Shown here piece by piece: positions 1 through 64,000 of a stretch of 64,000 nucleotides of DNA (the stretch's first letter is position 1; every line of letters starts with the position of its first letter). The DNA is from Trichococcus palustris (lineage in GTDB: Bacteria; Bacillota; Bacilli; Lactobacillales; Aerococcaceae): the NCBI RefSeq assembly GCF_900114465.1, contig NZ_FOTD01000003.1, positions 124,001 to 188,000 on the forward strand, given 5' to 3'. A model generated the notes under the pieces. It did not search any database. It was given only the letters and a program-made list of their open reading frames with translations, and was not told the DNA's origin. The translations under genes were made by a program, and so were the position numbers.

Positions 1-1337
1 CATTTATAATTATTTTCCCGTAGCATCAGGAAAATAAGGAACAATACAACTAAAATCGAGCTCGCCAAGACTTGAGCAGGCTCAAGAAATGCGAAGCCTT
101 TTTTGATGACATAAATGGCGCTTACGGCACTGACGACAAGGATGGAGCAAGCTAGCGGCAAGGGAAAGACTTTTGACTTCTGCAGGCTCCGGAATCCATT
201 TAATAGGAAGAAAAAGCAGATGGTGAACGAAAATCTGTAGGGATACCAAATCGGATATTGCCCGGCATGCCATAACTTATTGATGAACTGAACGTTCATC
301 GCCAAGAAAAAGAAAACAGTCAACAAAAGAGAGACGATCCTTTCTTTTTTGGAGAAAGCTTCGTTTGCAAAATAATAGATGAAAGCTAGAAGCGCGAGGG
401 TCCCAATGAATACATTGGGGAGCCCTGTCGGCATCTGGTCGAAATTGAATGCGCCGATATAGAATTTCGACAGGATTTCTGCAGGGGGATAGGCAAAACT
501 CCAATCAATCATATCGTTTGTATAGCTGGCTTTGCTGCCCAACAGAGAGTAGAAGGTCGGCAACAACAACAGTGCGCTCAATCCCGCCCCAAGTGCGGAA
601 AAGAAAACAAACCGGGAAAACTGCACAATGAAATCTTTTGCTTTCGATTTAAGGGACGGTAATCCGGACAGATCTTTTTTCGAGAACGCAAAAAGGAAAT
701 AGAATCCGAGGAACAAGCAGATCATAAAGCCGATATAATAATTCGAAAAAAGCATGATGCCAAGGAAAAGGCTATACAGAACACCTTTTTTTCCGTCGAT
801 CAGCCTTTCCAGTCCCAATACGATGAGCGGTAAAAAAACCAAACCATCCAGCCACATGACGTTCAACTGGTTGACGATGACATAACCCATCAGGGCATAG
901 CTGACCGAAAAAGTCGGAACAAGCAAGCCTTTCCCTTCGAATCTGGCAATCAGCAAATAGGCAAAGGTCAAACTGGAGAAAGCTATTTTCAATAAAATCA
1001 ATAAGGTTACCGCCACAGGCAATAGTTTTTGGGGAGAAAATAAGAAAATAAGGTTAAACGGGCTCATCAGATAGTATGCCCAAAGGCCAACCATATCCCC
1101 GCCGATCGCCTTGGTGAAAGAATAAAACAAAGCTGAAGGTTCAGATAAGAGGGTATGACGATAGTAACTGAAGAAATCCACATATTGTTGCCCCAAGTCA
1201 ACCGTCAGCAACGTATTGTCTCCGAAAGGATAAACGCCCATTACAGCGTAAATGGTAGTCATGATGAAGAGCGGCAAAAAGAAAGCGATCAATAACGTTT
1301 CTTTATTCTTTACCATGGTTGGAAAATGTTTAAGCAT
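1..1337 (-). CDS. YfhO family multi-pass membrane protein (partial, 3' end outside window)
   Basis: Reading the minus strand from the ATG at 1337 gives one open frame to the window edge, about 445 codons without a stop. The product is very hydrophobic with many membrane segments. An N-terminal stretch DNTLLTVDLGQQYVDFF and a later WYPYRFSF resemble the GT-C-fold YfhO family, linked in Firmicutes to glycosylation of teichoic or lipoteichoic acids using lipid-linked sugars. A GGAGG lies ten bases before the chosen ATG; an in-frame ATG three codons upstream touches the ribosome site and is unlikely. The gene is divergent from the penicillin-binding protein. The C-terminal part is not visible, so length and exact subfamily remain open. 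Confidence 0.8.
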   Translation of the reverse strand, partial: MLKHFPTMVKNKETLLIAFFLPLFIMTTIYAVMGVYPFGDNTLLTVDLGQQYVDFFSYYRHTLLSEPSALFYSFTKAIGGDMVGLWAYYLMSPFNLIFLFSPQKLLPVAVTLLILLKIAFSSLTFAYLLIARFEGKGLLVPTFSVSYALMGYVIVNQLNVMWLDGLVFLPLIVLGLERLIDGKKGVLYSLFLGIMLFSNYYIGFMICLFLGFYFLFAFSKKDLSGLPSLKSKAKDFIVQFSRFVFFSALGAGLSALLLLPTFYSLLGSKASYTNDMIDWSFAYPPAEILSKFYIGAFNFDQMPTGLPNVFIGTLALLAFIYYFANEAFSKKERIVSLLLTVFFFLAMNVQFINKLWHAGQYPIWYPYRFSFTICFFFLLNGFRSLQKSKVFPLPLACSILVVSAVSAIYVIKKGFAFLEPAQVLASSILVVLFLIFLMLRENNYK

Positions 1338-1431
1338 GCTGCACATTCCTCCGTTTAGATGAAAGTCTTTAAAATACCTTATATAAAAATAACACAAAGG
1401 GAGGTGTAATGCATTTATTTTTCAGCTTCAA

Positions 1432-1459
1432 TTGTAATGACATCTTTTTTTGATATAAT
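1432..1459 (+). promoter_or_regulatory. Promoter of the class B PBP gene
   Basis: TTGTAA at 1432-1437 and TATAAT at 1454-1459 are separated by 16 bases, and the coding region starts about 40 bases further on. No terminator lies between this site and the PBP start. Confidence 0.6.
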
Positions 1460-1500
1460 AGGGTATTGAAAATGAATTTAGGTTTTAGGAAGGTGTTCAA

Positions 1501-3546
1501 TTGGAAGATAACGGCCAACAACAAAGAAAGAAAAAATCGCATGTCCCATTTCGCTTGAACCTACTCTTTTTCATAGTATTTGCCCTGTTCTCTGCAGTCA
1601 TTTTCCGATTAGGCTTTCTGCAGATCATCAGGGGAGATGAGTTTGAAGCAATTGTAAAAAGGACAGAAACAACGCTGGTGACAGAGTCTGTACCGCGTGG
1701 CTTAATATATGATAGCGATGGCACGGTATTGGTCGGCAATGAGCCGCAACACGCCATCACCTATACAAGGGGGGCGAATACAACCGCTGCTGATATGGCA
1801 GCTGTCGCTTCAGTATTGGGAGGGTTGATAAAGGTTGATAGCGAGAGCCTTACCGAAAGGGATTTAAAGGATTATTGGATAGCGGTCCACAATGAAGAGT
1901 TGCTGGCTCGTTTGACGGATGCTGAAAAACTATTGCCGGGTTCTGAATTATATGACCTTGAATTGGGGAAAATAACCCCCGAAGAAATTAATTTTTCAGA
2001 GGAAGAAAGACAGGTCGCCGCAATCTTCAAAAGCATGAACAGCGCCTATGCTTTATCCACGACAAACATCAAAAATAAAGAGGTAACCGATGAAGAACTG
2101 GCACGCGTCAGCGAAAATCTGACAAAGCTATCAGGGGTTGATGTCGCAACGGATTGGGTAAGGGTCTATCCTGAGGGGGACCTGTTGAGCAGTGTTTTGG
2201 GGAGCGTCACCAACGAGAAAACGGGATTGCCGAGCGATCAGGCCGCCGCTTATTTAGCGAAAGGGTATGCACGCAATGATCGGGTCGGCAATTCCTACTT
2301 GGAACAGCAATACGAACCCGTTCTGAGCGGCACGAAATCGCAATGGGAGACCGTAACGGATCAATCGGGGGAAGTTTTGACCCGTGCAGAAACCTACGAT
2401 GGTAAAAAAGGGGATAACCTCGTTTTGACGATCGATATCGATTTTCAGAAGAAAATCGAACAGATTGCGACGGACTTCCTGAAAAGCAATGTCGATCCAT
2501 ACAATGATCGCGTCTATATAGTGGCATCCGATCCCAATACCGGAGAAATTTTGGGGATGACCGGGAAGCAGCGGACGACTTCAAACGAAATTACCGATGA
2601 TGCATTGGGTGTCATCAATTCCAGCTATGGAATGGGATCAGTCGTCAAAGGCGCGACCGTCTTGAGCGGTTATATGAGCGGGGTCATCAGTCTGAACAAT
2701 AACGTCTTGGTGGATGAACCCCTGCAATTCCAAGGGTCGCAACTCAAGAAATCCGTGTTCAATCCGACCATAGGAAATCAAGTTGCAATCAGTGACATCG
2801 AGGCTTTGACGCGTTCATCCAACATTTATATGATAAAACTTGCCATGTTGATGGGCGGCCAGTCAACATATGAAGCCGGAGGCACATTGAACATTTCGCC
2901 GGACCTGATTGATGAACTGAGAAGCTATTTTTCCCAATTCGGCTTGGGCGTGAAGACGGGGATTGACTTGCCGAATGAAGCCAGCGGTTTGAAGGGCTTT
3001 AGTGAAGGTGCTGCTAATGTAGTCGACGAATCCTTTGGGCAATATGATCTGTATACGACCTTGCAGTTATCCCAGTATGTCAATACCATCGCAAACGGCG
3101 GCACACGCTACGCGCCGAAATTAGTTTCGGAAATCCGCGGAACGGATAAAACGGGCGGCTTAGGCCCCATTGAGACGACGATGGATACGAAAGTGATGAA
3201 CCAAGTAAACGTCGACCCAGCTGCACTGAAGCGGGTCCAACAAGGTTTCTATCAAGTAACCCACAGCACAAACGGAACGGCATATTCTACATTCGGCAAG
3301 GACACAAACAATGTAGCGGGGAAAACCGGTACGGCCGAAGCATTCTATGATGGAAACAATAAAAATTTAAAAAATACGAGTGTCTTCAACTCCACTTTTG
3401 TGGGCTACGCACCATTCGATAATCCAAAAATAGCGGTGACGGTGGTCGTACCTTATCTCAGCACCGATGTCGGACGTGCAACGCCGATTTCTAAAAAAGT
3501 GTTCGATGCTTATTTCAATACAGGCGAATACGCAGTGAAGAAATAA
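1501..3546 (+). CDS. pbp2b: Class B penicillin-binding protein (PBP2b type transpeptidase)
   Basis: This 681-residue protein crosslinks peptidoglycan on the outer face of the membrane. It has a basic cytoplasmic start, one membrane anchor (about residues 18-42), a PBP dimerisation region and a transpeptidase domain. Active-site motifs are visible: SVVK with catalytic S380 and K383, SSN at 439-441, and KTG at 608-610. The text around S380 (SVVKGATVLSG) resembles streptococcal/enterococcal PBP2b, the elongation-specific enzyme, rather than the division enzyme PBP2x, and no PASTA domains follow. The start is TTG with AGGAAGGTG about eight bases before it. It is a single gene closed by a terminator at 3582-3631. 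The elongation role is inferred from family resemblance. Confidence 0.9.
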   Translation: MEDNGQQQRKKKSHVPFRLNLLFFIVFALFSAVIFRLGFLQIIRGDEFEAIVKRTETTLVTESVPRGLIYDSDGTVLVGNEPQHAITYTRGANTTAADMAAVASVLGGLIKVDSESLTERDLKDYWIAVHNEELLARLTDAEKLLPGSELYDLELGKITPEEINFSEEERQVAAIFKSMNSAYALSTTNIKNKEVTDEELARVSENLTKLSGVDVATDWVRVYPEGDLLSSVLGSVTNEKTGLPSDQAAAYLAKGYARNDRVGNSYLEQQYEPVLSGTKSQWETVTDQSGEVLTRAETYDGKKGDNLVLTIDIDFQKKIEQIATDFLKSNVDPYNDRVYIVASDPNTGEILGMTGKQRTTSNEITDDALGVINSSYGMGSVVKGATVLSGYMSGVISLNNNVLVDEPLQFQGSQLKKSVFNPTIGNQVAISDIEALTRSSNIYMIKLAMLMGGQSTYEAGGTLNISPDLIDELRSYFSQFGLGVKTGIDLPNEASGLKGFSEGAANVVDESFGQYDLYTTLQLSQYVNTIANGGTRYAPKLVSEIRGTDKTGGLGPIETTMDTKVMNQVNVDPAALKRVQQGFYQVTHSTNGTAYSTFGKDTNNVAGKTGTAEAFYDGNNKNLKNTSVFNSTFVGYAPFDNPKIAVTVVVPYLSTDVGRATPISKKVFDAYFNTGEYAVKK

Positions 3547-3581
3547 AAATTTTACATCGTTTATTGAAACAATAGGGGAAC

Positions 3582-3631
3582 AAAAAAACTTTTCGGACCA
3601 GTTAAAAGCAACTGATCCGAAAAGTTTTTTT
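3582..3631. terminator. Bidirectional intrinsic terminator
   Basis: ACTTTTCGGACCAGTT and its near-perfect inverted copy are flanked by A7 on one side and T7 on the other. It separates the convergent PBP gene and the minus-strand gene ending at 3633, so it can serve both. Confidence 0.85.
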
Positions 3632-3632
3632 C

Positions 3633-4133
3633 TTATTCCAGTGTAATGATGTCTGCGATCACTTCGTATCCCATATCGCGGGATAGCTCATATTCGCCGT
3701 AATTTATTTTATAAAGTAAGTTATGTTCAGTTAAATACTGTTCAAATACGGCTCTGTCAGCAATCAATCCGGCACTGACCAGATTGTCTATCACAACCGA
3801 AGTCGGTTGTCCTTGAGCAATGACGAATTTTACCGTTGTGCCTGCACTTGATTCGCTTGTAGCGACAGCTTGGCTGGCGGTTGCTTCTGGCACCGATTCA
3901 GCTAAGCTTGTATCTGATGAAGTGACTGCAACCGATTCAGCCGCTTTTTTTTGCAATTCTACTTCAACGAGCAGACTCTCATATTTTTCCTTGTAACCAT
4001 CCGACGCGACATTCGCTGTCGTATCTGCATTCTCTGCGGGGGAATCCATGGGATAAAAAAGTTGGAACCCGGACAGGATGAGAGCAGACAGCAAGAAGCC
4101 GATTGATAAGAAACGCAATCTCTGTTTATTCAT
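3633..4133 (-). CDS. Membrane-anchored protein with orphan MltG-type LysM-like domain
   Basis: This 166-residue protein has an N-terminal membrane helix (about residues 8-28), a Ser/Thr/Ala-rich linker (about 35-95) and a C-terminal domain of about 70 residues. That domain (VIAQGQPTSVVIDNLVSAGL ... YGEYELSRDMGYEVIADII) has the layout of the LysM-like module of the YceG/MltG lytic transglycosylases. The catalytic domain of MltG is absent, so it is probably a wall-binding or regulatory protein rather than an enzyme. It follows a SwrB-like gene by ten bases, so the two are probably cotranscribed. I infer surface exposure of the C-terminus; no specific function is assigned. Confidence 0.65.
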   Translation of the reverse strand: MNKQRLRFLSIGFLLSALILSGFQLFYPMDSPAENADTTANVASDGYKEKYESLLVEVELQKKAAESVAVTSSDTSLAESVPEATASQAVATSESSAGTTVKFVIAQGQPTSVVIDNLVSAGLIADRAVFEQYLTEHNLLYKINYGEYELSRDMGYEVIADIITLE

Positions 4134-4143
4134 AAGCTCTCCT

Positions 4144-4506
4144 CTATACTGTTTGCTCTATGTAATTATCAACAACTAGTTGCACGGTTGTAATAGGGAC
4201 ATTAAGTTGTTCAGCTATCTCATCAAAAGTTTTTCCGTTCACATACATAGAAATAATGTGTTGCTTTGTTAAATTATGTATTTTTTTAACTGTTTGCGCA
4301 TCTTCAGCGATGATAACCTCTTTACCTAATTCCTCTTCTAAGGCAACGATTCGTTGTTTTAATTGATGAATGTCTTCCGTCTGTTGTAGTGTGTAGTCGC
4401 GCACTTCGTCGGCCAATTTATTTCCGTTATCTTTTGCGAAAAAAGAAATAAACAGCAGCACGATAGCGATCGCTAATAGGACAATCACGATAGTCCATAA
4501 TTCCAT
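4144..4506 (-). CDS. Small membrane protein with coiled coil and HTH-like C-terminus (SwrB-like)
   Basis: This 120-residue protein has an N-terminal transmembrane helix (residues 4-24), a charged, probably coiled-coil stretch (about 28-65) and a C-terminal segment resembling a helix-turn-helix (YVNGKTFDEIAEQLNVPITT). The same architecture occurs in Bacillus SwrB/DUF6115-type proteins. A GAGGTGACAAG sequence sits just before the ATG. It is the first gene of a two-gene minus-strand unit with the LysM-like protein. No flagellar genes are visible, so a swarming role cannot be assumed here. Confidence 0.55.
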   Translation of the reverse strand: MELWTIVIVLLAIAIVLLFISFFAKDNGNKLADEVRDYTLQQTEDIHQLKQRIVALEEELGKEVIIAEDAQTVKKIHNLTKQHIISMYVNGKTFDEIAEQLNVPITTVQLVVDNYIEQTV

Positions 4507-4726
4507 CTTGTCACCTCATTTCCATCTATTTGACACCTGATAACATTCTAATGAAATTAACGGCTTTCTGCAATACTTAGAAAAATTTTATTTGGAGTTG
4601 GAGGGAAAAACAGAGATTTGAGGGGTTATCATGAAAAAAGACTGGTAATCGATATTGTAAAATGGTACAATGTCAAATGCAGAAGATGATTCGATCTTCA
4701 ATTTTTTTATGTTTGGAGGGAAGAAT

Positions 4727-4876
4727 ATGCGGATAAACATTACATTGGAATGTACGGAATGTAAAGAACGTAATTACTTATCAAAGAAAAACAAACGTAA
4801 CAATCCAGACCGTCTTGAAGTGAAAAAATATTGTCCACGTGAAAGACGCGTGACTCTACATCGTGAAACAAAATAA
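4727..4876 (+). CDS. rpmG: 50S ribosomal protein L33
   Basis: A 49-residue basic protein beginning [17 protein letters not shown] and ending VTLHRETK, matching bacterial L33 over its full length. It carries the CxxC pair (C9, C12) and the later YCPR cysteine. A longer in-frame start exists upstream, but GGAGGG seven bases before 4727 and family length fix this ATG. It is followed directly by a terminator, so it is probably monocistronic. The 5-formyltetrahydrofolate cyclo-ligase gene that often separates rpmG from the rhomboid gene in Firmicutes is not present here. Confidence 0.95.
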
Positions 4877-4884
4877 TGTGAATT

Positions 4885-4914
4885 AACAACAGGCTATCCT
4901 GTTGTTTTTTTTTT
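4885..4914 (+). terminator. Intrinsic terminator after rpmG
   Basis: AACAACAGG-CTAT-CCTGTTGTT followed by a run of about ten T residues, nine bases after the L33 stop codon. Confidence 0.9.
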
Positions 4915-4994
4915 GCCCCATAAAGCCGGGCTTGGATGCTAAGGGAAATCGAACAACCAATGGAACCGAACAACGTGGAACACTAGTGCAACAT

Positions 4995-5023
4995 TTGTTC
5001 ATCGCTTCCAATTGACGTATAAT
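4995..5023 (+). promoter_or_regulatory. Promoter of rhomboid-glucokinase unit
   Basis: TTGTTC (4995-5000), 17-base spacer, TATAAT (5018-5023), 26 bases before the rhomboid start codon. Confidence 0.65.
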
Positions 5024-5049
5024 GAATGATGATGGAAGGGGATGTTTAA

Positions 5050-5748
5050 ATGCAAGTACTGAATGCCAGAAAACAGGCTTTTCGGAATAAACCGTATGTG
5101 ACCTATTTGTTTTTAGCGATTCAAATCATTATATTTGTAGGGATGACCTTTAGTGGAGGGAGCACGAATATTCACACGCTCATTTTGTTCGGTGCCAAGT
5201 ACAATCCAGCGATCGTGAACGGGGAAGTATGGCGATTGATTACACCGATATTCATCCATATCGGCTTTACGCATCTATTGGTCAACAGCATCACGCTGTA
5301 CTATTTAGGGACGCAGATGGAGATCATCTACGGAAGTTTACGGTTTGCTCTTATCTACCTTCTGAGCGGATTGATGGGCAATATCATGAGTTTTGCTTTT
5401 AGTGACGCTGTTTCTGCAGGAGCAAGTACCTCCTTATTTGGATTGTTTGCGGCCGCCATTGTTTTGGGCCGGGCATATCCGCATAATTATGCCATCCAGC
5501 AGATGGCGAGGAACTTCACCGTTTTGATTGTCTTGAATTTTGCCGTAGGCTTTTTTTCATCGGCAATCGATAACTTTGGCCATCTCGGCGGTGCACTCGG
5601 TGGCGTATTGGCTGCCCTATTCATTGCTGACCCCAACGTTTCGAGGGGCCAAAATAAACAAAGGATACTTGCTTTAGTCATTTATTTTGTAAGCGTAATA
5701 ATCTTTGCCCTGACGGGTTTTCTAAGAGCCGGTTTTGCGTTATACTGA
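5050..5748 (+). CDS. gluP: Rhomboid family intramembrane serine protease
   Basis: A 232-residue integral membrane protease with about six to seven hydrophobic segments. The rhomboid catalytic dyad is present: S126 in GASTSLFG and H178 in FGHLGG. The early HIGFTHLLVNS motif also fits the fold. It lacks the large N-terminal cytosolic extension of Bacillus GluP (YqgP), so it is the compact form. The gene lies 33 bases upstream of glucokinase, as in Bacillus yqgP-yqgQ-glcK, but yqgQ is missing. Substrates are unknown. The symbol is by synteny. Confidence 0.9.
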   Translation: MQVLNARKQAFRNKPYVTYLFLAIQIIIFVGMTFSGGSTNIHTLILFGAKYNPAIVNGEVWRLITPIFIHIGFTHLLVNSITLYYLGTQMEIIYGSLRFALIYLLSGLMGNIMSFAFSDAVSAGASTSLFGLFAAAIVLGRAYPHNYAIQQMARNFTVLIVLNFAVGFFSSAIDNFGHLGGALGGVLAALFIADPNVSRGQNKQRILALVIYFVSVIIFALTGFLRAGFALY

Positions 5749-5781
5749 TGGTTATAACCTGAAAAACGAGGAGGAAATGCA

Positions 5782-6759
5782 GTGAGTAAAAAAGTAATCG
5801 GAATCGATTTGGGCGGTACGTCAGTGAAGTTGGCCATATTGACGGAAGCCGGAGAAGTGCAACAAAAATGGAGTATACCAACGGACAGCAGTGCTGAAGG
5901 GAAACATATTGTGCCGGATATTATTGCATCCATTAAACATCATTTGGACTTATACCAACTAACCTCGGAAGATTTTTTAGCAATCGGAATGGGGTCCCCT
6001 GGTGTGGCGGATAGAAGTGAAGGAACAGTCATCGGTGCGTTTAACCTGAATTGGAAAACGTTGCAGCCCGTGAGGGAGACGATAGAGAGAGAATTAGGCA
6101 TTCCTTTCTATATCGATAATGACGCCAATGTTGCCGCTCTGGGCGAAAAATGGCGCGGCGCCGGCGGAGATAACGACGATGTCGTATTCATCACACTGGG
6201 GACAGGTGTCGGCGGAGGAATCATCGCAGAAGGCAATCTGATCCACGGAACGGCGGAATCAGGCGGAGAAATCGGGCATATGAAAGTGGATCCTCATGGA
6301 TTTGATTGCACTTGCGGAGGGAAAGGATGTCTGGAGACCGTTGCCAGCGCTACCGGCGTCGTCAAGTTGGCGCGTAAACACGCAGAGGAGTATGCCGGCG
6401 ATTCGCGATTGAAATTCATGATCGACGATGGACAAGAAATCACTTCAAAGGCAATCTTCGATCTTGCCAAAGAAGGCGATGATTTGGCGCTTATCGTTGT
6501 GGACCGTGCGGCCTACTTCTTAGGGTTGGCATGCAGTCACATCGGCAATTTGTTGAATCCGAAGTATATCATCATCGGCGGCGGCGTCTCTGCTGCAGGG
6601 GAATTTTTATTGGAACAAGTCAGAAACTATTTCTTGGAATTCACTTTCCCGAATGTGCAAAAAACAACCCACATCAAATTAGCCGAATTAGGAAATGATG
6701 CCGGTATCATCGGTGCATGCTACCTTGCTGTTGCGCAAATAAATAAACAACAATTGTAA
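5782..6759 (+). CDS. glcK: Glucokinase, ROK family
   Basis: This 325-residue cytoplasmic kinase phosphorylates glucose with ATP to feed glycolysis. It starts with the phosphate-binding GIDLGGTSVK motif. A catalytic-region IDNDANVAALGE and the ROK zinc site H166, C176, C178, C183 (in CTCGGKGC) are intact. The start is GTG with GAGGAGG nine bases upstream. It is probably cotranscribed with the rhomboid gene, 33 bases upstream. Length and motifs match Bacillus GlcK; sugar specificity is inferred from the family. Confidence 0.93.
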   Translation: MSKKVIGIDLGGTSVKLAILTEAGEVQQKWSIPTDSSAEGKHIVPDIIASIKHHLDLYQLTSEDFLAIGMGSPGVADRSEGTVIGAFNLNWKTLQPVRETIERELGIPFYIDNDANVAALGEKWRGAGGDNDDVVFITLGTGVGGGIIAEGNLIHGTAESGGEIGHMKVDPHGFDCTCGGKGCLETVASATGVVKLARKHAEEYAGDSRLKFMIDDGQEITSKAIFDLAKEGDDLALIVVDRAAYFLGLACSHIGNLLNPKYIIIGGGVSAAGEFLLEQVRNYFLEFTFPNVQKTTHIKLAELGNDAGIIGACYLAVAQINKQQL

Positions 6760-6850
6760 GGCGAGCGTATCTAGCCTACTGATCTTATACCCGTGAGAGT
6801 TTTCTTGGCTGGAACAATACAGGAAAACTGTCGGATTTAGGAGTGTTACT

Positions 6851-7933
6851 ATGGATGCCAAGAGATCGACCTTTTTAAGCATTTCAGTTCTGTGGTTGCT
6901 GCTGTTGTGCGGATGCGGCAAGCAGACGGTAAATGGCTCTTTAGATGCTTCTGGCGCTGCAAACGAATCGGCAGCAGTCTATGCGCCTCCGTTTTCCGAT
7001 GATGATTTTTTATACGCGGTAGGTTGGTTGGATGATCAATCCATTCTTACCGTTCTGAAAAGGAACGATGAAGAAGGCATCTACAGCTATGCTTGCCAAA
7101 AAAATGAGGTTCTGCCAATCCGGACGTTTAAAGGGGAAATAAAATACATCAGTATTTCGCCAAACCGGGAAAGGATTTTGCTGCAAGTAATGACTCCAGA
7201 AGGCGACGACACGCTCCTCTTGGACAAGTCAGGGAACGTTATTCTGGAACGAAAACTGGGCATCGGCACGATAGCGAATCTGTCCTGGAATCCGACAGAT
7301 GCAGACAAAATTTTTCTGACGGTGACGGACAGTTCGAAAAATGAAAAATATTTTTTGTGGGGAATGACGGAAGGGGTACTGACGGAGCAACCAGATTTAA
7401 CGGCACAACCTTTTTGGTATTCGCAAAATCTCTTTCTGCATACGACGGCTTTCGATAAGGACGGCAAGAACCTCTTCCTGTTGGATGATGTTCGTCCGGA
7501 GGGCGAAGAGACCATCATCAACCAGAATGTCCTTCGCTATGAAATAGAAGGGGAGTCAGTCGTGATGATTACCCCTTCCGATTTCAACCCGAACGAGTTG
7601 TTGTTGGTTTATTATTATCCTTTACTGATCGACCAAGGATTCATCAGCATCCAAGCAATATACGAACAAGAAAAAATCCTTTTGCCGGAACTTGCCATTG
7701 CAGCGGATTCCACAGCTATCTTCAGCGTGATGCCGGCGGAAGGAAAGGATCATAAGTTGGCATACAGTATCGTTCAGGCTGATTTTGTCACGAAATCGAT
7801 GACTACATTACTTGCGGTTGAAGCGTTGGCTCCGATAGAGAGTTCGCCGGATGGCAAGCATCTGCTGTACGGGGATTCCTATCAGTTTCTAGTTGATGTG
7901 GCGCAAAGGAAACTGCTTAAATTGCATGATTAG
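6851..7933 (+). CDS. Lipoprotein with beta-propeller-like repeats (YqgU-like)
   Basis: A 360-residue secreted lipoprotein. The signal peptide ends in the lipobox LCGC with lipidated C22. The rest is made of repeating short beta segments with W-D/S-P-N/D-type turns (for example SISPNRERILLQV, LSWNPTDADKIFLTV, SSPDGKHLLYG), suggesting a TolB/WD40-like propeller. Bacillus YqgU, encoded in the same chromosomal neighbourhood, is a similar lipoprotein of unknown function. It lies about 90 bases after glcK with its own RBS (AGGAG). I infer a surface protein-interaction role only. Confidence 0.65.
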   Translation: MDAKRSTFLSISVLWLLLLCGCGKQTVNGSLDASGAANESAAVYAPPFSDDDFLYAVGWLDDQSILTVLKRNDEEGIYSYACQKNEVLPIRTFKGEIKYISISPNRERILLQVMTPEGDDTLLLDKSGNVILERKLGIGTIANLSWNPTDADKIFLTVTDSSKNEKYFLWGMTEGVLTEQPDLTAQPFWYSQNLFLHTTAFDKDGKNLFLLDDVRPEGEETIINQNVLRYEIEGESVVMITPSDFNPNELLLVYYYPLLIDQGFISIQAIYEQEKILLPELAIAADSTAIFSVMPAEGKDHKLAYSIVQADFVTKSMTTLLAVEALAPIESSPDGKHLLYGDSYQFLVDVAQRKLLKLHD

Positions 7934-8017
7934 GCAAAGAATACGCCGAAAACAGTAGAAAAGCGTTTCATTCAAGTGTAAAATAAAAAAGTAAGAGAAT
8001 GGAAGGGACGGATATTA

Positions 8018-8419
8018 TTGAATTTAACAGGACTTCAAATTTTTAATATTGTTTTATGGATATTTATCATCGGGTACGCACTCTATCAAGTTTATTTTTT
8101 CATGCAAAGAAAAAATTCTGCAATTATGCTTACTGACGAAGAATTCAGAACAAATATGCGGAAAGCACAAATCATTGATGTTCGAGAAAAAAATGACTTT
8201 GATGCCGGACACATATTAGGGGCGAGAAATATCGCGTTTACAACGTTTAAGCAAAGATACCCAGAAATAAGAAAAGATCAACCCGTCTATCTTTACGATC
8301 AAACTACGGTGATGAGCGGACGCTGCGCTGCGATTCTGAAAAAAAATGGGTACAAAGATATTTATATTCTTAAAGGCGGATATGCTGCCTGGAACGGCAA
8401 AATCAAAAAGGGAGCCTAG
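8018..8419 (+). CDS. Membrane-anchored rhodanese-like protein lacking the usual catalytic cysteine
   Basis: A 133-residue protein with one N-terminal membrane helix (about residues 7-27) followed by a single rhodanese domain (IIDVREKNDFDAGHILGARNI is its CH2A-type signature). In the active loop, where rhodaneses have Cys after the VxLY strand, this protein reads YLYDQTT, so D94 occupies the position. No cysteine replaces it nearby, although C101 lies on the following helix. Sulfur transfer is therefore doubtful, and a binding or regulatory role is more likely. The start is TTG with GGAAGGG about ten bases upstream. YqhL-like proteins sit near glcK in Bacillus too. Confidence 0.8.
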   Translation: MNLTGLQIFNIVLWIFIIGYALYQVYFFMQRKNSAIMLTDEEFRTNMRKAQIIDVREKNDFDAGHILGARNIAFTTFKQRYPEIRKDQPVYLYDQTTVMSGRCAAILKKNGYKDIYILKGGYAAWNGKIKKGA

Positions 8420-8466
8420 CTGCCAACTTTGATTTCCAGCAATCAAAAATAGAAGCGTGCATACAA

Positions 8467-8508
8467 AGAGAGCCTGAGATTAAATATCCCAGGCTCTCTA
8501 TTATTTTT
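8467..8508. terminator. Intrinsic terminator between convergent genes
   Basis: AGAGAGCCTG and CAGGCTCTCT form a perfect ten-base stem with a T-rich tail (ATTATTTTT) on the plus strand. It lies between the rhodanese gene and the small minus-strand gene at 8530-8661. Confidence 0.8.
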
Positions 8509-8529
8509 GCGGTTGAAAACAATTTGTGG

Positions 8530-8661
8530 TTACATGTTAATGAAGACTGAATACACAACGGAAATTAATCCTGATCCCAGCATAGCAATCAGCATGATCC
8601 AAATGACGATTTTCGTCATTTTATTGAATTTAGAAGAGGTAGTACCTGATTTCTTTTCCAA
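8530..8661 (-). CDS. 43-residue membrane peptide (DUF4044-like)
   Basis: A small gene on the minus strand, starting at TTG (8661) with AAGGTGGGG seven bases upstream and ending in TAA at 8530. The peptide has a lysine/serine-rich start (MEKKSGTTSSKFNKMTK) and one transmembrane helix (IVIWIMLIAMLGSGLISVVY). Size, charge pattern and the W-I-M-L...GS helix resemble DUF4044 peptides of lactic acid bacteria, function unknown. The support is the strong RBS, the coherent membrane peptide and the shared terminator downstream. An opposite-strand frame over the same stretch has no comparable start signal. Confidence 0.6.
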   Translation of the reverse strand: MEKKSGTTSSKFNKMTKIVIWIMLIAMLGSGLISVVYSVFINM

Positions 8662-8887
8662 CTTTTTCCCCACCTTTTATATTTTACAAAATACAGTGTA
8701 CAACAGAAAAAATTAAAAGTAAATGCCGGAGAATTGCAAAATAAAAAATTAAAGAAATGTTAAACAAAAAGGGACGAAATGAGGGGATAATGTGATTTAT
8801 TTCAATGGTAGGCTTTTCATTTCCGCTTTTTTTTGTTAGGATTAACATTATAAAATGATGTATCCATCATGAAGGGAGTATTATATT

Positions 8888-10324
8888 ATGTCAAAACAAC
8901 AAATCGGCGTAGTCGGTATGGCCGTAATGGGTAAAAACTTAGCTTTAAATATTGAGAGCAGAGGTTATTCCGTATCCGTCTTCAACCGTTCAGGTTCAAA
9001 AACAGAGCAAGTGATCGCTGAAAATCCTGGCAAAAAATTAGTGCCAACTTTTACAATTGAAGAATTTGTGGATTCATTAGAAAAACCAAGAAGAATCATG
9101 ATGATGGTAAAAGCTGGTGAAGCGACGGATAAAACAATCCAATCATTATTGCCTCATTTGGATAAAGGGGACGTACTGATCGATGGCGGGAATACCTTCT
9201 ATAAGGACACTATCCGCCGCAGCAAAGAATTGGAAAACTCCGGCATCAACTTCATCGGAACCGGCGTTTCCGGCGGGGAAGAAGGAGCATTAAAAGGCCC
9301 TTCCATCATGCCCGGCGGACAAAAAGAAGCCTATGATTTGGTAGCGCCTATCTTGGAAAAAATCTCTGCCAAAGCTCCAGATGGCGAACCTTGTGTGGCA
9401 TACATCGGTAAAGACGGTGCTGGCCATTACGTTAAGATGGTACACAATGGTATCGAATATGGCGATATGCAGTTGATTGCTGAAGCCTATGACATCATGC
9501 ATAAATATTTAGGCATGTCTGTTGAAGAAATTGCCGCAGTTTTCATTGAATGGAACAAAGGCGAACTGGATAGTTTCTTGATTGACATTACAGCTGACAT
9601 TTTGACGAAGTATGACCCTGAAACAGGCAAACCGATGGTGGATATCATCTTGGACCGTGCCGGAAACAAAGGGACGGGTAAATGGACTTCTCAAAGCGCG
9701 TTAGATGTCGGCGTTCCTTTGCCGTTGATCACCGAATCTGTATTCGCCCGTTATATTTCTGCATTGAAGGATGAACGTGTGGCTGCAAGCAAAGTTCTGC
9801 CGCAACCTGCTGCTGTCGATATGAGCAAAGTGGACAAAAAAGCGTTCATCGAAAACATCCGCAAAGGATTATATTTCAGCAAAATCATGAGTTATGCGCA
9901 AGGGTTTGCCCAAATGCGTGTGGCAAGCGAAGAAAACGACTGGGATTTGAACTACGGTGAAATCGCCAAAATTTGGCGTGCAGGCTGCATCATCCGTGCA
10001 CAATTCCTACAAAACATCACAGACGCTTACGAGAAGAATCCAGCCTTGCAAAATCTGTTGTTGGATGACTACTTCGTGAACATCACAAAAGATTATCAAG
10101 GCGCAGTGCGCGAAGTCGTTGCTACAGCTGTTGTCGCAGGTGTTCCGGTTCCAACATTCTCATCTGCAGTCGCTTACTTCGATTCTTATCGGTCGGCTGT
10201 GTTGCCTGCCAATATTATCCAAGCACAAAGAGATTACTTTGGGGCACATACCTATGAACGTACGGACAAAGCTGGTACTTACCATTTTGAATGGGATAAA
10301 GAAGTGGAAGTTCCTCAAGACTAA
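8888..10324 (+). CDS. gnd: 6-phosphogluconate dehydrogenase (NADP+, decarboxylating)
   Basis: This 478-residue enzyme of the oxidative pentose phosphate pathway converts 6-phosphogluconate to ribulose 5-phosphate, CO2 and NADPH. The N-terminal Rossmann motif is [14 protein letters not shown], and FNRS after the second strand (residues 32-35) favours NADP. The catalytic segment [13 protein letters not shown] contains K183, H186 and N187. The C-terminal tail contains the YFGAHTYER region typical of dimeric Gnd. The gene is preceded by its own leader and followed by a terminator. Gnd immediately upstream of a CsrRS-like pair is also seen in enterococci, which supports the Lactobacillales assignment. 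Confidence 0.97.
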
Positions 10325-10355
10325 CAATTGGGGCCTTTCCGTATAGTATATTTTC

Positions 10356-10395
10356 AAAAAAGTCATCCAAAACGTGGGTTTGGATGACTTTTTTA
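10356..10395 (+). terminator. Intrinsic terminator after gnd
   Basis: AAAAAAGTCATCCAAA and TTTGGATGACTTTTTT form a long stem with a six-base loop and a T run, about 30 bases after the gnd stop. Confidence 0.9.
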
Positions 10396-10437
10396 TAGCA
10401 GAAATCATTTTGTTGAGAAATATCAGCGGCAATATGC

Positions 10438-10443
10438 TAAAAT
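10438..10443 (+). promoter_or_regulatory. Extended -10 element before the CsrRS-like operon
   Basis: TGC-TAAAAT forms an extended -10 about 60 bases before the regulator start. No good -35 is visible at standard spacing. Confidence 0.4.
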
Positions 10444-10503
10444 GAAATTAAAATATTATGTGATGTTGAAAGTTTTATAAATGAAACATTAGGGGAGACC
10501 GCT

Positions 10504-11205
10504 ATGGAGAACAAAGAAAAACAAAGAATTTTAATCATTGAGGACGAGAAAAATTTAGCCCGTTTCATTGAATTGGAATTAAAACATGAAGGCTATGAAA
10601 CGGATATCTGCTATAACGGGAGAACAGGACTGGAAGCAGCTTTAAGCCAAGACTGGGATGTCATTTTATTGGATTTGATGTTGCCTGAATTGAACGGTAT
10701 CGAAGTATGCCGTCGTTTACGCCCTGTAAAGGATACGCCCATCATCATCATGACGGCAAGAGATTCCGTCATCGACCGCGTTTCCGGATTGGATCATGGT
10801 GCAGATGATTATATCGTTAAGCCATTTGCTATTGAAGAATTATTGGCAAGGGTCCGTGCTTTATTGCGTCGCATCGATATTGAAGAAGAACAACGTAAAG
10901 TGAAACAAACGACCGTTACTTACCGCGATTTGACGATTGAAAAAGAAAATCGTGTTGTCCGCCGCGGAGAAGAACATATTGAATTGACAAAACGTGAATA
11001 TGAACTGTTGCTGATATTGATGGAGAATATCAATGTTGTTTTATCCAGGGATGTATTGCTGAATAAAGTATGGGGATACAAGACTGAAGTGGAAACTAAC
11101 GTAGTGGACGTATACATTCGTTACCTGCGGAATAAAATCGACGTAGCCGGCCATGAAAGTTACATTCAGACTGTTCGTGGCACAGGATACGTAATGCGTT
11201 CATAA
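10504..11205 (+). CDS. csrR: OmpR-family response regulator (CsrR/CovR/LisR-like)
   Basis: A 233-residue DNA-binding response regulator. Its receiver domain (about 1-120) has the acidic pocket (E17/D18/E19 region), phospho-acceptor D57 in LLDLMLPELNG and K108-type KPF motif. A winged-helix DNA-binding domain follows (about 135-232), ending YIQTVRGTGYVMRS. The paired kinase begins four bases after its stop. The combination with gnd upstream and a CovS/LisK-type kinase downstream places it in the CsrR/CovR/LisR group, which controls envelope stress and virulence-type genes in relatives. Targets in this organism are unknown. Confidence 0.88.
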   Translation: MENKEKQRILIIEDEKNLARFIELELKHEGYETDICYNGRTGLEAALSQDWDVILLDLMLPELNGIEVCRRLRPVKDTPIIIMTARDSVIDRVSGLDHGADDYIVKPFAIEELLARVRALLRRIDIEEEQRKVKQTTVTYRDLTIEKENRVVRRGEEHIELTKREYELLLILMENINVVLSRDVLLNKVWGYKTEVETNVVDVYIRYLRNKIDVAGHESYIQTVRGTGYVMRS

Positions 11206-11209
11206 TCTT

Positions 11210-12709
11210 ATGCGCAGATACAATTATATGCCGAGTAAAAAGATAGGAAATCCCAAATCCATCCGTTGGAAATGGGGTTTTCTTTTAAGCATAGCTTTCT
11301 TTTTGATGTATTTCATATCGGCTTCGCTATTATTGAACCAATCCAACAATCAGGTGTATGAGGGTCAAAAAAAGAGCGCCGAAAATATGTTGCACTCCGT
11401 CCAAAAGTCTTTGTCAGAAATTGACACGAAGCTCACTATCAATAGCGTCGAAAGTTTGTTTGAAAAGATCTCCGTTTCAACGGTCTCGAAAGGGTTACAG
11501 ACCGTTGGAAATTATCCTTTTTTGGATGATCTGAAGGCTAGGGGTATAAATATTCGTGTGTTTGATACGGATGGGCAATTATTATATGAGACACAAAAGA
11601 GCTATACGACTTTCATCAAAAATCCCGATACTTATTTACGAGAAACCACTCTGAACAATTTAGACGCTTTTGTAGCAGGTAGCCCGATTATGAGCCAGGA
11701 AGGTTCCAATTTGATGGGATATGTGCAAATCGTTTTCCGACTGAACGACTATCATAAAATCAGGTCGCATAATACGAACTTTTATCTGTACATGACGACC
11801 GCAGCGTTCATCCTTTCCATCGCAGCCGGGTACGGCATCGCCTTCTATTTCTTCCGTCCGATCAAACAGATGGTTGATACGATGAATGAGATCGAGGAAG
11901 ATACGCTATCCGAAACGCGGATTAAAATTTCCAACAGCAAAGACGAATTTACGGATCTGTCGGTCCATATAAACGGGCTGTTGGATAAAATGGCGCTGTA
12001 TGTCAGTCAACAAAAACAATTCGTGGAGGATGTTTCCCACGAGTTGCGGACACCTACCGCAATTGTGGAAGGCCATCTGAAATTACTGAATCGTTGGGGG
12101 AAAGAAGATCCGCAAATATTGGATGAATCCTTATCGGCGTCACTGACGGAAATACAAAGAATGAAGACGCTTGTGCAGGAGATGCTTGATTTATCAAGGG
12201 CCGAGCAAGTTGAAATTCATTATAAGAATGAAGTGACGCCGATATTGAACGTTGTGCTTCATACCTTCCATAATTTTAAAATGCTTTATCCTGATTTTGT
12301 TTTTAATTTGGATAATGATTTGAAACGGGAAGTATATGTAAACATCTATCGGAACCACTTTGAACAAATACTGGTCATCCTGATGGATAATGCCGTGAAG
12401 TATTCTACAGATAGGCATGAAATCCATCTTTCCATATCTGAGTCCATGTCCTATGTTCAGATTGCGATTCAAGATTTCGGCGAAGGGATGTCGCAGGAGG
12501 ATCAGCAGAAAATTTTTGCGCGCTTCTACCGTGTCGACAAAGCCCGCTCCAGAAATAAAGGCGGCAATGGGTTAGGCCTTTCCATCGCAAAAGAGCTGCT
12601 GGAAGGTTATAAAGGAGATATTACCGTTGAAAGTGTGTTGGGGCATGGCTCCATATTCAGGATTCAGTTACCGATTTTAAAGGATTACGTACCGGAAGAA
12701 GAATTGTAA
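11210..12709 (+). CDS. csrS: Sensor histidine kinase (CsrS/CovS/LisK-like)
   Basis: This 499-residue membrane kinase has two transmembrane helices (about residues 24-44 and 197-219) bracketing an extracytoplasmic sensor domain, then HAMP, HisKA and HATPase regions. The phosphorylated H277 lies in VSHELRTPTAIVEGHLKLL, a form typical of CovS/LisK. Downstream are an N box (DNAVKY), a G1 box (DFGEGM) and a G2 box (NGLGLSIAK). Two in-frame ATG codons lie near the start (11210 and 11228); I chose the first because it is nearly contiguous with the regulator. The signal sensed is unknown. Confidence 0.88.
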   Translation: MRRYNYMPSKKIGNPKSIRWKWGFLLSIAFFLMYFISASLLLNQSNNQVYEGQKKSAENMLHSVQKSLSEIDTKLTINSVESLFEKISVSTVSKGLQTVGNYPFLDDLKARGINIRVFDTDGQLLYETQKSYTTFIKNPDTYLRETTLNNLDAFVAGSPIMSQEGSNLMGYVQIVFRLNDYHKIRSHNTNFYLYMTTAAFILSIAAGYGIAFYFFRPIKQMVDTMNEIEEDTLSETRIKISNSKDEFTDLSVHINGLLDKMALYVSQQKQFVEDVSHELRTPTAIVEGHLKLLNRWGKEDPQILDESLSASLTEIQRMKTLVQEMLDLSRAEQVEIHYKNEVTPILNVVLHTFHNFKMLYPDFVFNLDNDLKREVYVNIYRNHFEQILVILMDNAVKYSTDRHEIHLSISESMSYVQIAIQDFGEGMSQEDQQKIFARFYRVDKARSRNKGGNGLGLSIAKELLEGYKGDITVESVLGHGSIFRIQLPILKDYVPEEEL

Positions 12710-12739
12710 ACGGAGCTATCCTCCAAGTGAAGTAGATGC

Positions 12740-12787
12740 AAAAAGTCCGACAAAGCTAACCTTTCGTTAGCTTTGCCGGACTTTTTA
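12740..12787. terminator. Bidirectional terminator between csrS and yidC
   Basis: AAAAAGTCCGACAAAGCTAAC and its inverted copy GTTAGCTTTGCCGGACTTTTT form a stem of about 20 bases between convergent genes, with A and T runs at opposite ends. Confidence 0.9.
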
Positions 12788-12796
12788 TACTTAGGG

Positions 12797-13726
12797 TCAT
12801 TGATTCTTTTGTTTTCCTGCATTACGTCCCGTTTGCTTGTTTTCTGTTGTTGCGCTGATTGCATTTACGGGTTTTGCTTGATTGGCTGAGGATGCGGAAG
12901 GTTTGGCCACCTTGATGTTTTTCTTGATCGGGCGGTTGTTCATTTCCTCTTCAACTTGTTGTTGGACCTTTGGTTTGATCATGCGATTCTGCAACAAGGT
13001 TTGTGCAGCCGCAAAGATTCCGCCGGCTAACCAGTATAGAGCCAATCCGGCAGGGGAAGACCATGAGAACATCAGAATCATGATCGGATTCATGAGCATC
13101 ATCGTTTTCATCTGTGACTTGGTTTCCTCCGGCATCCCGATTGTGGAAACATACCCTTGGGCCAAGTAAGCAACTCCGGCAAGAATAGCGAGAAGCGGAC
13201 TTTTGTCCCCCAAATTAATCCCTAAGAAAGTACTTTGGGCAATTTGTGGGGTCAGATGTACGGCTTGGTACATTGCTGTAAAAATCGGCATTTGAATCAG
13301 GATAGGCAGACAGCCGACACCACCGGTCATGCTTATGTTGTTTTCTTTGTACAAAGCCATCATTTCTTGCGAAACAGCTGCTTTTTCTTCCGGTGTCTGT
13401 GCATTTTGTTGGCGGAATTTGATATCTTCCAACTCAGGCTTGATGTATTTCATTTTTTCTTGTTGGACCATGGATTTTTTAATCTGATTCACGTTCATCG
13501 GCATGATCGCCAAGCGAACCACAATGGTGATAAAGATGATAGCCAGTCCATAGTTACCGTTTAAAAATTCAGCAAGCATGACGATCAATTTTCCTGTCGG
13601 CACAACGAGATAATCGTAGATCATTCCTGTCGGATTTTTATTTTCATCGTATTGCATACATCCTGAAAGAATGAGTAATAAGGTCATCATTTCCGCAGAA
13701 AGCAACAACTTCTTCTTAAGTTTCAT
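12797..13726 (-). CDS. yidC: Membrane protein insertase YidC/OxaA
   Basis: A 309-residue insertase that places proteins in the cytoplasmic membrane. It has a lipoprotein signal ending in LSGC (C23), then about five transmembrane segments with the Oxa1/YidC core. The conserved arginine of the hydrophilic groove is seen in TIVVRLAIMPM. The cytoplasmic tail is long and basic (KPKVQQQ...KNIKVAKPS...), as in YidC2-type Gram-positive paralogues that act with SRP and ribosomes. Acylphosphatase is 62 bases upstream on the same strand, so the two may be cotranscribed. Firmicutes often carry a second YidC; none is in this window. Confidence 0.93.
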   Translation of the reverse strand: MKLKKKLLLSAEMMTLLLILSGCMQYDENKNPTGMIYDYLVVPTGKLIVMLAEFLNGNYGLAIIFITIVVRLAIMPMNVNQIKKSMVQQEKMKYIKPELEDIKFRQQNAQTPEEKAAVSQEMMALYKENNISMTGGVGCLPILIQMPIFTAMYQAVHLTPQIAQSTFLGINLGDKSPLLAILAGVAYLAQGYVSTIGMPEETKSQMKTMMLMNPIMILMFSWSSPAGLALYWLAGGIFAAAQTLLQNRMIKPKVQQQVEEEMNNRPIKKNIKVAKPSASSANQAKPVNAISATTENKQTGRNAGKQKNQ

Positions 13727-13788
13727 TGTTCACGTTCCTTTACTATTTTTCGATAACATTACTACTATACATGAAGGACAATCTTTAT

Positions 13789-14064
13789 TCAATTGGTAAT
13801 GCGAAATCTTAAATAATTCTCAATGGCATCGTCTTCTGCTACGTTACAGGCATCCACTCTTCCGCTTGGTGAAGGGGATTTTTTGATCGCTTTGATGAAT
13901 GCTTCGATTTTTTCGTTTGGACCGACGGCTTCAATATAGACGCTGCCATCATCTTCATTTTTGACGATTCCGGTCACCCCGATTTCGTCCGCGACTAATT
14001 TTGTCATATACCGAAAACCGACACCTTGGACACGCCCAACAACACGTATTTTGACTTTTTTCAT
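13789..14064 (-). CDS. acyP: Acylphosphatase
   Basis: A 91-residue enzyme that hydrolyses acyl phosphates. Catalytic R18 (in RVQGVGFRY) and N36 (in GIVKNEDDGSV) are both present, and the length is typical of the family. The ATG at 14064 is preceded by GGGAGGG with six-base spacing; an upstream in-frame ATG would add eleven atypical residues and has no ribosome site. It is the first gene of a probable acyP-yidC unit. Confidence 0.93.
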   Translation of the reverse strand: MKKVKIRVVGRVQGVGFRYMTKLVADEIGVTGIVKNEDDGSVYIEAVGPNEKIEAFIKAIKKSPSPSGRVDACNVAEDDAIENYLRFRITN

Positions 14065-14218
14065 CACTAACCCTCCCATGCTTTGCATGTGAACCATATA
14101 ACAACAGTGGACTATAGGATAAGTTTACCGTTTACAAACTAGGCGGTCAACCCAGTACGTGAAACAAGTATATTCTTACCATCTGTGCTATACTTTTTTC
14201 CATAAAGAAGGTGATAGG

Positions 14219-14524
14219 ATGTATCAAGTGATGTTGACTGAGTGTGAATATGAACCTTGGTGGTTTTTTGAAGATTGGGAAGATCATGTCGTGCAAGTAA
14301 AGGAATTTTCCTCATTTGAAGAAGCGGTCCAAGAATTTTATCGCGAATCGCAAGAGCTCTCTAATAAATATCCCTTCCAGAAAACAAAAAATACTTATCT
14401 GACAGCATATTGGAATGAATCAGAAATTTATTTCTGCGATAATTGCGATGACGATATCCAACTGTTTCATGGGCTCCTTTTACTGAAGGACAAAAAAAAG
14501 ATTGAAGAAAATAGATCGGACTGA
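14219..14524 (+). CDS. DUF1033 family protein
   Basis: A 101-residue acidic cytoplasmic protein. The pattern YEPWWFFEDWEDHVV near the start, a central AYWNESE and a late CDNCDDDIQLFHGLLLL match DUF1033 of lactic acid bacteria, function unknown. The Cys pair (CDNC) may be structural. I start it at 14219 because GAAGGTGATAGG lies immediately before; a longer in-frame start at 14159 lacks such a site. It is followed by a terminator, so it is probably expressed alone. Confidence 0.8.
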   Translation: MYQVMLTECEYEPWWFFEDWEDHVVQVKEFSSFEEAVQEFYRESQELSNKYPFQKTKNTYLTAYWNESEIYFCDNCDDDIQLFHGLLLLKDKKKIEENRSD

Positions 14525-14528
14525 CGGG

Positions 14529-14578
14529 AAACTGGTGAAGGCCTGCTTACGGAGCGGCTTCATCAGTTTTTTTGTTTT
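14529..14578 (+). terminator. Intrinsic terminator after DUF1033 gene
   Basis: AAACTGGTGAAG and CTTCATCAGTTTTTTT pair with a GGCC-containing loop region and end in TTTTTTTGTTTTT. Confidence 0.8.
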
Positions 14579-14605
14579 TATCCTGAACGATGATCTGCGA
14601 TTATA

Positions 14606-14790
14606 GGCGTTGGCCTAAAGGAAAGAGAACCATCGGAACGACGGAGACAGCCTAGAGCATACAAGAGAAAACGCTGTGGGAAGGGTGTACATACCTGCTA
14701 AGCAGACCCTGTTTCTTGGAAGCTTCCCACTTCAAGCGTGAATCCATGAGCAATAGCCGAGCGGGAGGCAGTTCTCCAGCCCACTTTATT
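14606..14790 (+). ncRNA. Candidate structured RNA upstream of ftsK (6S RNA-like rod)
   Basis: No convincing protein gene lies in 14580-14800, yet nested complementarity runs through it. GGCGTTG near 14606 can pair with CAGCCC at 14777-14782, and GAGAAC near 14625 with GTTCTC at 14771-14776. Further in, ACGCT pairs with AGCGT, and GTGGGAAG with CTTCCCAC (perfect eight bases) around GGGT/ACCC and CTGC-TAA-GCAG. This makes a rod of about 180 bases with a large central open region, the architecture and size of 6S RNA. A weak promoter (TTTATC, 16 bases, GATTAT at 14599-14604) would start it at about 14610. No clear terminator follows. Identity is inference; strand is uncertain. Confidence 0.4.
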
Positions 14791-14802
14791 AAAAAAGGTA
14801 AA

Positions 14803-14831
14803 TTGCTTAAATAGTGTCGAAAAGGTATTAT
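14803..14831 (+). promoter_or_regulatory. Promoter of ftsK
   Basis: TTGCTT (14803-14808), 17-base spacer, TATTAT (14826-14831); a second TATAAT-like sequence follows at once. It lies about 95 bases before the TTG start of ftsK. Confidence 0.55.
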
Positions 14832-14925
14832 ATTATAGTATAATGTAAAGATATGGATGGTTTGAGCAAGCCGCTGAAGTCACACGTTTTCCAATGATGA
14901 TTAATAAGATAAGGAGCTGAAAAGC

Positions 14926-17361
14926 TTGGCAAAGAGAACGACAACAAAAAAGAAAAAGAAGAGCAATAGCCAAAAGATTTCCTATGAACTTGTAGGCGTG
15001 CTTTTCCTTTTCAGTTCGGCCTTGGGAATCGGCCAATTAGGGTTTGCAGGAATCATGATGGCGAACTTTTTCAGATTCTTTGTGGGAAAAACATATCCAG
15101 TCAGTCTGGGTTTATTCGGCCTATACGGTCTTTTTTTGATATTGAAAGGAAAAGAGCCAAAAATCAGGCTTAATTGGCTTTTGAGCGGTCTATTATTGTA
15201 TACGGCGGGGGTATTGTATCTGCATTCGCAATCCTTTGAAGCAGTGGTAATGAATGGTGAATCGATCGTCTCTACGACCATCAATCGCTTTTTGATTGAT
15301 GTAAGACAAAGCAATACAGCTTCGGAAATGGGTGGCGGCATAACGGGGGCGCTCCTGTACACGGGGACCTATTTTTTAGTTTCCCAATGGGGGACATACA
15401 TCATCACCGGTCTGCTGGTGTTTTTCGGATTCGGAATTCTGTTCGGGTTTACGATGCATGATGTAATGGAGATTGTTCGGAAAATCGGCGCCAAATTAGG
15501 ATACGGCAGCAAACAAGCTGTCTTGTTCACGAAAGAAAAGGTGGCAAGCTCGATCGTAGAATCAAAAAATCTGGTCGACTCCAAAAATCTGAAAGAGCGA
15601 ACGACCCAAACAGCCGCAAAAAATGAGAAGAAACCAAGCATCATAGAAAAAGCCAAAAATCAGATCAAGGTGGAATCGCTGGGCAAAAAATTAATGCAAG
15701 ATGAAGCTTCAGCAGAGGCGACTATTGCCGCGAGAGAAACTGTGATTGAACCGAGGCAATTGAAAATAGACAGTTTCCAAAGTCAACAAGTCAAAGCTCC
15801 GGAGAAAAAAGCGGTGGAAGGGAATCCGGCGTCATCCGAAGGCAAAGATGTAACGGAAGAGGAAGACACCACCGGCGATTTGGAGTTTGAAATTACGGCA
15901 GAGCAAGAAAACCGCGATTATCAATTGCCTTCCGTCACTTTGTTGAATACCATAAAGCCTGTCGACCAATCGAATGAATATGCCATCATCGAAAGAAATG
16001 TGAAGAAATTGGAGGAAACCTTCGCGAGCTTCGGCGTCGACGCAAAAGTAACGAAAGCCAATCTGGGACCAGCCGTAACGAAATATGAAGTGCAACCGGC
16101 CGTGGGTGTAAAGGTGAGCAAAATCGTCAATCTGAATGATGATATCGCTTTGGCTTTGGCAGCCAAAGACATCCGCATCGAGGCGCCGATCCCGGGCAAA
16201 TCGTTCATCGGTATCGAAGTCCCTAACAGCGAAATCAGTGTGGTATCCTTTCGCGATGTGATGGAAGGACAAAAGCATACGGATAAACTATTGGAAGTCC
16301 CTTTAGGCAGAGACATCTCCGGTGTTGTTCAAAGCGCCGATTTAACGAAAATGCCCCATCTCCTGATCGCTGGGGCGACAGGGAGCGGGAAGTCCGTATG
16401 CATCAATGGCATCATCACCAGCATTTTGATGAAAGCAAAACCGAATGAAGTCAAGATGATGATGATCGATCCGAAAAAAGTCGAGTTGAATGTCTATAAC
16501 GGCATTCCCCACTTATTGACTCCGGTCGTTACGAACCCAAGGAAAGCCGCCCAAGCTTTGCACAAAGTCGTGGCCGAAATGGAGAGGAGATATGAATTGT
16601 TCGCCGGTACCGGCATGCGGAATATCGATGGCTACAATAATCTGATCGTTGAATACAATATGGAAAATGGAGAAAACAATCCGACCCTTCCCTATATCGT
16701 GGTCATCGTAGATGAATTAGCCGACCTGATGATGGTAGCCAGCAACGAAGTCGAAGACGCCATCATCCGCCTTGCGCAAATGGCCCGTGCTGCAGGGATC
16801 CATATGATCCTTGCAACACAAAGACCGAGCGTGGATGTCATCACGGGGATCATCAAAGCGAATGTCCCCTCCCGCATTGCGTTTGCCGTCTCAAGTTCTA
16901 TCGATTCCCGAACGATCATAGACGGTGGCGGAGCTGAGAAATTACTCGGCCGCGGGGATATGCTATTCCGACCGATGGGTGAAAATAAACCGATGCGCGT
17001 TCAGGGAGCCTTCCTCTCGGATGAAGAAGTGGAACATATCGTTACTTTTGTCAAAAATCAGCAAGAAGCGAATTATGTTGAAGAGATGATGCCTACCGAA
17101 GCGTCAGCGGAAACGGCCGAAGAACCGGAGGATGACCTGTTTGGGGAAGCTGTCGAATTCATCAGAGGCGATGAGACGGCCAGTATCTCAAAATTGCAAA
17201 GAAGGTTCCGGATCGGCTATAATCGTGCGGCCCGCCTGATTGATGAAATGGAAGCGCGGGGCATTGTCGGGCCAGCTGACGGAAGCAAGCCGAGAAAAGT
17301 GAATATTGGCGAAGGGATATATGAAAATAATTCGGAAATAAGCGCAGAATCGGATCGGTAA
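14926..17361 (+). CDS. ftsK: DNA translocase FtsK/SpoIIIE
   Basis: This 811-residue septal ATPase pumps chromosomal DNA during division. About four transmembrane helices occupy residues 25-180, followed by a charged linker (about 190-330). The RecA-like motor has Walker A GATGSGKS at 483-490 and a Walker B region [14 protein letters not shown]-terminal gamma winged-helix (about 740-800) recognises orienting sequences. The start is TTG with AAGGAG ten bases upstream. In Listeria and relatives ftsK also precedes a BMP-type transporter and the ymf block, as here. It works with XerCD-dif; xerD lies further along the window. Confidence 0.96.
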
Positions 17362-17450
17362 AAGGCTTACATAATGTTCAACATTAAGATATTAAATGAA
17401 AAAACGATTACAAACAAGGCCGGAATATTTCCTTTTTGAAAAATACATGT

Positions 17451-17456
17451 TATGAT
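17451..17456 (+). promoter_or_regulatory. Extended -10 of the BMP lipoprotein gene
   Basis: TGT-TATGAT gives an extended -10 element about 60 bases before the GTG start. The -35 is weak. The palindrome at 17471-17486 begins about eight bases after the expected start point. Confidence 0.5.
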
Positions 17457-17470
17457 ATTTTTTGTAAGAA

Positions 17471-17486
17471 GCTTGTACGTACAAGC
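17471..17486. promoter_or_regulatory. Perfect 16-base palindrome, candidate operator
   Basis: GCTTGTACGTACAAGC is fully self-complementary and sits just downstream of the -10 element of the BMP gene, where a bound repressor would block transcription. The half-site CTTGTAC recurs at 18834-18840 before the transporter ATPase gene. The binding protein is not known. In Bacillus a GntR-family gene (ymfC) occupies this neighbourhood, but none is visible here. Confidence 0.45.
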
Positions 17487-17517
17487 CAATGACTACTATT
17501 TTATTGGAGGGTTTATA

Positions 17518-18600
17518 GTGAGAAAACAAAAATATGTTAGTTTATTAGCATTGGGATTAGGGGTTACTACCATTTTGGCTGCCTGTGGCGGGACTAAGAC
17601 TGCACCATCATCTGCCAGCAGCGCAACAACTGCCGCTACGGATGATAATTTTACCGTCGGAATGGTTACCGACGTCGGCGGTGTCGATGACAAATCATTC
17701 AACCAAAGCGCTTGGGAAGGTTTAGTCGCTTGGGGTGAAGAAAACGGCAAAACAAAAGGCGTGGATGGCTATGACTATATCCAATCAAATGCCGATTCAG
17801 AATTTGTAACAAACTTAAACACTGCTGTAAACAGTAATTTTGATTTGATCATCGGTATTGGTTACAAATTGCAGCCAGCTATGCAAGATGTGGCTAAACA
17901 AAACCCTGATACTAAATTCGCCATTATCGATGCTGTCATCACTGGCGAAAATACAGTTTCTGTGTCGTTCAAAGATAACGAAGCGGCATTCCTTGCAGGT
18001 GTTGCCGCTGCGAAAACAACGAAGACGAACCAAGTCGGTTTCATCGGCGGACAAGAGGGTACCGTTATTGACCGTTTTGAAGCCGGGTTCGTTGCGGGCG
18101 TTAAATCGGTCAATCCTGATGTTGCTGTAAAAGTTGAATATGTAGGTTCATTCGGCGATGCTGCCGGTGGTAAATCAAAAGCAGCAGCGATGTATGCGAG
18201 CGGAATAGACGTGATCTATCAAGCCGCTGGCGACAGCGGGAACGGTGTCTTCTCAGAAGCGAAAGATATCGTAAAAGCTGATCCTTCCAAAGAAATTTGG
18301 GTAATCGGTGTTGACCGCGACCAAACGGAAGAAGGAAAACTGACTTTGGATGACGGCACAGAAAGAAATCTGACGTTGACTTCAACGCTTAAAGGCGTAG
18401 GGGCTGCTACAAAAGATATCGCAACGAAAACAATGAACGGTGAATTCCCTGCCGGCGAAGTGATGACATTCGGGTTAGCCGAAGATGGCGTTAACTTGAC
18501 GGACGGACAACTGACAGATGATGCACTAAAAGCTGTCAACGATGCCAAACAACAAATTTTAGACGGAACCATCACAGTTCCTGAAGCTCCAGAAAAATAA
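17518..18600 (+). CDS. bmpA: BMP family lipoprotein, substrate-binding subunit of nucleoside ABC transporter
   Basis: A 360-residue membrane-anchored binding protein. The signal peptide ends in the lipobox LAAC with lipidated C23. The mature part is a PBP1-type periplasmic-binding fold with the BMP hallmarks VGMVTDVGGVDDKSFNQSAWEG at the start and VIYQAAGDSGNG later. BMP proteins bind purine nucleosides; the Listeria homologue in the same place is TcsA. I start at GTG 17518 because GGAGGG precedes it and the signal peptide begins there. The transporter ATPase and permeases follow after a terminator, so the binding protein can be made in excess. Confidence 0.92.
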   Translation: MRKQKYVSLLALGLGVTTILAACGGTKTAPSSASSATTAATDDNFTVGMVTDVGGVDDKSFNQSAWEGLVAWGEENGKTKGVDGYDYIQSNADSEFVTNLNTAVNSNFDLIIGIGYKLQPAMQDVAKQNPDTKFAIIDAVITGENTVSVSFKDNEAAFLAGVAAAKTTKTNQVGFIGGQEGTVIDRFEAGFVAGVKSVNPDVAVKVEYVGSFGDAAGGKSKAAAMYASGIDVIYQAAGDSGNGVFSEAKDIVKADPSKEIWVIGVDRDQTEEGKLTLDDGTERNLTLTSTLKGVGAATKDIATKTMNGEFPAGEVMTFGLAEDGVNLTDGQLTDDALKAVNDAKQQILDGTITVPEAPEK

Positions 18601-18625
18601 TAAATCAATTGTATTGAATGAGGTG

Positions 18626-18667
18626 AAGCAACTTAATTTCCGGATGGATTTTAAGTTGCTTTTTTTG
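18626..18667 (+). terminator. Intrinsic terminator after bmpA
   Basis: AAGCAACTTAA and TTAAGTTGCTT form the stem, followed by a T run. It separates bmpA from the nup genes, which have their own promoter. Confidence 0.85.
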
Positions 18668-18737
18668 GTGCAGTTCAGTCTCAAATGAGAAATGCAAGCT
18701 ATGTTTAAAAAAAACAAGTTATCAACAAAGCTTTTTT

Positions 18738-18755
18738 CATTTGTGTAAACAAATG
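18738..18755. repeat. 18-base perfect inverted repeat upstream of nupA promoter
   Basis: CATTTGT-GTAA-ACAAATG lies about 25 bases before the predicted -35 box. No T run follows, so it is not a terminator. It could be an activator or repressor site. Confidence 0.4.
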
Positions 18756-18779
18756 TTTTGCAGCGGTGATAAAGAAAAG

Positions 18780-18832
18780 TGGATAGGATATTGGAAATAC
18801 TTTATAATAGGAATGAAATAACGTTATAACGT
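18780..18832 (+). promoter_or_regulatory. Promoter and adjacent palindrome of nupABC
   Basis: TGGATA (18780-18785), 17-base spacer, TATAAT (18803-18808). The perfect palindrome ACGTTATAACGT (18821-18832) starts about six bases after the likely start point, in the same relative position as the palindrome at bmpA. The sequence of the two palindromes differs apart from a shared CTTGTAC nearby. Confidence 0.5.
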
Positions 18833-18906
18833 ACTTGTACTGTATCGTTTCTCATTACTGCATGATGAAATTCATGCTTCAAATATTGGTAAGGAGTGGA
18901 GTCAAC

Positions 18907-20481
18907 ATGACAGAAGAAAACTATGTCATTGAGATGCGTGGTGTTACAAAAGCTTTCGGAAGTTATAAAGCGAATGATGACATCTATCTCAGTTTGAAAA
19001 AGGGCGAAATTCATGCGTTATTGGGTGAAAATGGCGCCGGGAAATCTACCTTGATGAACATCCTCTCAGGATTGTTGGAACCGACCAGCGGCACCATCAA
19101 AGTGAACGGGCAAGAAGTGAGGATAAGTTCTCCGGGAATAGCCGATAAACTTGGAATCGGAATGGTTCATCAGCATTTTATGTTGGTCAAAGACTTCACG
19201 GTAACCGAAAATATCATTTTAGGCAGTGAGCCCAGCAAATGGGGGATCTTGAATAGGAAGGCTGCAAAAAGCGTCATTGAGGGTCTGTCGAACAAATATC
19301 ATTTGGCAGTGGATCCTTCCGCTAAAGTGGAAGATATTACCGTGGGGATGCAGCAACGTGTCGAAATATTGAAAACCTTGTATCGGGGTGCCGACATTTT
19401 AATTTTTGATGAACCGACGGCAGTATTGACCCCTCAAGAAATCGAAGAATTGATGTCCATTCTCAAGGAGATGACAAAAGAGGGCAAATCGATCATTCTG
19501 ATTACCCATAAACTGGACGAAATCAAAGCCGTTGCCGATCGCTGCACCGTTATCCGCAAAGGCAAGAGCATCGGTACTGTAAACGTCAAAGAAACTTCCC
19601 AACAGGAGTTGGCCGATATGATGGTGGGTCGATCGGTGCTGTTCCGAACCGAGAAAAAAGCTGCGGAACCGAAACAAGCTGTTTTGGAAATCGAGAATGT
19701 AACGGTGAAGGAAAGCAGAGGGCTGGAAGCGGTCCGCGGCCTGAATCTAACGGTTCGGGCCGGCGAAATCGTCGGAATCGCAGGGATAGACGGAAATGGG
19801 CAAAGCGAACTCATCCAAGCCATCACCGGATTGAGGAAAGTCGAAAGCGGAACAATCAAGTTGAACGGGGAAGAGATTACAAATCTTGCTCCAAGAAAAA
19901 TTACCGAGTCCGGTTTGGGGCATATTCCTGAAGACAGACAGCGTTTCGGTCTTATCTTGCCGATGCGACTGGATGAAAATATCGCGCTCCAATCTTACTA
20001 TCATGAACCTTTCAGCCGAAATGGTTTCTTGGACGAAACGGCAATCGCGAACCATGCCTTGGAACTCATCAAGGAATTCGATGTCCGCACACAAAGTGAA
20101 AAATCACTTGCGGGATCATTATCCGGCGGGAACCAGCAGAAAGCCATCATTGCCCGTGAAGTGGATCGGGATCCGTCGCTGTTGATTGCAGCACAACCGA
20201 CAAGGGGACTCGATGTAGGTGCGATCGAGTTCATCCACAAACGTCTCATTGAACAACGCGATCATGATAAAGCCGTTCTGTTGATGAGTTTTGAACTGGA
20301 CGAAATTCTGAACCTTTCGGATATCATCGCGGTCATGTATGAAGGCCGGATTGTTGCACAAGTAAGACCTGAAGATACCTCTGAACAGGAGCTGGGTTTG
20401 TTGATGGCTGGCTCTTCGCTTGGAAAAGCCAGGGCAGAATTGGAAAAAAGCAGAGAAGAGGGGGTAAGCAGCCATGAGTAA
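18907..20481 (+). CDS. nupA: Nucleoside ABC transporter, fused ATP-binding protein
   Basis: A 524-residue cytoplasmic subunit made of two ABC domains, the arrangement of ribose/nucleoside (CUT2-like) importers. The first half has a normal Walker A (GENGAGKST), TVGMQQR signature and LIFDEP Walker B. In the second half Walker A is degenerate (GIDGNGQSE), the signature LSGGNQQK is strong, and Walker B reads LIAAQPTRG with Q in place of the catalytic E; this asymmetry is normal for the family. ATG 18907 follows AAGGAGTGGAG. It overlaps the first permease gene by eight bases. Nucleoside specificity is by homology to Bacillus NupO and lactococcal NupA. Confidence 0.92.
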   Translation: MTEENYVIEMRGVTKAFGSYKANDDIYLSLKKGEIHALLGENGAGKSTLMNILSGLLEPTSGTIKVNGQEVRISSPGIADKLGIGMVHQHFMLVKDFTVTENIILGSEPSKWGILNRKAAKSVIEGLSNKYHLAVDPSAKVEDITVGMQQRVEILKTLYRGADILIFDEPTAVLTPQEIEELMSILKEMTKEGKSIILITHKLDEIKAVADRCTVIRKGKSIGTVNVKETSQQELADMMVGRSVLFRTEKKAAEPKQAVLEIENVTVKESRGLEAVRGLNLTVRAGEIVGIAGIDGNGQSELIQAITGLRKVESGTIKLNGEEITNLAPRKITESGLGHIPEDRQRFGLILPMRLDENIALQSYYHEPFSRNGFLDETAIANHALELIKEFDVRTQSEKSLAGSLSGGNQQKAIIAREVDRDPSLLIAAQPTRGLDVGAIEFIHKRLIEQRDHDKAVLLMSFELDEILNLSDIIAVMYEGRIVAQVRPEDTSEQELGLLMAGSSLGKARAELEKSREEGVSSHE

Positions 20482-21547
20482 TCAACAGGGGGACTCACGT
20501 ATCCAATCGATCCTGATTCCATTATTTTCCGTATTGTTGGGTCTGTTAATCGGCGCAATCGTCATGTGGTCTTTTGGCTATGATGCAGTAGCGGGGTATT
20601 CCGCCATGCTGAAAGGGGCGTTCGGATCGCCGTTTTATATCGGTGAGTTATTGAGGGAAGCAACACCGTTGATCTTGGTGGCGTTAGGCTTTGCGGTGGC
20701 GAACACAGCCGGTTTCTTCAACATCGGTGTCGCTGGTCAAACCCTTTTTGGTTGGTTGGCATCCATAAGTATGGCGCAGTTTTTCCCGGATTTACCAAAA
20801 TTTGTTTTATTGCCTTTATGCATTCTGGCCGGTGTGGTTGCAGGAGCCTTGTGGGCAGGCATCGCCGGTGTTTTGAGAGCCTATTTCAATACCAGCGAGG
20901 TTATTGTGACAATCATGTTGAATCATACAGCCTTATACATAAATAACCATATCGTCAGAAATGTATTGACGGATTCAGGAGATGCCACTGCCAGGATCAC
21001 GGAGAACGCCAGCTTGCGGATCCCGTTTCTGTCCGAGTTGACGAGGAACTCAACGTTGCATGCCGGGATTTTCATCGCCTTGTTCATGATTTTCGTTGTT
21101 TGGATACTGATGAAGAAAACAACCTATGGCTTTGAATTCCGTTCTGTCGGGTTGAATCCCGATGCAGCTGATTATGCAGGGATGAACGCGAAGAAAAACA
21201 TCATTTTAGCTATGTTGATCAGTGGAGGACTTGCTGGTCTTGGTGGGGCGATGGAAGGACTAGGGAATTTCCAAAACATGTTTGTGCAAGGAGCGATGCC
21301 AGCCGTCGGTTTTGATGGTATGGCGGTAGCCCTGTTGGGCAGCGGAAGTCCGCTGGGCATTTTGTTTGCTTCACTCCTGTTCAGTACATTGAAAATAGGC
21401 GGAACCAGCATGCCATTGATGTCCGGTGTTCCGGTCGAGATTGTGGATATTGTGATTGCTTCCATCATCTTCTTTGTAGGCGCCAGCTATATCATCCGTC
21501 TTTTATTAACGAAAATCTCTAAAATGAACAAGAAGGAGGCGGTATAA
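20474..21547 (+). CDS. nupB: Nucleoside ABC transporter permease 1
   Basis: A 357-residue membrane subunit with about nine to ten hydrophobic segments, of the BPD_transp_2 type used by ribose and nucleoside importers. The loop GLNPDAADYAGMNAKKNI followed by SGGLAGLGGAMEGLG is the family's ATPase-contact region. Its start overlaps the ATPase gene, and the second permease starts two bases after its stop, which indicates translational coupling. It matches Bacillus NupP-type proteins in length and order. Confidence 0.92.
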   Translation: MSNQQGDSRIQSILIPLFSVLLGLLIGAIVMWSFGYDAVAGYSAMLKGAFGSPFYIGELLREATPLILVALGFAVANTAGFFNIGVAGQTLFGWLASISMAQFFPDLPKFVLLPLCILAGVVAGALWAGIAGVLRAYFNTSEVIVTIMLNHTALYINNHIVRNVLTDSGDATARITENASLRIPFLSELTRNSTLHAGIFIALFMIFVVWILMKKTTYGFEFRSVGLNPDAADYAGMNAKKNIILAMLISGGLAGLGGAMEGLGNFQNMFVQGAMPAVGFDGMAVALLGSGSPLGILFASLLFSTLKIGGTSMPLMSGVPVEIVDIVIASIIFFVGASYIIRLLLTKISKMNKKEAV

Positions 21548-21548
21548 G

Positions 21549-22508
21549 ATGGACATGATCTCAATCCTTTCGATTATCGTATCATCCGCATTGATTTATT
21601 CGGCTCCCTTGATCTTCACCGGCTTGGGCGGCACCTTTTCGGAACGCGGCGGTATCGTCAATGTCGGTCTGGAAGGTACCATGGTGATGGGCGCATTCGC
21701 TGCCATCGTCTTCAATTTAAGTAATGCAGACAACCTGGGGAAAATGACGCCATGGATCGCCTTATTGGTTGCGGGAGTGGTGGGAATCTTATTCTCGATC
21801 ATCCACGCCATAGCCACGGTTAACCTAAGGGCGAACCACATCGTTTCCGGTACGGTAATGAACATGCTTGCACCGGCTTTGGCGGTCTTCTTGACGAAAG
21901 TCCTTTACGAAGGCAAAGGGCAGACAGCTTTTGTCGTACAAAATTTCGGCAAAACCAGTTTCCCTATTCTGAAGGATATACCGGTCATCGGTAAAATATT
22001 CTTTACGAATACATCAGCGCCGGCTTATGTGGCGATCCTGACGGCAGTCGTATGTTACTTGATCATTTTCAAGACAACTTTCGGCTTGCGTCTCCGCTCG
22101 GTGGGTGAGCACCCGCAAGCGGCGGATACTTTGGGCATCAATGTATACGCCATGCGCTATGCAGGTGTTTTGATTTCCGGCTTCTTAGGCGGCGTCGGCG
22201 GGGCTGTTGTTTCCCAATCGATCAGCTTGAATTTCTCGGGATCGACCATCGCCGGACAAGGATTCATCGCGATGGCAGCCATGATCTTCGGCAAATGGAA
22301 TCCGGTAGGCGTGATGGGAGCAGCCATTTTCTTCGGATTTGCACAAAGCTTAGGGGTTATCGGAAGCTACATTCCGATCATCCAAAATATACCGTCAGTT
22401 TATCTGCAGATTGCGCCCTATATCATCACAATCATCGTTTTGGTGGGCTTCATCGGCAAATCGCAAGGTCCGGCAGCGAACGGGACAACCTATATCAAAT
22501 CAAAATAG
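21549..22508 (+). CDS. nupC: Nucleoside ABC transporter permease 2
   Basis: This 319-residue partner permease has about eight to nine membrane segments and the family signatures FSERGGIVNVGLEGTMVMGA near the start and VGEHPQAADTLGINV with SGFLGGVGGAVVSQS in the coupling region. It completes the BmpA-NupABC importer: lipoprotein binding subunit, fused ATPase and two permeases. A strong terminator follows at 22562-22598. Confidence 0.92.
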   Translation: MDMISILSIIVSSALIYSAPLIFTGLGGTFSERGGIVNVGLEGTMVMGAFAAIVFNLSNADNLGKMTPWIALLVAGVVGILFSIIHAIATVNLRANHIVSGTVMNMLAPALAVFLTKVLYEGKGQTAFVVQNFGKTSFPILKDIPVIGKIFFTNTSAPAYVAILTAVVCYLIIFKTTFGLRLRSVGEHPQAADTLGINVYAMRYAGVLISGFLGGVGGAVVSQSISLNFSGSTIAGQGFIAMAAMIFGKWNPVGVMGAAIFFGFAQSLGVIGSYIPIIQNIPSVYLQIAPYIITIIVLVGFIGKSQGPAANGTTYIKSK

Positions 22509-22561
22509 CCTTTAAAGAAACAGACCCCAGGACGTATGCTATCTTGAAATTGCAGTGAAAG

Positions 22562-22598
22562 AAAAAGAAGCCGGGACGAAGGTCCGGGCTTCTTTTTA
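22562..22598 (+). terminator. Intrinsic terminator after nupABC
   Basis: AAAAAGAAGCC and GGGCTTCTTTTT enclose a GGGAC/GGTCC inner stem; a T run ends the hairpin. Confidence 0.9.
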
Positions 22599-22658
22599 GA
22601 TATATGACATTATTTCCGCTGATAAGGGAAAATAGCGTGCTTGTCAGGGCTAGGTTAA

Positions 22659-22687
22659 TTGAAAAAAGAGTGCACATGGAGTATAGT
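22659..22687 (+). promoter_or_regulatory. Promoter of the ymfF-ymfH-ymfI unit
   Basis: TTGAAA (22659-22664), 17-base spacer, TATAGT (22682-22687), 45 bases before the ymfF start. Confidence 0.6.
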
Positions 22688-22731
22688 TTTAAATTATCGG
22701 CAAATAAATCAGAATACAGGACGTGAAATGG

Positions 22732-24000
22732 ATGCAATATACTATTCAACCAGGTGTGACGGTCTATATCGAACCATCGGATAAATACAAGACAGTCATG
22801 ATTCAATACAAATTCAGAACACAGTTCGACGCCAAATCGGCAACGGAGCGTTCATTATTGAATAATATGCTTGAAACAAACAGCAAAGACTATCCGACGC
22901 AAAATGAGATGGACTTAAAGATGGCCAGCCTCTACGGAGCGTCTTTAAATACGCAATCGCAAAGGTTCGGTAAGCAGCATGTGGTAACAATGAGCTTGAC
23001 TATCGTGAACGACAAATTCATCGGCGGGGATGACACGCTGCTTGAAGAATCATTCGGGTTTCTTCATGACATCATTTATCATCCGAATGCAGAAAATGGC
23101 GCCTTCCATGAGAAGACTTTTCTGAGGGAAAAGGAAAACCTGAAAAACTATTTTGAGTCCCTTATCGAAGATAAGTCGGCTTACTCCCGTTCGCGTTTGA
23201 ATCAGCTGCTGTTTGCGGGCACGGATCAAGCCTATCAAGGGATTGGTGATGAGATTTTTCTGGAGGCGATCACTCCTGAGAGCCTGTACCAACGTTATCT
23301 GGAAATGATCGATACCAACCAAATCGACATTTTGGTTTCTGGTGACATTTCTGCCGAACGGGTCCTGCATATCCTCGAGCAGCAGGGCCATACTCCGAGA
23401 AAACCTGTAGCGAAAGACGTATTCTATTTGCGTGCAACAACGCCGTCAGCGGCTTCCGAAAGCGAAGAACAGGATGTCAACCAAGGGAAATTATTTTTCG
23501 GCTTCTCATCCCCTGTCTTCTATATGAATGAACATTATTTTGCGGGTTTGGTATTCGATGGGCTGTTCGGCGGATTTCCGCATTCCAAACTATTCCAGAA
23601 TGTCAGGGAAAAAGAGAGTCTGGCCTATACAGCTTCAAGCGCCCTGGACTTTCTGAGGGGCGTCATGATCGTCGGGACCGGTATCGAATTCGAAAAGCGG
23701 GACCAAGTGGAAGAAATCGTATTGGCTCAGCTGGCCGATATGCAAGCCGGAGATTTTTCGGATGAATTGATCGTACAGACCCAAAATATGCTGATCAATC
23801 ATTATAAACAAAACGATGATTACCAAAGCAGAAGTTTGGCTAAGCAATATCAAGATTTGTTGATTGTAGGGCAAGCATTATCCCAAGAGGAATGGATTTC
23901 CGCTCTCAAAGCCGTGACGAAGGAACAAATCATCGAAGTTGCGAATAAAATGATATTACAGGCTGTATTTTTCTTGAAAGGCGATGCTGCAGATGAATAA
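22732..24000 (+). CDS. ymfF: M16-family peptidase-like protein, non-catalytic subunit type (YmfF)
   Basis: A 422-residue protein with the two-lobe M16 (insulinase/MPP) fold but no HxxEH zinc site in its N-terminal lobe, where the sequence reads NNMLETNSKDYPTQNEMDLK. It therefore resembles the inactive half of heteromeric M16 peptidases. The catalytic partner, YmfH, overlaps its 3' end by eight bases, so the two are likely made together and form a complex. I prefer the ATG at 22732 (AGGA ten bases upstream); a GTG at 22723 is only two bases from that site. Substrates are unknown. Confidence 0.85.
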   Translation: MQYTIQPGVTVYIEPSDKYKTVMIQYKFRTQFDAKSATERSLLNNMLETNSKDYPTQNEMDLKMASLYGASLNTQSQRFGKQHVVTMSLTIVNDKFIGGDDTLLEESFGFLHDIIYHPNAENGAFHEKTFLREKENLKNYFESLIEDKSAYSRSRLNQLLFAGTDQAYQGIGDEIFLEAITPESLYQRYLEMIDTNQIDILVSGDISAERVLHILEQQGHTPRKPVAKDVFYLRATTPSAASESEEQDVNQGKLFFGFSSPVFYMNEHYFAGLVFDGLFGGFPHSKLFQNVREKESLAYTASSALDFLRGVMIVGTGIEFEKRDQVEEIVLAQLADMQAGDFSDELIVQTQNMLINHYKQNDDYQSRSLAKQYQDLLIVGQALSQEEWISALKAVTKEQIIEVANKMILQAVFFLKGDAADE

Positions 24001-25288
24001 AGTATATTACGAAGCTCTGAACGAAACGGTTTACACTGAGGTGTTGGAGAATGGCTTGACGGTCATCCTTATCCCAAAAATGAATTATTCAAAGACCTAT
24101 GGCATTTTTACGACGAATTTCGGCTCGATCGACAATCAGTTCGTACCGATCAATGGGGATGAAGAAATAAAGATCCCGGATGGGATTGCCCATTTCCTGG
24201 AACATAAACTGTTTGAAGGGGAAGAACATGATGCATTCGAAGACTTCGCGAAATACGGCGCTTCAGCGAATGCCTTCACATCGTTCACCCGCACCAGTTA
24301 CCTGTTTTCGGCTACGGATAACATAAAAGAAAACACAACCAGCCTGCTTGATTTTGTGCAGGATCCGCATTTTACGCCGGAAGGCACCGAAAAGGAAAAA
24401 GGCATCATTTCGCAAGAAATCCGGATGTATGACGACAATCCGGGATGGCAGCTATTCTATGGGTTATTAAGGAACCTGTATCCGCAACATCCGCTCTCGG
24501 TGGATATTGCGGGTACCGTCGAAAGCATCCAAGCGATCACGCCGGAACTGCTGCAAACCTGCTATGATACTTTTTATCATCCGTCCAATATGAACCTCCT
24601 TCTCATCGGTCATTTTGAGGTCGAAGAAATGAGTGCGCTCATCAAAGACAACCAGGGCAGCAAGCAATTCTTGCCCGCCAAACAGATCCTGCGCAGGCTG
24701 CCTGAGGAGTTGGCTGCAGACATCATTGCCTATAAAGAAACGGAAATGGATGTATTGCGTCCGAAGGTCATGCTCGGTGTAAAAGGCATGGAGCTGGGGT
24801 TAACCGGAAATGAAGCGGAAAAATTCAAAATCGAGGGGAATCTGTTGTTGGAGTTGCTGTTCGGCAGAGGCTCGAAGAATTTCATCGCGCTCTATGACAG
24901 CGGACTGATCGATGACAGCTATGGCTATTCGTTCAGTTTTGACCGCTCATTCCATTTCATGGCAATCGAGTCGGATACCGCTGAACCAAAAGTATTGGAA
25001 GAAAAAATCAAACACATTCTCTTGAACTGGCAATCGGACGGCAATCTGACTTCCGAAAAACTGGAGTTGCTGAAGAGAAGCATGATCGGCGAACAACTGC
25101 AGGCGTTCAATTCCTTGGAATACATCGCCAACCATTATAGCTCCATGATTTTTTCGGGGGCAGAACTCTTTGAAATTGTCCCGATCATCGAAAAAATAAC
25201 GATGGAGGATATCAGCCGTTTTGCTGAGAGCTACATCGACGAAAAAAGGATGAGCACGTATGTCATCGTTCCGAAGAAGGTGAAATAG
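23993..25288 (+). CDS. ymfH: M16-family zinc metallopeptidase (YmfH)
   Basis: A 431-residue M16 peptidase with the zinc motif HFLEHKLFEG (the inverted HxxEH) in the first 75 residues and the downstream glutamate region (EKEKGIISQEIRMY) expected for the third ligand. It overlaps ymfF and is followed two bases later by ymfI. ATG 23993 is better placed than an ATG three codons upstream that sits too close to the AAAGG ribosome site. In Listeria and Bacillus the same pair precedes ymfI, rodZ-like ymfM and pgsA. The natural substrate is not known. Confidence 0.88.
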   Translation: MNKVYYEALNETVYTEVLENGLTVILIPKMNYSKTYGIFTTNFGSIDNQFVPINGDEEIKIPDGIAHFLEHKLFEGEEHDAFEDFAKYGASANAFTSFTRTSYLFSATDNIKENTTSLLDFVQDPHFTPEGTEKEKGIISQEIRMYDDNPGWQLFYGLLRNLYPQHPLSVDIAGTVESIQAITPELLQTCYDTFYHPSNMNLLLIGHFEVEEMSALIKDNQGSKQFLPAKQILRRLPEELAADIIAYKETEMDVLRPKVMLGVKGMELGLTGNEAEKFKIEGNLLLELLFGRGSKNFIALYDSGLIDDSYGYSFSFDRSFHFMAIESDTAEPKVLEEKIKHILLNWQSDGNLTSEKLELLKRSMIGEQLQAFNSLEYIANHYSSMIFSGAELFEIVPIIEKITMEDISRFAESYIDEKRMSTYVIVPKKVK

Positions 25289-25289
25289 T

Positions 25290-26015
25290 TTGAAGGCCGC
25301 ATTGTTGACAGGGGCATCCGGGGATATCGGCTCAGCCATCGCGAGGGATTTAGCCGCGGATGGTTGGTCCCTCTATCTGCACTATTTCGCCAATCAGGAA
25401 AAAGTGGAAAAACTTATCCAGGAACTGCTGCGGGCTTATCCGCAGCAGGAATTTTATCCCTTGCAAATGAACTTGACGGATGAAGCGGAGATGGAAAAAA
25501 TCGCAGCGCAAATTTTCTCGCTGCAGGCCATCGTGTTTGCGCATGGTACAACCGAATACGGGTTGCTGCAGCATGTCCATTCAAGGGAAATGGATGATCT
25601 ATGGGGAATGCACGTAAAGATGCCGATATTGATCATCCAAGCGTTTCAGGATAAAATCAGCCGTTCGGAAAATGGGCGCATCGTGTTCATCAGCTCCGTC
25701 TATGGAGCAGTCGGCAGCGGCTTGGAGGTTCTTTACAGCACCGTCAAAGGGGCGCAGATCGCTTTTGTGAAAGCCTACAGCAAAGAGGTGGCTTATACGG
25801 GGGTTACCGTTAATGCTGTTTGCCCCGGGGCGATCGACACCAAAATGAATGAGCATCTGACAGGTGAAGAGAAGGCGGAGTTGATGGATGAAATCCCTGT
25901 CGGCAGATTGGGGAATCCTGCGGAAGTCAGCTTTTGGGTTGCCCAGTTGCTGAAAACGGAAAGCAGCTATCTGACTGGACAAGCCATCTATGTGACAGGT
26001 GGCTGGCTGAAATAA
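25290..26015 (+). CDS. ymfI: Short-chain dehydrogenase/reductase (YmfI)
   Basis: A 241-residue Rossmann-fold oxidoreductase. The cofactor motif TGASGDIG lies at residues 7-14. The catalytic elements follow: a serine in FISSVYG and the YxxxK motif YSTVK. The C-terminal GNPAEVSFWVAQLL...YLTGQAIYVTGGWL is typical of FabG-like members. The start is TTG two bases after ymfH, with GAAGAAGGTG in the end of ymfH as ribosome site. FabG-like 3-oxoacyl-ACP reductase is the nearest named function, but the substrate cannot be read from sequence. Confidence 0.87.
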   Translation: MKAALLTGASGDIGSAIARDLAADGWSLYLHYFANQEKVEKLIQELLRAYPQQEFYPLQMNLTDEAEMEKIAAQIFSLQAIVFAHGTTEYGLLQHVHSREMDDLWGMHVKMPILIIQAFQDKISRSENGRIVFISSVYGAVGSGLEVLYSTVKGAQIAFVKAYSKEVAYTGVTVNAVCPGAIDTKMNEHLTGEEKAELMDEIPVGRLGNPAEVSFWVAQLLKTESSYLTGQAIYVTGGWLK

Positions 26016-26050
26016 ATAGAGATTATGCGCATTGCCGCAAAAAATTATGA

Positions 26051-26056
26051 TATAAT
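26051..26056 (+). promoter_or_regulatory. Extended -10 before rodZ-like gene
   Basis: TGA-TATAAT forms an extended -10 element 45 bases before the rodZ-like start. No canonical -35 is evident. Confidence 0.5.
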
Positions 26057-26100
26057 ACTTCTGGTAACTTTGAAAAAGTGAAGTGAAGGCAGGTGATGAA

Positions 26101-26967
26101 ATGGTTCAAATTGGAGAAATTCTGAAGGAAGCTAGAATCTCTAAGGGTTACACGTTGGATGACTTACAGCAAACGACCAAAATCCAAAAGCGATATTTGA
26201 TTGCTATTGAAGAAGGCAATTTTGACATTATGCCGGGCAACTTTTATGTGCGGGCATTCATAAAACAGTATGCCGATACAGTCGGTTTAGACGGGGATCG
26301 GTTGCTGGAAGAACATTCGAGCGTGCTGCCTGAAATACATATGAACAAAGTGGAAGAGACGCCATCTTTTGCGCCAAGCCGTACGAATTTGAAAAAAGCA
26401 GCCAGGAAAACAAATTTTGATTACAGCGAGACCATGCAACATAATATGCCGACTATCCTTTTGGGTGTGTTGGTCGTGGCGATTGTCGCCGTTATTTGGA
26501 ATGCTACCCTGAATCAAGGGAATGAGAATACCCAAATTGATGTCGCGTCAAATGTGAGTCAAACGGTGAGCATGTCCCAAAGTACCAGCGAAAGCGCAAC
26601 GGCAGAGCCGAGTGCGGTTGTCGAAAAAAAACCACAAACCATTGCACTGGTGTCTTCGGATGGCGAAACCGCGCAATACAACGTCGGAAATATGAAGTTT
26701 CCGGCTAAATTTACGGTTTCAGCCAATGAGATGGGCGATGCCTGGATCAGCATCAGCGTAAATGGGATTGTACAAAATTCAGGTATCGTTGCCAGCGGGA
26801 AATCCTTCAGCGTCGATTTGCCGCAAAATGCTACGGAAATTGAAGTGGTATCTGGGTATCTGCCTGCTACGGTCATTGACTTGAATGGAACGGTTGTTAC
26901 GATGCCGGAAAATTATCAAGCAGTTACGACGCAGACATTGCTATTCAGTATTAAAAATGCAGAGTAA
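26101..26967 (+). CDS. rodZ: RodZ-like HTH membrane protein (YmfM)
   Basis: A 288-residue bitopic protein. An N-terminal HTH domain (about 5-75, IGEILKEARISKGYTLDDLQ) is followed by a basic stretch, one transmembrane helix (about 115-135) and an extracytoplasmic Ser/Thr-rich linker. A C-terminal beta domain of DUF4115 type follows (about 180-285). This is the RodZ layout; RodZ links the MreB elongation machinery to the membrane. I use ATG 26101, preceded by AGGTGATG. pgsA follows after 31 bases, the usual Firmicutes order. Confidence 0.87.
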   Translation: MVQIGEILKEARISKGYTLDDLQQTTKIQKRYLIAIEEGNFDIMPGNFYVRAFIKQYADTVGLDGDRLLEEHSSVLPEIHMNKVEETPSFAPSRTNLKKAARKTNFDYSETMQHNMPTILLGVLVVAIVAVIWNATLNQGNENTQIDVASNVSQTVSMSQSTSESATAEPSAVVEKKPQTIALVSSDGETAQYNVGNMKFPAKFTVSANEMGDAWISISVNGIVQNSGIVASGKSFSVDLPQNATEIEVVSGYLPATVIDLNGTVVTMPENYQAVTTQTLLFSIKNAE

Positions 26968-26998
26968 GTCAGATGCAAATAGAAGGGGCAATATTAAA

Positions 26999-27577
26999 TT
27001 GAATTTACCTAATAAATTGACGGTTTTACGAATCTTCATGATTCCTTTGTTTTTGATTGTAACGGTGATCCCTTTTGGATGGGGCACTTTGTCTCTGGCA
27101 GGTTCAGAGATTGCAATCACCCAATTAGTCGGGGCCATCATCTTTGCCATTGCAAGTTTTACGGATTGGTTGGATGGCCAAATCGCGAGGAGAGATGGCT
27201 TAGTGACTAATTTCGGAAAATTCGCTGATCCCTTAGCGGATAAAATGTTGGTTGCGACAGCCTTCATTGTTTTAGTCGGGCAAGGACTGGTGCCTTCTTG
27301 GATTGTCAGCGTCATTATCAGCCGTGAATTGGCTGTCACGGGGTTACGACTTCTGTTGGTCAAGGAAGGGGAAGTGATGGCGGCAGCGTGGCCAGGGAAA
27401 ATTAAGACGGCCACACAAATGGTAGCCATTATCTTATTGTTCATCGATAATTTTCCGTTCCAAGCGACGGGCATACCGGTCGATGATATCATGGTCTATA
27501 TCTGTTTGATTTTTACCATCTATTCCGGAGTGGACTATTTTGTTAAAAACAAACATGTTTTTGTAGGGTCTATGTAG
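26999..27577 (+). CDS. pgsA: CDP-diacylglycerol-glycerol-3-phosphate 3-phosphatidyltransferase
   Basis: This 192-residue integral membrane enzyme makes phosphatidylglycerol phosphate, the committed step to phosphatidylglycerol and cardiolipin and the source of lipoteichoic acid headgroups. The CDP-alcohol phosphotransferase signature D-G-x2-A-R-x8-G-x3-D-x3-D is complete in DGQIARRDGLVTNFGKFADP plus LADK. I start at TTG 26999 because AGAAGGGG precedes it and the protein then begins MNLPNKLTVLRI as in relatives. A structured terminator region separates it from cinA. Confidence 0.93.
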   Translation: MNLPNKLTVLRIFMIPLFLIVTVIPFGWGTLSLAGSEIAITQLVGAIIFAIASFTDWLDGQIARRDGLVTNFGKFADPLADKMLVATAFIVLVGQGLVPSWIVSVIISRELAVTGLRLLLVKEGEVMAAAWPGKIKTATQMVAIILLFIDNFPFQATGIPVDDIMVYICLIFTIYSGVDYFVKNKHVFVGSM

Positions 27578-27585
27578 TTTTTTTG

Positions 27586-27676
27586 ATGAAGAAGAAAGGC
27601 GGAAAGTGCCCAGCGCTTTCCAATGCAAAAGAGTGGGGAACATTCTTTTGTTCATTGCCTTCTTCTTTTTTTTTTT
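27586..27676 (+). terminator. Compound terminator hairpin between pgsA and cinA
   Basis: GAAGAAGAAAGGC at 27586 pairs with GCCTTCTTCTTTTTT ending near 27676. Two inner hairpins are enclosed: GGAAAG...CTTTCC and CAAAAGA...TCTTTTG. A long T run follows. It is larger than a plain terminator. Confidence 0.7.
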
Positions 27677-27729
27677 CATAAAAAATGGCATTCAGATGCA
27701 ATGCATATATTATAGAGGTGAGGGATATT

Positions 27730-28977
27730 ATGAACGCAGAAATAATTTCGGTCGGAACGGAATTGCTGATGGGGCAGATCGTCAACTCTGATGCGGCGTT
27801 TATCGCCAAAGAACTGACCGGTTTGGGGATTGATGCATATTTTCAGACCGTCGTCGGCGATAACGCCAATAAGCTTAAAGAAGTGATCAAAATTGCCGAA
27901 TCCAGGAGCAACTTGTTGATTTTTACCGGCGGATTGGGCCCGACGCAAGATGACATCACCAAGCAGACCGTTGCGGAATACTTGGGCGAGCGATTGGTGA
28001 TTCAGGAAGAAGGGTTGGAGCATATCCGCCAATGGTTCTCTAAATCGGGTCGGATCATGACCAAGAACAACGAAAGGCAAGCATTGATTTTTGAGAATGG
28101 GGTTGTATTCAAAAACATCAACGGCCAAGCTTTGGGAACCTTTATAGAAAAAAACGGGAAAGGGTATCTTCTTTTGCCGGGACCACCGAAAGAATTGGAG
28201 ACCATGTTCGTGCATTTTGTAAGGCCGTTTCTTTCTGCCAATTATGAGCATAAGCAAATCATCCTCTCGAAAACGTTGCGCTTTTTCGGGATAGGGGAAT
28301 CAACTTTGACGACACTGTTGGAAGACCTGATCGAAAATCAAACCAATCCTACGATTGCTCCTTATGCGGGCAAATATGAAGTGACCTTGCGGGTTACCGC
28401 GAACGCCGCTTCGCAGGGAGAATGCGAAGCGCTGGTGCGAGCGAAAACAGATGAAATATTAGCGTTGGCAGGGGAATACTATTACGGTGAGGGCAGCGAG
28501 AACAGCCTTGTTCAAGTGGTGGGCGATCTTTTGCTGACAAAAAAGGTATCCATCAGTGCAGCGGAAAGCTTGACTGGAGGACTTTTTCAGGCGGAATTGG
28601 TAAAAGTGCCGGGTATCAGTGAAGTATTCGCCGGCGGTATCGTCTCTTATCAAGAGGACATCAAACGGAGGGTTTTGGGTGTTCCGGATGAGGTGTTAAA
28701 AGGCTTTGGCATGGTCAGCCCGGAATGTGCCAAAGCGATGGCGGACCACGCTCGCAGCGTATTCGAAACGGATTTGGCCATTTCGTTCACCGGTGCAGCT
28801 GGCCCGGATCCATTGGAAAATCATCCCGCAGGTACTGTCTGGATAGGCTTGAGCCGAAAGGGCGAAGAAACGATTGCAAAAGAATTCCATTTTTCCCGAA
28901 ACCGGTTGGGGAACAGGGAACAGGCGGTCATGCAAGGATTCGATATGACCCGCAGAGCTCTGCTCAGTGAAGGTTAG
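27730..28977 (+). CDS. cinA: CinA, competence/damage-inducible protein with NMN amidase domain
   Basis: A 415-residue protein with an N-terminal MoCF-like/COG1058 domain (about 1-250; AEIISVGTELLMGQIVNSD, FTGGLGPTQDD) and a C-terminal nicotinamide-nucleotide amidase domain (about 260-410; SAAESLTGG, VSYQEDIKRRVLGV). It acts in pyridine nucleotide salvage, and in competent Firmicutes it is cotranscribed with recA. ATG 27730 follows GAGGTGAGGG. RecA starts 113 bases downstream behind an SOS box. Confidence 0.94.
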   Translation: MNAEIISVGTELLMGQIVNSDAAFIAKELTGLGIDAYFQTVVGDNANKLKEVIKIAESRSNLLIFTGGLGPTQDDITKQTVAEYLGERLVIQEEGLEHIRQWFSKSGRIMTKNNERQALIFENGVVFKNINGQALGTFIEKNGKGYLLLPGPPKELETMFVHFVRPFLSANYEHKQIILSKTLRFFGIGESTLTTLLEDLIENQTNPTIAPYAGKYEVTLRVTANAASQGECEALVRAKTDEILALAGEYYYGEGSENSLVQVVGDLLLTKKVSISAAESLTGGLFQAELVKVPGISEVFAGGIVSYQEDIKRRVLGVPDEVLKGFGMVSPECAKAMADHARSVFETDLAISFTGAAGPDPLENHPAGTVWIGLSRKGEETIAKEFHFSRNRLGNREQAVMQGFDMTRRALLSEG

Positions 28978-28990
28978 GCATAAAACGAAT

Positions 28991-29004
28991 CGAACATCCG
29001 TTCA
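28991..29004. promoter_or_regulatory. LexA/DinR SOS box upstream of recA
   Basis: CGAACATCCGTTCA matches the Gram-positive SOS consensus CGAAC-n4-GTTCG except for the last base. It lies about 90 bases before recA, as expected for DNA-damage control. No lexA gene is in the window. Confidence 0.8.
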
Positions 29005-29090
29005 CTTTATTCTTGCTTTTTGATTCAGAAAAGGATAGTATAACGAGGTAGAGTAAAAGAATGCAAACAGAAGCTTGGAGGAAATAATTA

Positions 29091-30170
29091 ATGGCGAATG
29101 TGAATGATAATAGACAAAAAGCCTTGGATGAGGCGTTGAAAAAAATAGAAAGAAACTACGGTAAAGGGGCGGTCATGAAATTGGGTGAAAAGATCGACAC
29201 CCGCATTTCAACTGTACCGAGCGGTTCATTGGCGCTGGATGTTGCGTTGGGCGTTGGCGGGTACCCTCGCGGAAGAATCATCGAAGTGTACGGACCAGAG
29301 TCTTCCGGTAAAACGACGGTTGCTCTCCACGCTATTGCCGAAGTGCAAAAACAAGGCGGCATCGCTGCATTTATTGATGCCGAGCATGCATTGGATCCGA
29401 AATATGCTGCAGCATTGGGTGTAAACATCGATGAATTGCTGTTGTCTCAACCTGATACGGGCGAACAAGGTCTAGAAATTGCGGACGCTTTGGTTTCATC
29501 CGGTGCCGTCGATATCGTCATCGTCGATTCAGTAGCGGCATTAGTGCCCCGCGCCGAAATTGAAGGCGAGATGGGTGATTCCCACATGGGTTTGCAAGCA
29601 CGTTTGATGTCCCAAGCTTTGCGTAAATTATCCGGCTCCATCAACAAGACGAAAACAATCGTCATCTTCATCAACCAAGTCCGCGAAAAAATCGGCATCA
29701 TGTTTGGTAACCCGGAAACAACTCCAGGGGGAAGAGCGCTTAAATTCTATGCGACCATCCGTCTGGAAGTAAGAAGAGCGGAACAAATCAAAAGCGGTAC
29801 GGACGTCATGGGGAACCGCACAAAAATAAAAGTCGTGAAAAATAAAGTTGCCCCTCCATTTAAAGTTGCCGAAGTGGACATCATGTACGGCGAAGGCATC
29901 TCGCAAGTCGGGGAACTGGTCGATATGGCTTCAGAACGTGATATCGTCAATAAAAGCGGCGCATGGTACTCCTATAAAGGGGAAAGAATCGGCCAAGGAC
30001 GCGAAAATGCCAAACAATTCCTGCGCGACCATCCTGAAATGCGCGCCGAAATCGAACAATTGGTCCGCAACGAATATGGAATCGGCGAACACGTGGCGGT
30101 AGATGAGAAAGCAAAACCATTGAAACCTGAAGATCTGCTGGAAGGATCCATCGACTTGCTGGACGAATAA
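29091..30170 (+). CDS. recA: Recombinase RecA
   Basis: This 359-residue strand-exchange ATPase drives homologous recombination and stimulates LexA self-cleavage. Walker A GPESSGKT is at 68-75, followed by the [11 protein letters not shown] and [20 protein letters not shown] regions. The L2/MAW segments ([27 protein letters not shown] in part) are complete, and an acidic C-terminal tail ends in LLDE. Length is normal and no intein is present. GGAGG precedes the ATG. An SOS box lies upstream and a terminator downstream. Confidence 0.98.
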
Positions 30171-30247
30171 AGATTGAACATGCAGCGTCAGATAAAAACG
30201 CAAGGACCATGCGGCAAGCGAAGCATCTAACGCTGCGATTTTCCTGA

Positions 30248-30293
30248 AATGCACTGAGGTGGGGACATTCATGCCCGCCTCAGTGCATTTTTG
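30248..30293 (+). terminator. Intrinsic terminator after recA
   Basis: AATGCACTGAGG and CCTCAGTGCATT form a perfect 12-base stem followed by TTTTTGC. Confidence 0.9.
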
Positions 30294-30423
30294 CTTTCCT
30301 CTTCCAAAGGAAAATAAAAATGGGGCTAAGTGGACCGGCTTCCGGGTGGAGTGGGTTTAAAGCAGAAGCATGTTGTTTTTGCAACATATATTCATATATT
30401 TTGGAAATGTTACCGTTTTATCG

Positions 30424-30452
30424 TTGACATGTCAGCGGTCTACGTTTAGAAT
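30424..30452 (+). promoter_or_regulatory. Promoter of rny
   Basis: Perfect TTGACA (30424-30429), 17-base spacer and TAGAAT (30447-30452), about 100 bases before the RNase Y start codon. Confidence 0.8.
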
Positions 30453-30551
30453 GAAATTATGTGTATGGTCTGATTTGTACACATTGCAAAATTAATTTTC
30501 ATTCATTAATTTTTTTTAACGACAAAATTAAATAGATACGGAGGTGAAACT

Positions 30552-32111
30552 ATGGATATATGGACTTTAGCCTTCGCTATCATAGCTTTAATTGTTGGTG
30601 TCGTTATCGGATATTTTTATCGAAAATCGAATCACGAAAAAGAATTAGCTGGCGCTAGAAACACCGCTTCTCAAATTCTTGATGATGCTAGAAAAGAAGC
30701 AGAAACCATGAAAAAAGAAGTTATGTTAGAAGCGAAGGATGAGAACCATAAATATCGTTCTGCAATCGAAGAAGAATTACGCGACAGACGGAACGAGGTT
30801 CTTAAACAAGAAAATCGATTAATCCAAAGAGAAGAAAATTTGGATAGGAAAGATGTCAGTTTAGCTAAACGTGAGCAATCTATCGAGTCAAAAGAGGATA
30901 ATCTTGTAAAACGACAAAATGCTTTAGTTTCTGAAGAAAAACGAATCCATACATTGGTAGAAGAACAACAACTTGAGCTGGAAAGAATCGCCACTTTATC
31001 TCGCGATGATGCGAAAAACATCATTATGCACGAGACGGAAAATCAATTGTCGCATGAAATTGCGGTAATGATCAAAGATTCCGACCAAAAAGCAAAGGAT
31101 GAAGCCGATCGCAATGCGAAAAACATCATTCTGCAAGCCATTCAACGAAGTGCAGCCGACTTGGTTTCGGAAGCCACAGTATCGGTTGTTATTTTACCAA
31201 ATGATGACATGAAGGGCCGAATCATCGGCCGTGAAGGAAGAAACATTCGTACTTTAGAAACGTTGACAGGGATTGACCTGATCATTGATGATACCCCTGA
31301 AGCAGTCGTATTGAGCGGATTTGATCCTATCAGAAGAGAAATTGCGAAGATGGCATTGGAAAAACTAATTCAAGATGGTCGTATCCATCCTGCGAGAATT
31401 GAAGAAGCAGTCGAAAAAGCTCGCAAGGACATGGATGAACGCATAAGAGAAATCGGAGAACAAGCCACTTTTGAGGTAGGCATCCATTCTCTTCATCCTG
31501 ATTTGATCAAAATTTTAGGGCGTCTACATTTCCGTACCAGCTATGGACAAAATGTATTGAATCACAGTATCGAAGTCGCTAAACTCTGCGGAGTGATGGC
31601 CGGCGAACTGGGAGAAGACATCAATCTAGCTAAACGTGCCGGATTATTGCATGACATCGGGAAAGCTCTCGATCATGAAATCGAAGGATCCCACGTCGAA
31701 ATCGGTGCAGAGATTGCTCAAAAATATAAAGAAAATCCAGTTGTTATCAATGCGATTGCCTCTCACCATGGTGATGTAGAAGCTAATTCAGTTATTTCTG
31801 TCTTAGTTGCTTCTGCTGATGCTTTGTCTGCAGCTCGTCCGGGCGCAAGAAGTGAGTCACTTGAAAACTACATCCGTCGTTTAGAAAAACTGGAAGGTAT
31901 ATCCAACAGTTTCGAAGGTGTAGCAAGCAGTTTTGCTATTCAAGCGGGTAGAGAAATCCGCGTAATGGTTAAACCCGATCAAATTGACGATTCTCAAGCT
32001 ATACGTGTAGCTCGTGAAATTAGAAAGAAAATCGAAGAAGAATTAGATTATCCGGGACACATCAAAGTTACGGTTATACGCGAAACCAGAGTAATTGAAT
32101 ACGCTAAATAA
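30552..32111 (+). CDS. rny: Ribonuclease Y
   Basis: This 519-residue membrane-bound endoribonuclease initiates mRNA decay. It has an N-terminal transmembrane helix (about 3-24), a long coiled coil rich in E/K/R (about 28-190), a KH domain (about 205-270; [15 protein letters not shown]) and an HD domain with the metal-binding pair H367-D368 in [12 protein letters not shown]. The RBS is GGAGGTG. The codon use is more AT-rich than the surrounding genes, as often in highly expressed or conserved genes. ymdB and ymcA, whose products modulate RNase Y in Bacillus, follow it. Confidence 0.96.
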
Positions 32112-32117
32112 AAGTCA

Positions 32118-32146
32118 AACGGGACATTCACTTGTCCCGTTTTTTA
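32118..32146 (+). terminator. Intrinsic terminator after rny
   Basis: AACGGGACA-TTCAC-TTGTCCCGTT stem with a following T run. Confidence 0.9.
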
Positions 32147-32259
32147 ATTTTTCCGTCCAGGGATCCCGGTCGAATCTTAGGACAGTTGGGCGATTGCCTA
32201 TGCAAATAAAGAAAATATTGTTAATATAGATTGACAAGCAATGAGAGAAGAGGGTAAAA

Positions 32260-33066
32260 ATGAAGGTATTATTTATTGGCGATGTTGTGGGTTCGATAGG
32301 CAGAGAGATGTTGAAGGAGACGTTGCCGCAATTAAAAAAACATTATCGGCCGCAGGTGACGATAGTGAACGGGGAAAACGCCGCAGGCGGCAGAGGGATC
32401 ACCGAGAAAATATATAAAGAATTTCTGCAGAATGGTGTCGATGTCCTGACGATGGGAAATCACACGTGGGACAACCGCGAGATATTCGATTTTATCAAGA
32501 CGGCAAACAAAATGATCCGCCCTGCCAATTTCCCGGAAGGAACGCCGGGAATCGGCTATACCATCATCAAAGTGAACCAATTGAAACTGGCGGTCATGAA
32601 TCTTCAAGGCCGTGTGTTCATGAATACCTTGGATGATCCTTTCAGAAAAGCGGACGAACTGTTGGCAGAAATTGAAAAAGAGACCAATTGCATCTTTGTG
32701 GATTTCCATGCGGAAACGACAAGCGAGAAACAAGCGATGGGTTGGTATTTGGATGGCCGTGTCTCTGCTGTGGTAGGGACGCATACGCATGTGCAGACGA
32801 ACGATGCCCGCATTTTACCGAATGGGACAGGCTATCTGACGGATGCGGGCATGACCGGCCCCTATGACAGCATTCTGGGGGTGGACAGAGACATCATCAT
32901 CCAGAAATTTCTGACGCAATTGCCTGTCCGCCATGAGATTCCGGATAAAGGCAGAAAATTATTATCGGGCTGTTTTTTTGAAATAAATGACCAAACAGGG
33001 AAATGCACGAAAATTGAAAATATTGTCATCAATGATGATCGACCTTTCGGAGGAGGATTCCATTGA
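32260..33066 (+). CDS. ymdB: YmdB family metallophosphoesterase (TIGR00282)
   Basis: A 268-residue calcineurin-like phosphoesterase. Metal-binding motifs are visible: FIGDVVGSIGR at the start, IVNGENAAGGRGIT, TMGNHTWDNREI and a later VVGTHTHVQTND. Bacillus YmdB hydrolyses 2',3'-cyclic AMP and affects RNase Y-dependent transcript levels; this function is by homology. It lies downstream of rny in its own transcriptional segment (a terminator intervenes) and overlaps ymcA by four bases. Confidence 0.93.
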   Translation: MKVLFIGDVVGSIGREMLKETLPQLKKHYRPQVTIVNGENAAGGRGITEKIYKEFLQNGVDVLTMGNHTWDNREIFDFIKTANKMIRPANFPEGTPGIGYTIIKVNQLKLAVMNLQGRVFMNTLDDPFRKADELLAEIEKETNCIFVDFHAETTSEKQAMGWYLDGRVSAVVGTHTHVQTNDARILPNGTGYLTDAGMTGPYDSILGVDRDIIIQKFLTQLPVRHEIPDKGRKLLSGCFFEINDQTGKCTKIENIVINDDRPFGGGFH

Positions 33067-33452
33067 ACGAACAGCAAAATATAAAAGAACCCATCGTCAA
33101 CGAAGAATTGGACAAGATGATCGAGCTGCTCAAAGGGCATGAGACCATCCTGCGCTATCAAAGGATGGAAAAAGTTGTTGCTCAAAACAGCACCCTTGAG
33201 AAATTGGTGGAAGACATCAAAAAGAAACAAAAAGAAGCCGCCGCGTTCGAATATTACGCCAAACCGCTAGCCGCAAAAAAAATTGCTGATGAGTTGGCGG
33301 CGTTAAACAGGCAGTTAAAAGAGAACATCACGGTACAACAATATCGCGATGCGCTATGGGATGCCAATGAAATCCTTGAGAACACCGTCGTCATCATCCA
33401 GAATGAGGTCGATGCAGTCACCAATAAAGAAGATACCGGATCAAATAAGTAA
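33063..33452 (+). CDS. ymcA: YlbF/YmcA (RicA) family protein
   Basis: A 129-residue, almost entirely helical, charged protein of the YlbF/YmcA family. In Bacillus, YmcA (RicA), YlbF and YaaT form the Y-complex that binds iron-sulfur clusters and directs RNase Y maturation of transcripts. This copy has no cysteine at all, so it cannot itself ligate a cluster. The start is TTG, overlapping the ymdB stop, with GGAGGA eight bases upstream. mutS follows 18 bases later, as in the Bacillus ymcA-mutS-mutL neighbourhood. Confidence 0.82.
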   Translation: MNEQQNIKEPIVNEELDKMIELLKGHETILRYQRMEKVVAQNSTLEKLVEDIKKKQKEAAAFEYYAKPLAAKKIADELAALNRQLKENITVQQYRDALWDANEILENTVVIIQNEVDAVTNKEDTGSNK

Positions 33453-33470
33453 TACAGTTGAGGTGAAAGA

Positions 33471-36059
33471 ATGCCACAAAAAACAAAGAACACGCCAATG
33501 ATGGAACAATACTTGGCAATAAAAGAACAATATCCCGACGCCTTTTTATTCTATCGGCTGGGGGATTTTTATGAATTATTCAATGAGGACGCCGTGAAGG
33601 CAGCGAAGATATTGGAAATCACGCTGACGAGCCGCAATAAAAATGCGGATGATCCGATTCTCATGTGCGGGGTTCCCTATCATGCAGCTGCGGATTATAT
33701 CAGGACGCTGGTTGAAGGCGGGTATAAAGTTGCCGTCTGCGAACAGATGGAAGATCCGAAGCTTTCGAAAGGGATGGTGCGGAGAGAAGTCGTGCAGGTC
33801 ATCACCCCCGGCACCTATATCGACGAAAAAGCCAAGGAGAGCAAAGCAAACAACTACCTGGCTGGCATTATCCAGACTGCAGAAAAAGGCTTTTCGTTAG
33901 CCTATTCCGACATCGGAACCGGCGAATTGAAGGTGACCAACCTGGAGAACGAGGATGCAGTCTTCAATGAACTGCAGACTTTGCCGTTTAAAGAGGTCGT
34001 CCTGGAGCCCGAACACTCAGAACGCTTCAAGGAACAGTTGGAGAAAAGGTTCAACATCCTCGTTTCCGTACAGAAAAACAACAGGGACGAGGAAGCCTTC
34101 GCAAGTTTGCTTGCCGACATCCCGGATGAGGATTCGCGGGACGTCCTGTATTTGCTGTTGAGCTATCTTTCCGACACCCAAAAAAGAAGTTTGACCCATC
34201 TGCAGAGAGCTGAAAGCTATGAGACCGATCAGTTTCTGAAGATGGATACCTATGCACGCAGGAACCTGGAATTGACTGCATCCTTGCGCACGCAACAGAA
34301 AAAGGGCAGCCTATTATGGATGCTGGATGAAACGAATACCGCGATGGGAGGCCGCTTATTGAAAAAATGGCTGGAAAAGCCGTTGATCAATCTGACCGAC
34401 ATCTTAAAAAGACAATCAAAAGTGGAATCGTTCCTCAATCATTATTTTGAAAGGATGGATATCAGCGAGGCTTTGACGTCGGTTTACGACTTGGAAAGGC
34501 TTGTTGCCAGAGTCTCTTTAGGAAATGTCAACGGCCGCGATCTGATCCAGTTGAAAACGTCCTTGCTGCAGATTCCCACATTGGTCCAAGCCATCGAATC
34601 AATCGGGGAGCCGGCAGTCTGGGAAGGGACAATCGCCAAACTGCGCTCCATCCCTGAAGTGGTCGAGCTGATCGAAAAAGGGATCTCCGATGATCCGCCG
34701 CTTCAAATCAAAGAGGGCAACATCATCAGGGACGGCTACAACGAGCAGCTTGACCTTTACCGGGATGCCATGAGCAACGGCAAGCGTTGGATTGCCATGC
34801 TGCAGATGGAAGAACGGGAAAAAACGGGCATCAAAACGCTGAAAATCGGATACAATCGCGTTTTTGGCTATTATATCGAGATTACCAAAGCGAATCTTGC
34901 TGCGTTGCCGGAAGGCAGATATGAACGCAAACAGACGCTCTCAAACGCTGAACGCTTCGTAACGCCCGAACTGAAGGAAAAAGAAGCGCTCATTTTGGAG
35001 GCCGAAGAGAAGTCGGTCCAATTGGAGCATGAATTATTTGTAGCCATCAGGGAAGAAATCAAGGGCTACAGCAGACAATTGCAGGCGCTGGCGAAATTGG
35101 TTGCGGAAATCGATGTGCTGCAGTGCTTTGCGCAAGTCAGCGAAGCCTATCATTTCACCAAACCGGCTTTGAGCAATGCGGACCGGAAGCTTTCCATCAA
35201 AGAGGGTCGCCATCCCGTCGTGGAGCGGGTCATCGGGAAAGATAAATTCGTTCCGAACAGCATCTTGATGGGTGAAGACAACACGATTTTGCTGATCACG
35301 GGACCCAACATGTCCGGGAAAAGCACGTTCATGCGCCAAGTCGCCTTGATCGTGATCCTCGCGCAGATGGGCTGTTTTGTTCCGGCGGAGAAGGCAGAGT
35401 TGCCGGTCTTCGATCAAATCTTCACGCGCATCGGGGCGGCGGATGATTTGTATTCCGGGCAAAGCACCTTTATGGTCGAAATGGTCGAGACCAATCAAGC
35501 ACTGCAATTCGCCACCGACAACAGTCTGATTCTATTCGATGAAATCGGGAGAGGGACGGCCACCTACGATGGGATGGCGTTGGCGGAGGCTATTCTGCGC
35601 CATATCCATCGTACCATCAAAGGCAAGACGCTCTTCTCCACGCATTACCATGAACTGACCCAACTGGAAGCCGATTTGGCCGGGACAAGGAACGTCCATG
35701 TCGGGGCAATCGAAAAGGATGGGGAGTTGGTGTTCCTGCATAAACTGATGGATGGGCCGGCCGATAAAAGCTATGGTCTCCACGTAGCCAAGCTGGCGGG
35801 GATGCCGGACAGCTTGATTTCCGAAGCGCAGATCATCTTGAATGGGCTGGAGGAGGAACATCTGCATAATAAAACGGATGATGCTGCGGCAGCCGACAAG
35901 ATGGAACAGTTGGCGCTTTTCCAGGAAAGCTCACTGTCCCCCAATGAAAAACATGTATTGGATGCAGTCGCCAGCCTAGCTTTGGAGGACTGCACGCCGA
36001 TGCAGATGATGAATTTGGTGGACAGCTGGAAAAAATTATTGAAAACGCAAAAAAAGTAG
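33471..36059 (+). CDS. mutS: DNA mismatch repair protein MutS
   Basis: An 862-residue mismatch sensor and ATPase. The N-terminal mismatch-binding motif YRLGDFYELF includes the Phe-x-Glu wedge. The core, lever and clamp domains are followed by the ATPase with Walker A GPNMSGKS at 611-618, DDLYSGQSTFMVEM and LFDEIGRGT. Length is typical. The ATG is preceded by GAGGTGAAAG. mutL follows after nine bases, forming a repair operon with ymdB-ymcA. Confidence 0.97.
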   Translation: MPQKTKNTPMMEQYLAIKEQYPDAFLFYRLGDFYELFNEDAVKAAKILEITLTSRNKNADDPILMCGVPYHAAADYIRTLVEGGYKVAVCEQMEDPKLSKGMVRREVVQVITPGTYIDEKAKESKANNYLAGIIQTAEKGFSLAYSDIGTGELKVTNLENEDAVFNELQTLPFKEVVLEPEHSERFKEQLEKRFNILVSVQKNNRDEEAFASLLADIPDEDSRDVLYLLLSYLSDTQKRSLTHLQRAESYETDQFLKMDTYARRNLELTASLRTQQKKGSLLWMLDETNTAMGGRLLKKWLEKPLINLTDILKRQSKVESFLNHYFERMDISEALTSVYDLERLVARVSLGNVNGRDLIQLKTSLLQIPTLVQAIESIGEPAVWEGTIAKLRSIPEVVELIEKGISDDPPLQIKEGNIIRDGYNEQLDLYRDAMSNGKRWIAMLQMEEREKTGIKTLKIGYNRVFGYYIEITKANLAALPEGRYERKQTLSNAERFVTPELKEKEALILEAEEKSVQLEHELFVAIREEIKGYSRQLQALAKLVAEIDVLQCFAQVSEAYHFTKPALSNADRKLSIKEGRHPVVERVIGKDKFVPNSILMGEDNTILLITGPNMSGKSTFMRQVALIVILAQMGCFVPAEKAELPVFDQIFTRIGAADDLYSGQSTFMVEMVETNQALQFATDNSLILFDEIGRGTATYDGMALAEAILRHIHRTIKGKTLFSTHYHELTQLEADLAGTRNVHVGAIEKDGELVFLHKLMDGPADKSYGLHVAKLAGMPDSLISEAQIILNGLEEEHLHNKTDDAAAADKMEQLALFQESSLSPNEKHVLDAVASLALEDCTPMQMMNLVDSWKKLLKTQKK

Positions 36060-36068
36060 GGGGAAACA

Positions 36069-38090
36069 ATGGCTAAAATCAGGGAACTTTCTCAAATATT
36101 GACTGACCAAATAGCTGCGGGTGAAGTGATTGAACGACCTTCTTCGGTAGTCAAGGAATTGGTTGAAAATGCTATTGACGCAAACAGTACCCAAATCGAT
36201 ATTTTCATTGAAGAATCCGGCTTAAGAAAAATCCAGGTCGTCGACAACGGTGATGGCATCGCGGCGGATGAGGTTCCGCTTGCCTTCACCAGACATGCAA
36301 CCAGCAAAATCTACACGCATGAAGATTTGTTCCGTATCCATTCGCTCGGCTTTCGGGGCGAGGCGTTGCCCAGTATTGCTTCCGTCGCAAAAGTGACGAT
36401 CGAAACGGCAGTCATGAATGAGAATGGCCAGTATATGCGGATAAAGGGCGGTATCGTGGAAGAAGCGCGCCCGAATATTTCCCGCAAAGGTACGACCATC
36501 ACCGTGGAGGATTTATTTTATAACACCCCGGCCCGCTTGAAATACATCCGGTCTTTGCAGACGGAACTTTCAAACATCTCCGACATCATGAACCGGATCG
36601 CGCTGAGCCACCCGGAAATTGCTTTCCGTTTGGTTCACGAAGGGAATCAATTGCTGCGCACAGCGGGGAACAATGACCTGCGGCAAACCGTAGCTGGCGT
36701 CTATGGGACGCAAATCGCCAGAAGAATGAAAGGGATCGAGAACGAAGATCTCGATTTCAAGGTGAAGGGGTTCATCAGTTTGCCGGATACGACGCGCGCC
36801 AGCCGAAACTATTTGACCATCATCTTGAATGGGCGCTATATCAAGAATTACGCACTGAATAAGGCAATCATCGATGGGTACGGATCAAAACTGATGGTCG
36901 GCAGATTTCCGATAGCGATCATCACGATTGAAGCGGACTCTCTTCTGCTCGATGTGAACGTCCATCCTTCAAAAAAAGAAGTGCGGATCAGCAAGGAAAA
37001 AGAACTAGCCGCCTTGATCCAGGATGCGATAGCAGCTGTCTTAAGGCAGGAACAGCGCATCCCCAGCGGCATCGAAAATTTAAAGTTCAAAAGAACTACC
37101 GAAGCCGAGCCAATCAGGATGGAGCAAACGGTTGTCTCCTTTCAACCGTTCGCCTCTGAGGCGGAACCGAAAAGGAATCCGGAACCGGCCGTGGACAATC
37201 CTGTTTTTGAAACGACCGGGGAGGATGATTTCCATTCTTTGGAAAAACTGATCGAAAACAGGAACAACGATTACCCTGAACCGGATTCCGAGGAATGGGG
37301 CGATCTGGATGGTGCGGCGGAGGACTCGACCATTCCGGCCGACGGGGTTGACGCAACCGATCACCTGCTGCCGGAATCGGAAGATGAAAAGACTTATGCT
37401 GACGCTGTAGAGCATGCAATGGAGCTGCATGAGGAGCCGATCATGGCAACCGTGAGAAAAATCGAAAATGAAGCAGAAAAAGACGTTGCCAATGAGCGGA
37501 CTTTCCCCGAATTGTATTATTTTGGACAGATGCATGGCACCTATCTTTTCGCGCAGAACGACAAAGGGCTCTACATCATCGATCAGCACGCTGCCCAGGA
37601 GCGCATCAAATACGAATATTATCGGGAAGAGATAGGCAAGGTTTCAACCCATCTGCAGGGGCTGCTCATTCCGATCATGCTGGAGTATCCTGCCAATGAA
37701 TATTATCTCATCCAGGAAAACAAGGACATGCTGGAAGCCATGGGTATTTTTCTGGAACCGTTTGGCCAAAACAGTTTCATCGTTGAAAAACATCCCACTT
37801 GGCTTACCCCGGGCGAAGAGGAAGAGATACTGAAAGAATTGATTGCCATGTTTCTCGAGGAAGGGAATATTTCAATCAAAAAATTGCGTGAAGCGACTGC
37901 CATCATGATGAGCTGCAAGCGTTCGATCAAAGCGAATCATCATCTGAGCGAGCAAGAAGCGCGCCAACTCTTAGTGGATTTGGCTCGAACGGAAAATCCG
38001 TATAACTGCCCGCATGGCAGACCCGTATTGATTCAATTTTCAAATCAAGATATGGAAAAGATGTTCAAACGCATCCAGGATCCCCATTGA
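36069..38090 (+). CDS. mutL: DNA mismatch repair protein MutL
   Basis: This 673-residue matchmaker protein has an N-terminal GHKL ATPase (about 1-330; ELVENAIDANS, VDNGDGI, TRHATSKI, GFRGEALPSI), an acidic variable linker (about 345-470) and a C-terminal dimerisation/endonuclease domain. The latter carries the DQHAAQERIKYE metal motif and CPHGRPV near the end, so it is the endonuclease-competent type found in bacteria without MutH. The RBS is GGGGGAAA just after mutS. A terminator follows. Confidence 0.97.
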   Translation: MAKIRELSQILTDQIAAGEVIERPSSVVKELVENAIDANSTQIDIFIEESGLRKIQVVDNGDGIAADEVPLAFTRHATSKIYTHEDLFRIHSLGFRGEALPSIASVAKVTIETAVMNENGQYMRIKGGIVEEARPNISRKGTTITVEDLFYNTPARLKYIRSLQTELSNISDIMNRIALSHPEIAFRLVHEGNQLLRTAGNNDLRQTVAGVYGTQIARRMKGIENEDLDFKVKGFISLPDTTRASRNYLTIILNGRYIKNYALNKAIIDGYGSKLMVGRFPIAIITIEADSLLLDVNVHPSKKEVRISKEKELAALIQDAIAAVLRQEQRIPSGIENLKFKRTTEAEPIRMEQTVVSFQPFASEAEPKRNPEPAVDNPVFETTGEDDFHSLEKLIENRNNDYPEPDSEEWGDLDGAAEDSTIPADGVDATDHLLPESEDEKTYADAVEHAMELHEEPIMATVRKIENEAEKDVANERTFPELYYFGQMHGTYLFAQNDKGLYIIDQHAAQERIKYEYYREEIGKVSTHLQGLLIPIMLEYPANEYYLIQENKDMLEAMGIFLEPFGQNSFIVEKHPTWLTPGEEEEILKELIAMFLEEGNISIKKLREATAIMMSCKRSIKANHHLSEQEARQLLVDLARTENPYNCPHGRPVLIQFSNQDMEKMFKRIQDPH

Positions 38091-38098
38091 AATAGTTG

Positions 38099-38145
38099 CT
38101 CCGGTCTAACCTTGTCCAAGGAAAGCCGGAGTTTTTCTTTTTTTC
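38099..38145 (+). terminator. Intrinsic terminator after mutL
   Basis: CTCCGG and CCGGAG pair around a CCTTG...CAAGG inner stem, followed by TTTTTCTTTTTTTC. Confidence 0.85.
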
Positions 38146-38244
38146 ATTGCCCTCGAAGGATTTACCGAGGAATAATATTTCATCTATCCGCAATTTTGAT
38201 GCAAAATTTTGGTAGCGTTTAAATGTGATGGAGGAGTGGAGAAG

Positions 38245-38856
38245 ATGGTGCAAATCAATAATATTTCCGATATGATGGGCGAAGTGAATAAAGAGAGTTC
38301 CATTCAGGCACTGGGCAGCAAAACAGGGGTGAATCCGGATCCGAGCGTCATTTCAAAAATGGCCATTTTGGCGATCTCTTTGATTTTGCGTGCATTGAGC
38401 AAAAATGTCGAATCGAAAGCAGGGAAAGATTCCTTGTCCGATGCATTGGAGCAACACAAAGGCAAAACCAAAGATGTGACATCCATCGAGGACGTCATAT
38501 CGAAAGCTGATACGGCTGATGGGGAAAAGATTTTGGATCACGCATTCGGGGACAAAGACAAAGTGGTCGATCAAATCGCAGCCCAAACGGGACTCGGCAA
38601 ATCGGATGTTGCAAAGGTCTTAGCGTCGATGGCACCGATGATTTTGGGTATGTTAGCGGACAAAAAAGATGCCGACGGTTTGGACGCTGACGGCGTTGCG
38701 AATCAGACCGACATCTTCACGAAAGAGGCCGAAAAGAACGCATCCAACAACTTCGATATAACGGACCTGTTCCCTAAACAAGGGGGAACAACGCAAACTC
38801 CGACGTCCGGTGGGGTGGGCGGCATCCTCGGCAGCATCTTAGGCAACCTCTTCTAA
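38245..38856 (+). CDS. DUF937 domain protein
   Basis: A 203-residue, glycine- and alanine-containing protein without membrane segments. The central repeat-like helices (DGEKILDHAFGDKDKVVDQIAAQTGLGKSDVAKVLASMAPMILGML) match the DUF937/YidB family, whose function is unknown. The C-terminus is a Gly/Thr-rich linker ending GGILGSILGNLF, a hydrophobic tail typical of the group. I start at ATG 38245 behind GGAGGAGTGG. It is a single gene between two terminators. Confidence 0.8.
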   Translation: MVQINNISDMMGEVNKESSIQALGSKTGVNPDPSVISKMAILAISLILRALSKNVESKAGKDSLSDALEQHKGKTKDVTSIEDVISKADTADGEKILDHAFGDKDKVVDQIAAQTGLGKSDVAKVLASMAPMILGMLADKKDADGLDADGVANQTDIFTKEAEKNASNNFDITDLFPKQGGTTQTPTSGGVGGILGSILGNLF

Positions 38857-38884
38857 AACGGAATCAGCTGAATCTGCAGGAATG

Positions 38885-38931
38885 ACAGAACAAGGAAGAA
38901 GCCCTTTTTGTTCTGTTTGTTCCTTTTTTTT
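38885..38931 (+). terminator. Intrinsic terminator after DUF937 gene
   Basis: ACAGAACAA and TTGTTCTGT form a nine-base stem with T-rich tail ending in eight T residues. Confidence 0.8.
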
Positions 38932-38970
38932 GCTATACTTTAAAAATGATAGGAAGGGGTTGTGGCATTG

Positions 38971-39399
38971 ATGAAAGAAGACAAGGAAGAATTATTGAAG
39001 CGTTTGACGCCTCTGCAATATGATGTGACACAAAATGAAGCGACAGAAAGACCGTTTACTGGCGAATATGACGACTTCTATGAAAAGGGAATCTATGTTG
39101 ACATAGTGAGCGGGGAGCCACTGTTCAGCTCGAACGATAAATACGATGCAGGCTGCGGATGGCCTTCATTCTCTAAGCCGATCGCTACGTTAGCCGAAAT
39201 AGAGGACCGAAAATTGCTGCGCAAACGCACGGAAGTCCGCAGTAAAGAAGCGAATTCCCATTTGGGGCATGTATTCGAGGATGGCCCTGCTGAAATGGGT
39301 GGCTTACGCTACTGCATCAACTCCGCCGCTTTGAGATTCGTCCCTTATGAAAAATTGGATGAAGAAGGCTATTCACAATACAAATCATTATTTGAATAG
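38971..39399 (+). CDS. msrB: Peptide methionine (R)-S-oxide reductase MsrB
   Basis: A 142-residue repair enzyme that reduces methionine-R-sulfoxide in proteins. The catalytic cysteine is C115 in RYCINSAAL, and C62 in AGCGWPSF is the likely resolving residue. The two CxxC pairs that bind zinc in some MsrB proteins are absent (SHLGHVF without preceding Cys), so it is the zinc-free form. ATG 38971 is best spaced from AGGAAGGGG; GTG 38962 and TTG 38968 are alternatives. It is not fused to MsrA. Confidence 0.95.
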
Positions 39400-39408
39400 A
39401 TTTTTTGG

Positions 39409-39436
39409 GTCCCGGCACAGGCTGCCGGGACTTTTG
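39409..39436 (+). terminator. Intrinsic terminator after msrB
   Basis: GTCCCGGCA and TGCCGGGAC form a perfect nine-base stem followed by TTTT. Confidence 0.85.
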
Positions 39437-39560
39437 CGTTCTCTGGCGCCATTATTTGCATGCCGTGAAGGATGGAAATATCACATTCAGCCATTTTTAT
39501 GTTATGATGTATCGTAAGACTATAATGCAGACGGTTGTAATACGAATATAGGAGAAAATG

Positions 39561-40172
39561 ATGTACGAATATATAAAAGGAATGTTAGTTTATGTTGGCC
39601 CGCACTACGTTGTCGTCGAGAACGGAGGGATAGGCTATCAATTGCAGGTTGCGAATCCGTTTCGTTTTTCGGGAAGTTTAAAGAAAGAAATAACGTTCTA
39701 CGTTTACCAAGCGGTCCGTGAAGATGCGATTACCCTGTTTGGATTTAAAGATTACACCGAGAAGCAATTGTACCTGAAATTGATCAGCGTATCCGGTATC
39801 GGTCCGAAAAGCGGACTCTCCATATTGGCAAGCGATGACCATCTCGGCTTGATCCAAGCGATCGAGTCGGATAATGTCAGCTACTTGACGAAGTTTCCCG
39901 GTGTCGGTAAAAAGACGGCTTCGCAGATCATCTTGGATCTGAAGGGGAAGATCGGCGATTTATTGCCGGATACCTACTGGATGGAAAATAATATGGAGTC
40001 CGGAACGGGATACGGCCCGACAGCGATTTTGGAAGAGGCGATTGAGGCTTTGTCGGGATTGGGGTACTCCGACCGTGAAGTGAAAAAAATCGTCCCTGTG
40101 CTCGAAAAAGAGGACTTCAAGACGACAGAAGAAGTGTTGCGTATGGCATTTAAGCTATTGTTAAAGGGATAA
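39561..40172 (+). CDS. ruvA: Holliday junction helicase subunit RuvA
   Basis: This 203-residue protein binds four-way junctions and loads RuvB. It has an N-terminal OB fold ([20 protein letters not shown]), helix-hairpin-helix motifs ([27 protein letters not shown]) and a flexible C-terminal RuvB-binding domain (about 150-203). Of two adjacent ATG codons, the second fits the AGGAG spacing and family length. ruvB and queA follow closely. Confidence 0.96.
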
Positions 40173-40185
40173 TAAGGTGATGAAT

Positions 40186-41199
40186 ATGACAGCTGATAAT
40201 AGAATTGTTTCTGCTGAAACAGAAGACTTTGCTGAAGATATGATGGAACAGTCGCTGCGTCCGCAGAAGCTGGACCAGTATGTCGGTCAGGACAAACTGA
40301 AGAATGAACTGAACGTCTATATTCAAGCCGCTAAATCGCGTAACGAAGCGCTTGACCACGTTCTATTATACGGACCTCCCGGCTTAGGGAAGACGACGTT
40401 GGCGATGGTCATAGCGAATGAAATCGACGTCCGTATCCATACCACAAGTGGTCCAGCCATTGAACGCCCGGGCGATCTGATGGTTCTGCTGAATGAGTTG
40501 GAAGCCGGAGATGTTTTGTTCATCGATGAAATCCATCGTTTGCCAAGGATAGTGGAGGAGGTATTGTACTCTGCCATGGAAGATTATTATGTGGACATCA
40601 TCATCGGACAAGGGCCGACAGCTCACCCTGTCCATTTTTCGCTTCCGCCATTTACGTTGGTAGGCGCAACAACCAGGGCAGGGAGCCTATCGGCACCGTT
40701 GCGTGACCGCTTTGGGATCGTATCACGGATGGAATATTATAGCATTGAAGATTTAACAAAAATTGTCCATCGTTCAGCGGGCGTGCTCCGCACCGACATC
40801 GACGAATCCGGGGCGATAGAGGTCGCTTTGCGTTCCCGCGGGACACCGCGCGTGGCCAATCGTCTGCTCCGCCGTGTCCGCGATTTTGCACAAGTATACC
40901 GGGATGGCCTGATCACCAAGGAAATTGCCGACAAGGCGTTAGCCATCCTCAGCGTCGACAGCAAAGGGTTGGATGATCTGGACCGGAAAATATTGACGAC
41001 GATGATTGAATTTTACAGAGGCGGTCCGGTCGGGCTTTCCACGATCGCTGCCAATATCGGCGAAGAGATGGAAACCATCGAGGATATGTACGAGCCCTAT
41101 CTGCTTCAATTAGGGCTATTGCAGCGGACCCCACGCGGAAGGGTAGCTACGGATTTGGCCTATGATCATTTAGGTTATGAATATGATATACGAAAATAA
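40186..41199 (+). CDS. ruvB: Holliday junction branch migration ATPase RuvB
   Basis: A 337-residue AAA+ motor with Walker [10 protein letters not shown], Walker B LFIDEIHR, sensor 1 VGATTRAG and an arginine finger region in RDRFG, plus a C-terminal winged helix ([12 protein letters not shown]...RTPRGR). ATG 40186 has AAGGTG six bases upstream; GTG and ATG codons a few bases earlier are too close to it. It forms an operon with ruvA (13 bases upstream) and queA (14 bases downstream). Confidence 0.97.
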
Positions 41200-41213
41200 G
41201 CGAGGTTTTACAA

Positions 41214-42242
41214 TTGAAAACAAGTGATTTTGATTTTTATTTACCCGAAGAGTTAATTGCGCAAACACCTTTGCTGGATCGTTCTTCATCGCGCCTGTTG
41301 GTGCTGGATGCTGAAACGGGCGGATTGGAAGATAAGCATTTCACCGCCATTTTGGATGAACTGAACGAAGGGGACGCGCTCGTTTTGAACAATACGCGCG
41401 TCTTGCCCGCACGTTTGCATGGCGTGAAGCCCGATACCGGCGGCCATATCGAAGTTCTGTTATTGAACAACACAAACGGCGACGAGTGGGAAACCTTGGT
41501 GAAACCGGGGAAACGCGTAAAAGTCGGAACGGTCATCTCTTTCGGGGATGGCCGGCTGACTGCAGAAGTGACGAAGGTTCTGGAACATGGCGGCCGCATG
41601 ATTACCTTCAAATATGATGGCGTGTTTTTGGAAATTCTGGAGTCTTTGGGCGAGATGCCCCTGCCACCTTACATAAAGGAAAAATTGGAAGACCAAGGAC
41701 GCTATCAAACGGTCTATGCCAAGGAGAATGGATCCGCAGCCGCACCGACTGCCGGACTGCACTTCACCGATGAATTACTGAAGCAAATCGAAGCAAAAGG
41801 CGTTCAGATCGTTTATGTGACGCTTCATGTCGGACTGGGAACGTTCCGTCCGGTTTCTGTCGACAATCTCGATGAGCATGAAATGCATTCGGAATTCTAT
41901 CAACTTACGGAAGAGTCGGCGGCTGCGCTGAACAGCGTCCGCGAGCATGGCGGGAAGATATATGCTGTCGGGACGACTTCGGTGCGGACATTGGAGACGA
42001 TCGGGTCGAAATTCGACGGGAATATCGTGGCCGACAGTGGATGGACAAGCATCTTCATTTCGCCCGGTTATACCTTTAAAGTAGTCGAAGGATTCATCAC
42101 GAACTTCCATTTGCCGAAATCGACATTGGTTATGCTCGTCAGTGCTTTCGCAGGCAGAGAGCATGTTCTGGGCGCCTACGAACATGCCGTCCAAGAAAAA
42201 TACCGTTTCTTCAGCTTCGGGGACGCCATGTTCATCAAATAA
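41214..42242 (+). CDS. queA: tRNA preQ1(34) S-adenosylmethionine ribosyltransferase-isomerase QueA
   Basis: A 342-residue enzyme that transfers the ribosyl part of SAM to preQ1 in tRNA to make epoxyqueuosine. Family segments include [12 protein letters not shown] at the start, [29 protein letters not shown] and [18 protein letters not shown]. The start is TTG with GCGAGG ten bases upstream. ruvAB-queA is a conserved order in lactic acid bacteria. A terminator follows. Other queuosine genes are not in the window. Confidence 0.96.
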
Positions 42243-42244
42243 GA

Positions 42245-42288
42245 AAAAACCTTCACGTTCCGGAATATCCGTCACGTGAAGGTTTTTA
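42245..42288. terminator. Terminator between queA and DUF2929 gene
   Basis: AAAACCTTCACG and CGTGAAGGTTTTT flank a loop of about 15 bases; A and T runs at opposite ends suit the two convergent genes. Confidence 0.9.
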
Positions 42289-42290
42289 CG

Positions 42291-42473
42291 TTATTTTGCT
42301 TCAGCCAGTTGCTTTGGTAGTAGGGCCGAAATCAGGATGACAATCAGTGTTGTAAAAAGACCTGTAATTGTAGCATACGTGAAATCATAGCTGCCGCCGG
42401 TTAATGCTGAGCCGATATAAAATGAAACTTGACCTAAAATAAAGCCCCAAATAATCGTCATAATGTATTTCAT
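42291..42473 (-). CDS. DUF2929 family small membrane protein (YjzD-like)
   Basis: A 60-residue protein with two transmembrane helices (MKYIMTIIWGFILGQVSFYI and ATITGLFTTLIVILISALL), the DUF2929 pattern. Its function is unknown. The ATG at 42473 is preceded by GAGGTGG with seven-base spacing; an upstream in-frame ATG would add a basic stretch without ribosome site. It is divergent from dnaE. Confidence 0.82.
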   Translation of the reverse strand: MKYIMTIIWGFILGQVSFYIGSALTGGSYDFTYATITGLFTTLIVILISALLPKQLAEAK

Positions 42474-42612
42474 ATTATTTCCACCTCTTCTCGAAATTAA
42501 TTTTAGCATTTTTTGAAATTAAGACAAGTATATTTTGTTCCACTACTTTGTGCTTCTTGGAAACAGCTCGTTACGTTATAATAGGATTATTATGAAAAAA
42601 GGAGGCTTGCGC

Positions 42613-45600
42613 ATGTCTTTTGTACATTTACAGGTAATCAGTACCTATTCTCTTTTGCAGAGTACGACAAGGCTTGAGGGATTAGTACGTGCTGCTAAAA
42701 CAAAAGGCTATGGAGCCATCGCATTGACGGATTACAATATTTTGTACGGCCAGATCGATTTTTTCAAGCTGTGCAAAAAATATGAAATACAACCCATTGT
42801 GGGCATGCAGTTAGATTTATCCGGAGTCATCCAAAAAGATAAGGCATTTTCCCTCGTTTTGCTTGCGAAGGATTACAGCGGCTATCAAACGTTGATGGCT
42901 CTTTCCACGTTGAAGAACCGCGAGGCATCGCAGCAAGAGATGCTCTCTTTAATGGCTGCCTCAAAGGGTCGGCTTATCGCCATCACACCGGGCGAAAAGG
43001 GTGAGGTGGAACACTTTTTAGGGTTGCGTGATTTTGAAAAAGCCAGAGAAGCCAGCCTGTTTTGGAAGAATGCTTTTGCGGAAGGCGATTTCTATCTGGG
43101 GGTTCAAATCCACCAAAAAATGCAGGGGCTGATTCCTTCGTTGCTGAAGCTGTCTGAAGAAGTGACTATTCCAGTGACCGGCATGCACGATGTAAGATAT
43201 TTGGAGCCGACTGACTCCTTCAGTTGCCGCGTTTTGAAGGCCATCGATGCGAATGAGAAAGTCGACCTGCAGGCTGAAGAGCTGAACGGCACCTATTATT
43301 TGCCGTCCCTGCAAGAAATAGAGAGGAAATATGCCGAACTGGATTTGACTGCAGCAGCAGAGCAGACGCAAAAAATAGCGGATCGCATTGCCGTCACTAT
43401 CCCTTTGCAGCAATCGTTGTTGCCGAAATATCCGGTTCCGGCCGGCACAACCCCGCAAAATTATCTGCGCAAACTTTGCGAGGAGGGATTGAACCAGAGG
43501 GTGCCGCATGCCGATGGCGCCTACAAAGAAAGGCTCGCATATGAGCTGGGCGTGATCGACGAAATGGGATTCAATGATTACTTCCTGATTGTGTGGGATG
43601 TGATGGACTATGCAAGAAGAGCGAAAATCATGCCCGGAGCGGGACGTGGTTCTGCGGCTGGGGCATTGGTTGCGTACGTTCTGCGCATTACCCATGTAGA
43701 CCCGCTCAAATACAATCTGCTGTTTGAAAGGTTCTTGAATAAAGAGCGCTATAATATGCCGGATATCGATTTGGATTTCCCGGATAACCGCAGGGACGAT
43801 ATGCTTCATTACGTAAGGGATAAATACGGCATGGACCATGTGGCTCAAATCTCCACCTTCGGTACGTTGGCCGCAAAAATGTCCCTGCGCGACACGGCAA
43901 GGGTTTTTGGGTTGTCCCAAGCAGAATCCAATCAATGGTCAAATGCGATTCCGAACCAATTGGGCATCAGTTTGACTGAAGCCCGAAAAAAATCGAAACC
44001 TTTGCAGGAATTGATAGATAAAAATGATCTGAACCGGCTGTTATTCGAAACAGCCGCGAAGATTGAAGGGGTTCCCCGGCACGTCTCGACCCATGCTGCA
44101 GGGGTCGTCATCAGCGACAAACCGCTTGTGGACATCATTCCCTTGCAGAAAAGAAACAGCGATCTATATCTGACGCAATATACGATGGGAAACATAGAAG
44201 AAATCGGCTTGCTGAAGATGGACTTTTTAGGCTTGAAGAATCTGACCATCCTGAATGATGCCGTACAATTGGCGCGCAGCGCGTATCAAGAGGACATCGA
44301 CATTTTAAAAATTCCCATGGATGATGACAAGACCTTGGAATTATTCAGGAAAGCCGATACAAACGGCGTTTTTCAGTTCGAATCACCCGGCATCAAGAAT
44401 GTTTTGCGGAAATTGGGGCCGGAATCGATAGAAGACATCGCTGCCGTTAATGCCCTTTATCGTCCCGGCCCGATGGAGCAGATCGACCTGTTCGTTGCCC
44501 GCAAGAAAGGCAAGGCAGTCATCGCATATCCTCACGAAGATCTGGAATCGATCCTGAAGGTTACCTACGGCGTCATGGTCTATCAGGAGCAGGTCATGCA
44601 AGTCGCTTCAAAAATGGCGGGATTCAGTTTAGGCGAAGCCGATATCTTGAGGCGCGCCATTGGCAAGAAGCAAAAAACTGCGATAGACAAAGAGCGGGAG
44701 CACTTTGTACGCGGTTCTTTGGAACAAGGCTATACGGAGCAGACCGCCGTCATGGTCTACGACTATATCGAACGATTTGCGAATTATGGGTTCAACAGAT
44801 CCCATTCCGTGGCCTATTCCTTCATCGCCTACCAGCTGGCCTATATGAAAGCCCACTTCCCGGCGGCGTTCTTTGCAGCCCTGTTGAATTCCGTCAACCA
44901 GCACTCCGACAAAATGAACGAGTATTTCATTGAACTGAAAAAGCGGGGCATAGCGGTGACGTACCCGGACATAAATACCAGTTTCTGGAAGTTCACGTTG
45001 CAGGATGACACCATTCAATTCGGCTTGGGCGGAATCAAAGGCGTCAGACGTGATTTTATCCAGGAAATCATCAAAGAACGGAAAGAAAAGGGTCCTTATC
45101 AAGATTTCATTCAATTTTTAAGGCGTATCCATCCGAAATGGCTGAAAATCGAAACCGTCACGCCGCTCATCTTCAGTGGGGCGTTTGACGGCTTCGGACA
45201 CACACGGGCAACCCTGTTGCAATCTTTGCCGGGTATGCTGAACAGCATCGAGTACAGCGGAAATAATGTTGATTTGTTCTCTGTTCTGGAACCCAAGTAT
45301 CTTGAAACGGCAGAACTGCCGCTGCTGAAATTACTGGAGACGGAGGAAGAGACGCTCGGCCATTCGCTGAGGGGGCATCCCATCGACCAATTCGGGTCTC
45401 TTTACGAACAGAACGAAGTCGTGTATATAGCCGAGTTGCAGTTGAATCAAAAGATGCGGACGATGGGCTTAGTGAAAGAAGTGAAAAGAATCCAAACGAA
45501 AAAAGGGGATCCGATGGCGTTTGCCAGTCTTACCGACGGATCCGGGGAAATGAGCATGACGATTTTTCCGGAATATTATATCCGTTTCATGAAACTCGTC

Positions 45601-45951
45601 AAGGCGGATCAAATGGTTGTTGTTGAAGGCAGATTGGAAAAATCGAATCAACCCGATAAATTAAACTTCCTGGCGACGCATATATGGGATGCCGATGAGT
45701 ATAAACAGAGTGCTGACCAAGAAATCAAAACCTGTTATATCCGCTTGACGAAAGAGCACAATCAAGCGGCTGATTTCCAACAATTATATCGCATACTCGG
45801 AAAGTTTAAAGGCGACCAACCGGTTATCCTCTATGATGAAACCACGAAGAAATCCGTCCGATTGGCTGCGGAACATTGGGTAAATCTTTCATCCGAGTTG
45901 ATTGAGCAAGTGAAGGAAGCTTTCGGAAACGATAACGTCATCGTCAAATAG
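42613..45951 (+). CDS. dnaE: DNA polymerase III alpha subunit DnaE
   Basis: This 1112-residue polymerase extends RNA primers for PolC in Firmicutes. It has an N-terminal PHP domain (about 1-220), a palm with PGAGRGSAAGAL and the catalytic PDIDLDFPDNRRDDM, fingers with tandem HhH, and an OB fold near the C-terminus (about 990-1060). The PHP motif reads HLQVIST rather than HLHxHS, so metal-dependent proofreading by PHP is unlikely, as in other Gram-positive DnaE. ATG 42613 has GGAGG eight bases upstream. It precedes pfkA-pyk, a widespread Firmicutes order. Confidence 0.96.
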   Translation: MSFVHLQVISTYSLLQSTTRLEGLVRAAKTKGYGAIALTDYNILYGQIDFFKLCKKYEIQPIVGMQLDLSGVIQKDKAFSLVLLAKDYSGYQTLMALSTLKNREASQQEMLSLMAASKGRLIAITPGEKGEVEHFLGLRDFEKAREASLFWKNAFAEGDFYLGVQIHQKMQGLIPSLLKLSEEVTIPVTGMHDVRYLEPTDSFSCRVLKAIDANEKVDLQAEELNGTYYLPSLQEIERKYAELDLTAAAEQTQKIADRIAVTIPLQQSLLPKYPVPAGTTPQNYLRKLCEEGLNQRVPHADGAYKERLAYELGVIDEMGFNDYFLIVWDVMDYARRAKIMPGAGRGSAAGALVAYVLRITHVDPLKYNLLFERFLNKERYNMPDIDLDFPDNRRDDMLHYVRDKYGMDHVAQISTFGTLAAKMSLRDTARVFGLSQAESNQWSNAIPNQLGISLTEARKKSKPLQELIDKNDLNRLLFETAAKIEGVPRHVSTHAAGVVISDKPLVDIIPLQKRNSDLYLTQYTMGNIEEIGLLKMDFLGLKNLTILNDAVQLARSAYQEDIDILKIPMDDDKTLELFRKADTNGVFQFESPGIKNVLRKLGPESIEDIAAVNALYRPGPMEQIDLFVARKKGKAVIAYPHEDLESILKVTYGVMVYQEQVMQVASKMAGFSLGEADILRRAIGKKQKTAIDKEREHFVRGSLEQGYTEQTAVMVYDYIERFANYGFNRSHSVAYSFIAYQLAYMKAHFPAAFFAALLNSVNQHSDKMNEYFIELKKRGIAVTYPDINTSFWKFTLQDDTIQFGLGGIKGVRRDFIQEIIKERKEKGPYQDFIQFLRRIHPKWLKIETVTPLIFSGAFDGFGHTRATLLQSLPGMLNSIEYSGNNVDLFSVLEPKYLETAELPLLKLLETEEETLGHSLRGHPIDQFGSLYEQNEVVYIAELQLNQKMRTMGLVKEVKRIQTKKGDPMAFASLTDGSGEMSMTIFPEYYIRFMKLVKADQMVVVEGRLEKSNQPDKLNFLATHIWDADEYKQSADQEIKTCYIRLTKEHNQAADFQQLYRILGKFKGDQPVILYDETTKKSVRLAAEHWVNLSSELIEQVKEAFGNDNVIVK

Positions 45952-47244
<1,293 letters not shown>

Positions 47245-47294
47245 CCTATCAGTGAAAGACGCTTTAAAAACTTAAAATGAGGTGCTTATTTTTT

Positions 47295-49052
47295 ATGAAA
47301 AAGACAAAAATTGTATGTACGATTGGACCAGCAAGTGAATCTGTTGAAACATTGGTTAAATTAATCAATGCAGGTATGAATGTTGCTCGTTTAAACTTCT
47401 CACATGGAGACTTTGAAGAACATGGCGCACGTATCGTCAACATACGCGAAGCCTCAAAAATCACCGGCAAAATGGTCGCTATCCTATTGGATACAAAAGG
47501 CCCAGAAATCCGTACAAACAACATGAAAGACGGAATCGTTTCTTTGATCACCGGCGAAACAGTCAGAATCTCCATGACAGAAATTGAGGGTACGAAAGAT
47601 AAATTCTCTATCACTTACCCAGAATTGATCAACGATGTCGTTGTCGGAAACCATATCTTATTGGATGATGGCTTGATTGACCTTGAAGTGACTGAAATCG
47701 ACAGAGAGAACAATGAAATTGTTACCTTGATTAAAAACTCGGGCATCTTGAAAAACAAAAAAGGTGTCAACCTTCCTGGTATCAAAACAAACTTCCCGGG
47801 CCTTACACAAAAAGATGCTGACGATATCATCTTCGGTATCGAAAACGATGTCGATTTCATCGCAGCAAGCTTCGTGCGTCGCGCAAGTGATGTATTGGCA
47901 ATCACTGAAATCTTAGAAAAACATAATGCAACACACATCCAAATCATCCCTAAAATCGAAAACCAAGAAGGTCTCGATAACATCGACGAAATCTTAAAAG
48001 TTTCTCAAGGTTTGATGGTTGCCCGTGGTGACTTAGGTGTAGAAATCCCTACTGAAGAAGTTCCTATCGCACAAAAAATGTTGATCAAAAAATGTAACGC
48101 TTTAGGCAAACCAGTCATCACAGCAACACAAATGTTGGATTCTATGCAACGCAACCCACGCCCAACACGTGCTGAAGCAGGGGACGTTGCGAATGCTATC
48201 TTCGATGGCACTGATGCAGTGATGCTTTCAGGGGAAACAGCTGCAGGGGATTACCCAGTTGAAGCTGTTACAACCATGGCAACAATCGCGATCCGTACGG
48301 AAGAAGCTATCATCGGCCAAGATGCATTTGCATTGAAAGCATACAATAACACGGATATGGCTGAAGCTATCGGCCAAGCAGTTGGACATACAGCGCTTAA
48401 CTTGAACATCCAAACAATCGTTGCTGCAACTGAATCAGGACATACAGCACGCATGATTTCCAAATACCGTCCAAAATCACATATCGTTGCGGTTACATTC
48501 TCTGAACGCCAAAGACGTGGATTGGCTCTTTCATGGGGCGTATATCCATTCGTCACTGAAAAACCGGATTCAACTGATGAAATGATGGAATTGGCAACAA
48601 AAGTAGCTAAAGAGCAAAACTTTGCTAAAGAAGGCGACTTGATCATCATCACAGCAGGCGTGCCAGTCGGCGAACGTGGAACAACCAACTTGATGAAGAT
48701 TCAATTGATCGGCACAAAATTAACTTCAGGCCAAGGTATCGGCGACAAATCGGTGATCGGTAAAGCTGTTGTTGCTTTATCTGCAGAAGAAGCGATTGCT
48801 AACGCTACGGAAGATTGCATTTTAGTCTTGAAGAACTCTGACAAGGATTACACACCAGCATTCGAAAAAGCTGCTGCTGTCATTGTCGAAGCTGGCGGAT
48901 TAACAAGCCATGCTGCTGTTGTTGGTATTGCGAAAGGTATCCCAGTTATTGTAGGAGCAAAAGATGCTACCGAATTAATTGAAAATAACGAATTAATCAC
49001 TATTGATTCTCGTCGTGGAATCATCTACCGTGGAGCAACAACAACAATCTAA
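47295..49052 (+). CDS. pyk: Pyruvate kinase with C-terminal swivelling domain
   Basis: This 585-residue enzyme makes pyruvate and ATP from phosphoenolpyruvate. The TIM barrel carries [20 protein letters not shown] and the [12 protein letters not shown] and [10 protein letters not shown] motifs. Beyond the usual ~475 residues it has the extra C-terminal domain (about 480-585) resembling the PEP-utilising phosphohistidine domain, with [13 protein letters not shown], seen in Bacillus and many lactic acid bacteria. ATG 47295 lies 11 bases after GAGGTG; an in-frame ATG six codons earlier has no such site. A terminator follows. Confidence 0.97.
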
Positions 49053-49076
49053 TTTTATTGAAATAAAATTGAGGAT

Positions 49077-49112
49077 GGGCCTGGGACGTATGTCTCAGGC
49101 CCGTTTATTTTC
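49077..49112 (+). terminator. Intrinsic terminator after pyk
   Basis: GGGCCTGGGA and TCTCAGGCCC form a ten-base stem (one G-T pair), followed by GTTTATTTT. Confidence 0.85.
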
Positions 49113-49141
49113 GAAGGGAAACGGTAGGTACGCCTGACTCT

Positions 49142-49170
49142 TTGGAAAAAAATAAGTGATATGTTAGAAT
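49142..49170 (+). promoter_or_regulatory. Promoter of cvfB
   Basis: TTGGAA (49142-49147), 17-base spacer, TAGAAT (49165-49170), 40 bases before cvfB. Confidence 0.6.
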
Positions 49171-49210
49171 GAAAGAAATAGAGTGGCAGAAATCTGTCTG
49201 GAGGAAAAAT

Positions 49211-50077
49211 ATGAGTAAAATATTAGGTATGGTCATCACAGGGATAATCGTTGATGAAAATGAGAAAAGTGTCTTTGTGCAAAAGGATGGCGTCACTTAT
49301 CGTTTGGATAAGGAAGAATTAGAGAGCCCATTGACTCTAGGCGACACGGTAAAGGGTTTTGTTTATGAAGCGATGAATAAGGATTTACGGATGACGCTGA
49401 AGGAACCTGCAAGCCAAGTCGGACATTATGGCTGGGGAACGGTTGCTGCAGTCCGAAAAGATCTAGGTGTGTTTGTGGACATCGGCTTGAAGGATAAGGA
49501 AATGGTCGTATCGTTGGACAATTTGCCTGAAATAAAGTCACTATGGCCCAAAAAAGGAGACCGACTGTTGATTGCTCTTGAGCAAGACGAGAAGGATCGT
49601 CTATGGGGCGTCTTGGCGGATGAACCCGTGTTCCGTTCCATTTCAAAAGTTCCTGGGGAAGAGTGGAAAAACAAGAACATTACCGGGACCGTGTTCCGCC
49701 TGAAGATGGTGGGGACATTTATTTTGACGGATGATTATTATATCGGATTCATCCACCCTTCCGAAAGAGAAATCGAACCGCGCTTGGGCGAAGTCGTCAA
49801 CGGCAGGGTCACCGGCATCAGCTCGCACGGCATGCTGAATGTGTCCCTAAAACCGCGTGCCCATGAAGCGATCAGTGAAGATGCGCAGATGATCCTTGTT
49901 TTGCTGGAAAAAAGCCCGACAAAGAGCCTGCCTTATTACGACAAAAGCGATCCAGAAGAGATCAAGAATTATTTCGGAATCAGTAAAGCGCAATTCAAAC
50001 GTGCTTTGGGACATTTAATGAAAGAAAAACTGATTGTCCAAGAAGAGGGACAAACAAAATTAATCAAGAAGGATTAG
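49211..50077 (+). CDS. cvfB: S1 RNA-binding protein CvfB
   Basis: A 288-residue protein made of tandem S1-like OB domains (about 1-60, 65-140, 145-215; for example GWGTVAAVRKDLGVFVDIGLKDKEMVV) and a C-terminal winged-helix (about 230-288; YFGISKAQFKRALGHLMKEK). CvfB of Staphylococcus binds RNA and affects virulence gene expression; here the role is by family. ATG 49211 has GGAGG six bases upstream. It is probably read on into fur. Confidence 0.92.
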   Translation: MSKILGMVITGIIVDENEKSVFVQKDGVTYRLDKEELESPLTLGDTVKGFVYEAMNKDLRMTLKEPASQVGHYGWGTVAAVRKDLGVFVDIGLKDKEMVVSLDNLPEIKSLWPKKGDRLLIALEQDEKDRLWGVLADEPVFRSISKVPGEEWKNKNITGTVFRLKMVGTFILTDDYYIGFIHPSEREIEPRLGEVVNGRVTGISSHGMLNVSLKPRAHEAISEDAQMILVLLEKSPTKSLPYYDKSDPEEIKNYFGISKAQFKRALGHLMKEKLIVQEEGQTKLIKKD

Positions 50078-50114
50078 GCGGAATGTGCACAATCCAGTGA
50101 AGGAGTAATAATAA

Positions 50115-50582
50115 GTGACCGAATTATCATTATTAAGTATAAGAAAGCAACTGCAGGAAGCTGGATTTAAACTTACACCTCAACGGGAAGCTACGGTCAG
50201 TGTATTGCTGGAAAAAGAAAAAGAACATCTCAGTGCAGAAGAAATTTTCCTTTTGCTGCGTAAAAAACATCCGGATATTGGACTTGCGACGGTCTATCGC
50301 ACTTTGGAAATTTTGACCGATTTGAATATCACCTATAAAGTCGTCTTTGAGGATGGTTTGTCCCGTTACGACCTAAGGCGGACCAGCAATGAACATTTCC
50401 ACCATCACCTTCTGTGTATCGAATGCGGCAATATCGAAGAAATACATGAAGATTTGCTGGGGGATGTCGAAAAAGATGTTGAATCCCGCTATCATTTCAT
50501 CGTGAAGGACCACCGTTTGACTTTTCACGGCATTTGTCGCGATTGCCAAAAAAAATTGCGTTTGCCGCAAAAAAATGAATGA
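50115..50582 (+). CDS. fur: Fur family metal-responsive transcriptional regulator
   Basis: A 155-residue dimeric repressor with a winged-helix N-terminus (LTPQREATVSVLLEKEKEHLS ... IGLATVYRTLEIL) and a metal-binding C-terminus with HHH at 96-98 and two structural zinc pairs, C101/C104 and C141/C144. The sequence HHHLLCIECGNIEEI favours Fur over PerR or Zur, which I infer from family patterns. The start is GTG, nine bases after AAGGAG. fur next to xerD-deoB-punA repeats the Bacillus order. Confidence 0.88.
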   Translation: MTELSLLSIRKQLQEAGFKLTPQREATVSVLLEKEKEHLSAEEIFLLLRKKHPDIGLATVYRTLEILTDLNITYKVVFEDGLSRYDLRRTSNEHFHHHLLCIECGNIEEIHEDLLGDVEKDVESRYHFIVKDHRLTFHGICRDCQKKLRLPQKNE

Positions 50583-50609
50583 TGCGTTGCATTGAAAAGG
50601 GCATAGAAT

Positions 50610-51500
50610 ATGGATGAACAGATCATTGAATATATGCACTATCTAAGGATTGAGAGAGGTTTATCAGATAACACCATTCAAAGTTATCGACGCGATTTGA
50701 AGAAGTATCAACTTTTTTTGCAGACAGAACAAGTTGTGGCTTTCAATGCTGTCACGAAAGCCGATATTTTGCTTTATTTGCAATACCTCAATGCGGAAAA
50801 ATTTGCGACTTCTTCCATCAGCAGGATGATTTCCAGCCTGAGGAAATTCCATCAATATTTGAAACAGGAAGGTTTGAATGAAAGCGATCCGATGATCAAT
50901 GTGCAGCTGCCGAAAAAGAAGCAGTCGCTGCCGAAAGTGTTATCGACGGATGAAATCGATCGATTGATGAATACGCCGGATCTCAAAACCGTTCTGGGAA
51001 TGCGCGACAGAGCCATATTGGAAGTCTTGTACGCAACGGGGCTGCGCGTCAGCGAGTTGGTGAATCTTACAATGAGCGAAATTCATATGGATATCGGATT
51101 CATCCAAACCATCGGTAAGGGCGACAAGGAAAGAATCGTTCCGTTGGGCGAGGAAGCCATCTATTGGGTCAATCAATACATACAATATAGCCGACCGGAT
51201 TTAGCTAGAGGCAGAAAGGAAACGGCCTTTCTTTTTCTGAACTTTCACGGTCAAGGATTCACAAGGCAGGGAATATGGAAAAACCTCAAACAAATCGTCC
51301 GCCAGGCTGGCATTAAAAAGAATGTATCGCCGCATATGTTGCGTCATTCTTTTGCAACGCATATTTTGGAAAATGGTGCCGACCTCAGGGTTGTACAGGA
51401 ACTACTGGGACACACCGATATTTCCACTACCCAAATCTATACGCACATCACAACGGAAAGAATGACGGAAATTTATCAAAGATATCATCCTAGAGCTTGA
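50610..51500 (+). CDS. xerD: Site-specific tyrosine recombinase XerD
   Basis: This 296-residue recombinase resolves chromosome dimers at dif together with XerC and FtsK. It has an N-terminal SAM-like core-binding domain (about 1-95) and a catalytic domain with R146 (TGLRVSE), H242-x-x-R245 (HMLRHSFATH), H268-region GHTDISTTQ and nucleophile Y277. Length and location between fur and deoB identify the housekeeping XerD, in contrast to the phage-type integrase near the window end. Confidence 0.94.
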   Translation: MDEQIIEYMHYLRIERGLSDNTIQSYRRDLKKYQLFLQTEQVVAFNAVTKADILLYLQYLNAEKFATSSISRMISSLRKFHQYLKQEGLNESDPMINVQLPKKKQSLPKVLSTDEIDRLMNTPDLKTVLGMRDRAILEVLYATGLRVSELVNLTMSEIHMDIGFIQTIGKGDKERIVPLGEEAIYWVNQYIQYSRPDLARGRKETAFLFLNFHGQGFTRQGIWKNLKQIVRQAGIKKNVSPHMLRHSFATHILENGADLRVVQELLGHTDISTTQIYTHITTERMTEIYQRYHPRA

Positions 51501-51589
51501 TTGCTTTTCGATTCAAAGATGTGCTGAGAGCTCTCGTGACTTCAGTCGTGAGTAGTTCACGAAGTTAGAATATTATTGGAGGAAATCAT

Positions 51590-52759
51590 ATGAAATATAA
51601 TCGCATTCACTTGATCGTTTTGGACTCAGTGGGTATAGGGGAAGCACCCGATGCAGAAAAATTTGGAGATGTTGGGTCCGATACGCTGGGGCATATTGCT
51701 GAGGCAGCAGGTTTGCATATCCCGCATTTGGAAAAAATGGGTTTAGGGAATATCCGCGAATTGGATGGCGTCAATAAAGATGACGAATCGTTGGGCTACT
51801 ACACGAAGCTGGAAGAACAATCCGTCGGGAAAGATACGATGACAGGCCATTGGGAAATCATGGGCCTGAATATTGATACGCCCTTCCGGGTATTTCCGGA
51901 GGGATTCCCTCCGGCACTGATCGAACAAATCGAAAAGCATACAGGCAGGAAAATCGTGGGGAACAAGCCTGCAAGCGGCACTGAAATCATCGATGAGTTT
52001 GGCGAAAATCAGATGAAGACAGGGAATTTGATCGTTTATACATCTGCGGATCCCGTTTTACAGATAGCTGCTCACGAGGAAATCATTCCTTTGGAGGAAT
52101 TATATGCCATTTGCGATTATGTGAGGGAAATTACGCTGGAAGATCCGTATATGATCGGCCGCATCATTGCAAGACCCTATGTGGGGACGCCCGGGCATTT
52201 TAAAAGGACGAGCAATCGACACGACTACGCCTTGGATCCGTTCGGGGAAACGACGTTGGATTTCCTGAAAGAAAAAGGTTTTGATGTGATCGCCATCGGT
52301 AAAATCAATGATATATACAATGGACAGGGGATTACCGAATACGTCCGGACAAAAAGCAACATGGACGGCGTGGATCAACTGTTGAACGTTATGGGCAAAG
52401 ATTTCAAGGGCATCAGCTTCCTGAATTTGGTCGATTTTGATGCGCTCTATGGACATAGAAGGGACGTTAAAGGCTACGCGAAAGCCATCGAAGATTTCGA
52501 TAATCGCCTTACTGAAATAGTGGACGCCTTACGCGAGGATGACCTGTTGCTGATAACAGCCGATCACGGCAACGATCCAACCTTCCCTGGAACGGATCAT
52601 ACACGTGAATATGTTCCATTGCTGGCCTTCAGCAAATCAATGGTTGGCCGCGGGAAAATCAGACAGGGTAAGTTTGCCGATATCGGGGCAACTATCTCGG
52701 AAAATTTCAACGTACGAGCAACAGAAAACGGCAATAGTTTTTTGAAGCAATTGAATTAA
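51590..52759 (+). CDS. deoB: Phosphopentomutase
   Basis: A 389-residue alkaline-phosphatase-superfamily mutase that interconverts ribose/deoxyribose 1- and 5-phosphates. Metal-site motifs are [14 protein letters not shown] near the start, DTMTGHWE with the phosphorylated Thr, and [23 protein letters not shown] precedes the ATG. It lies 17 bases upstream of purine nucleoside phosphorylase, so the ribose 1-phosphate released there feeds directly into the pentose phosphate pathway. Confidence 0.96.
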
Positions 52760-52776
52760 TTGGGGGCAATGATAAT

Positions 52777-53595
52777 ATGTCAGGACATCAAAATAAAATA
52801 TCAGAAGCAACACGATTTTTAGCAGAAAGCGGGTTTCTTGAACCTGAATTCGGCCTTATACTGGGATCAGGTCTGGGGGAACTGGCTGATGAAATTACGG
52901 ATGCCGTTGCCATTTCTTATACCGACATTCCGAATTTTCCGGTTTCTACAGTTGAAGGCCATGAAGGCAGACTGATCTACGGGACACTGAGCGGAAAGAA
53001 AGTGATTGCGATGCAAGGCCGTTTCCACTACTATGAGGGGTACACCTTGGGAGAAGTCACTTTCCCCATTCGGGTCATGAAACAACTGGGCATCCATTCA
53101 CTGGCTTTGACCAATGCGGCTGGAGGTATCCGATACGATTTTACACCAGGAGATTTGATGATGATTGTCGATCATATCAATCTGACCGGGCAAAATCCAT
53201 TGATCGGCCCCAACGATGATGCTATTGGCCCGCGCTTTACGGATATGAGCCAGACCTACGATGCGGATTATCAGGATAGAATCCGCGAGGTGGCTTCCGA
53301 TATGAATCTTGATTTAAAAGAGGGTGTTTACATCGGTTTGACCGGCCCGACCTATGAAACGCCCGCAGAAATCCGGATGTGCAGAGCGCTCGGAGCCGAT
53401 GCTGTCGGGATGTCGACTGTGCCTGAAGCCATCGTGGCAAGGCATGCCGGCCTGCGTGTCTTCGGGATTTCTTGCATCACCAATTTGGCTGCGGGAATGC
53501 AGGCTACCTTGAATCATGGAGAAGTGGTCGAAACAACGACGCGTGTAAAAGAGACATTCAAAACGCTTCTGAAAAATGTTTTAGGCGCACTATAA
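52777..53595 (+). CDS. punA: Purine nucleoside phosphorylase (type I, trimeric)
   Basis: A 272-residue enzyme that splits inosine and guanosine with phosphate. The sequence LILGSGLGELAD, QGRFHYYEGY, LTNAAGGIRYDF and GPTYETPAEIRMCRALGADAVGMST define the PNP/MTAP-type trimeric class (Bacillus PupG) rather than hexameric DeoD. Together with deoB it forms a salvage operon that complements the BmpA-NupABC nucleoside importer at 17.5-22.5 kb. Confidence 0.95.
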   Translation: MSGHQNKISEATRFLAESGFLEPEFGLILGSGLGELADEITDAVAISYTDIPNFPVSTVEGHEGRLIYGTLSGKKVIAMQGRFHYYEGYTLGEVTFPIRVMKQLGIHSLALTNAAGGIRYDFTPGDLMMIVDHINLTGQNPLIGPNDDAIGPRFTDMSQTYDADYQDRIREVASDMNLDLKEGVYIGLTGPTYETPAEIRMCRALGADAVGMSTVPEAIVARHAGLRVFGISCITNLAAGMQATLNHGEVVETTTRVKETFKTLLKNVLGAL

Positions 53596-53629
53596 CCGTC
53601 GCCGGTATTGCCATGAACAAAAAGTACAT

Positions 53630-53658
53630 TTGTCCAATAGCTTTTCTTGTGGTAAAGT
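53630..53658 (+). promoter_or_regulatory. Promoter of lysA
   Basis: TTGTCC (53630-53635), 17-base spacer, TAAAGT (53653-53658), about 60 bases before lysA. The leader is too short for a lysine riboswitch. Confidence 0.55.
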
Positions 53659-53721
53659 AAATTTTAGCTTTTAAGGAACGATTTTTTCAAAATATATTTC
53701 CACTGTAAAGGAGTACTGTAT

Positions 53722-55032
53722 ATGAACGAACAACTCTTGACCGGCACATTAAAAATTAACGAAAACAACCATCTGGAAATCGGCGGAATGGACACTGCAG
53801 CTCTTGCAGCGAAATATGGCACCCCTTTGTATGTTTACGATGTAGCGCAAATCCGCTCAAAATGTAGGCAATTCAAAGCGGCTTTTGAAAAGAATGATTT
53901 TTCCTATCAAGTTGCCTACGCCAGCAAAGCTTTTTCCGTTTTGGCAATCTATCAATTGATCCAAGAAGAAGGCTGTTCGGTTGATGTGGTATCCGGAGGG
54001 GAACTTTACACGGCTTTAAAGGCGGGGTTTCCGGCAGAAAAAATCCATTTTCATGGGAACAACAAGACAGTGGCGGAATTGACCTTGGCTTTGGAGAATA
54101 AAGTGGGCTGTATCATCGTTGATAATTTCTATGAAATTGATTTGCTGAACGCTTTAACGAAGGAACGTAATCAAAGGGTTGCTGTACAATTACGTACCGC
54201 CCCAGGTATCAACGCGCACACACATGAGTACATCACAACCGGCCAACGGGATTCGAAATTTGGTTTCGATTTGGAAAATGGGCAAATCGATCAAGCCATC
54301 CAAAAAGTATTGGAGAATCCTTTGTTCGATTTAATCGGTGTCCATTGCCATATCGGTTCCCAAATATTTGAAACGGAAGCATTTACGCACACCGTCGATA
54401 AAATGATTGGGTTGTTGGCTTCTTGGCGCGATAAATATGGATATACCGCAAAAGTGTTGAACTTGGGCGGCGGTTTTGGTATCCGTTATACGGAAGCGGA
54501 TGAACCAAAAGAAATCAGCGACATCATAGATGCAGTCTGTCAAGAAGTCGTTCAAAAAACAGGGGAATATGACTACCCCGTGCCTGAAATTTGGATTGAA
54601 CCGGGTCGTAGCATCGTTGGGGATGCTGGTATCACCCTATATGAAACCGGATCTGAGAAGGATATTCCCGGCATCCGTAATTATCTAGCGGTGGATGGCG
54701 GTATGAGCGATAATATCCGTCCGGCCCTATATGATGCAGCGTATACTGCAGTCATAGCGAACCGGGCAACGGAACCGGCTGAAGAAACGTATTCCATCGC
54801 GGGGAAATGTTGTGAATCAGGGGATATGCTTATTTGGGACATTCCCTTGCCAAAAGTCAACCAAAAAGATATTCTGGCAGTCTTCTCGACGGGTGCCTAC
54901 GGCTATTCAATGGCAAATAATTACAACAGAATTCCACGCCCGGCAGTTGTCTTTGTGGAGGACGGTGAAGACGCGCTTGTTGTAAAGCGTGAAACATACG
55001 AAGATCTCATTCATTTGGATCAACTGATCTAA
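53722..55032 (+). CDS. lysA: Diaminopimelate decarboxylase
   Basis: This 436-residue PLP enzyme makes L-lysine from meso-diaminopimelate. The fold-III PLP lysine is K69 in YASKAF. The barrel motifs HFHGNNK, GVHCHIGSQI and LNLGGGFGIRY and the second-domain CESGDM cysteine/glutamate site are present. Its presence implies a DAP pathway. The gene sits between the nucleoside salvage genes and ribT, as in Bacillus after removal of the sporulation genes that lie there. Confidence 0.96.
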   Translation: MNEQLLTGTLKINENNHLEIGGMDTAALAAKYGTPLYVYDVAQIRSKCRQFKAAFEKNDFSYQVAYASKAFSVLAIYQLIQEEGCSVDVVSGGELYTALKAGFPAEKIHFHGNNKTVAELTLALENKVGCIIVDNFYEIDLLNALTKERNQRVAVQLRTAPGINAHTHEYITTGQRDSKFGFDLENGQIDQAIQKVLENPLFDLIGVHCHIGSQIFETEAFTHTVDKMIGLLASWRDKYGYTAKVLNLGGGFGIRYTEADEPKEISDIIDAVCQEVVQKTGEYDYPVPEIWIEPGRSIVGDAGITLYETGSEKDIPGIRNYLAVDGGMSDNIRPALYDAAYTAVIANRATEPAEETYSIAGKCCESGDMLIWDIPLPKVNQKDILAVFSTGAYGYSMANNYNRIPRPAVVFVEDGEDALVVKRETYEDLIHLDQLI

Positions 55033-55075
55033 TTCACCGCATTTCGGGCAAATAAAGTTTTAAAAGGAGAAAAAA

Positions 55076-55462
55076 GTGTTTATTTCGTATAATCAATCAT
55101 GTGAAAAAATCGCTATGGGATTACTTTCTTATGTAACGGATTTGAAAAATGTGGCCAGATTAAAGGCTGAAATGGATAGTTACAAGGAGAATGCTGAAAG
55201 GAAATTGTTTCTTTGGAAAGATGAAGAGACGGATAATATTGTTGCCTTAGTAGGCATTGAACTCAGCGACACCATGATTTTAGTCCGCCATCTAGCGGTT
55301 TCCCCTTCTTTCAGGAAGGAAGGGATTGTCTATTCGCTGCTGAATGGCTTGCAGAAACAGTACCCTGCCCATTCCATCAGCGGAACGATAGAAACAGCAC
55401 AGTTTATAGCAAAGTGGAGCCAAAAACAGAAGGAAGAGAATGATGAGGGAATGAGTGGATGA
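55076..55462 (+). CDS. ribT: RibT-like GNAT acetyltransferase
   Basis: A 128-residue protein of the GNAT fold. The early YNQSCEKIAMGLLSYV and the central LFLWKDEETDNIVALVGIE...VRHLAVSPSFRKEGI (acetyl-CoA binding strand-loop) resemble Bacillus RibT, a putative acetyltransferase of the riboflavin operon. The substrate is unknown, and no riboflavin synthesis genes are nearby. The start is GTG behind AAGGAG. The stop overlaps the scpA start (ATGA), so they are translationally coupled. Confidence 0.8.
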   Translation: MFISYNQSCEKIAMGLLSYVTDLKNVARLKAEMDSYKENAERKLFLWKDEETDNIVALVGIELSDTMILVRHLAVSPSFRKEGIVYSLLNGLQKQYPAHSISGTIETAQFIAKWSQKQKEENDEGMSG

Positions 55463-56238
55463 TAGCGCCTGGAGAAAATGAACTCACCTTTAAACTTCCT
55501 GATTTCGAAGGCCCCTTAGACTTGCTGCTCCATTTGATCAAAGAAATGAAAGTGGATATCTTTGACATCCCGATTGCCGAGATAACTGAACAATACCTCC
55601 GCTACCTTGACTCAATGCAAGAATTGAAGCTGGATGTAGCGGGGGATTACTTGCTTATGGCTGCCACACTGTTGGAAATAAAAAGTCGCTTATTATTGCC
55701 GAAAAAGGAAATCGAATTTACAGAAGATTTCTATGAAGAGGGTGAAGATCCTCGCGAAAGCCTTGTCCAGCAACTGATAGAGTATAAACAATTCCAAGGT
55801 GCCGCAAAGGCTTTAAAGGAATTGGAACAAGAAAGAGGCTTATATTTCACAAAAAATGCTACCGACTTGGAGGAACTGCAACATTCGGTTCCGCTGTCCC
55901 CAGGTGAAGTTTCCGCGACGGATTTGATAGCGGCCTTGCAAAAAATGTATCAAAAATTGCAGAAGAAAAAACCGCTGCAGGCAAAAATGGGGCAAGAACA
56001 ATTTACCGTCGAACAGACTATGCGATCGATACTGGAAAAATTCGACAGTTTAGGGGCAACGCCCCAAGTCCGTATTCCTTTTGCCGCTTTTTTTGAGGTT
56101 CAGACAAAGTCTCAGGTAGTGAATACGTTCTTGGCGATGCTGGAACTGGTCAAAGAACGGGAAATTAATTTTATGCAAGAAGAAGTTTATGGTGACATCT
56201 ATTTAATACGGATTATGGGAGTTTTAGTCGATGAATAA
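55459..56238 (+). CDS. scpA: Segregation and condensation protein A
   Basis: A 259-residue kleisin subunit of the SMC-ScpAB condensin. The N-terminal FKLPDFEGPLDLLLHLIKE and the C-terminal winged-helix segment are characteristic, with a helical linker between. It overlaps ribT by four bases and scpB by eight, indicating coupled translation. Smc itself is outside the window. Confidence 0.95.
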   Translation: MIAPGENELTFKLPDFEGPLDLLLHLIKEMKVDIFDIPIAEITEQYLRYLDSMQELKLDVAGDYLLMAATLLEIKSRLLLPKKEIEFTEDFYEEGEDPRESLVQQLIEYKQFQGAAKALKELEQERGLYFTKNATDLEELQHSVPLSPGEVSATDLIAALQKMYQKLQKKKPLQAKMGQEQFTVEQTMRSILEKFDSLGATPQVRIPFAAFFEVQTKSQVVNTFLAMLELVKEREINFMQEEVYGDIYLIRIMGVLVDE

Positions 56239-56866
56239 AAAAGGGGCTTTGGAAAGTCTTTTATTTGTAGCGGGCGATGATGGACTGAGCATGGATGAGA
56301 TAACATCGTTGCTGGAAATAAGCGAAATGGAAGCTCGCAATCTTTTGGTTGAAATGAGAGAGAACCATAATGATAACATGCATTCGGGACTGACTCTGAT
56401 CGAGACGCGCAAAAGATATCAATTGGCGACAAAAAAAGAATATGCCGAGTTAATCAAAAGCTATGCCATTTCACCTTTTGCGACGCATTTGTCGCAGGCA
56501 GCGTTAGAGACACTGGCGATCATAGCGTATAAACAGCCATTGACGCGCATCGAAATCGATCAAATCAGGGGTGTGCAGTCCGCTGGTTTAGTGCAACGCT
56601 TGATGCTAAGGGGTTTGGTGAAGGAGATGGGACGGACTGAAACGCCTGGAAGACCGATCATCTATGGCACGACGGACTATTTCATGAACTATTTTGGACT
56701 GACGACGATCGAGGATCTGCCCAATGTTGAAGAGCTTTTTCAAATGCAAGAGAACGAATCGTTCGATCTATTTAATTATGGCTTGGACGAGGGAAACGAA
56801 AACCCCGATGGACCTATTGAAGGAACGGACGGTTTTTTTGCTGATGACCAAATATCGCTGATTTAA
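56231..56866 (+). CDS. scpB: Segregation and condensation protein B
   Basis: A 211-residue partner of ScpA with two winged-helix domains (about 1-75 and 85-160; ALETLAIIAYKQPLTRIEIDQ is the family hallmark, followed by GRPIIYGTTDYFMNYFGL) and an acidic C-terminal tail. It overlaps scpA by eight bases. Confidence 0.95.
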   Translation: MNKKGALESLLFVAGDDGLSMDEITSLLEISEMEARNLLVEMRENHNDNMHSGLTLIETRKRYQLATKKEYAELIKSYAISPFATHLSQAALETLAIIAYKQPLTRIEIDQIRGVQSAGLVQRLMLRGLVKEMGRTETPGRPIIYGTTDYFMNYFGLTTIEDLPNVEELFQMQENESFDLFNYGLDEGNENPDGPIEGTDGFFADDQISLI

Positions 56867-56878
56867 TAGATTAATGGC

Positions 56879-56955
56879 ATTGGCGGAGTGGTAATGACAG
56901 TTTTGCCAATAGATACTGACCTTTCCGGCCGGCAATCAGCCGCAAGCTGGAAAGG
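56879..56955 (+). other. Paired hairpins in the rluB leader
   Basis: ATTGGC/GCCAAT (56879-56910) and CCTTTCC/GGAAAGG (56920-56955) are two stem-loops in the 118-base gap before rluB. Neither has a T run, so they do not look like terminators. Confidence 0.35.
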
Positions 56956-56984
56956 GACAAAATGAAAGAATAAAAGGTGAATGA

Positions 56985-57722
56985 ATGGAACGATTACAGA
57001 AAGTTATAGCACATGCGGGGATTGCTTCAAGAAGAAAAGCGGAAGAAATGATAACAGAAGGCCTAGTGACCGTCAACGGAGAAGTCGTAAAGGAATTGGG
57101 CGTTAAAGTATCAAAAAGTGACAGGGTGGAAGTGAAGGGGATGCCGATTTATCGGGAACAACCGGCCTACTATCTTTTCTACAAACCAAAGAATACCTTG
57201 TCCTCCGTCAAAGACGACAAGGATAGAACGGTGGTCACGGATTTCTTTAACGTCAAAGAAAGAATCTATCCTATCGGTAGATTGGATTTTGATACGACCG
57301 GTCTTTTGCTGATGACCAATGACGGTGAATTTGCCAATTTATTGACGCATCCGAAATATCACATCGAAAAAACGTATGTGGCAAAAGTCAGCGCAATCCC
57401 TACGCGCGCGCAACTGAATAAATTGGAGAATGGCGTCATCCTGGATGGCAAAAAAACATCTAAAGCTAGAACTAAATTGATTTCGGCCAATTCCCAGAAG
57501 AATACTGCGATCGTAGAAATCACTATCCATGAGGGCTGGAATCATCAGGTGAAAAGAATGTTTGAACAGATTGGCTGCCCTGTGGAAAAATTGAAACGGG
57601 AAGCGTTCGGCTTCTTGACACTGGGCGATTTAAAACCCGGCGAGTACCGCGAACTGAACGCATTCGAAGTGGAAAAACTTAAAAAAATCGCTCTTTCAAA
57701 TGAGGCGGACGCAAAAAGATAG
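56985..57722 (+). CDS. rluB: 23S rRNA pseudouridine synthase RluB
   Basis: This 245-residue RNA-modifying enzyme has an N-terminal S4 domain (ERLQKVIAHAGIASRRKAEEMI) and an RsuA/RluB catalytic domain with GRLDFDTTGLLLMTNDG containing the catalytic Asp. Its C-terminal segment is NHQVKRMFEQIG. Its position between scpB and the ResDE-like regulator matches Bacillus ypuL (rluB). AAAGGTG precedes the ATG. Confidence 0.93.
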   Translation: MERLQKVIAHAGIASRRKAEEMITEGLVTVNGEVVKELGVKVSKSDRVEVKGMPIYREQPAYYLFYKPKNTLSSVKDDKDRTVVTDFFNVKERIYPIGRLDFDTTGLLLMTNDGEFANLLTHPKYHIEKTYVAKVSAIPTRAQLNKLENGVILDGKKTSKARTKLISANSQKNTAIVEITIHEGWNHQVKRMFEQIGCPVEKLKREAFGFLTLGDLKPGEYRELNAFEVEKLKKIALSNEADAKR

Positions 57723-57756
57723 AGAGAAAATTTACTAAATGCAAAGGATGATTTGA

Positions 57757-58479
57757 ATGGCAAAAGCAGCAGGGAAGATTCTCATCGTAGATGACGAAGA
57801 ACGGATTCGCCGACTATTGAAACTATATCTTGAAAAAGATGGGTACGAGACATTCGAAGCCGAAGATGGAAAGACTGCGTTGGAAATGATTTTAGCAAAC
57901 TCGTACGATCTGGTCTTGCTCGACTTAATGCTTCCGGAAATGAGCGGCATCGAGGTGGCAAAATTGGTCCGCAAAGAAAAAGAAGTCCCCATCATGATGA
58001 TCACTGCCCGCGGTGAAGAAAACAACAGAGTGGAAGGGTTTATGTCCGGAGCGGATGATTACATCGTGAAACCATTCAGCCCAAGAGAAGTGATGCTGCG
58101 GGTTGCAGCGGTATTGAAACGCACGAAACCGTTGGAATCTGAATCGAATACGATCGATTTTCCGCAACTCAAGATCTACCCTGACTCCAGGCTCGTATTA
58201 GTGGATAATGTGCCGATCAATTTAACGCCAAAAGAATTTGAATTGCTCCTCTATCTTTCTAAATCGCCAGAAAAAATCTTTACCAGAGAAGTGTTGTTGA
58301 AAGAAGTATGGCGCTACGAATTTTTTGGCGATCTACGGACGGTCGACACACACGTAAAACGATTGCGCGAGAAATTATTAAAACAATCCAAATCAGTTTC
58401 CAAAATGATTGTAACGGTTTGGGGAATGGGCTATAAATTTTCGCCGATCGATTCTGAACGGACTAACGAAAAGAAATGA
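57757..58479 (+). CDS. resD: OmpR-family response regulator (ResD/SrrA-like)
   Basis: A 240-residue regulator with a receiver domain (phospho-acceptor D56 in LVLLDLMLPEMSG, KPFSPREVMLR) and a winged-helix output domain (about 140-235). Synteny with rluB upstream and ribU/fer downstream matches Bacillus ResD, which controls respiration genes under oxygen limitation. The resABC cytochrome-maturation genes that lie between rluB and resD in Bacillus are missing here, so the target set may differ. The stop overlaps the kinase start. Confidence 0.85.
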   Translation: MAKAAGKILIVDDEERIRRLLKLYLEKDGYETFEAEDGKTALEMILANSYDLVLLDLMLPEMSGIEVAKLVRKEKEVPIMMITARGEENNRVEGFMSGADDYIVKPFSPREVMLRVAAVLKRTKPLESESNTIDFPQLKIYPDSRLVLVDNVPINLTPKEFELLLYLSKSPEKIFTREVLLKEVWRYEFFGDLRTVDTHVKRLREKLLKQSKSVSKMIVTVWGMGYKFSPIDSERTNEKK

Positions 58480-60278
58480 AAAAGAAAAGAATTTTTTTAA
58501 ACTCTTGGCTTTTCTTTGTTCTGCTGACAGTAGCGCTGATGACCTTGATGTATATAGGGAACGCCATCACCAATGTGAACACCATCGAAGATACGTACAT
58601 CACTTTGCTGCAAGAGAAAATGATAGCAACACGGGATAGGATATTGGGGGCTCCTGATAGCTATTTGGCAGAGCCGGCTTCCAGCGGCAGCCAATCATCG
58701 GAGCTTGGCTATTACATTGAAATAGGTGATCAGAGTCAGTTTGTTATGAATGATGCGGCTCTTGCCAAGCAATCCAGTTCGCTGAAAAAGAAATTATTTG
58801 CCTCCGTCCCCCTGGCAAGCGCGTTGGCAAATAAACAAGAGCTATTTGAGAAAATTACTGTCTTTGATTCCAATAATAATGAGTTGCTTTTTTTGACGGA
58901 TGTTCATTTTTTTGAGCGTGACGGAAAAGCGGGGACCATCATCATTTTTTACAATTTGGATGAGCTGCAGTCCTATCATCTTAATGCGAAAAGCATGTTT
59001 TGGTTGCTTCTGTCTATATTTTTGATGGGGGCAATCGCTTATTATCAATATCTGGAGCGTAAAGTATCGGAACCGTTGGAGGCGATGACGGATATCGCCT
59101 TTAAATATTCGCGCAATGATTTTTCAAAAAAAATCAAAGTTGAAACCTATGATGAAATTTCGAATCTGGGTATTGCCATGAGCAAACTCGGAAAAGCGAT
59201 TCAGGCAAGCACGCTGATGAACAAGGAAGAGAAAGAATTGCTGACCCATTTGTTTGAATCGCTGCCTGGAGGGATTCTTTATTTTGACCAAAATATGAAC
59301 TTGACACTTGTGAATGGTTTCGGGAAAGAATTTCTTGATTTTTGGAGAAAAGCAGACCCTGATGCCGAGAACAAAGCCATGCCTGATCAATTCAGGGAAA
59401 TGATCCTACATTCGTATGATACGGCCTCCAGTGCGGAAACGGAGTGTCAGTGGCTGCAAAGGTATTTTAATGTGAAAGTCACTCCGTTGGTACAGGCCGA
59501 ATCGAAACAGGTGCGGGGCGTCTTGGTTGTGCTGCAGGACATCACAACCGCAAAACAATTGGATACTATCCGCGGGGACTTCATCACGAATGTATCGCAC
59601 GATTTGCGTACCCCTCTGCAGATGATAAAAGGCTACAGCGAAGCGATCATCGATAATATTGCAGAGACCAATGAAGAAAAGATTGAAATGGCGCATATTA
59701 TTTTAGATGAGACAACCGAGATGAATAACATGGTCAACAATTTGCTGGATTTATCGCGGATGCAGGCTGGATATATCGAACTGAACAGACATGCTGTCGA
59801 TTTGGCTGCGTTCTTTGAACATCTTTCTGTCCGCTTCGAGAAAAGTTTTAAAGAGTCGGAAATCCATTTCTCTTTTGAATTATTGGATGGCATCGATCAT
59901 TATCCTTTTGATGAGGAAAAAATGAACCAGGTATTTTATAATCTGATCGACAATGCGGTTCGCTATTCTGCGGAAATCGGTGCAAGACAGCAAAAATTCA
60001 TCCATATAGAAGGAAGCTTGGATGATCTATCCGGTAAAGTGTTATTTGAAGTGAGCGATAACGGAATTGGGATCCAACAAGAGAGTTTGCCCTATATTTT
60101 TGAACGTTTCTATAAAGACGATAAATCAAGAACCAATTCAAAACAAAAAAGTACGGGCATCGGGTTATCGATTGTGCAGACAATCGTAGAAGCACATGAT
60201 GGTAAAATTGAGGTGCACAGCGAGTTGGGCGTGGGTACCACCTTCGTCATCAGTTTGCCGGATCCGGAGCTGCTCTGA
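58476..60278 (+). CDS. resE: Sensor histidine kinase (ResE/SrrB-like)
   Basis: A 600-residue membrane kinase: transmembrane helix (about 8-28), extracytoplasmic domain (about 30-170), second helix (about 173-192), HAMP (195-245), PAS-like domain (about 255-355), HisKA with H375 in VSHDLRTPLQMIKGY, and HATPase with DNAVRY, DNGIGI and GIGLSIV boxes. This matches ResE/SrrB in length and order. The start ATG overlaps the regulator stop (ATGA). The signal sensed is not known. Confidence 0.87.
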   Translation: MKKKRIFLNSWLFFVLLTVALMTLMYIGNAITNVNTIEDTYITLLQEKMIATRDRILGAPDSYLAEPASSGSQSSELGYYIEIGDQSQFVMNDAALAKQSSSLKKKLFASVPLASALANKQELFEKITVFDSNNNELLFLTDVHFFERDGKAGTIIIFYNLDELQSYHLNAKSMFWLLLSIFLMGAIAYYQYLERKVSEPLEAMTDIAFKYSRNDFSKKIKVETYDEISNLGIAMSKLGKAIQASTLMNKEEKELLTHLFESLPGGILYFDQNMNLTLVNGFGKEFLDFWRKADPDAENKAMPDQFREMILHSYDTASSAETECQWLQRYFNVKVTPLVQAESKQVRGVLVVLQDITTAKQLDTIRGDFITNVSHDLRTPLQMIKGYSEAIIDNIAETNEEKIEMAHIILDETTEMNNMVNNLLDLSRMQAGYIELNRHAVDLAAFFEHLSVRFEKSFKESEIHFSFELLDGIDHYPFDEEKMNQVFYNLIDNAVRYSAEIGARQQKFIHIEGSLDDLSGKVLFEVSDNGIGIQQESLPYIFERFYKDDKSRTNSKQKSTGIGLSIVQTIVEAHDGKIEVHSELGVGTTFVISLPDPELL

Positions 60279-60340
60279 ACGTCCACTTCCCCCGGGAAAT
60301 AACTCACTAAAAAAAATATCTCGAATTAATGATATTTATA

Positions 60341-60369
60341 TTGACTTTCCTATCGGGAAGATATATATT
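60341..60369 (+). promoter_or_regulatory. Promoter of FMN riboswitch-ribU unit
   Basis: TTGACT (60341-60346), 17-base spacer, TATATT (60364-60369). The riboswitch begins about 23 bases after the -10. Confidence 0.7.
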
Positions 60370-60391
60370 TGATTTACAAAATAAAAAAAAG

Positions 60392-60513
60392 ATTCGTCTT
60401 CAGGGCAGGGTGAAATTCCCGACCGGTGGTATAGTCCACGACCTCGTATTTCGATACGGGCTGAACTGGTGTAATTCCAGTACCGACAGTACAGTCTGGA
60501 TGGAAGAAGATGG
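60392..60513 (+). promoter_or_regulatory. FMN riboswitch (RFN element)
   Basis: The conserved RFN core is clear: TCTTCAGGGCAGGGTGAAAT, then TCCCGACCGGTGGTATAGTC, CACGA, ACTGGTGTAATTCCAGTACCGACAG and TCTGGATGGAAGAAGATGG closing the outer stem. It lies 130 bases upstream of the riboflavin transporter gene. The expression platform is not obvious. GGGCTCTTTTC...GAAAGAGACCC (60581-60606) is a hairpin before the ribosome site, without a T run, so translational control is as likely as termination. Confidence 0.97.
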
Positions 60514-60642
60514 GGTTTCTTTGAATAGCTTATTCGAGGGCTCTATTTTTATCTATCCATTTTGCGGAGGATAAGAATAGGGCTCTTTTCTATTGAAAGA
60601 GACCCATCTCTGAGATGAAATCAACAGGGAGGATTTATTATT

Positions 60643-61218
60643 ATGCAACAGAACAAAACTAAAAAAATGGTGGGCATTTCACTGTTTGGAGCACTTGCTT
60701 TCGTATTGATGTTTATCGCTTTTCCGGTCATCCCGGCATTCTCGTATTTGAAAATTGACTTCAGCGATCTACCCATTTTGCTTTCATTTTTCCTTTATGG
60801 TCCAGCAGGCGGCATCATTTCAGCACTGATTCGTTCCATTTTACATTACCTTCAAACAGGCGGCGATATGGGTTACCCAATCGGCGATGCTGCTGGCTTC
60901 TTGGCAACACTGGCTTATACCTTGCCGGTATATTACTTATTGCAAAAATCTAAAACAAAAGCAGGCGTTATCCTATCCTTGCTTGCCGGCACAATCGTAT
61001 TGACCGTCGTCTTGTCTGTAGCCAATTGGTATGTCTTCACACCTTTGTACATGAACCTTTTAAACTTCCAAATGGGACCAATAAAAGAGTTGGTATTGGC
61101 GGGAATCTTGCCATTCAACATAATCAAAGGATTGGTCATCAGCGCTGTCATCCTGCTGGTTATGCCAAAGCTGAAACCATGGCTTACACATCAAAATATT
61201 AAGTTAACATATAAATAA
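60643..61218 (+). CDS. ribU: Riboflavin ECF transporter S component RibU
   Basis: A 191-residue membrane protein with about five to six helices, the substrate-binding subunit of an energy-coupling-factor importer. The N-terminal basic stretch and GISLFGALAFVLMF helix carry the ECF S-component interaction surface, and FSDLPILLSFFLYGPAGG is typical of RibU. The FMN riboswitch upstream confirms the ligand. The EcfA, EcfA' and EcfT subunits are not in the window and are usually shared. GGGAGGA precedes the ATG. Confidence 0.95.
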   Translation: MQQNKTKKMVGISLFGALAFVLMFIAFPVIPAFSYLKIDFSDLPILLSFFLYGPAGGIISALIRSILHYLQTGGDMGYPIGDAAGFLATLAYTLPVYYLLQKSKTKAGVILSLLAGTIVLTVVLSVANWYVFTPLYMNLLNFQMGPIKELVLAGILPFNIIKGLVISAVILLVMPKLKPWLTHQNIKLTYK

Positions 61219-61222
61219 AACG

Positions 61223-61250
61223 AAAAAGCAGCCGATTGGCTGCTTTTTTT
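61223..61250. terminator. Terminator between ribU and fer
   Basis: AAAAAGCAGCC-GATT-GGCTGCTTTTTTT, symmetric enough to serve both convergent genes. Confidence 0.9.
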
Positions 61251-61270
61251 GTTCGGGTATTGATTTTTGG

Positions 61271-61504
61271 CTACGCTTGACGCTCAAATGGCTCTTCTGA
61301 CCGCAATATCGCGCCTGTAGGGCATTGTTGGTAGGCTTTGCGAAAGGCATCCATCTCTTCCGAAGGGACGGGTATGATGCCTTTATTTTCGTCCTTACGC
61401 GTGAAGGCGATGCCGTCCGGGGTGAAATCAAACAGAGCGGGGGAAATTATTTGGCAAAGTCCGCAGGCGATGCAGTTTTCTTGATTAATTTTGGTATAAT
61501 ACAT
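61271..61504 (-). CDS. fer: Ferredoxin
   Basis: A 77-residue acidic electron carrier with C11-x2-C14-x2-C17 and C61 followed by P, the set for a single [4Fe-4S] cluster. This is the Bacillus Fer type found beside ribU. The ribosome site before ATG 61504 is weak. The upstream region now abuts an integrase gene; TTGAAA (near 61552) with TATGAA 17 bases on is a possible promoter that survives the insertion. Confidence 0.9.
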   Translation of the reverse strand: MYYTKINQENCIACGLCQIISPALFDFTPDGIAFTRKDENKGIIPVPSEEMDAFRKAYQQCPTGAILRSEEPFERQA

Positions 61505-61570
61505 ATATTTTCACTTGAAATCCTTTCATATCAATGTTCTAAGCTTGTTTCAATTTATTTTTCGAAGGAA

Positions 61571-61591
61571 AGGGGCAGAAAGGGGGCAGAA
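61571..61591. repeat. Tandem direct repeat AGGGGCAGAA / AGGGGGCAGAA at the integrase 3' end
   Basis: Two adjacent near-identical copies of ten and eleven bases lie directly after the integrase stop codon. Short direct repeats next to a phage-type integrase are typical arm-binding sites, so this likely marks the attachment-site region. The core sequence cannot be fixed because the other element end is outside the window. Confidence 0.45.
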
Positions 61592-62746
61592 CTATTTCAA
61601 GTTGTTTAGTTTGTCCACGATATCCCGCGTCATGTTCTTCGTAACGTGTGTATATATTTCCAACGTGACCTTCGGATCAGAATGGCCAACTCTTTCCATG
61701 ATGGCCTTCACTGGGATGCCCAACTCTGACAAGATGGAGATATGGCTATGTCTGAAAACGTGCGTCGAAATCTCCTTTTGGATCCCCATGTCAATCATCA
61801 CTTTCTTCAGGTGGTAATTGATTATGCTGTGCAAGATAGGCGTTCCTTTCGGCATGGCGAAGATATAACCTTTATCATCATAATCCGGATACTCTGATTT
61901 GTATAGTTCATTCTCCGATTCGAATAACCGGATGATTTCAATGGCCCGATCCGACAAGGCTACCATGCGATAAGCCGCTGCCGTCTTGGGGGTGCTGATG
62001 TATGCATCGGCAACAGAATTCGTATCGGTGGCATAGGTGCCGGATACTTTCACGCAGCCATCGATAATATCGGATGCCCGCAATATATTCGTTTCGCCAA
62101 TCCGCAAGCCAGTCAATGACATAAACTCGCACAGACGCGAATAACGGACGTTGTAGCGTGACAACCCATAGAGGCAGGTTTCCAATTCATCATGATCTAG
62201 GAATTTGTTGCTTATTTTTTCGCGCTCCGACATCGTGATCGGTTTCTTTTTCAGTTCGACATCCGAAACGGGGTTATACAGACAGTAGTTGCGTTTCTTT
62301 GCGTATTTGAAGATTTGGTTAACCATTGATTTTATGTTTCTGACGGTATCGAAGCCGTAGTTCTTTTCGTAATAGATCATTTCGAAATAGTCCTGCAGCG
62401 TGCCGGTATCGATTTTGGAAACCAACGCTTCTTTAGGGAAGTTATTCATTACTAACGAGAAATATCTTCTTTGCGTTTTTCCGGTCGATGCCTTCACAGT
62501 CTGCAGATACTTTGGAAACCATTCGTTGGCCACATCTTCAAAAGTGATATTCATCCCGGCTTTCGTCAGGCTGAAATTCTTGAGGAATTTTTGATTCTTT
62601 TCGTCCAGCATCCGCTTGGCTTCTTTTTGAGCACGGGAGCTTTTGCTGGTTAGGGTGACGGAAAACTTCTTTGTTTTCCCGAACAGTTCGTTTTCATAGC
62701 GTTCGAAGAATTTGTATTTCCCGTTCGGTAGTTCTTCCATCCACAT
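61592..62746 (-). CDS. int: Phage/island-type tyrosine integrase
   Basis: This 384-residue site-specific recombinase inserts and excises a mobile element. It has an AP2-like/arm-binding N-terminus (about 1-60), a SAM-like core-binding domain (about 65-165) and a catalytic domain with R215 (LTGLRIGE), H329-x-x-R332 (HVFRHSH), a GHSDPKVT histidine box and nucleophile Y365. The gene reads toward fer and ends 88 bases from it, so the element's left boundary is next to the fer start. AGGAG lies ten bases before the ATG. The element continues to the right beyond the window; only int and an abi gene are seen. Confidence 0.92.
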   Translation of the reverse strand: MWMEELPNGKYKFFERYENELFGKTKKFSVTLTSKSSRAQKEAKRMLDEKNQKFLKNFSLTKAGMNITFEDVANEWFPKYLQTVKASTGKTQRRYFSLVMNNFPKEALVSKIDTGTLQDYFEMIYYEKNYGFDTVRNIKSMVNQIFKYAKKRNYCLYNPVSDVELKKKPITMSEREKISNKFLDHDELETCLYGLSRYNVRYSRLCEFMSLTGLRIGETNILRASDIIDGCVKVSGTYATDTNSVADAYISTPKTAAAYRMVALSDRAIEIIRLFESENELYKSEYPDYDDKGYIFAMPKGTPILHSIINYHLKKVMIDMGIQKEISTHVFRHSHISILSELGIPVKAIMERVGHSDPKVTLEIYTHVTKNMTRDIVDKLNNLK

Positions 62747-62763
62747 GCTTTTTCAGCTCCTAT

Positions 62764-62858
62764 CTGTTATAATAGGGCGTAACAAATCGCTCTATTTATG
62801 GGCGTTTTTTTGGAAACACCACTTTCGCTTTGGTCGGGGAGAGTGGTGTTTTTATTTT
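62764..62858 (+). promoter_or_regulatory. Plus-strand promoter followed by two hairpin terminators between int and abi
   Basis: TGT-TATAAT (about 62764-62772) is an extended -10 on the plus strand. It is followed by CGCTC-TATTTAT-GGGCG-TTTTTTT, and then AACACCACT...AGTGGTGTT with TTTTATTTT (62815-62858). Together they could make a very short untranslated RNA opposing the int and abi genes. The second hairpin may simply end abi transcription from the other side, although its T run points to the plus strand. Confidence 0.4.
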
Positions 62859-63859
62859 GCGTACAACTCTTCAATGTAAGTAAAAATCCTTGTCATAGTG
62901 TTTTCTGGTATGTTTAAGATTTGATAAATATTTTTTCCATTGATCAATTTATTAGGTTCATATGTTTCAGAATCAATATAAGGAAGTAATGATACCAGTA
63001 ATTCTTGGACGAAATTACTTAGTACAACCTCGTCAAAAGTGTATTTAAGAATTAGTATGATTACTGTGTATAAATCTTTAAAGCCAAAGCCATTATCTAT
63101 ATCACTTTGTGTAAGCAATGTCGTTCCAAAAAACTGTAAGCTGTTACCAGGAGAAATATAATGCTTAATTTTTTCTTTGAAGTTCCTTTTTCCGTGAGCG
63201 GCGATGTTTCGATAGTCTCTTAAGAAATTCATGGAGTAATACAGAAAATCCGCATGGCCTCTTTCTGGTAATTCGGAGTTGTTGAAGTAGTCTGTTAAAA
63301 TCATCTGTTTAAAGTCATAAGGTAAAATTTCGAACCATGAAATTGTATTGAAAAAGGATATGTCATTCACAACAATCCAAGGAGGGATATTAGCTTTATT
63401 TTCCTTATAGTAATAGGTAACGGAACCTTGTTTGCAATTCCTGATGCAATCATCTAAATCACGCAAAGTACTTCCTCTCAGGCGCCGGCTATCAAGATAC
63501 AAACCTCTTTTTAGATAACTATTATCACCAGTGTTTTCTACGCCGAATGTATTAGCAACAACATAGGAAACGCGTGTTCGTAGTCCGCGTTCAATGAAGA
63601 GGATATATTTAAATATTAAACTACTAATATTCGTATCTATATAATATGCTACTGAAAAATCTTCAAAACAAGTTCCGTCTATCATAATGTCGGTTTCACC
63701 AGGCTTTAGAAATAGATGTTTATAACCGTTGATTAAGGTGTAATAAGAATGATTTTTAAGTGAATTAATAGTAAAGTCTTCCGATATAATATCGATGTTT
63801 TTCTCTTGTATTTTTACAAGTTGTTCTTCAAATGACTTGAAAGGAATATTGTCTGACAT
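62852..63859 (-). CDS. Abi_2/AbiF-like abortive infection protein with HEPN motif
   Basis: A 335-residue protein of the Abi_2 (AbiD/AbiF) family of phage defence. Recognisable segments include an early FKSFEEQLVKIQEKNIDI and LKNHSYYTLINGYKHLF, the central IERGLRTRVSYVVANTFG, and RDYRNIAAHGKRNF. The last gives the HEPN ribonuclease signature R217-x4-H222. HEPN proteins usually act as RNases that stop growth of infected cells. The gene is clearly more AT-rich than the chromosome around it and lies behind an integrase, indicating recent transfer. Its ribosome site is inside the hairpin of the RNA directly upstream. The RNase activity is inferred, not shown. Confidence 0.82.
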   Translation of the reverse strand: MSDNIPFKSFEEQLVKIQEKNIDIISEDFTINSLKNHSYYTLINGYKHLFLKPGETDIMIDGTCFEDFSVAYYIDTNISSLIFKYILFIERGLRTRVSYVVANTFGVENTGDNSYLKRGLYLDSRRLRGSTLRDLDDCIRNCKQGSVTYYYKENKANIPPWIVVNDISFFNTISWFEILPYDFKQMILTDYFNNSELPERGHADFLYYSMNFLRDYRNIAAHGKRNFKEKIKHYISPGNSLQFFGTTLLTQSDIDNGFGFKDLYTVIILILKYTFDEVVLSNFVQELLVSLLPYIDSETYEPNKLINGKNIYQILNIPENTMTRIFTYIEELYAK

Positions 63860-63927
63860 AAAAAAACGGAGCCTCCCTATCTTTCGATAAGAAAACTCCG
63901 TACCAACTTCCCGTTGGCGTTTCAGTT
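63860..63927 (-). ncRNA. Structured RNA upstream of abi (abiF-type motif candidate) ending in a terminator
   Basis: Reading the minus strand, the promoter at 63962-63934 predicts a start near 63927. The RNA then folds CCAAC-GGGAA-GTTGG (63917-63903). Next comes an outer stem CGGAG (63900-63896) with CTCCG (63871-63867) around CTTATC-GAAA-GATAGG, closed by U7 (63866-63860) that touches the abi ATG. This is an intrinsic terminator with GNRA-type inner loop. The only ribosome site for abi, GGGAGG (63877-63872), is inside it. An RNA motif associated with abiF genes is known in Firmicutes; I believe this is a member, but I could not compare it with a covariance model. Confidence 0.6.
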
Positions 63928-63933
63928 AAGTTT

Positions 63934-63962
63934 ATCTTATCGAAGTATTTTGAAACTGTCAA
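63934..63962 (-). promoter_or_regulatory. Strong promoter of the abi-associated RNA
   Basis: On the minus strand TTGACA (63962-63957), a 17-base spacer and TAAGAT (63939-63934) form a near-consensus promoter. The -10 overlaps TTCGATAAG, which is the inverted copy of CTTATCGAA in the hairpin downstream. Confidence 0.75.
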
Positions 63963-64000
63963 CTAATTTTGTTTTTTACTGGATCCCCAATTGAAATCAA

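Follow-up and report, generated by a model that had tools for sequence, protein, structure and literature searches.

A candidate read-through switch between the promoter of a short RNA and the terminator preceding a prophage Abi_2 gene

In the window analysed here, a stretch of 64,000 nucleotides from Trichococcus palustris, an Abi_2 gene is preceded by a short structured RNA whose terminator is complementary to the -10 region of the RNA's own promoter. The best explanation, to which we assign a probability of roughly 0.6, is that the short RNA is terminated and the toxin gene translation-locked, and that read-through from upstream would carry the -10 region as an antiterminator and permit toxin production. 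The parts of this arrangement, their covariation among loci, the link with an upstream gene read in the same direction (gene X) and the boundary at the predicted start are present in the sequences themselves; antitermination by the -10 segment is what we infer from them. The analysis was computational, and transcription start sites are those predicted throughout. The features of the locus, in window coordinates, are as follows.

61592..62746, minus strand: tyrosine-type integrase, the next gene downstream of abi (profile search)
62852..63859, minus strand: abi, encoding an Abi_2/HEPN (AbiD/AbiF-type) protein of 335 aa (Pfam, PADLOC, fold)
63860..63927, minus strand: short structured RNA of ~68 nt, predicted start ~63927, end in the U tract (fold; covariance model)
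63860..63866, minus strand: U7 tract, abutting the abi ATG (sequence)
63866..63901, minus strand: terminator hairpin of 16 pairs, with the abi Shine-Dalgarno in its 3' arm (fold)
63872..63878, minus strand: Shine-Dalgarno AGGGAGG (scored as GGAGG), 12 nt from the ATG and within the 3' arm of the terminator
63883..63892, minus strand: terminator 5' arm/loop segment TCTTATCGAA, exact complement of the -10 region
63902..63918, minus strand: hairpin 1, GCCAAC-GGGAA-GUUGGU (fold; covariation in 28 homologues)
63934..63962, minus strand: promoter TTGACA-17-TAAGAT (promoter scan)
63935..63944, minus strand: -10 region segment TTCGATAAGA, proposed antiterminator if transcribed from upstream
63959..64000, minus strand: 3' end of gene X, FlgT_C-like, 131 aa, continuing to 64354 beyond the window (sequence search)

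The near-consensus promoter on which the original prediction rested is real, and its support comes from comparison among loci. TTGACA-17-TAAGAT agrees with the consensus at 10/12 positions and is one of two such sites in a 4-kb scan; the scan found 10 sites in total against 10.3 in shuffles, no excess, so that the lone site is not significant and support was taken from other loci. A best -35/-10 pair scoring at least 10, in which 60-140 nt separate the -10 box from the ATG, was present in 190/218 Abi_2 loci compared with 21.2/218 shuffled upstream regions. The 218 loci include near-duplicates and have 182 distinct upstream regions. After removal of the 28 without a promoter score of at least 10 at 60-140 nt, and of 80 of the remaining 190 that were at least 60% identical to a retained one, 110 representatives remained, mutually <60% identical, of which 37 carry gene X in the upstream flank and 73 do not.

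The short RNA that had been proposed to span about 65 bases and to end in U7 at the abi ATG also stands, at ~68 nt. The RNA from 63930 to 63860 folds at -30.9 kcal/mol (z -6.6), a stability reached by 0/200 shuffles. A covariance model built from 28 loci with gene X (9/37 X loci were excluded) matches the window RNA at 63861-63927 with 41.2 bits, the window locus being itself part of the model. Covariation in homologues, a check proposed together with the original prediction, was found for hairpin 1, which has 8 pairs with compensatory changes in 6. Of its cells, 88.8% pair versus 73.0% in shuffles, 3/5 measures beat shuffles (0/500 for each), and 0/500 shuffles reach its covariation score; the two measures not above shuffles are double-change pairs (6 vs 4.8, 96/500) and further pair types (20 vs 18.3, 100/500). 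The model carries over weakly to other loci, reaching at E<=1 6/73 loci that lack X, in the same sense as abi, together with one antisense match, and 1/9 X loci outside its training set.

The proposed search with the Rfam abiF model (RF03085) gave no match to the window at E<=10. Among 34 homologue loci scanned, two matches were obtained (L015 and L063), both below the gathering score; that in L015 (1268-1304, plus strand, 30.1 bits) lies beyond the abi 3' end on the opposite strand. Similarly, no tandem repeats were found in 63840-64000, and the tandem-repeat antitoxin RNA that defines ToxIN-like type III systems is thus absent from this interval. The general part of the suggested RNA-controlled toxin, a short RNA and terminator before a toxin gene as in AbiD1 and AbiF/RCd22, is supported. 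The short RNA may be an antitoxin, an idea which agrees with known AbiF/RCd22 biology.

Assignment of the protein to the Abi_2 HEPN family was borne out. The abi product matches Pfam Abi_2 at E 5.6e-28 (98.9 bits, cut-off 25.6) and PADLOC AbiD at 1.1e-32. The HEPN motif is R-x4-H, and R217, N218 and H222 are invariant in 31 aligned sequences. An AlphaFold2 model (mean pLDDT 93.3) had 8vz6 (AbiF:ncRNA) as its sole PDB match below 0.001, at E 5.3e-7, compared with E 0.041 from sequence alone. AbiD and AbiF have been placed in the HEPN group (PMC3710099) and AbiF has been linked with Cas13 (PMC12373285, PMC12737573), according to the accessible parts of these papers. By family, the protein is probably an RNase, and an effect of the locus on phage may be expected on the same analogy.

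The original prediction joined gene, RNA and integrase into a compact mobile cassette, and its range stopped at 63962, excluding gene X (63959-64354). Besides this gene, it overlooked that the terminator contains a Shine-Dalgarno and that promoter and terminator are complementary. The order on the minus strand is gene X, short RNA, abi, integrase. Past the window edge the same strand carries, beyond gene X, a bPH_3-SHOCT protein and then two ORFs that by eye encode a zinc-ribbon protein and a repressor of HTH plus S24 type, and phage-like ORFs lie beyond the repressor on the other strand. Judged from these repressor-side genes, the phage-like ORFs and the integrase after abi, the locus closes a prophage lysogeny module and does not form an integrase cassette of its own. 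The identical Abi protein with its preceding 200 nt occurs in a 35-kb viral contig, possibly from the same genome; single-protein searches returned no relative among genome contigs and only the same prophage among viral contigs. In the prophage (L226:3472-4657, minus strand), the bPH_3-SHOCT gene and the zinc-ribbon gene (by eye) lie between repressor and X.

Gene X matches Pfam FlgT_C at E 2.5e-4, below the cut-off, and phrog_27728, to which no function is assigned there. Its structural model (pLDDT 89) gave as first PDB matches an 8z5n chain (LPHT-ring, 5.9e-4) and FlgT 3w1e (2.1e-3), with modest TM-scores. It is present in the upstream flank in 59/218 loci and 37/110 representatives; in the 37 loci it ends 9 to 46 nt from the -10 box, and its stop codon falls within the -35 box in 16/37, including the window, where TGA sits inside TTGACA. 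Among 395 genomes of the order, X was found in 13 and adjoins abi in 9 of them; in the other four, no Abi match was found within the retrieved locus. In the phage collection X occurs in three records, each beside an Abi match, and the three rank highest among the 45 Abi records. On the Abi tree X is clustered (8 changes against a shuffled mean of 31) but falls into 13 separate pure groups, of which the largest has 19 loci with support 0.645. A promoter of its own was not detected above shuffled sequence (9.52 vs 9.21, 35 loci), and the preceding ORF is co-directional in 32/35 loci; L005 and L089, where the X ORF was called short, were omitted from both counts. Ten co-directional ORFs before X were scanned and gave two S24 repressors, three IrrE-type proteins, one HTH, one T5orf172, one PH-SHOCT and two without a match.

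Data from the window alone do not decide whether the promoter-terminator complementarity is meaningful: dinucleotide shuffling of the RNA reproduces its 10 nt in 4/5000 cases, and among 36 other RNAs there is one with an 11-nt match to the window promoter. The complementarity was first spotted by eye in several loci, and each promoter was then paired with every other locus's RNA, a permutation among loci that retains the composition of each segment and by which composition was rejected as the cause. Across the 110 loci the -10 window gave z 13.3, compared with z -0.8 to 2.2 in windows from -110 to -30; the -10 window of the X split, subset and later-locus tests was chosen after this 110-locus test. 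In the 37 X loci the mean longest complement was 8.35 nt versus 5.25 nt permuted (z 15, 0/20000 permutations), at least 8 nt being reached in 21/37, whereas the 73 loci without X gave z 1.5. The signal persisted when the loci seen first were removed (n=28, z 12.4) and at <40% identity (n=11, z 6.3). Among loci without X, those in which a different co-directional ORF lies near the promoter gave z 3.8 (n=7), and no signal (z 0.2) came from the other 66, where no co-directional ORF of at least 80 codons ends near the promoter.

Seven X loci retrieved later gave z 3.7 (18/20000 permutations), omitting L273, which is 70% identical to L075 and scores 9.9, and L307, assumed kin of L289, which scores 4.6. 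Among 18 later loci, 7/9 with X and 3/9 without scored at least 7.5 when the wide window was used. By scored alignment in the narrow window, at least 7.5 was obtained in 28/37 X loci against 11.4% off-diagonal, and in 10/73 loci without X against 3.8% off-diagonal (z 2.5); X loci without a match of 7.5 number 6/37 in the wide and 9/37 in the narrow window. In 12-nt steps the signal spans the -10 region and stops at the predicted start, with z -2.0 to -2.7 just past it. Control windows from -120 to -30 in X loci gave z between -0.8 and 3.3, with an unexplained maximum at -100. The match lies mainly on the 5' side of the hairpin in 29/31 loci (exceptions L006 and L031), and a Shine-Dalgarno lies in a 3' arm in 31/37 X loci compared with 20/73 without X. 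One segment has two mutually exclusive pairings, both kept by covariation, as is characteristic of a cis terminator/antiterminator switch. A direct repeat, with the promoter copied from the terminator 3' arm, was also considered and rejected (control z 1.1).

Some single loci show related features. L303, without X, has an exact promoter-terminator complement of 9 nt, its nearest co-directional ORF ending 156 nt before the -10 box; L304, also without X, has a complement of 11 nt with one mismatch, and the corresponding ORF ends 85 nt before the box. In phage phiC2, related to the C. difficile locus (L241:2970-3175), a 12-nt AT-rich complement joins a stretch upstream of the RNA to the segment between terminator and ribosome site, but the promoter pick lies 203 nt before the ATG and the published start 168 nt, so it carries no conclusion.

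The -10 segment is absent from the short RNA and present in transcripts that pass through X, and its partner lies, in 29/31 loci, mainly in the 5' side of the hairpin; together with the Shine-Dalgarno in the 3' arm of most X loci, this suggests a read-through switch. According to our model, transcription from the internal promoter would yield an RNA of ~68 nt halted at the terminator, the 3' arm of which would also conceal the toxin Shine-Dalgarno, and antitoxin would be made while toxin stays scarce. Transcripts of the upstream operon running through gene X would include the -10 region as RNA, which would pair with the terminator 5' arm and loop during synthesis, leading to less termination and an exposed ribosome site. 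Toxin mRNA would then be made and translated, and the toxin would be coupled to transcription of the lysogeny operon.

Folding calculations make a co-transcriptional switch plausible and do not predict a stable one. When the RNA was cut at the match end, its own promoter segment gained 11.5 kcal/mol versus 4.8 for swapped segments (z -15.9, in 31 loci picked for their match). In the nascent long RNA the alternative helix formed in 30/31 loci, the competing 3' arm being absent by construction. Once the RNA was complete, leaving the antiterminator unformed improved the fold by 2.3 to 16.2 kcal/mol in 27/31 loci; the complete RNA favours the terminator, and hence the switch would need to be kinetic. 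In L293-L297 the ribosome site appears, by eye, to lie apart from the hairpin, and only antitermination could act there.

The same complementarity, and the same association with a co-directional upstream gene, would be expected if the short RNA acted in trans, its 5'-arm segment pairing, with or without bound Abi, with the -10-derived part of the X-abi mRNA and marking or silencing the toxin message. RCd22 is described as working in both cis and trans (accessible parts of PMC12373285), which lends this reading some credit. We nevertheless hold it unlikely: a cis partner ~45 nt away should win, and the segment is largely buried in the 16-pair stem of the short RNA. Moreover, RCd22 has its major 3' end at a point upstream of the terminator (PMC12373285, in the parts available), so the mature RNA may be without the segment.

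Location of the match over the -10 element could also mean that the RNA represses its own promoter by pairing with the non-template DNA strand there. Promoters score alike whether X is present (11.69) or not (11.71), but the signal is gone where no close co-directional upstream ORF exists, and such repression appears improbable. Equally improbable in our view is that the -10 segment forms a structural stem of an antitoxin processed out of the long transcript. The long-range helix would indeed enclose hairpin 1, but a promoter-like pair in 190/218 loci against 21.2 shuffled speaks against this reading, as does the short AbiD1 transcript reported to start at the internal promoter (accessible text of PMC2661086).

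With a slim chance of being right, the RNA segment could be a natural guide, by which the HEPN protein would recognise the X-abi read-through mRNA through pairing and sense transcription of the lysogeny operon. If true, RNA-guided control would exist here in a self-directed, pre-CRISPR form, within a family thought ancestral to Cas13. Least probable is a plain AbiF-type attenuator with a chance match in the window, for which the single-locus shuffles (10 nt in 4/5000) and the 11-nt match among 36 other RNAs could be cited, but against which the family-wide permutation tests stand.

The read-through switch would extend a scheme already published in outline for AbiD1 and AbiF/RCd22, namely a short RNA, a terminator and scarce toxin mRNA (PMC2661086, PMC12373285, accessible parts of both). 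The C. difficile AbiF/RCd22 locus, as far as its account is available, likewise lies in a prophage and combines an Abi_2 toxin and its read-through mRNA with a promoter, a short RNA and a Rho-independent terminator, and RCd22 RNA neutralises the AbiF toxin; it differs in having two abiF motifs (RF03085), a separate ribosome site past the terminator and a lysis module, and no mention of gene X was found in the available parts of that account (PMC12373285). L. lactis AbiD1, according to the accessible parts of its description, shares a short RNA (50 bases) that stops at a terminator directly ahead of the gene, little toxin mRNA and a ribosome site predicted to be sequestered, but it is plasmid-borne, its ribosome site is hidden by a stem right after the terminator instead of by the terminator, and phage Orf1 activates its translation (PMC2661086). 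The PbAbiF:ncRNA complex (PDB 8vz6) shares the protein fold and an RNA partner, with 15% identity in structural alignment. Rfam RF03085 shares the association with abiF genes and differs in stem plan and sequence.

Leader attenuators form exclusive terminator and antiterminator folds, and their alternative helices control termination and ribosome access. In the switch proposed here, by contrast, the part of antiterminator would be played by the -10 region of the internal promoter, present only in upstream transcripts. In the open-access papers searched and consulted, no mention of gene X or of promoter-terminator pairing was found, and no open-access paper was found on FlgT together with 'Abi family protein'. 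What appears new is the complementarity in X loci between the -10 region and, mostly, the terminator 5' arm. Its covariation points to a concrete cis switch in which one element would serve twice, as -10 box of the antitoxin promoter and, once transcribed, as antiterminator; the choice of antitoxin or toxin would then depend on which promoter fired. In addition, a conserved third gene, X, is added to a sizeable group of Abi loci, and the toxin is tied to genes of the prophage lysogeny module.

Minor observations concern the surroundings of abi and of X. Elsewhere in the window, an FMN riboswitch (60392-60515, plus strand, 119.5 bits) lies upstream of an ECF-transporter substrate-binding gene (60643-61218). 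In L239 and L240, loci with no Abi match, X homologues, one with an internal stop, stand beside a lipoprotein-like gene (by eye). In L242 (1500-2600), an X homologue without an Abi match is followed by a different ORF resembling a defence effector (by eye), and X may accordingly serve further systems.
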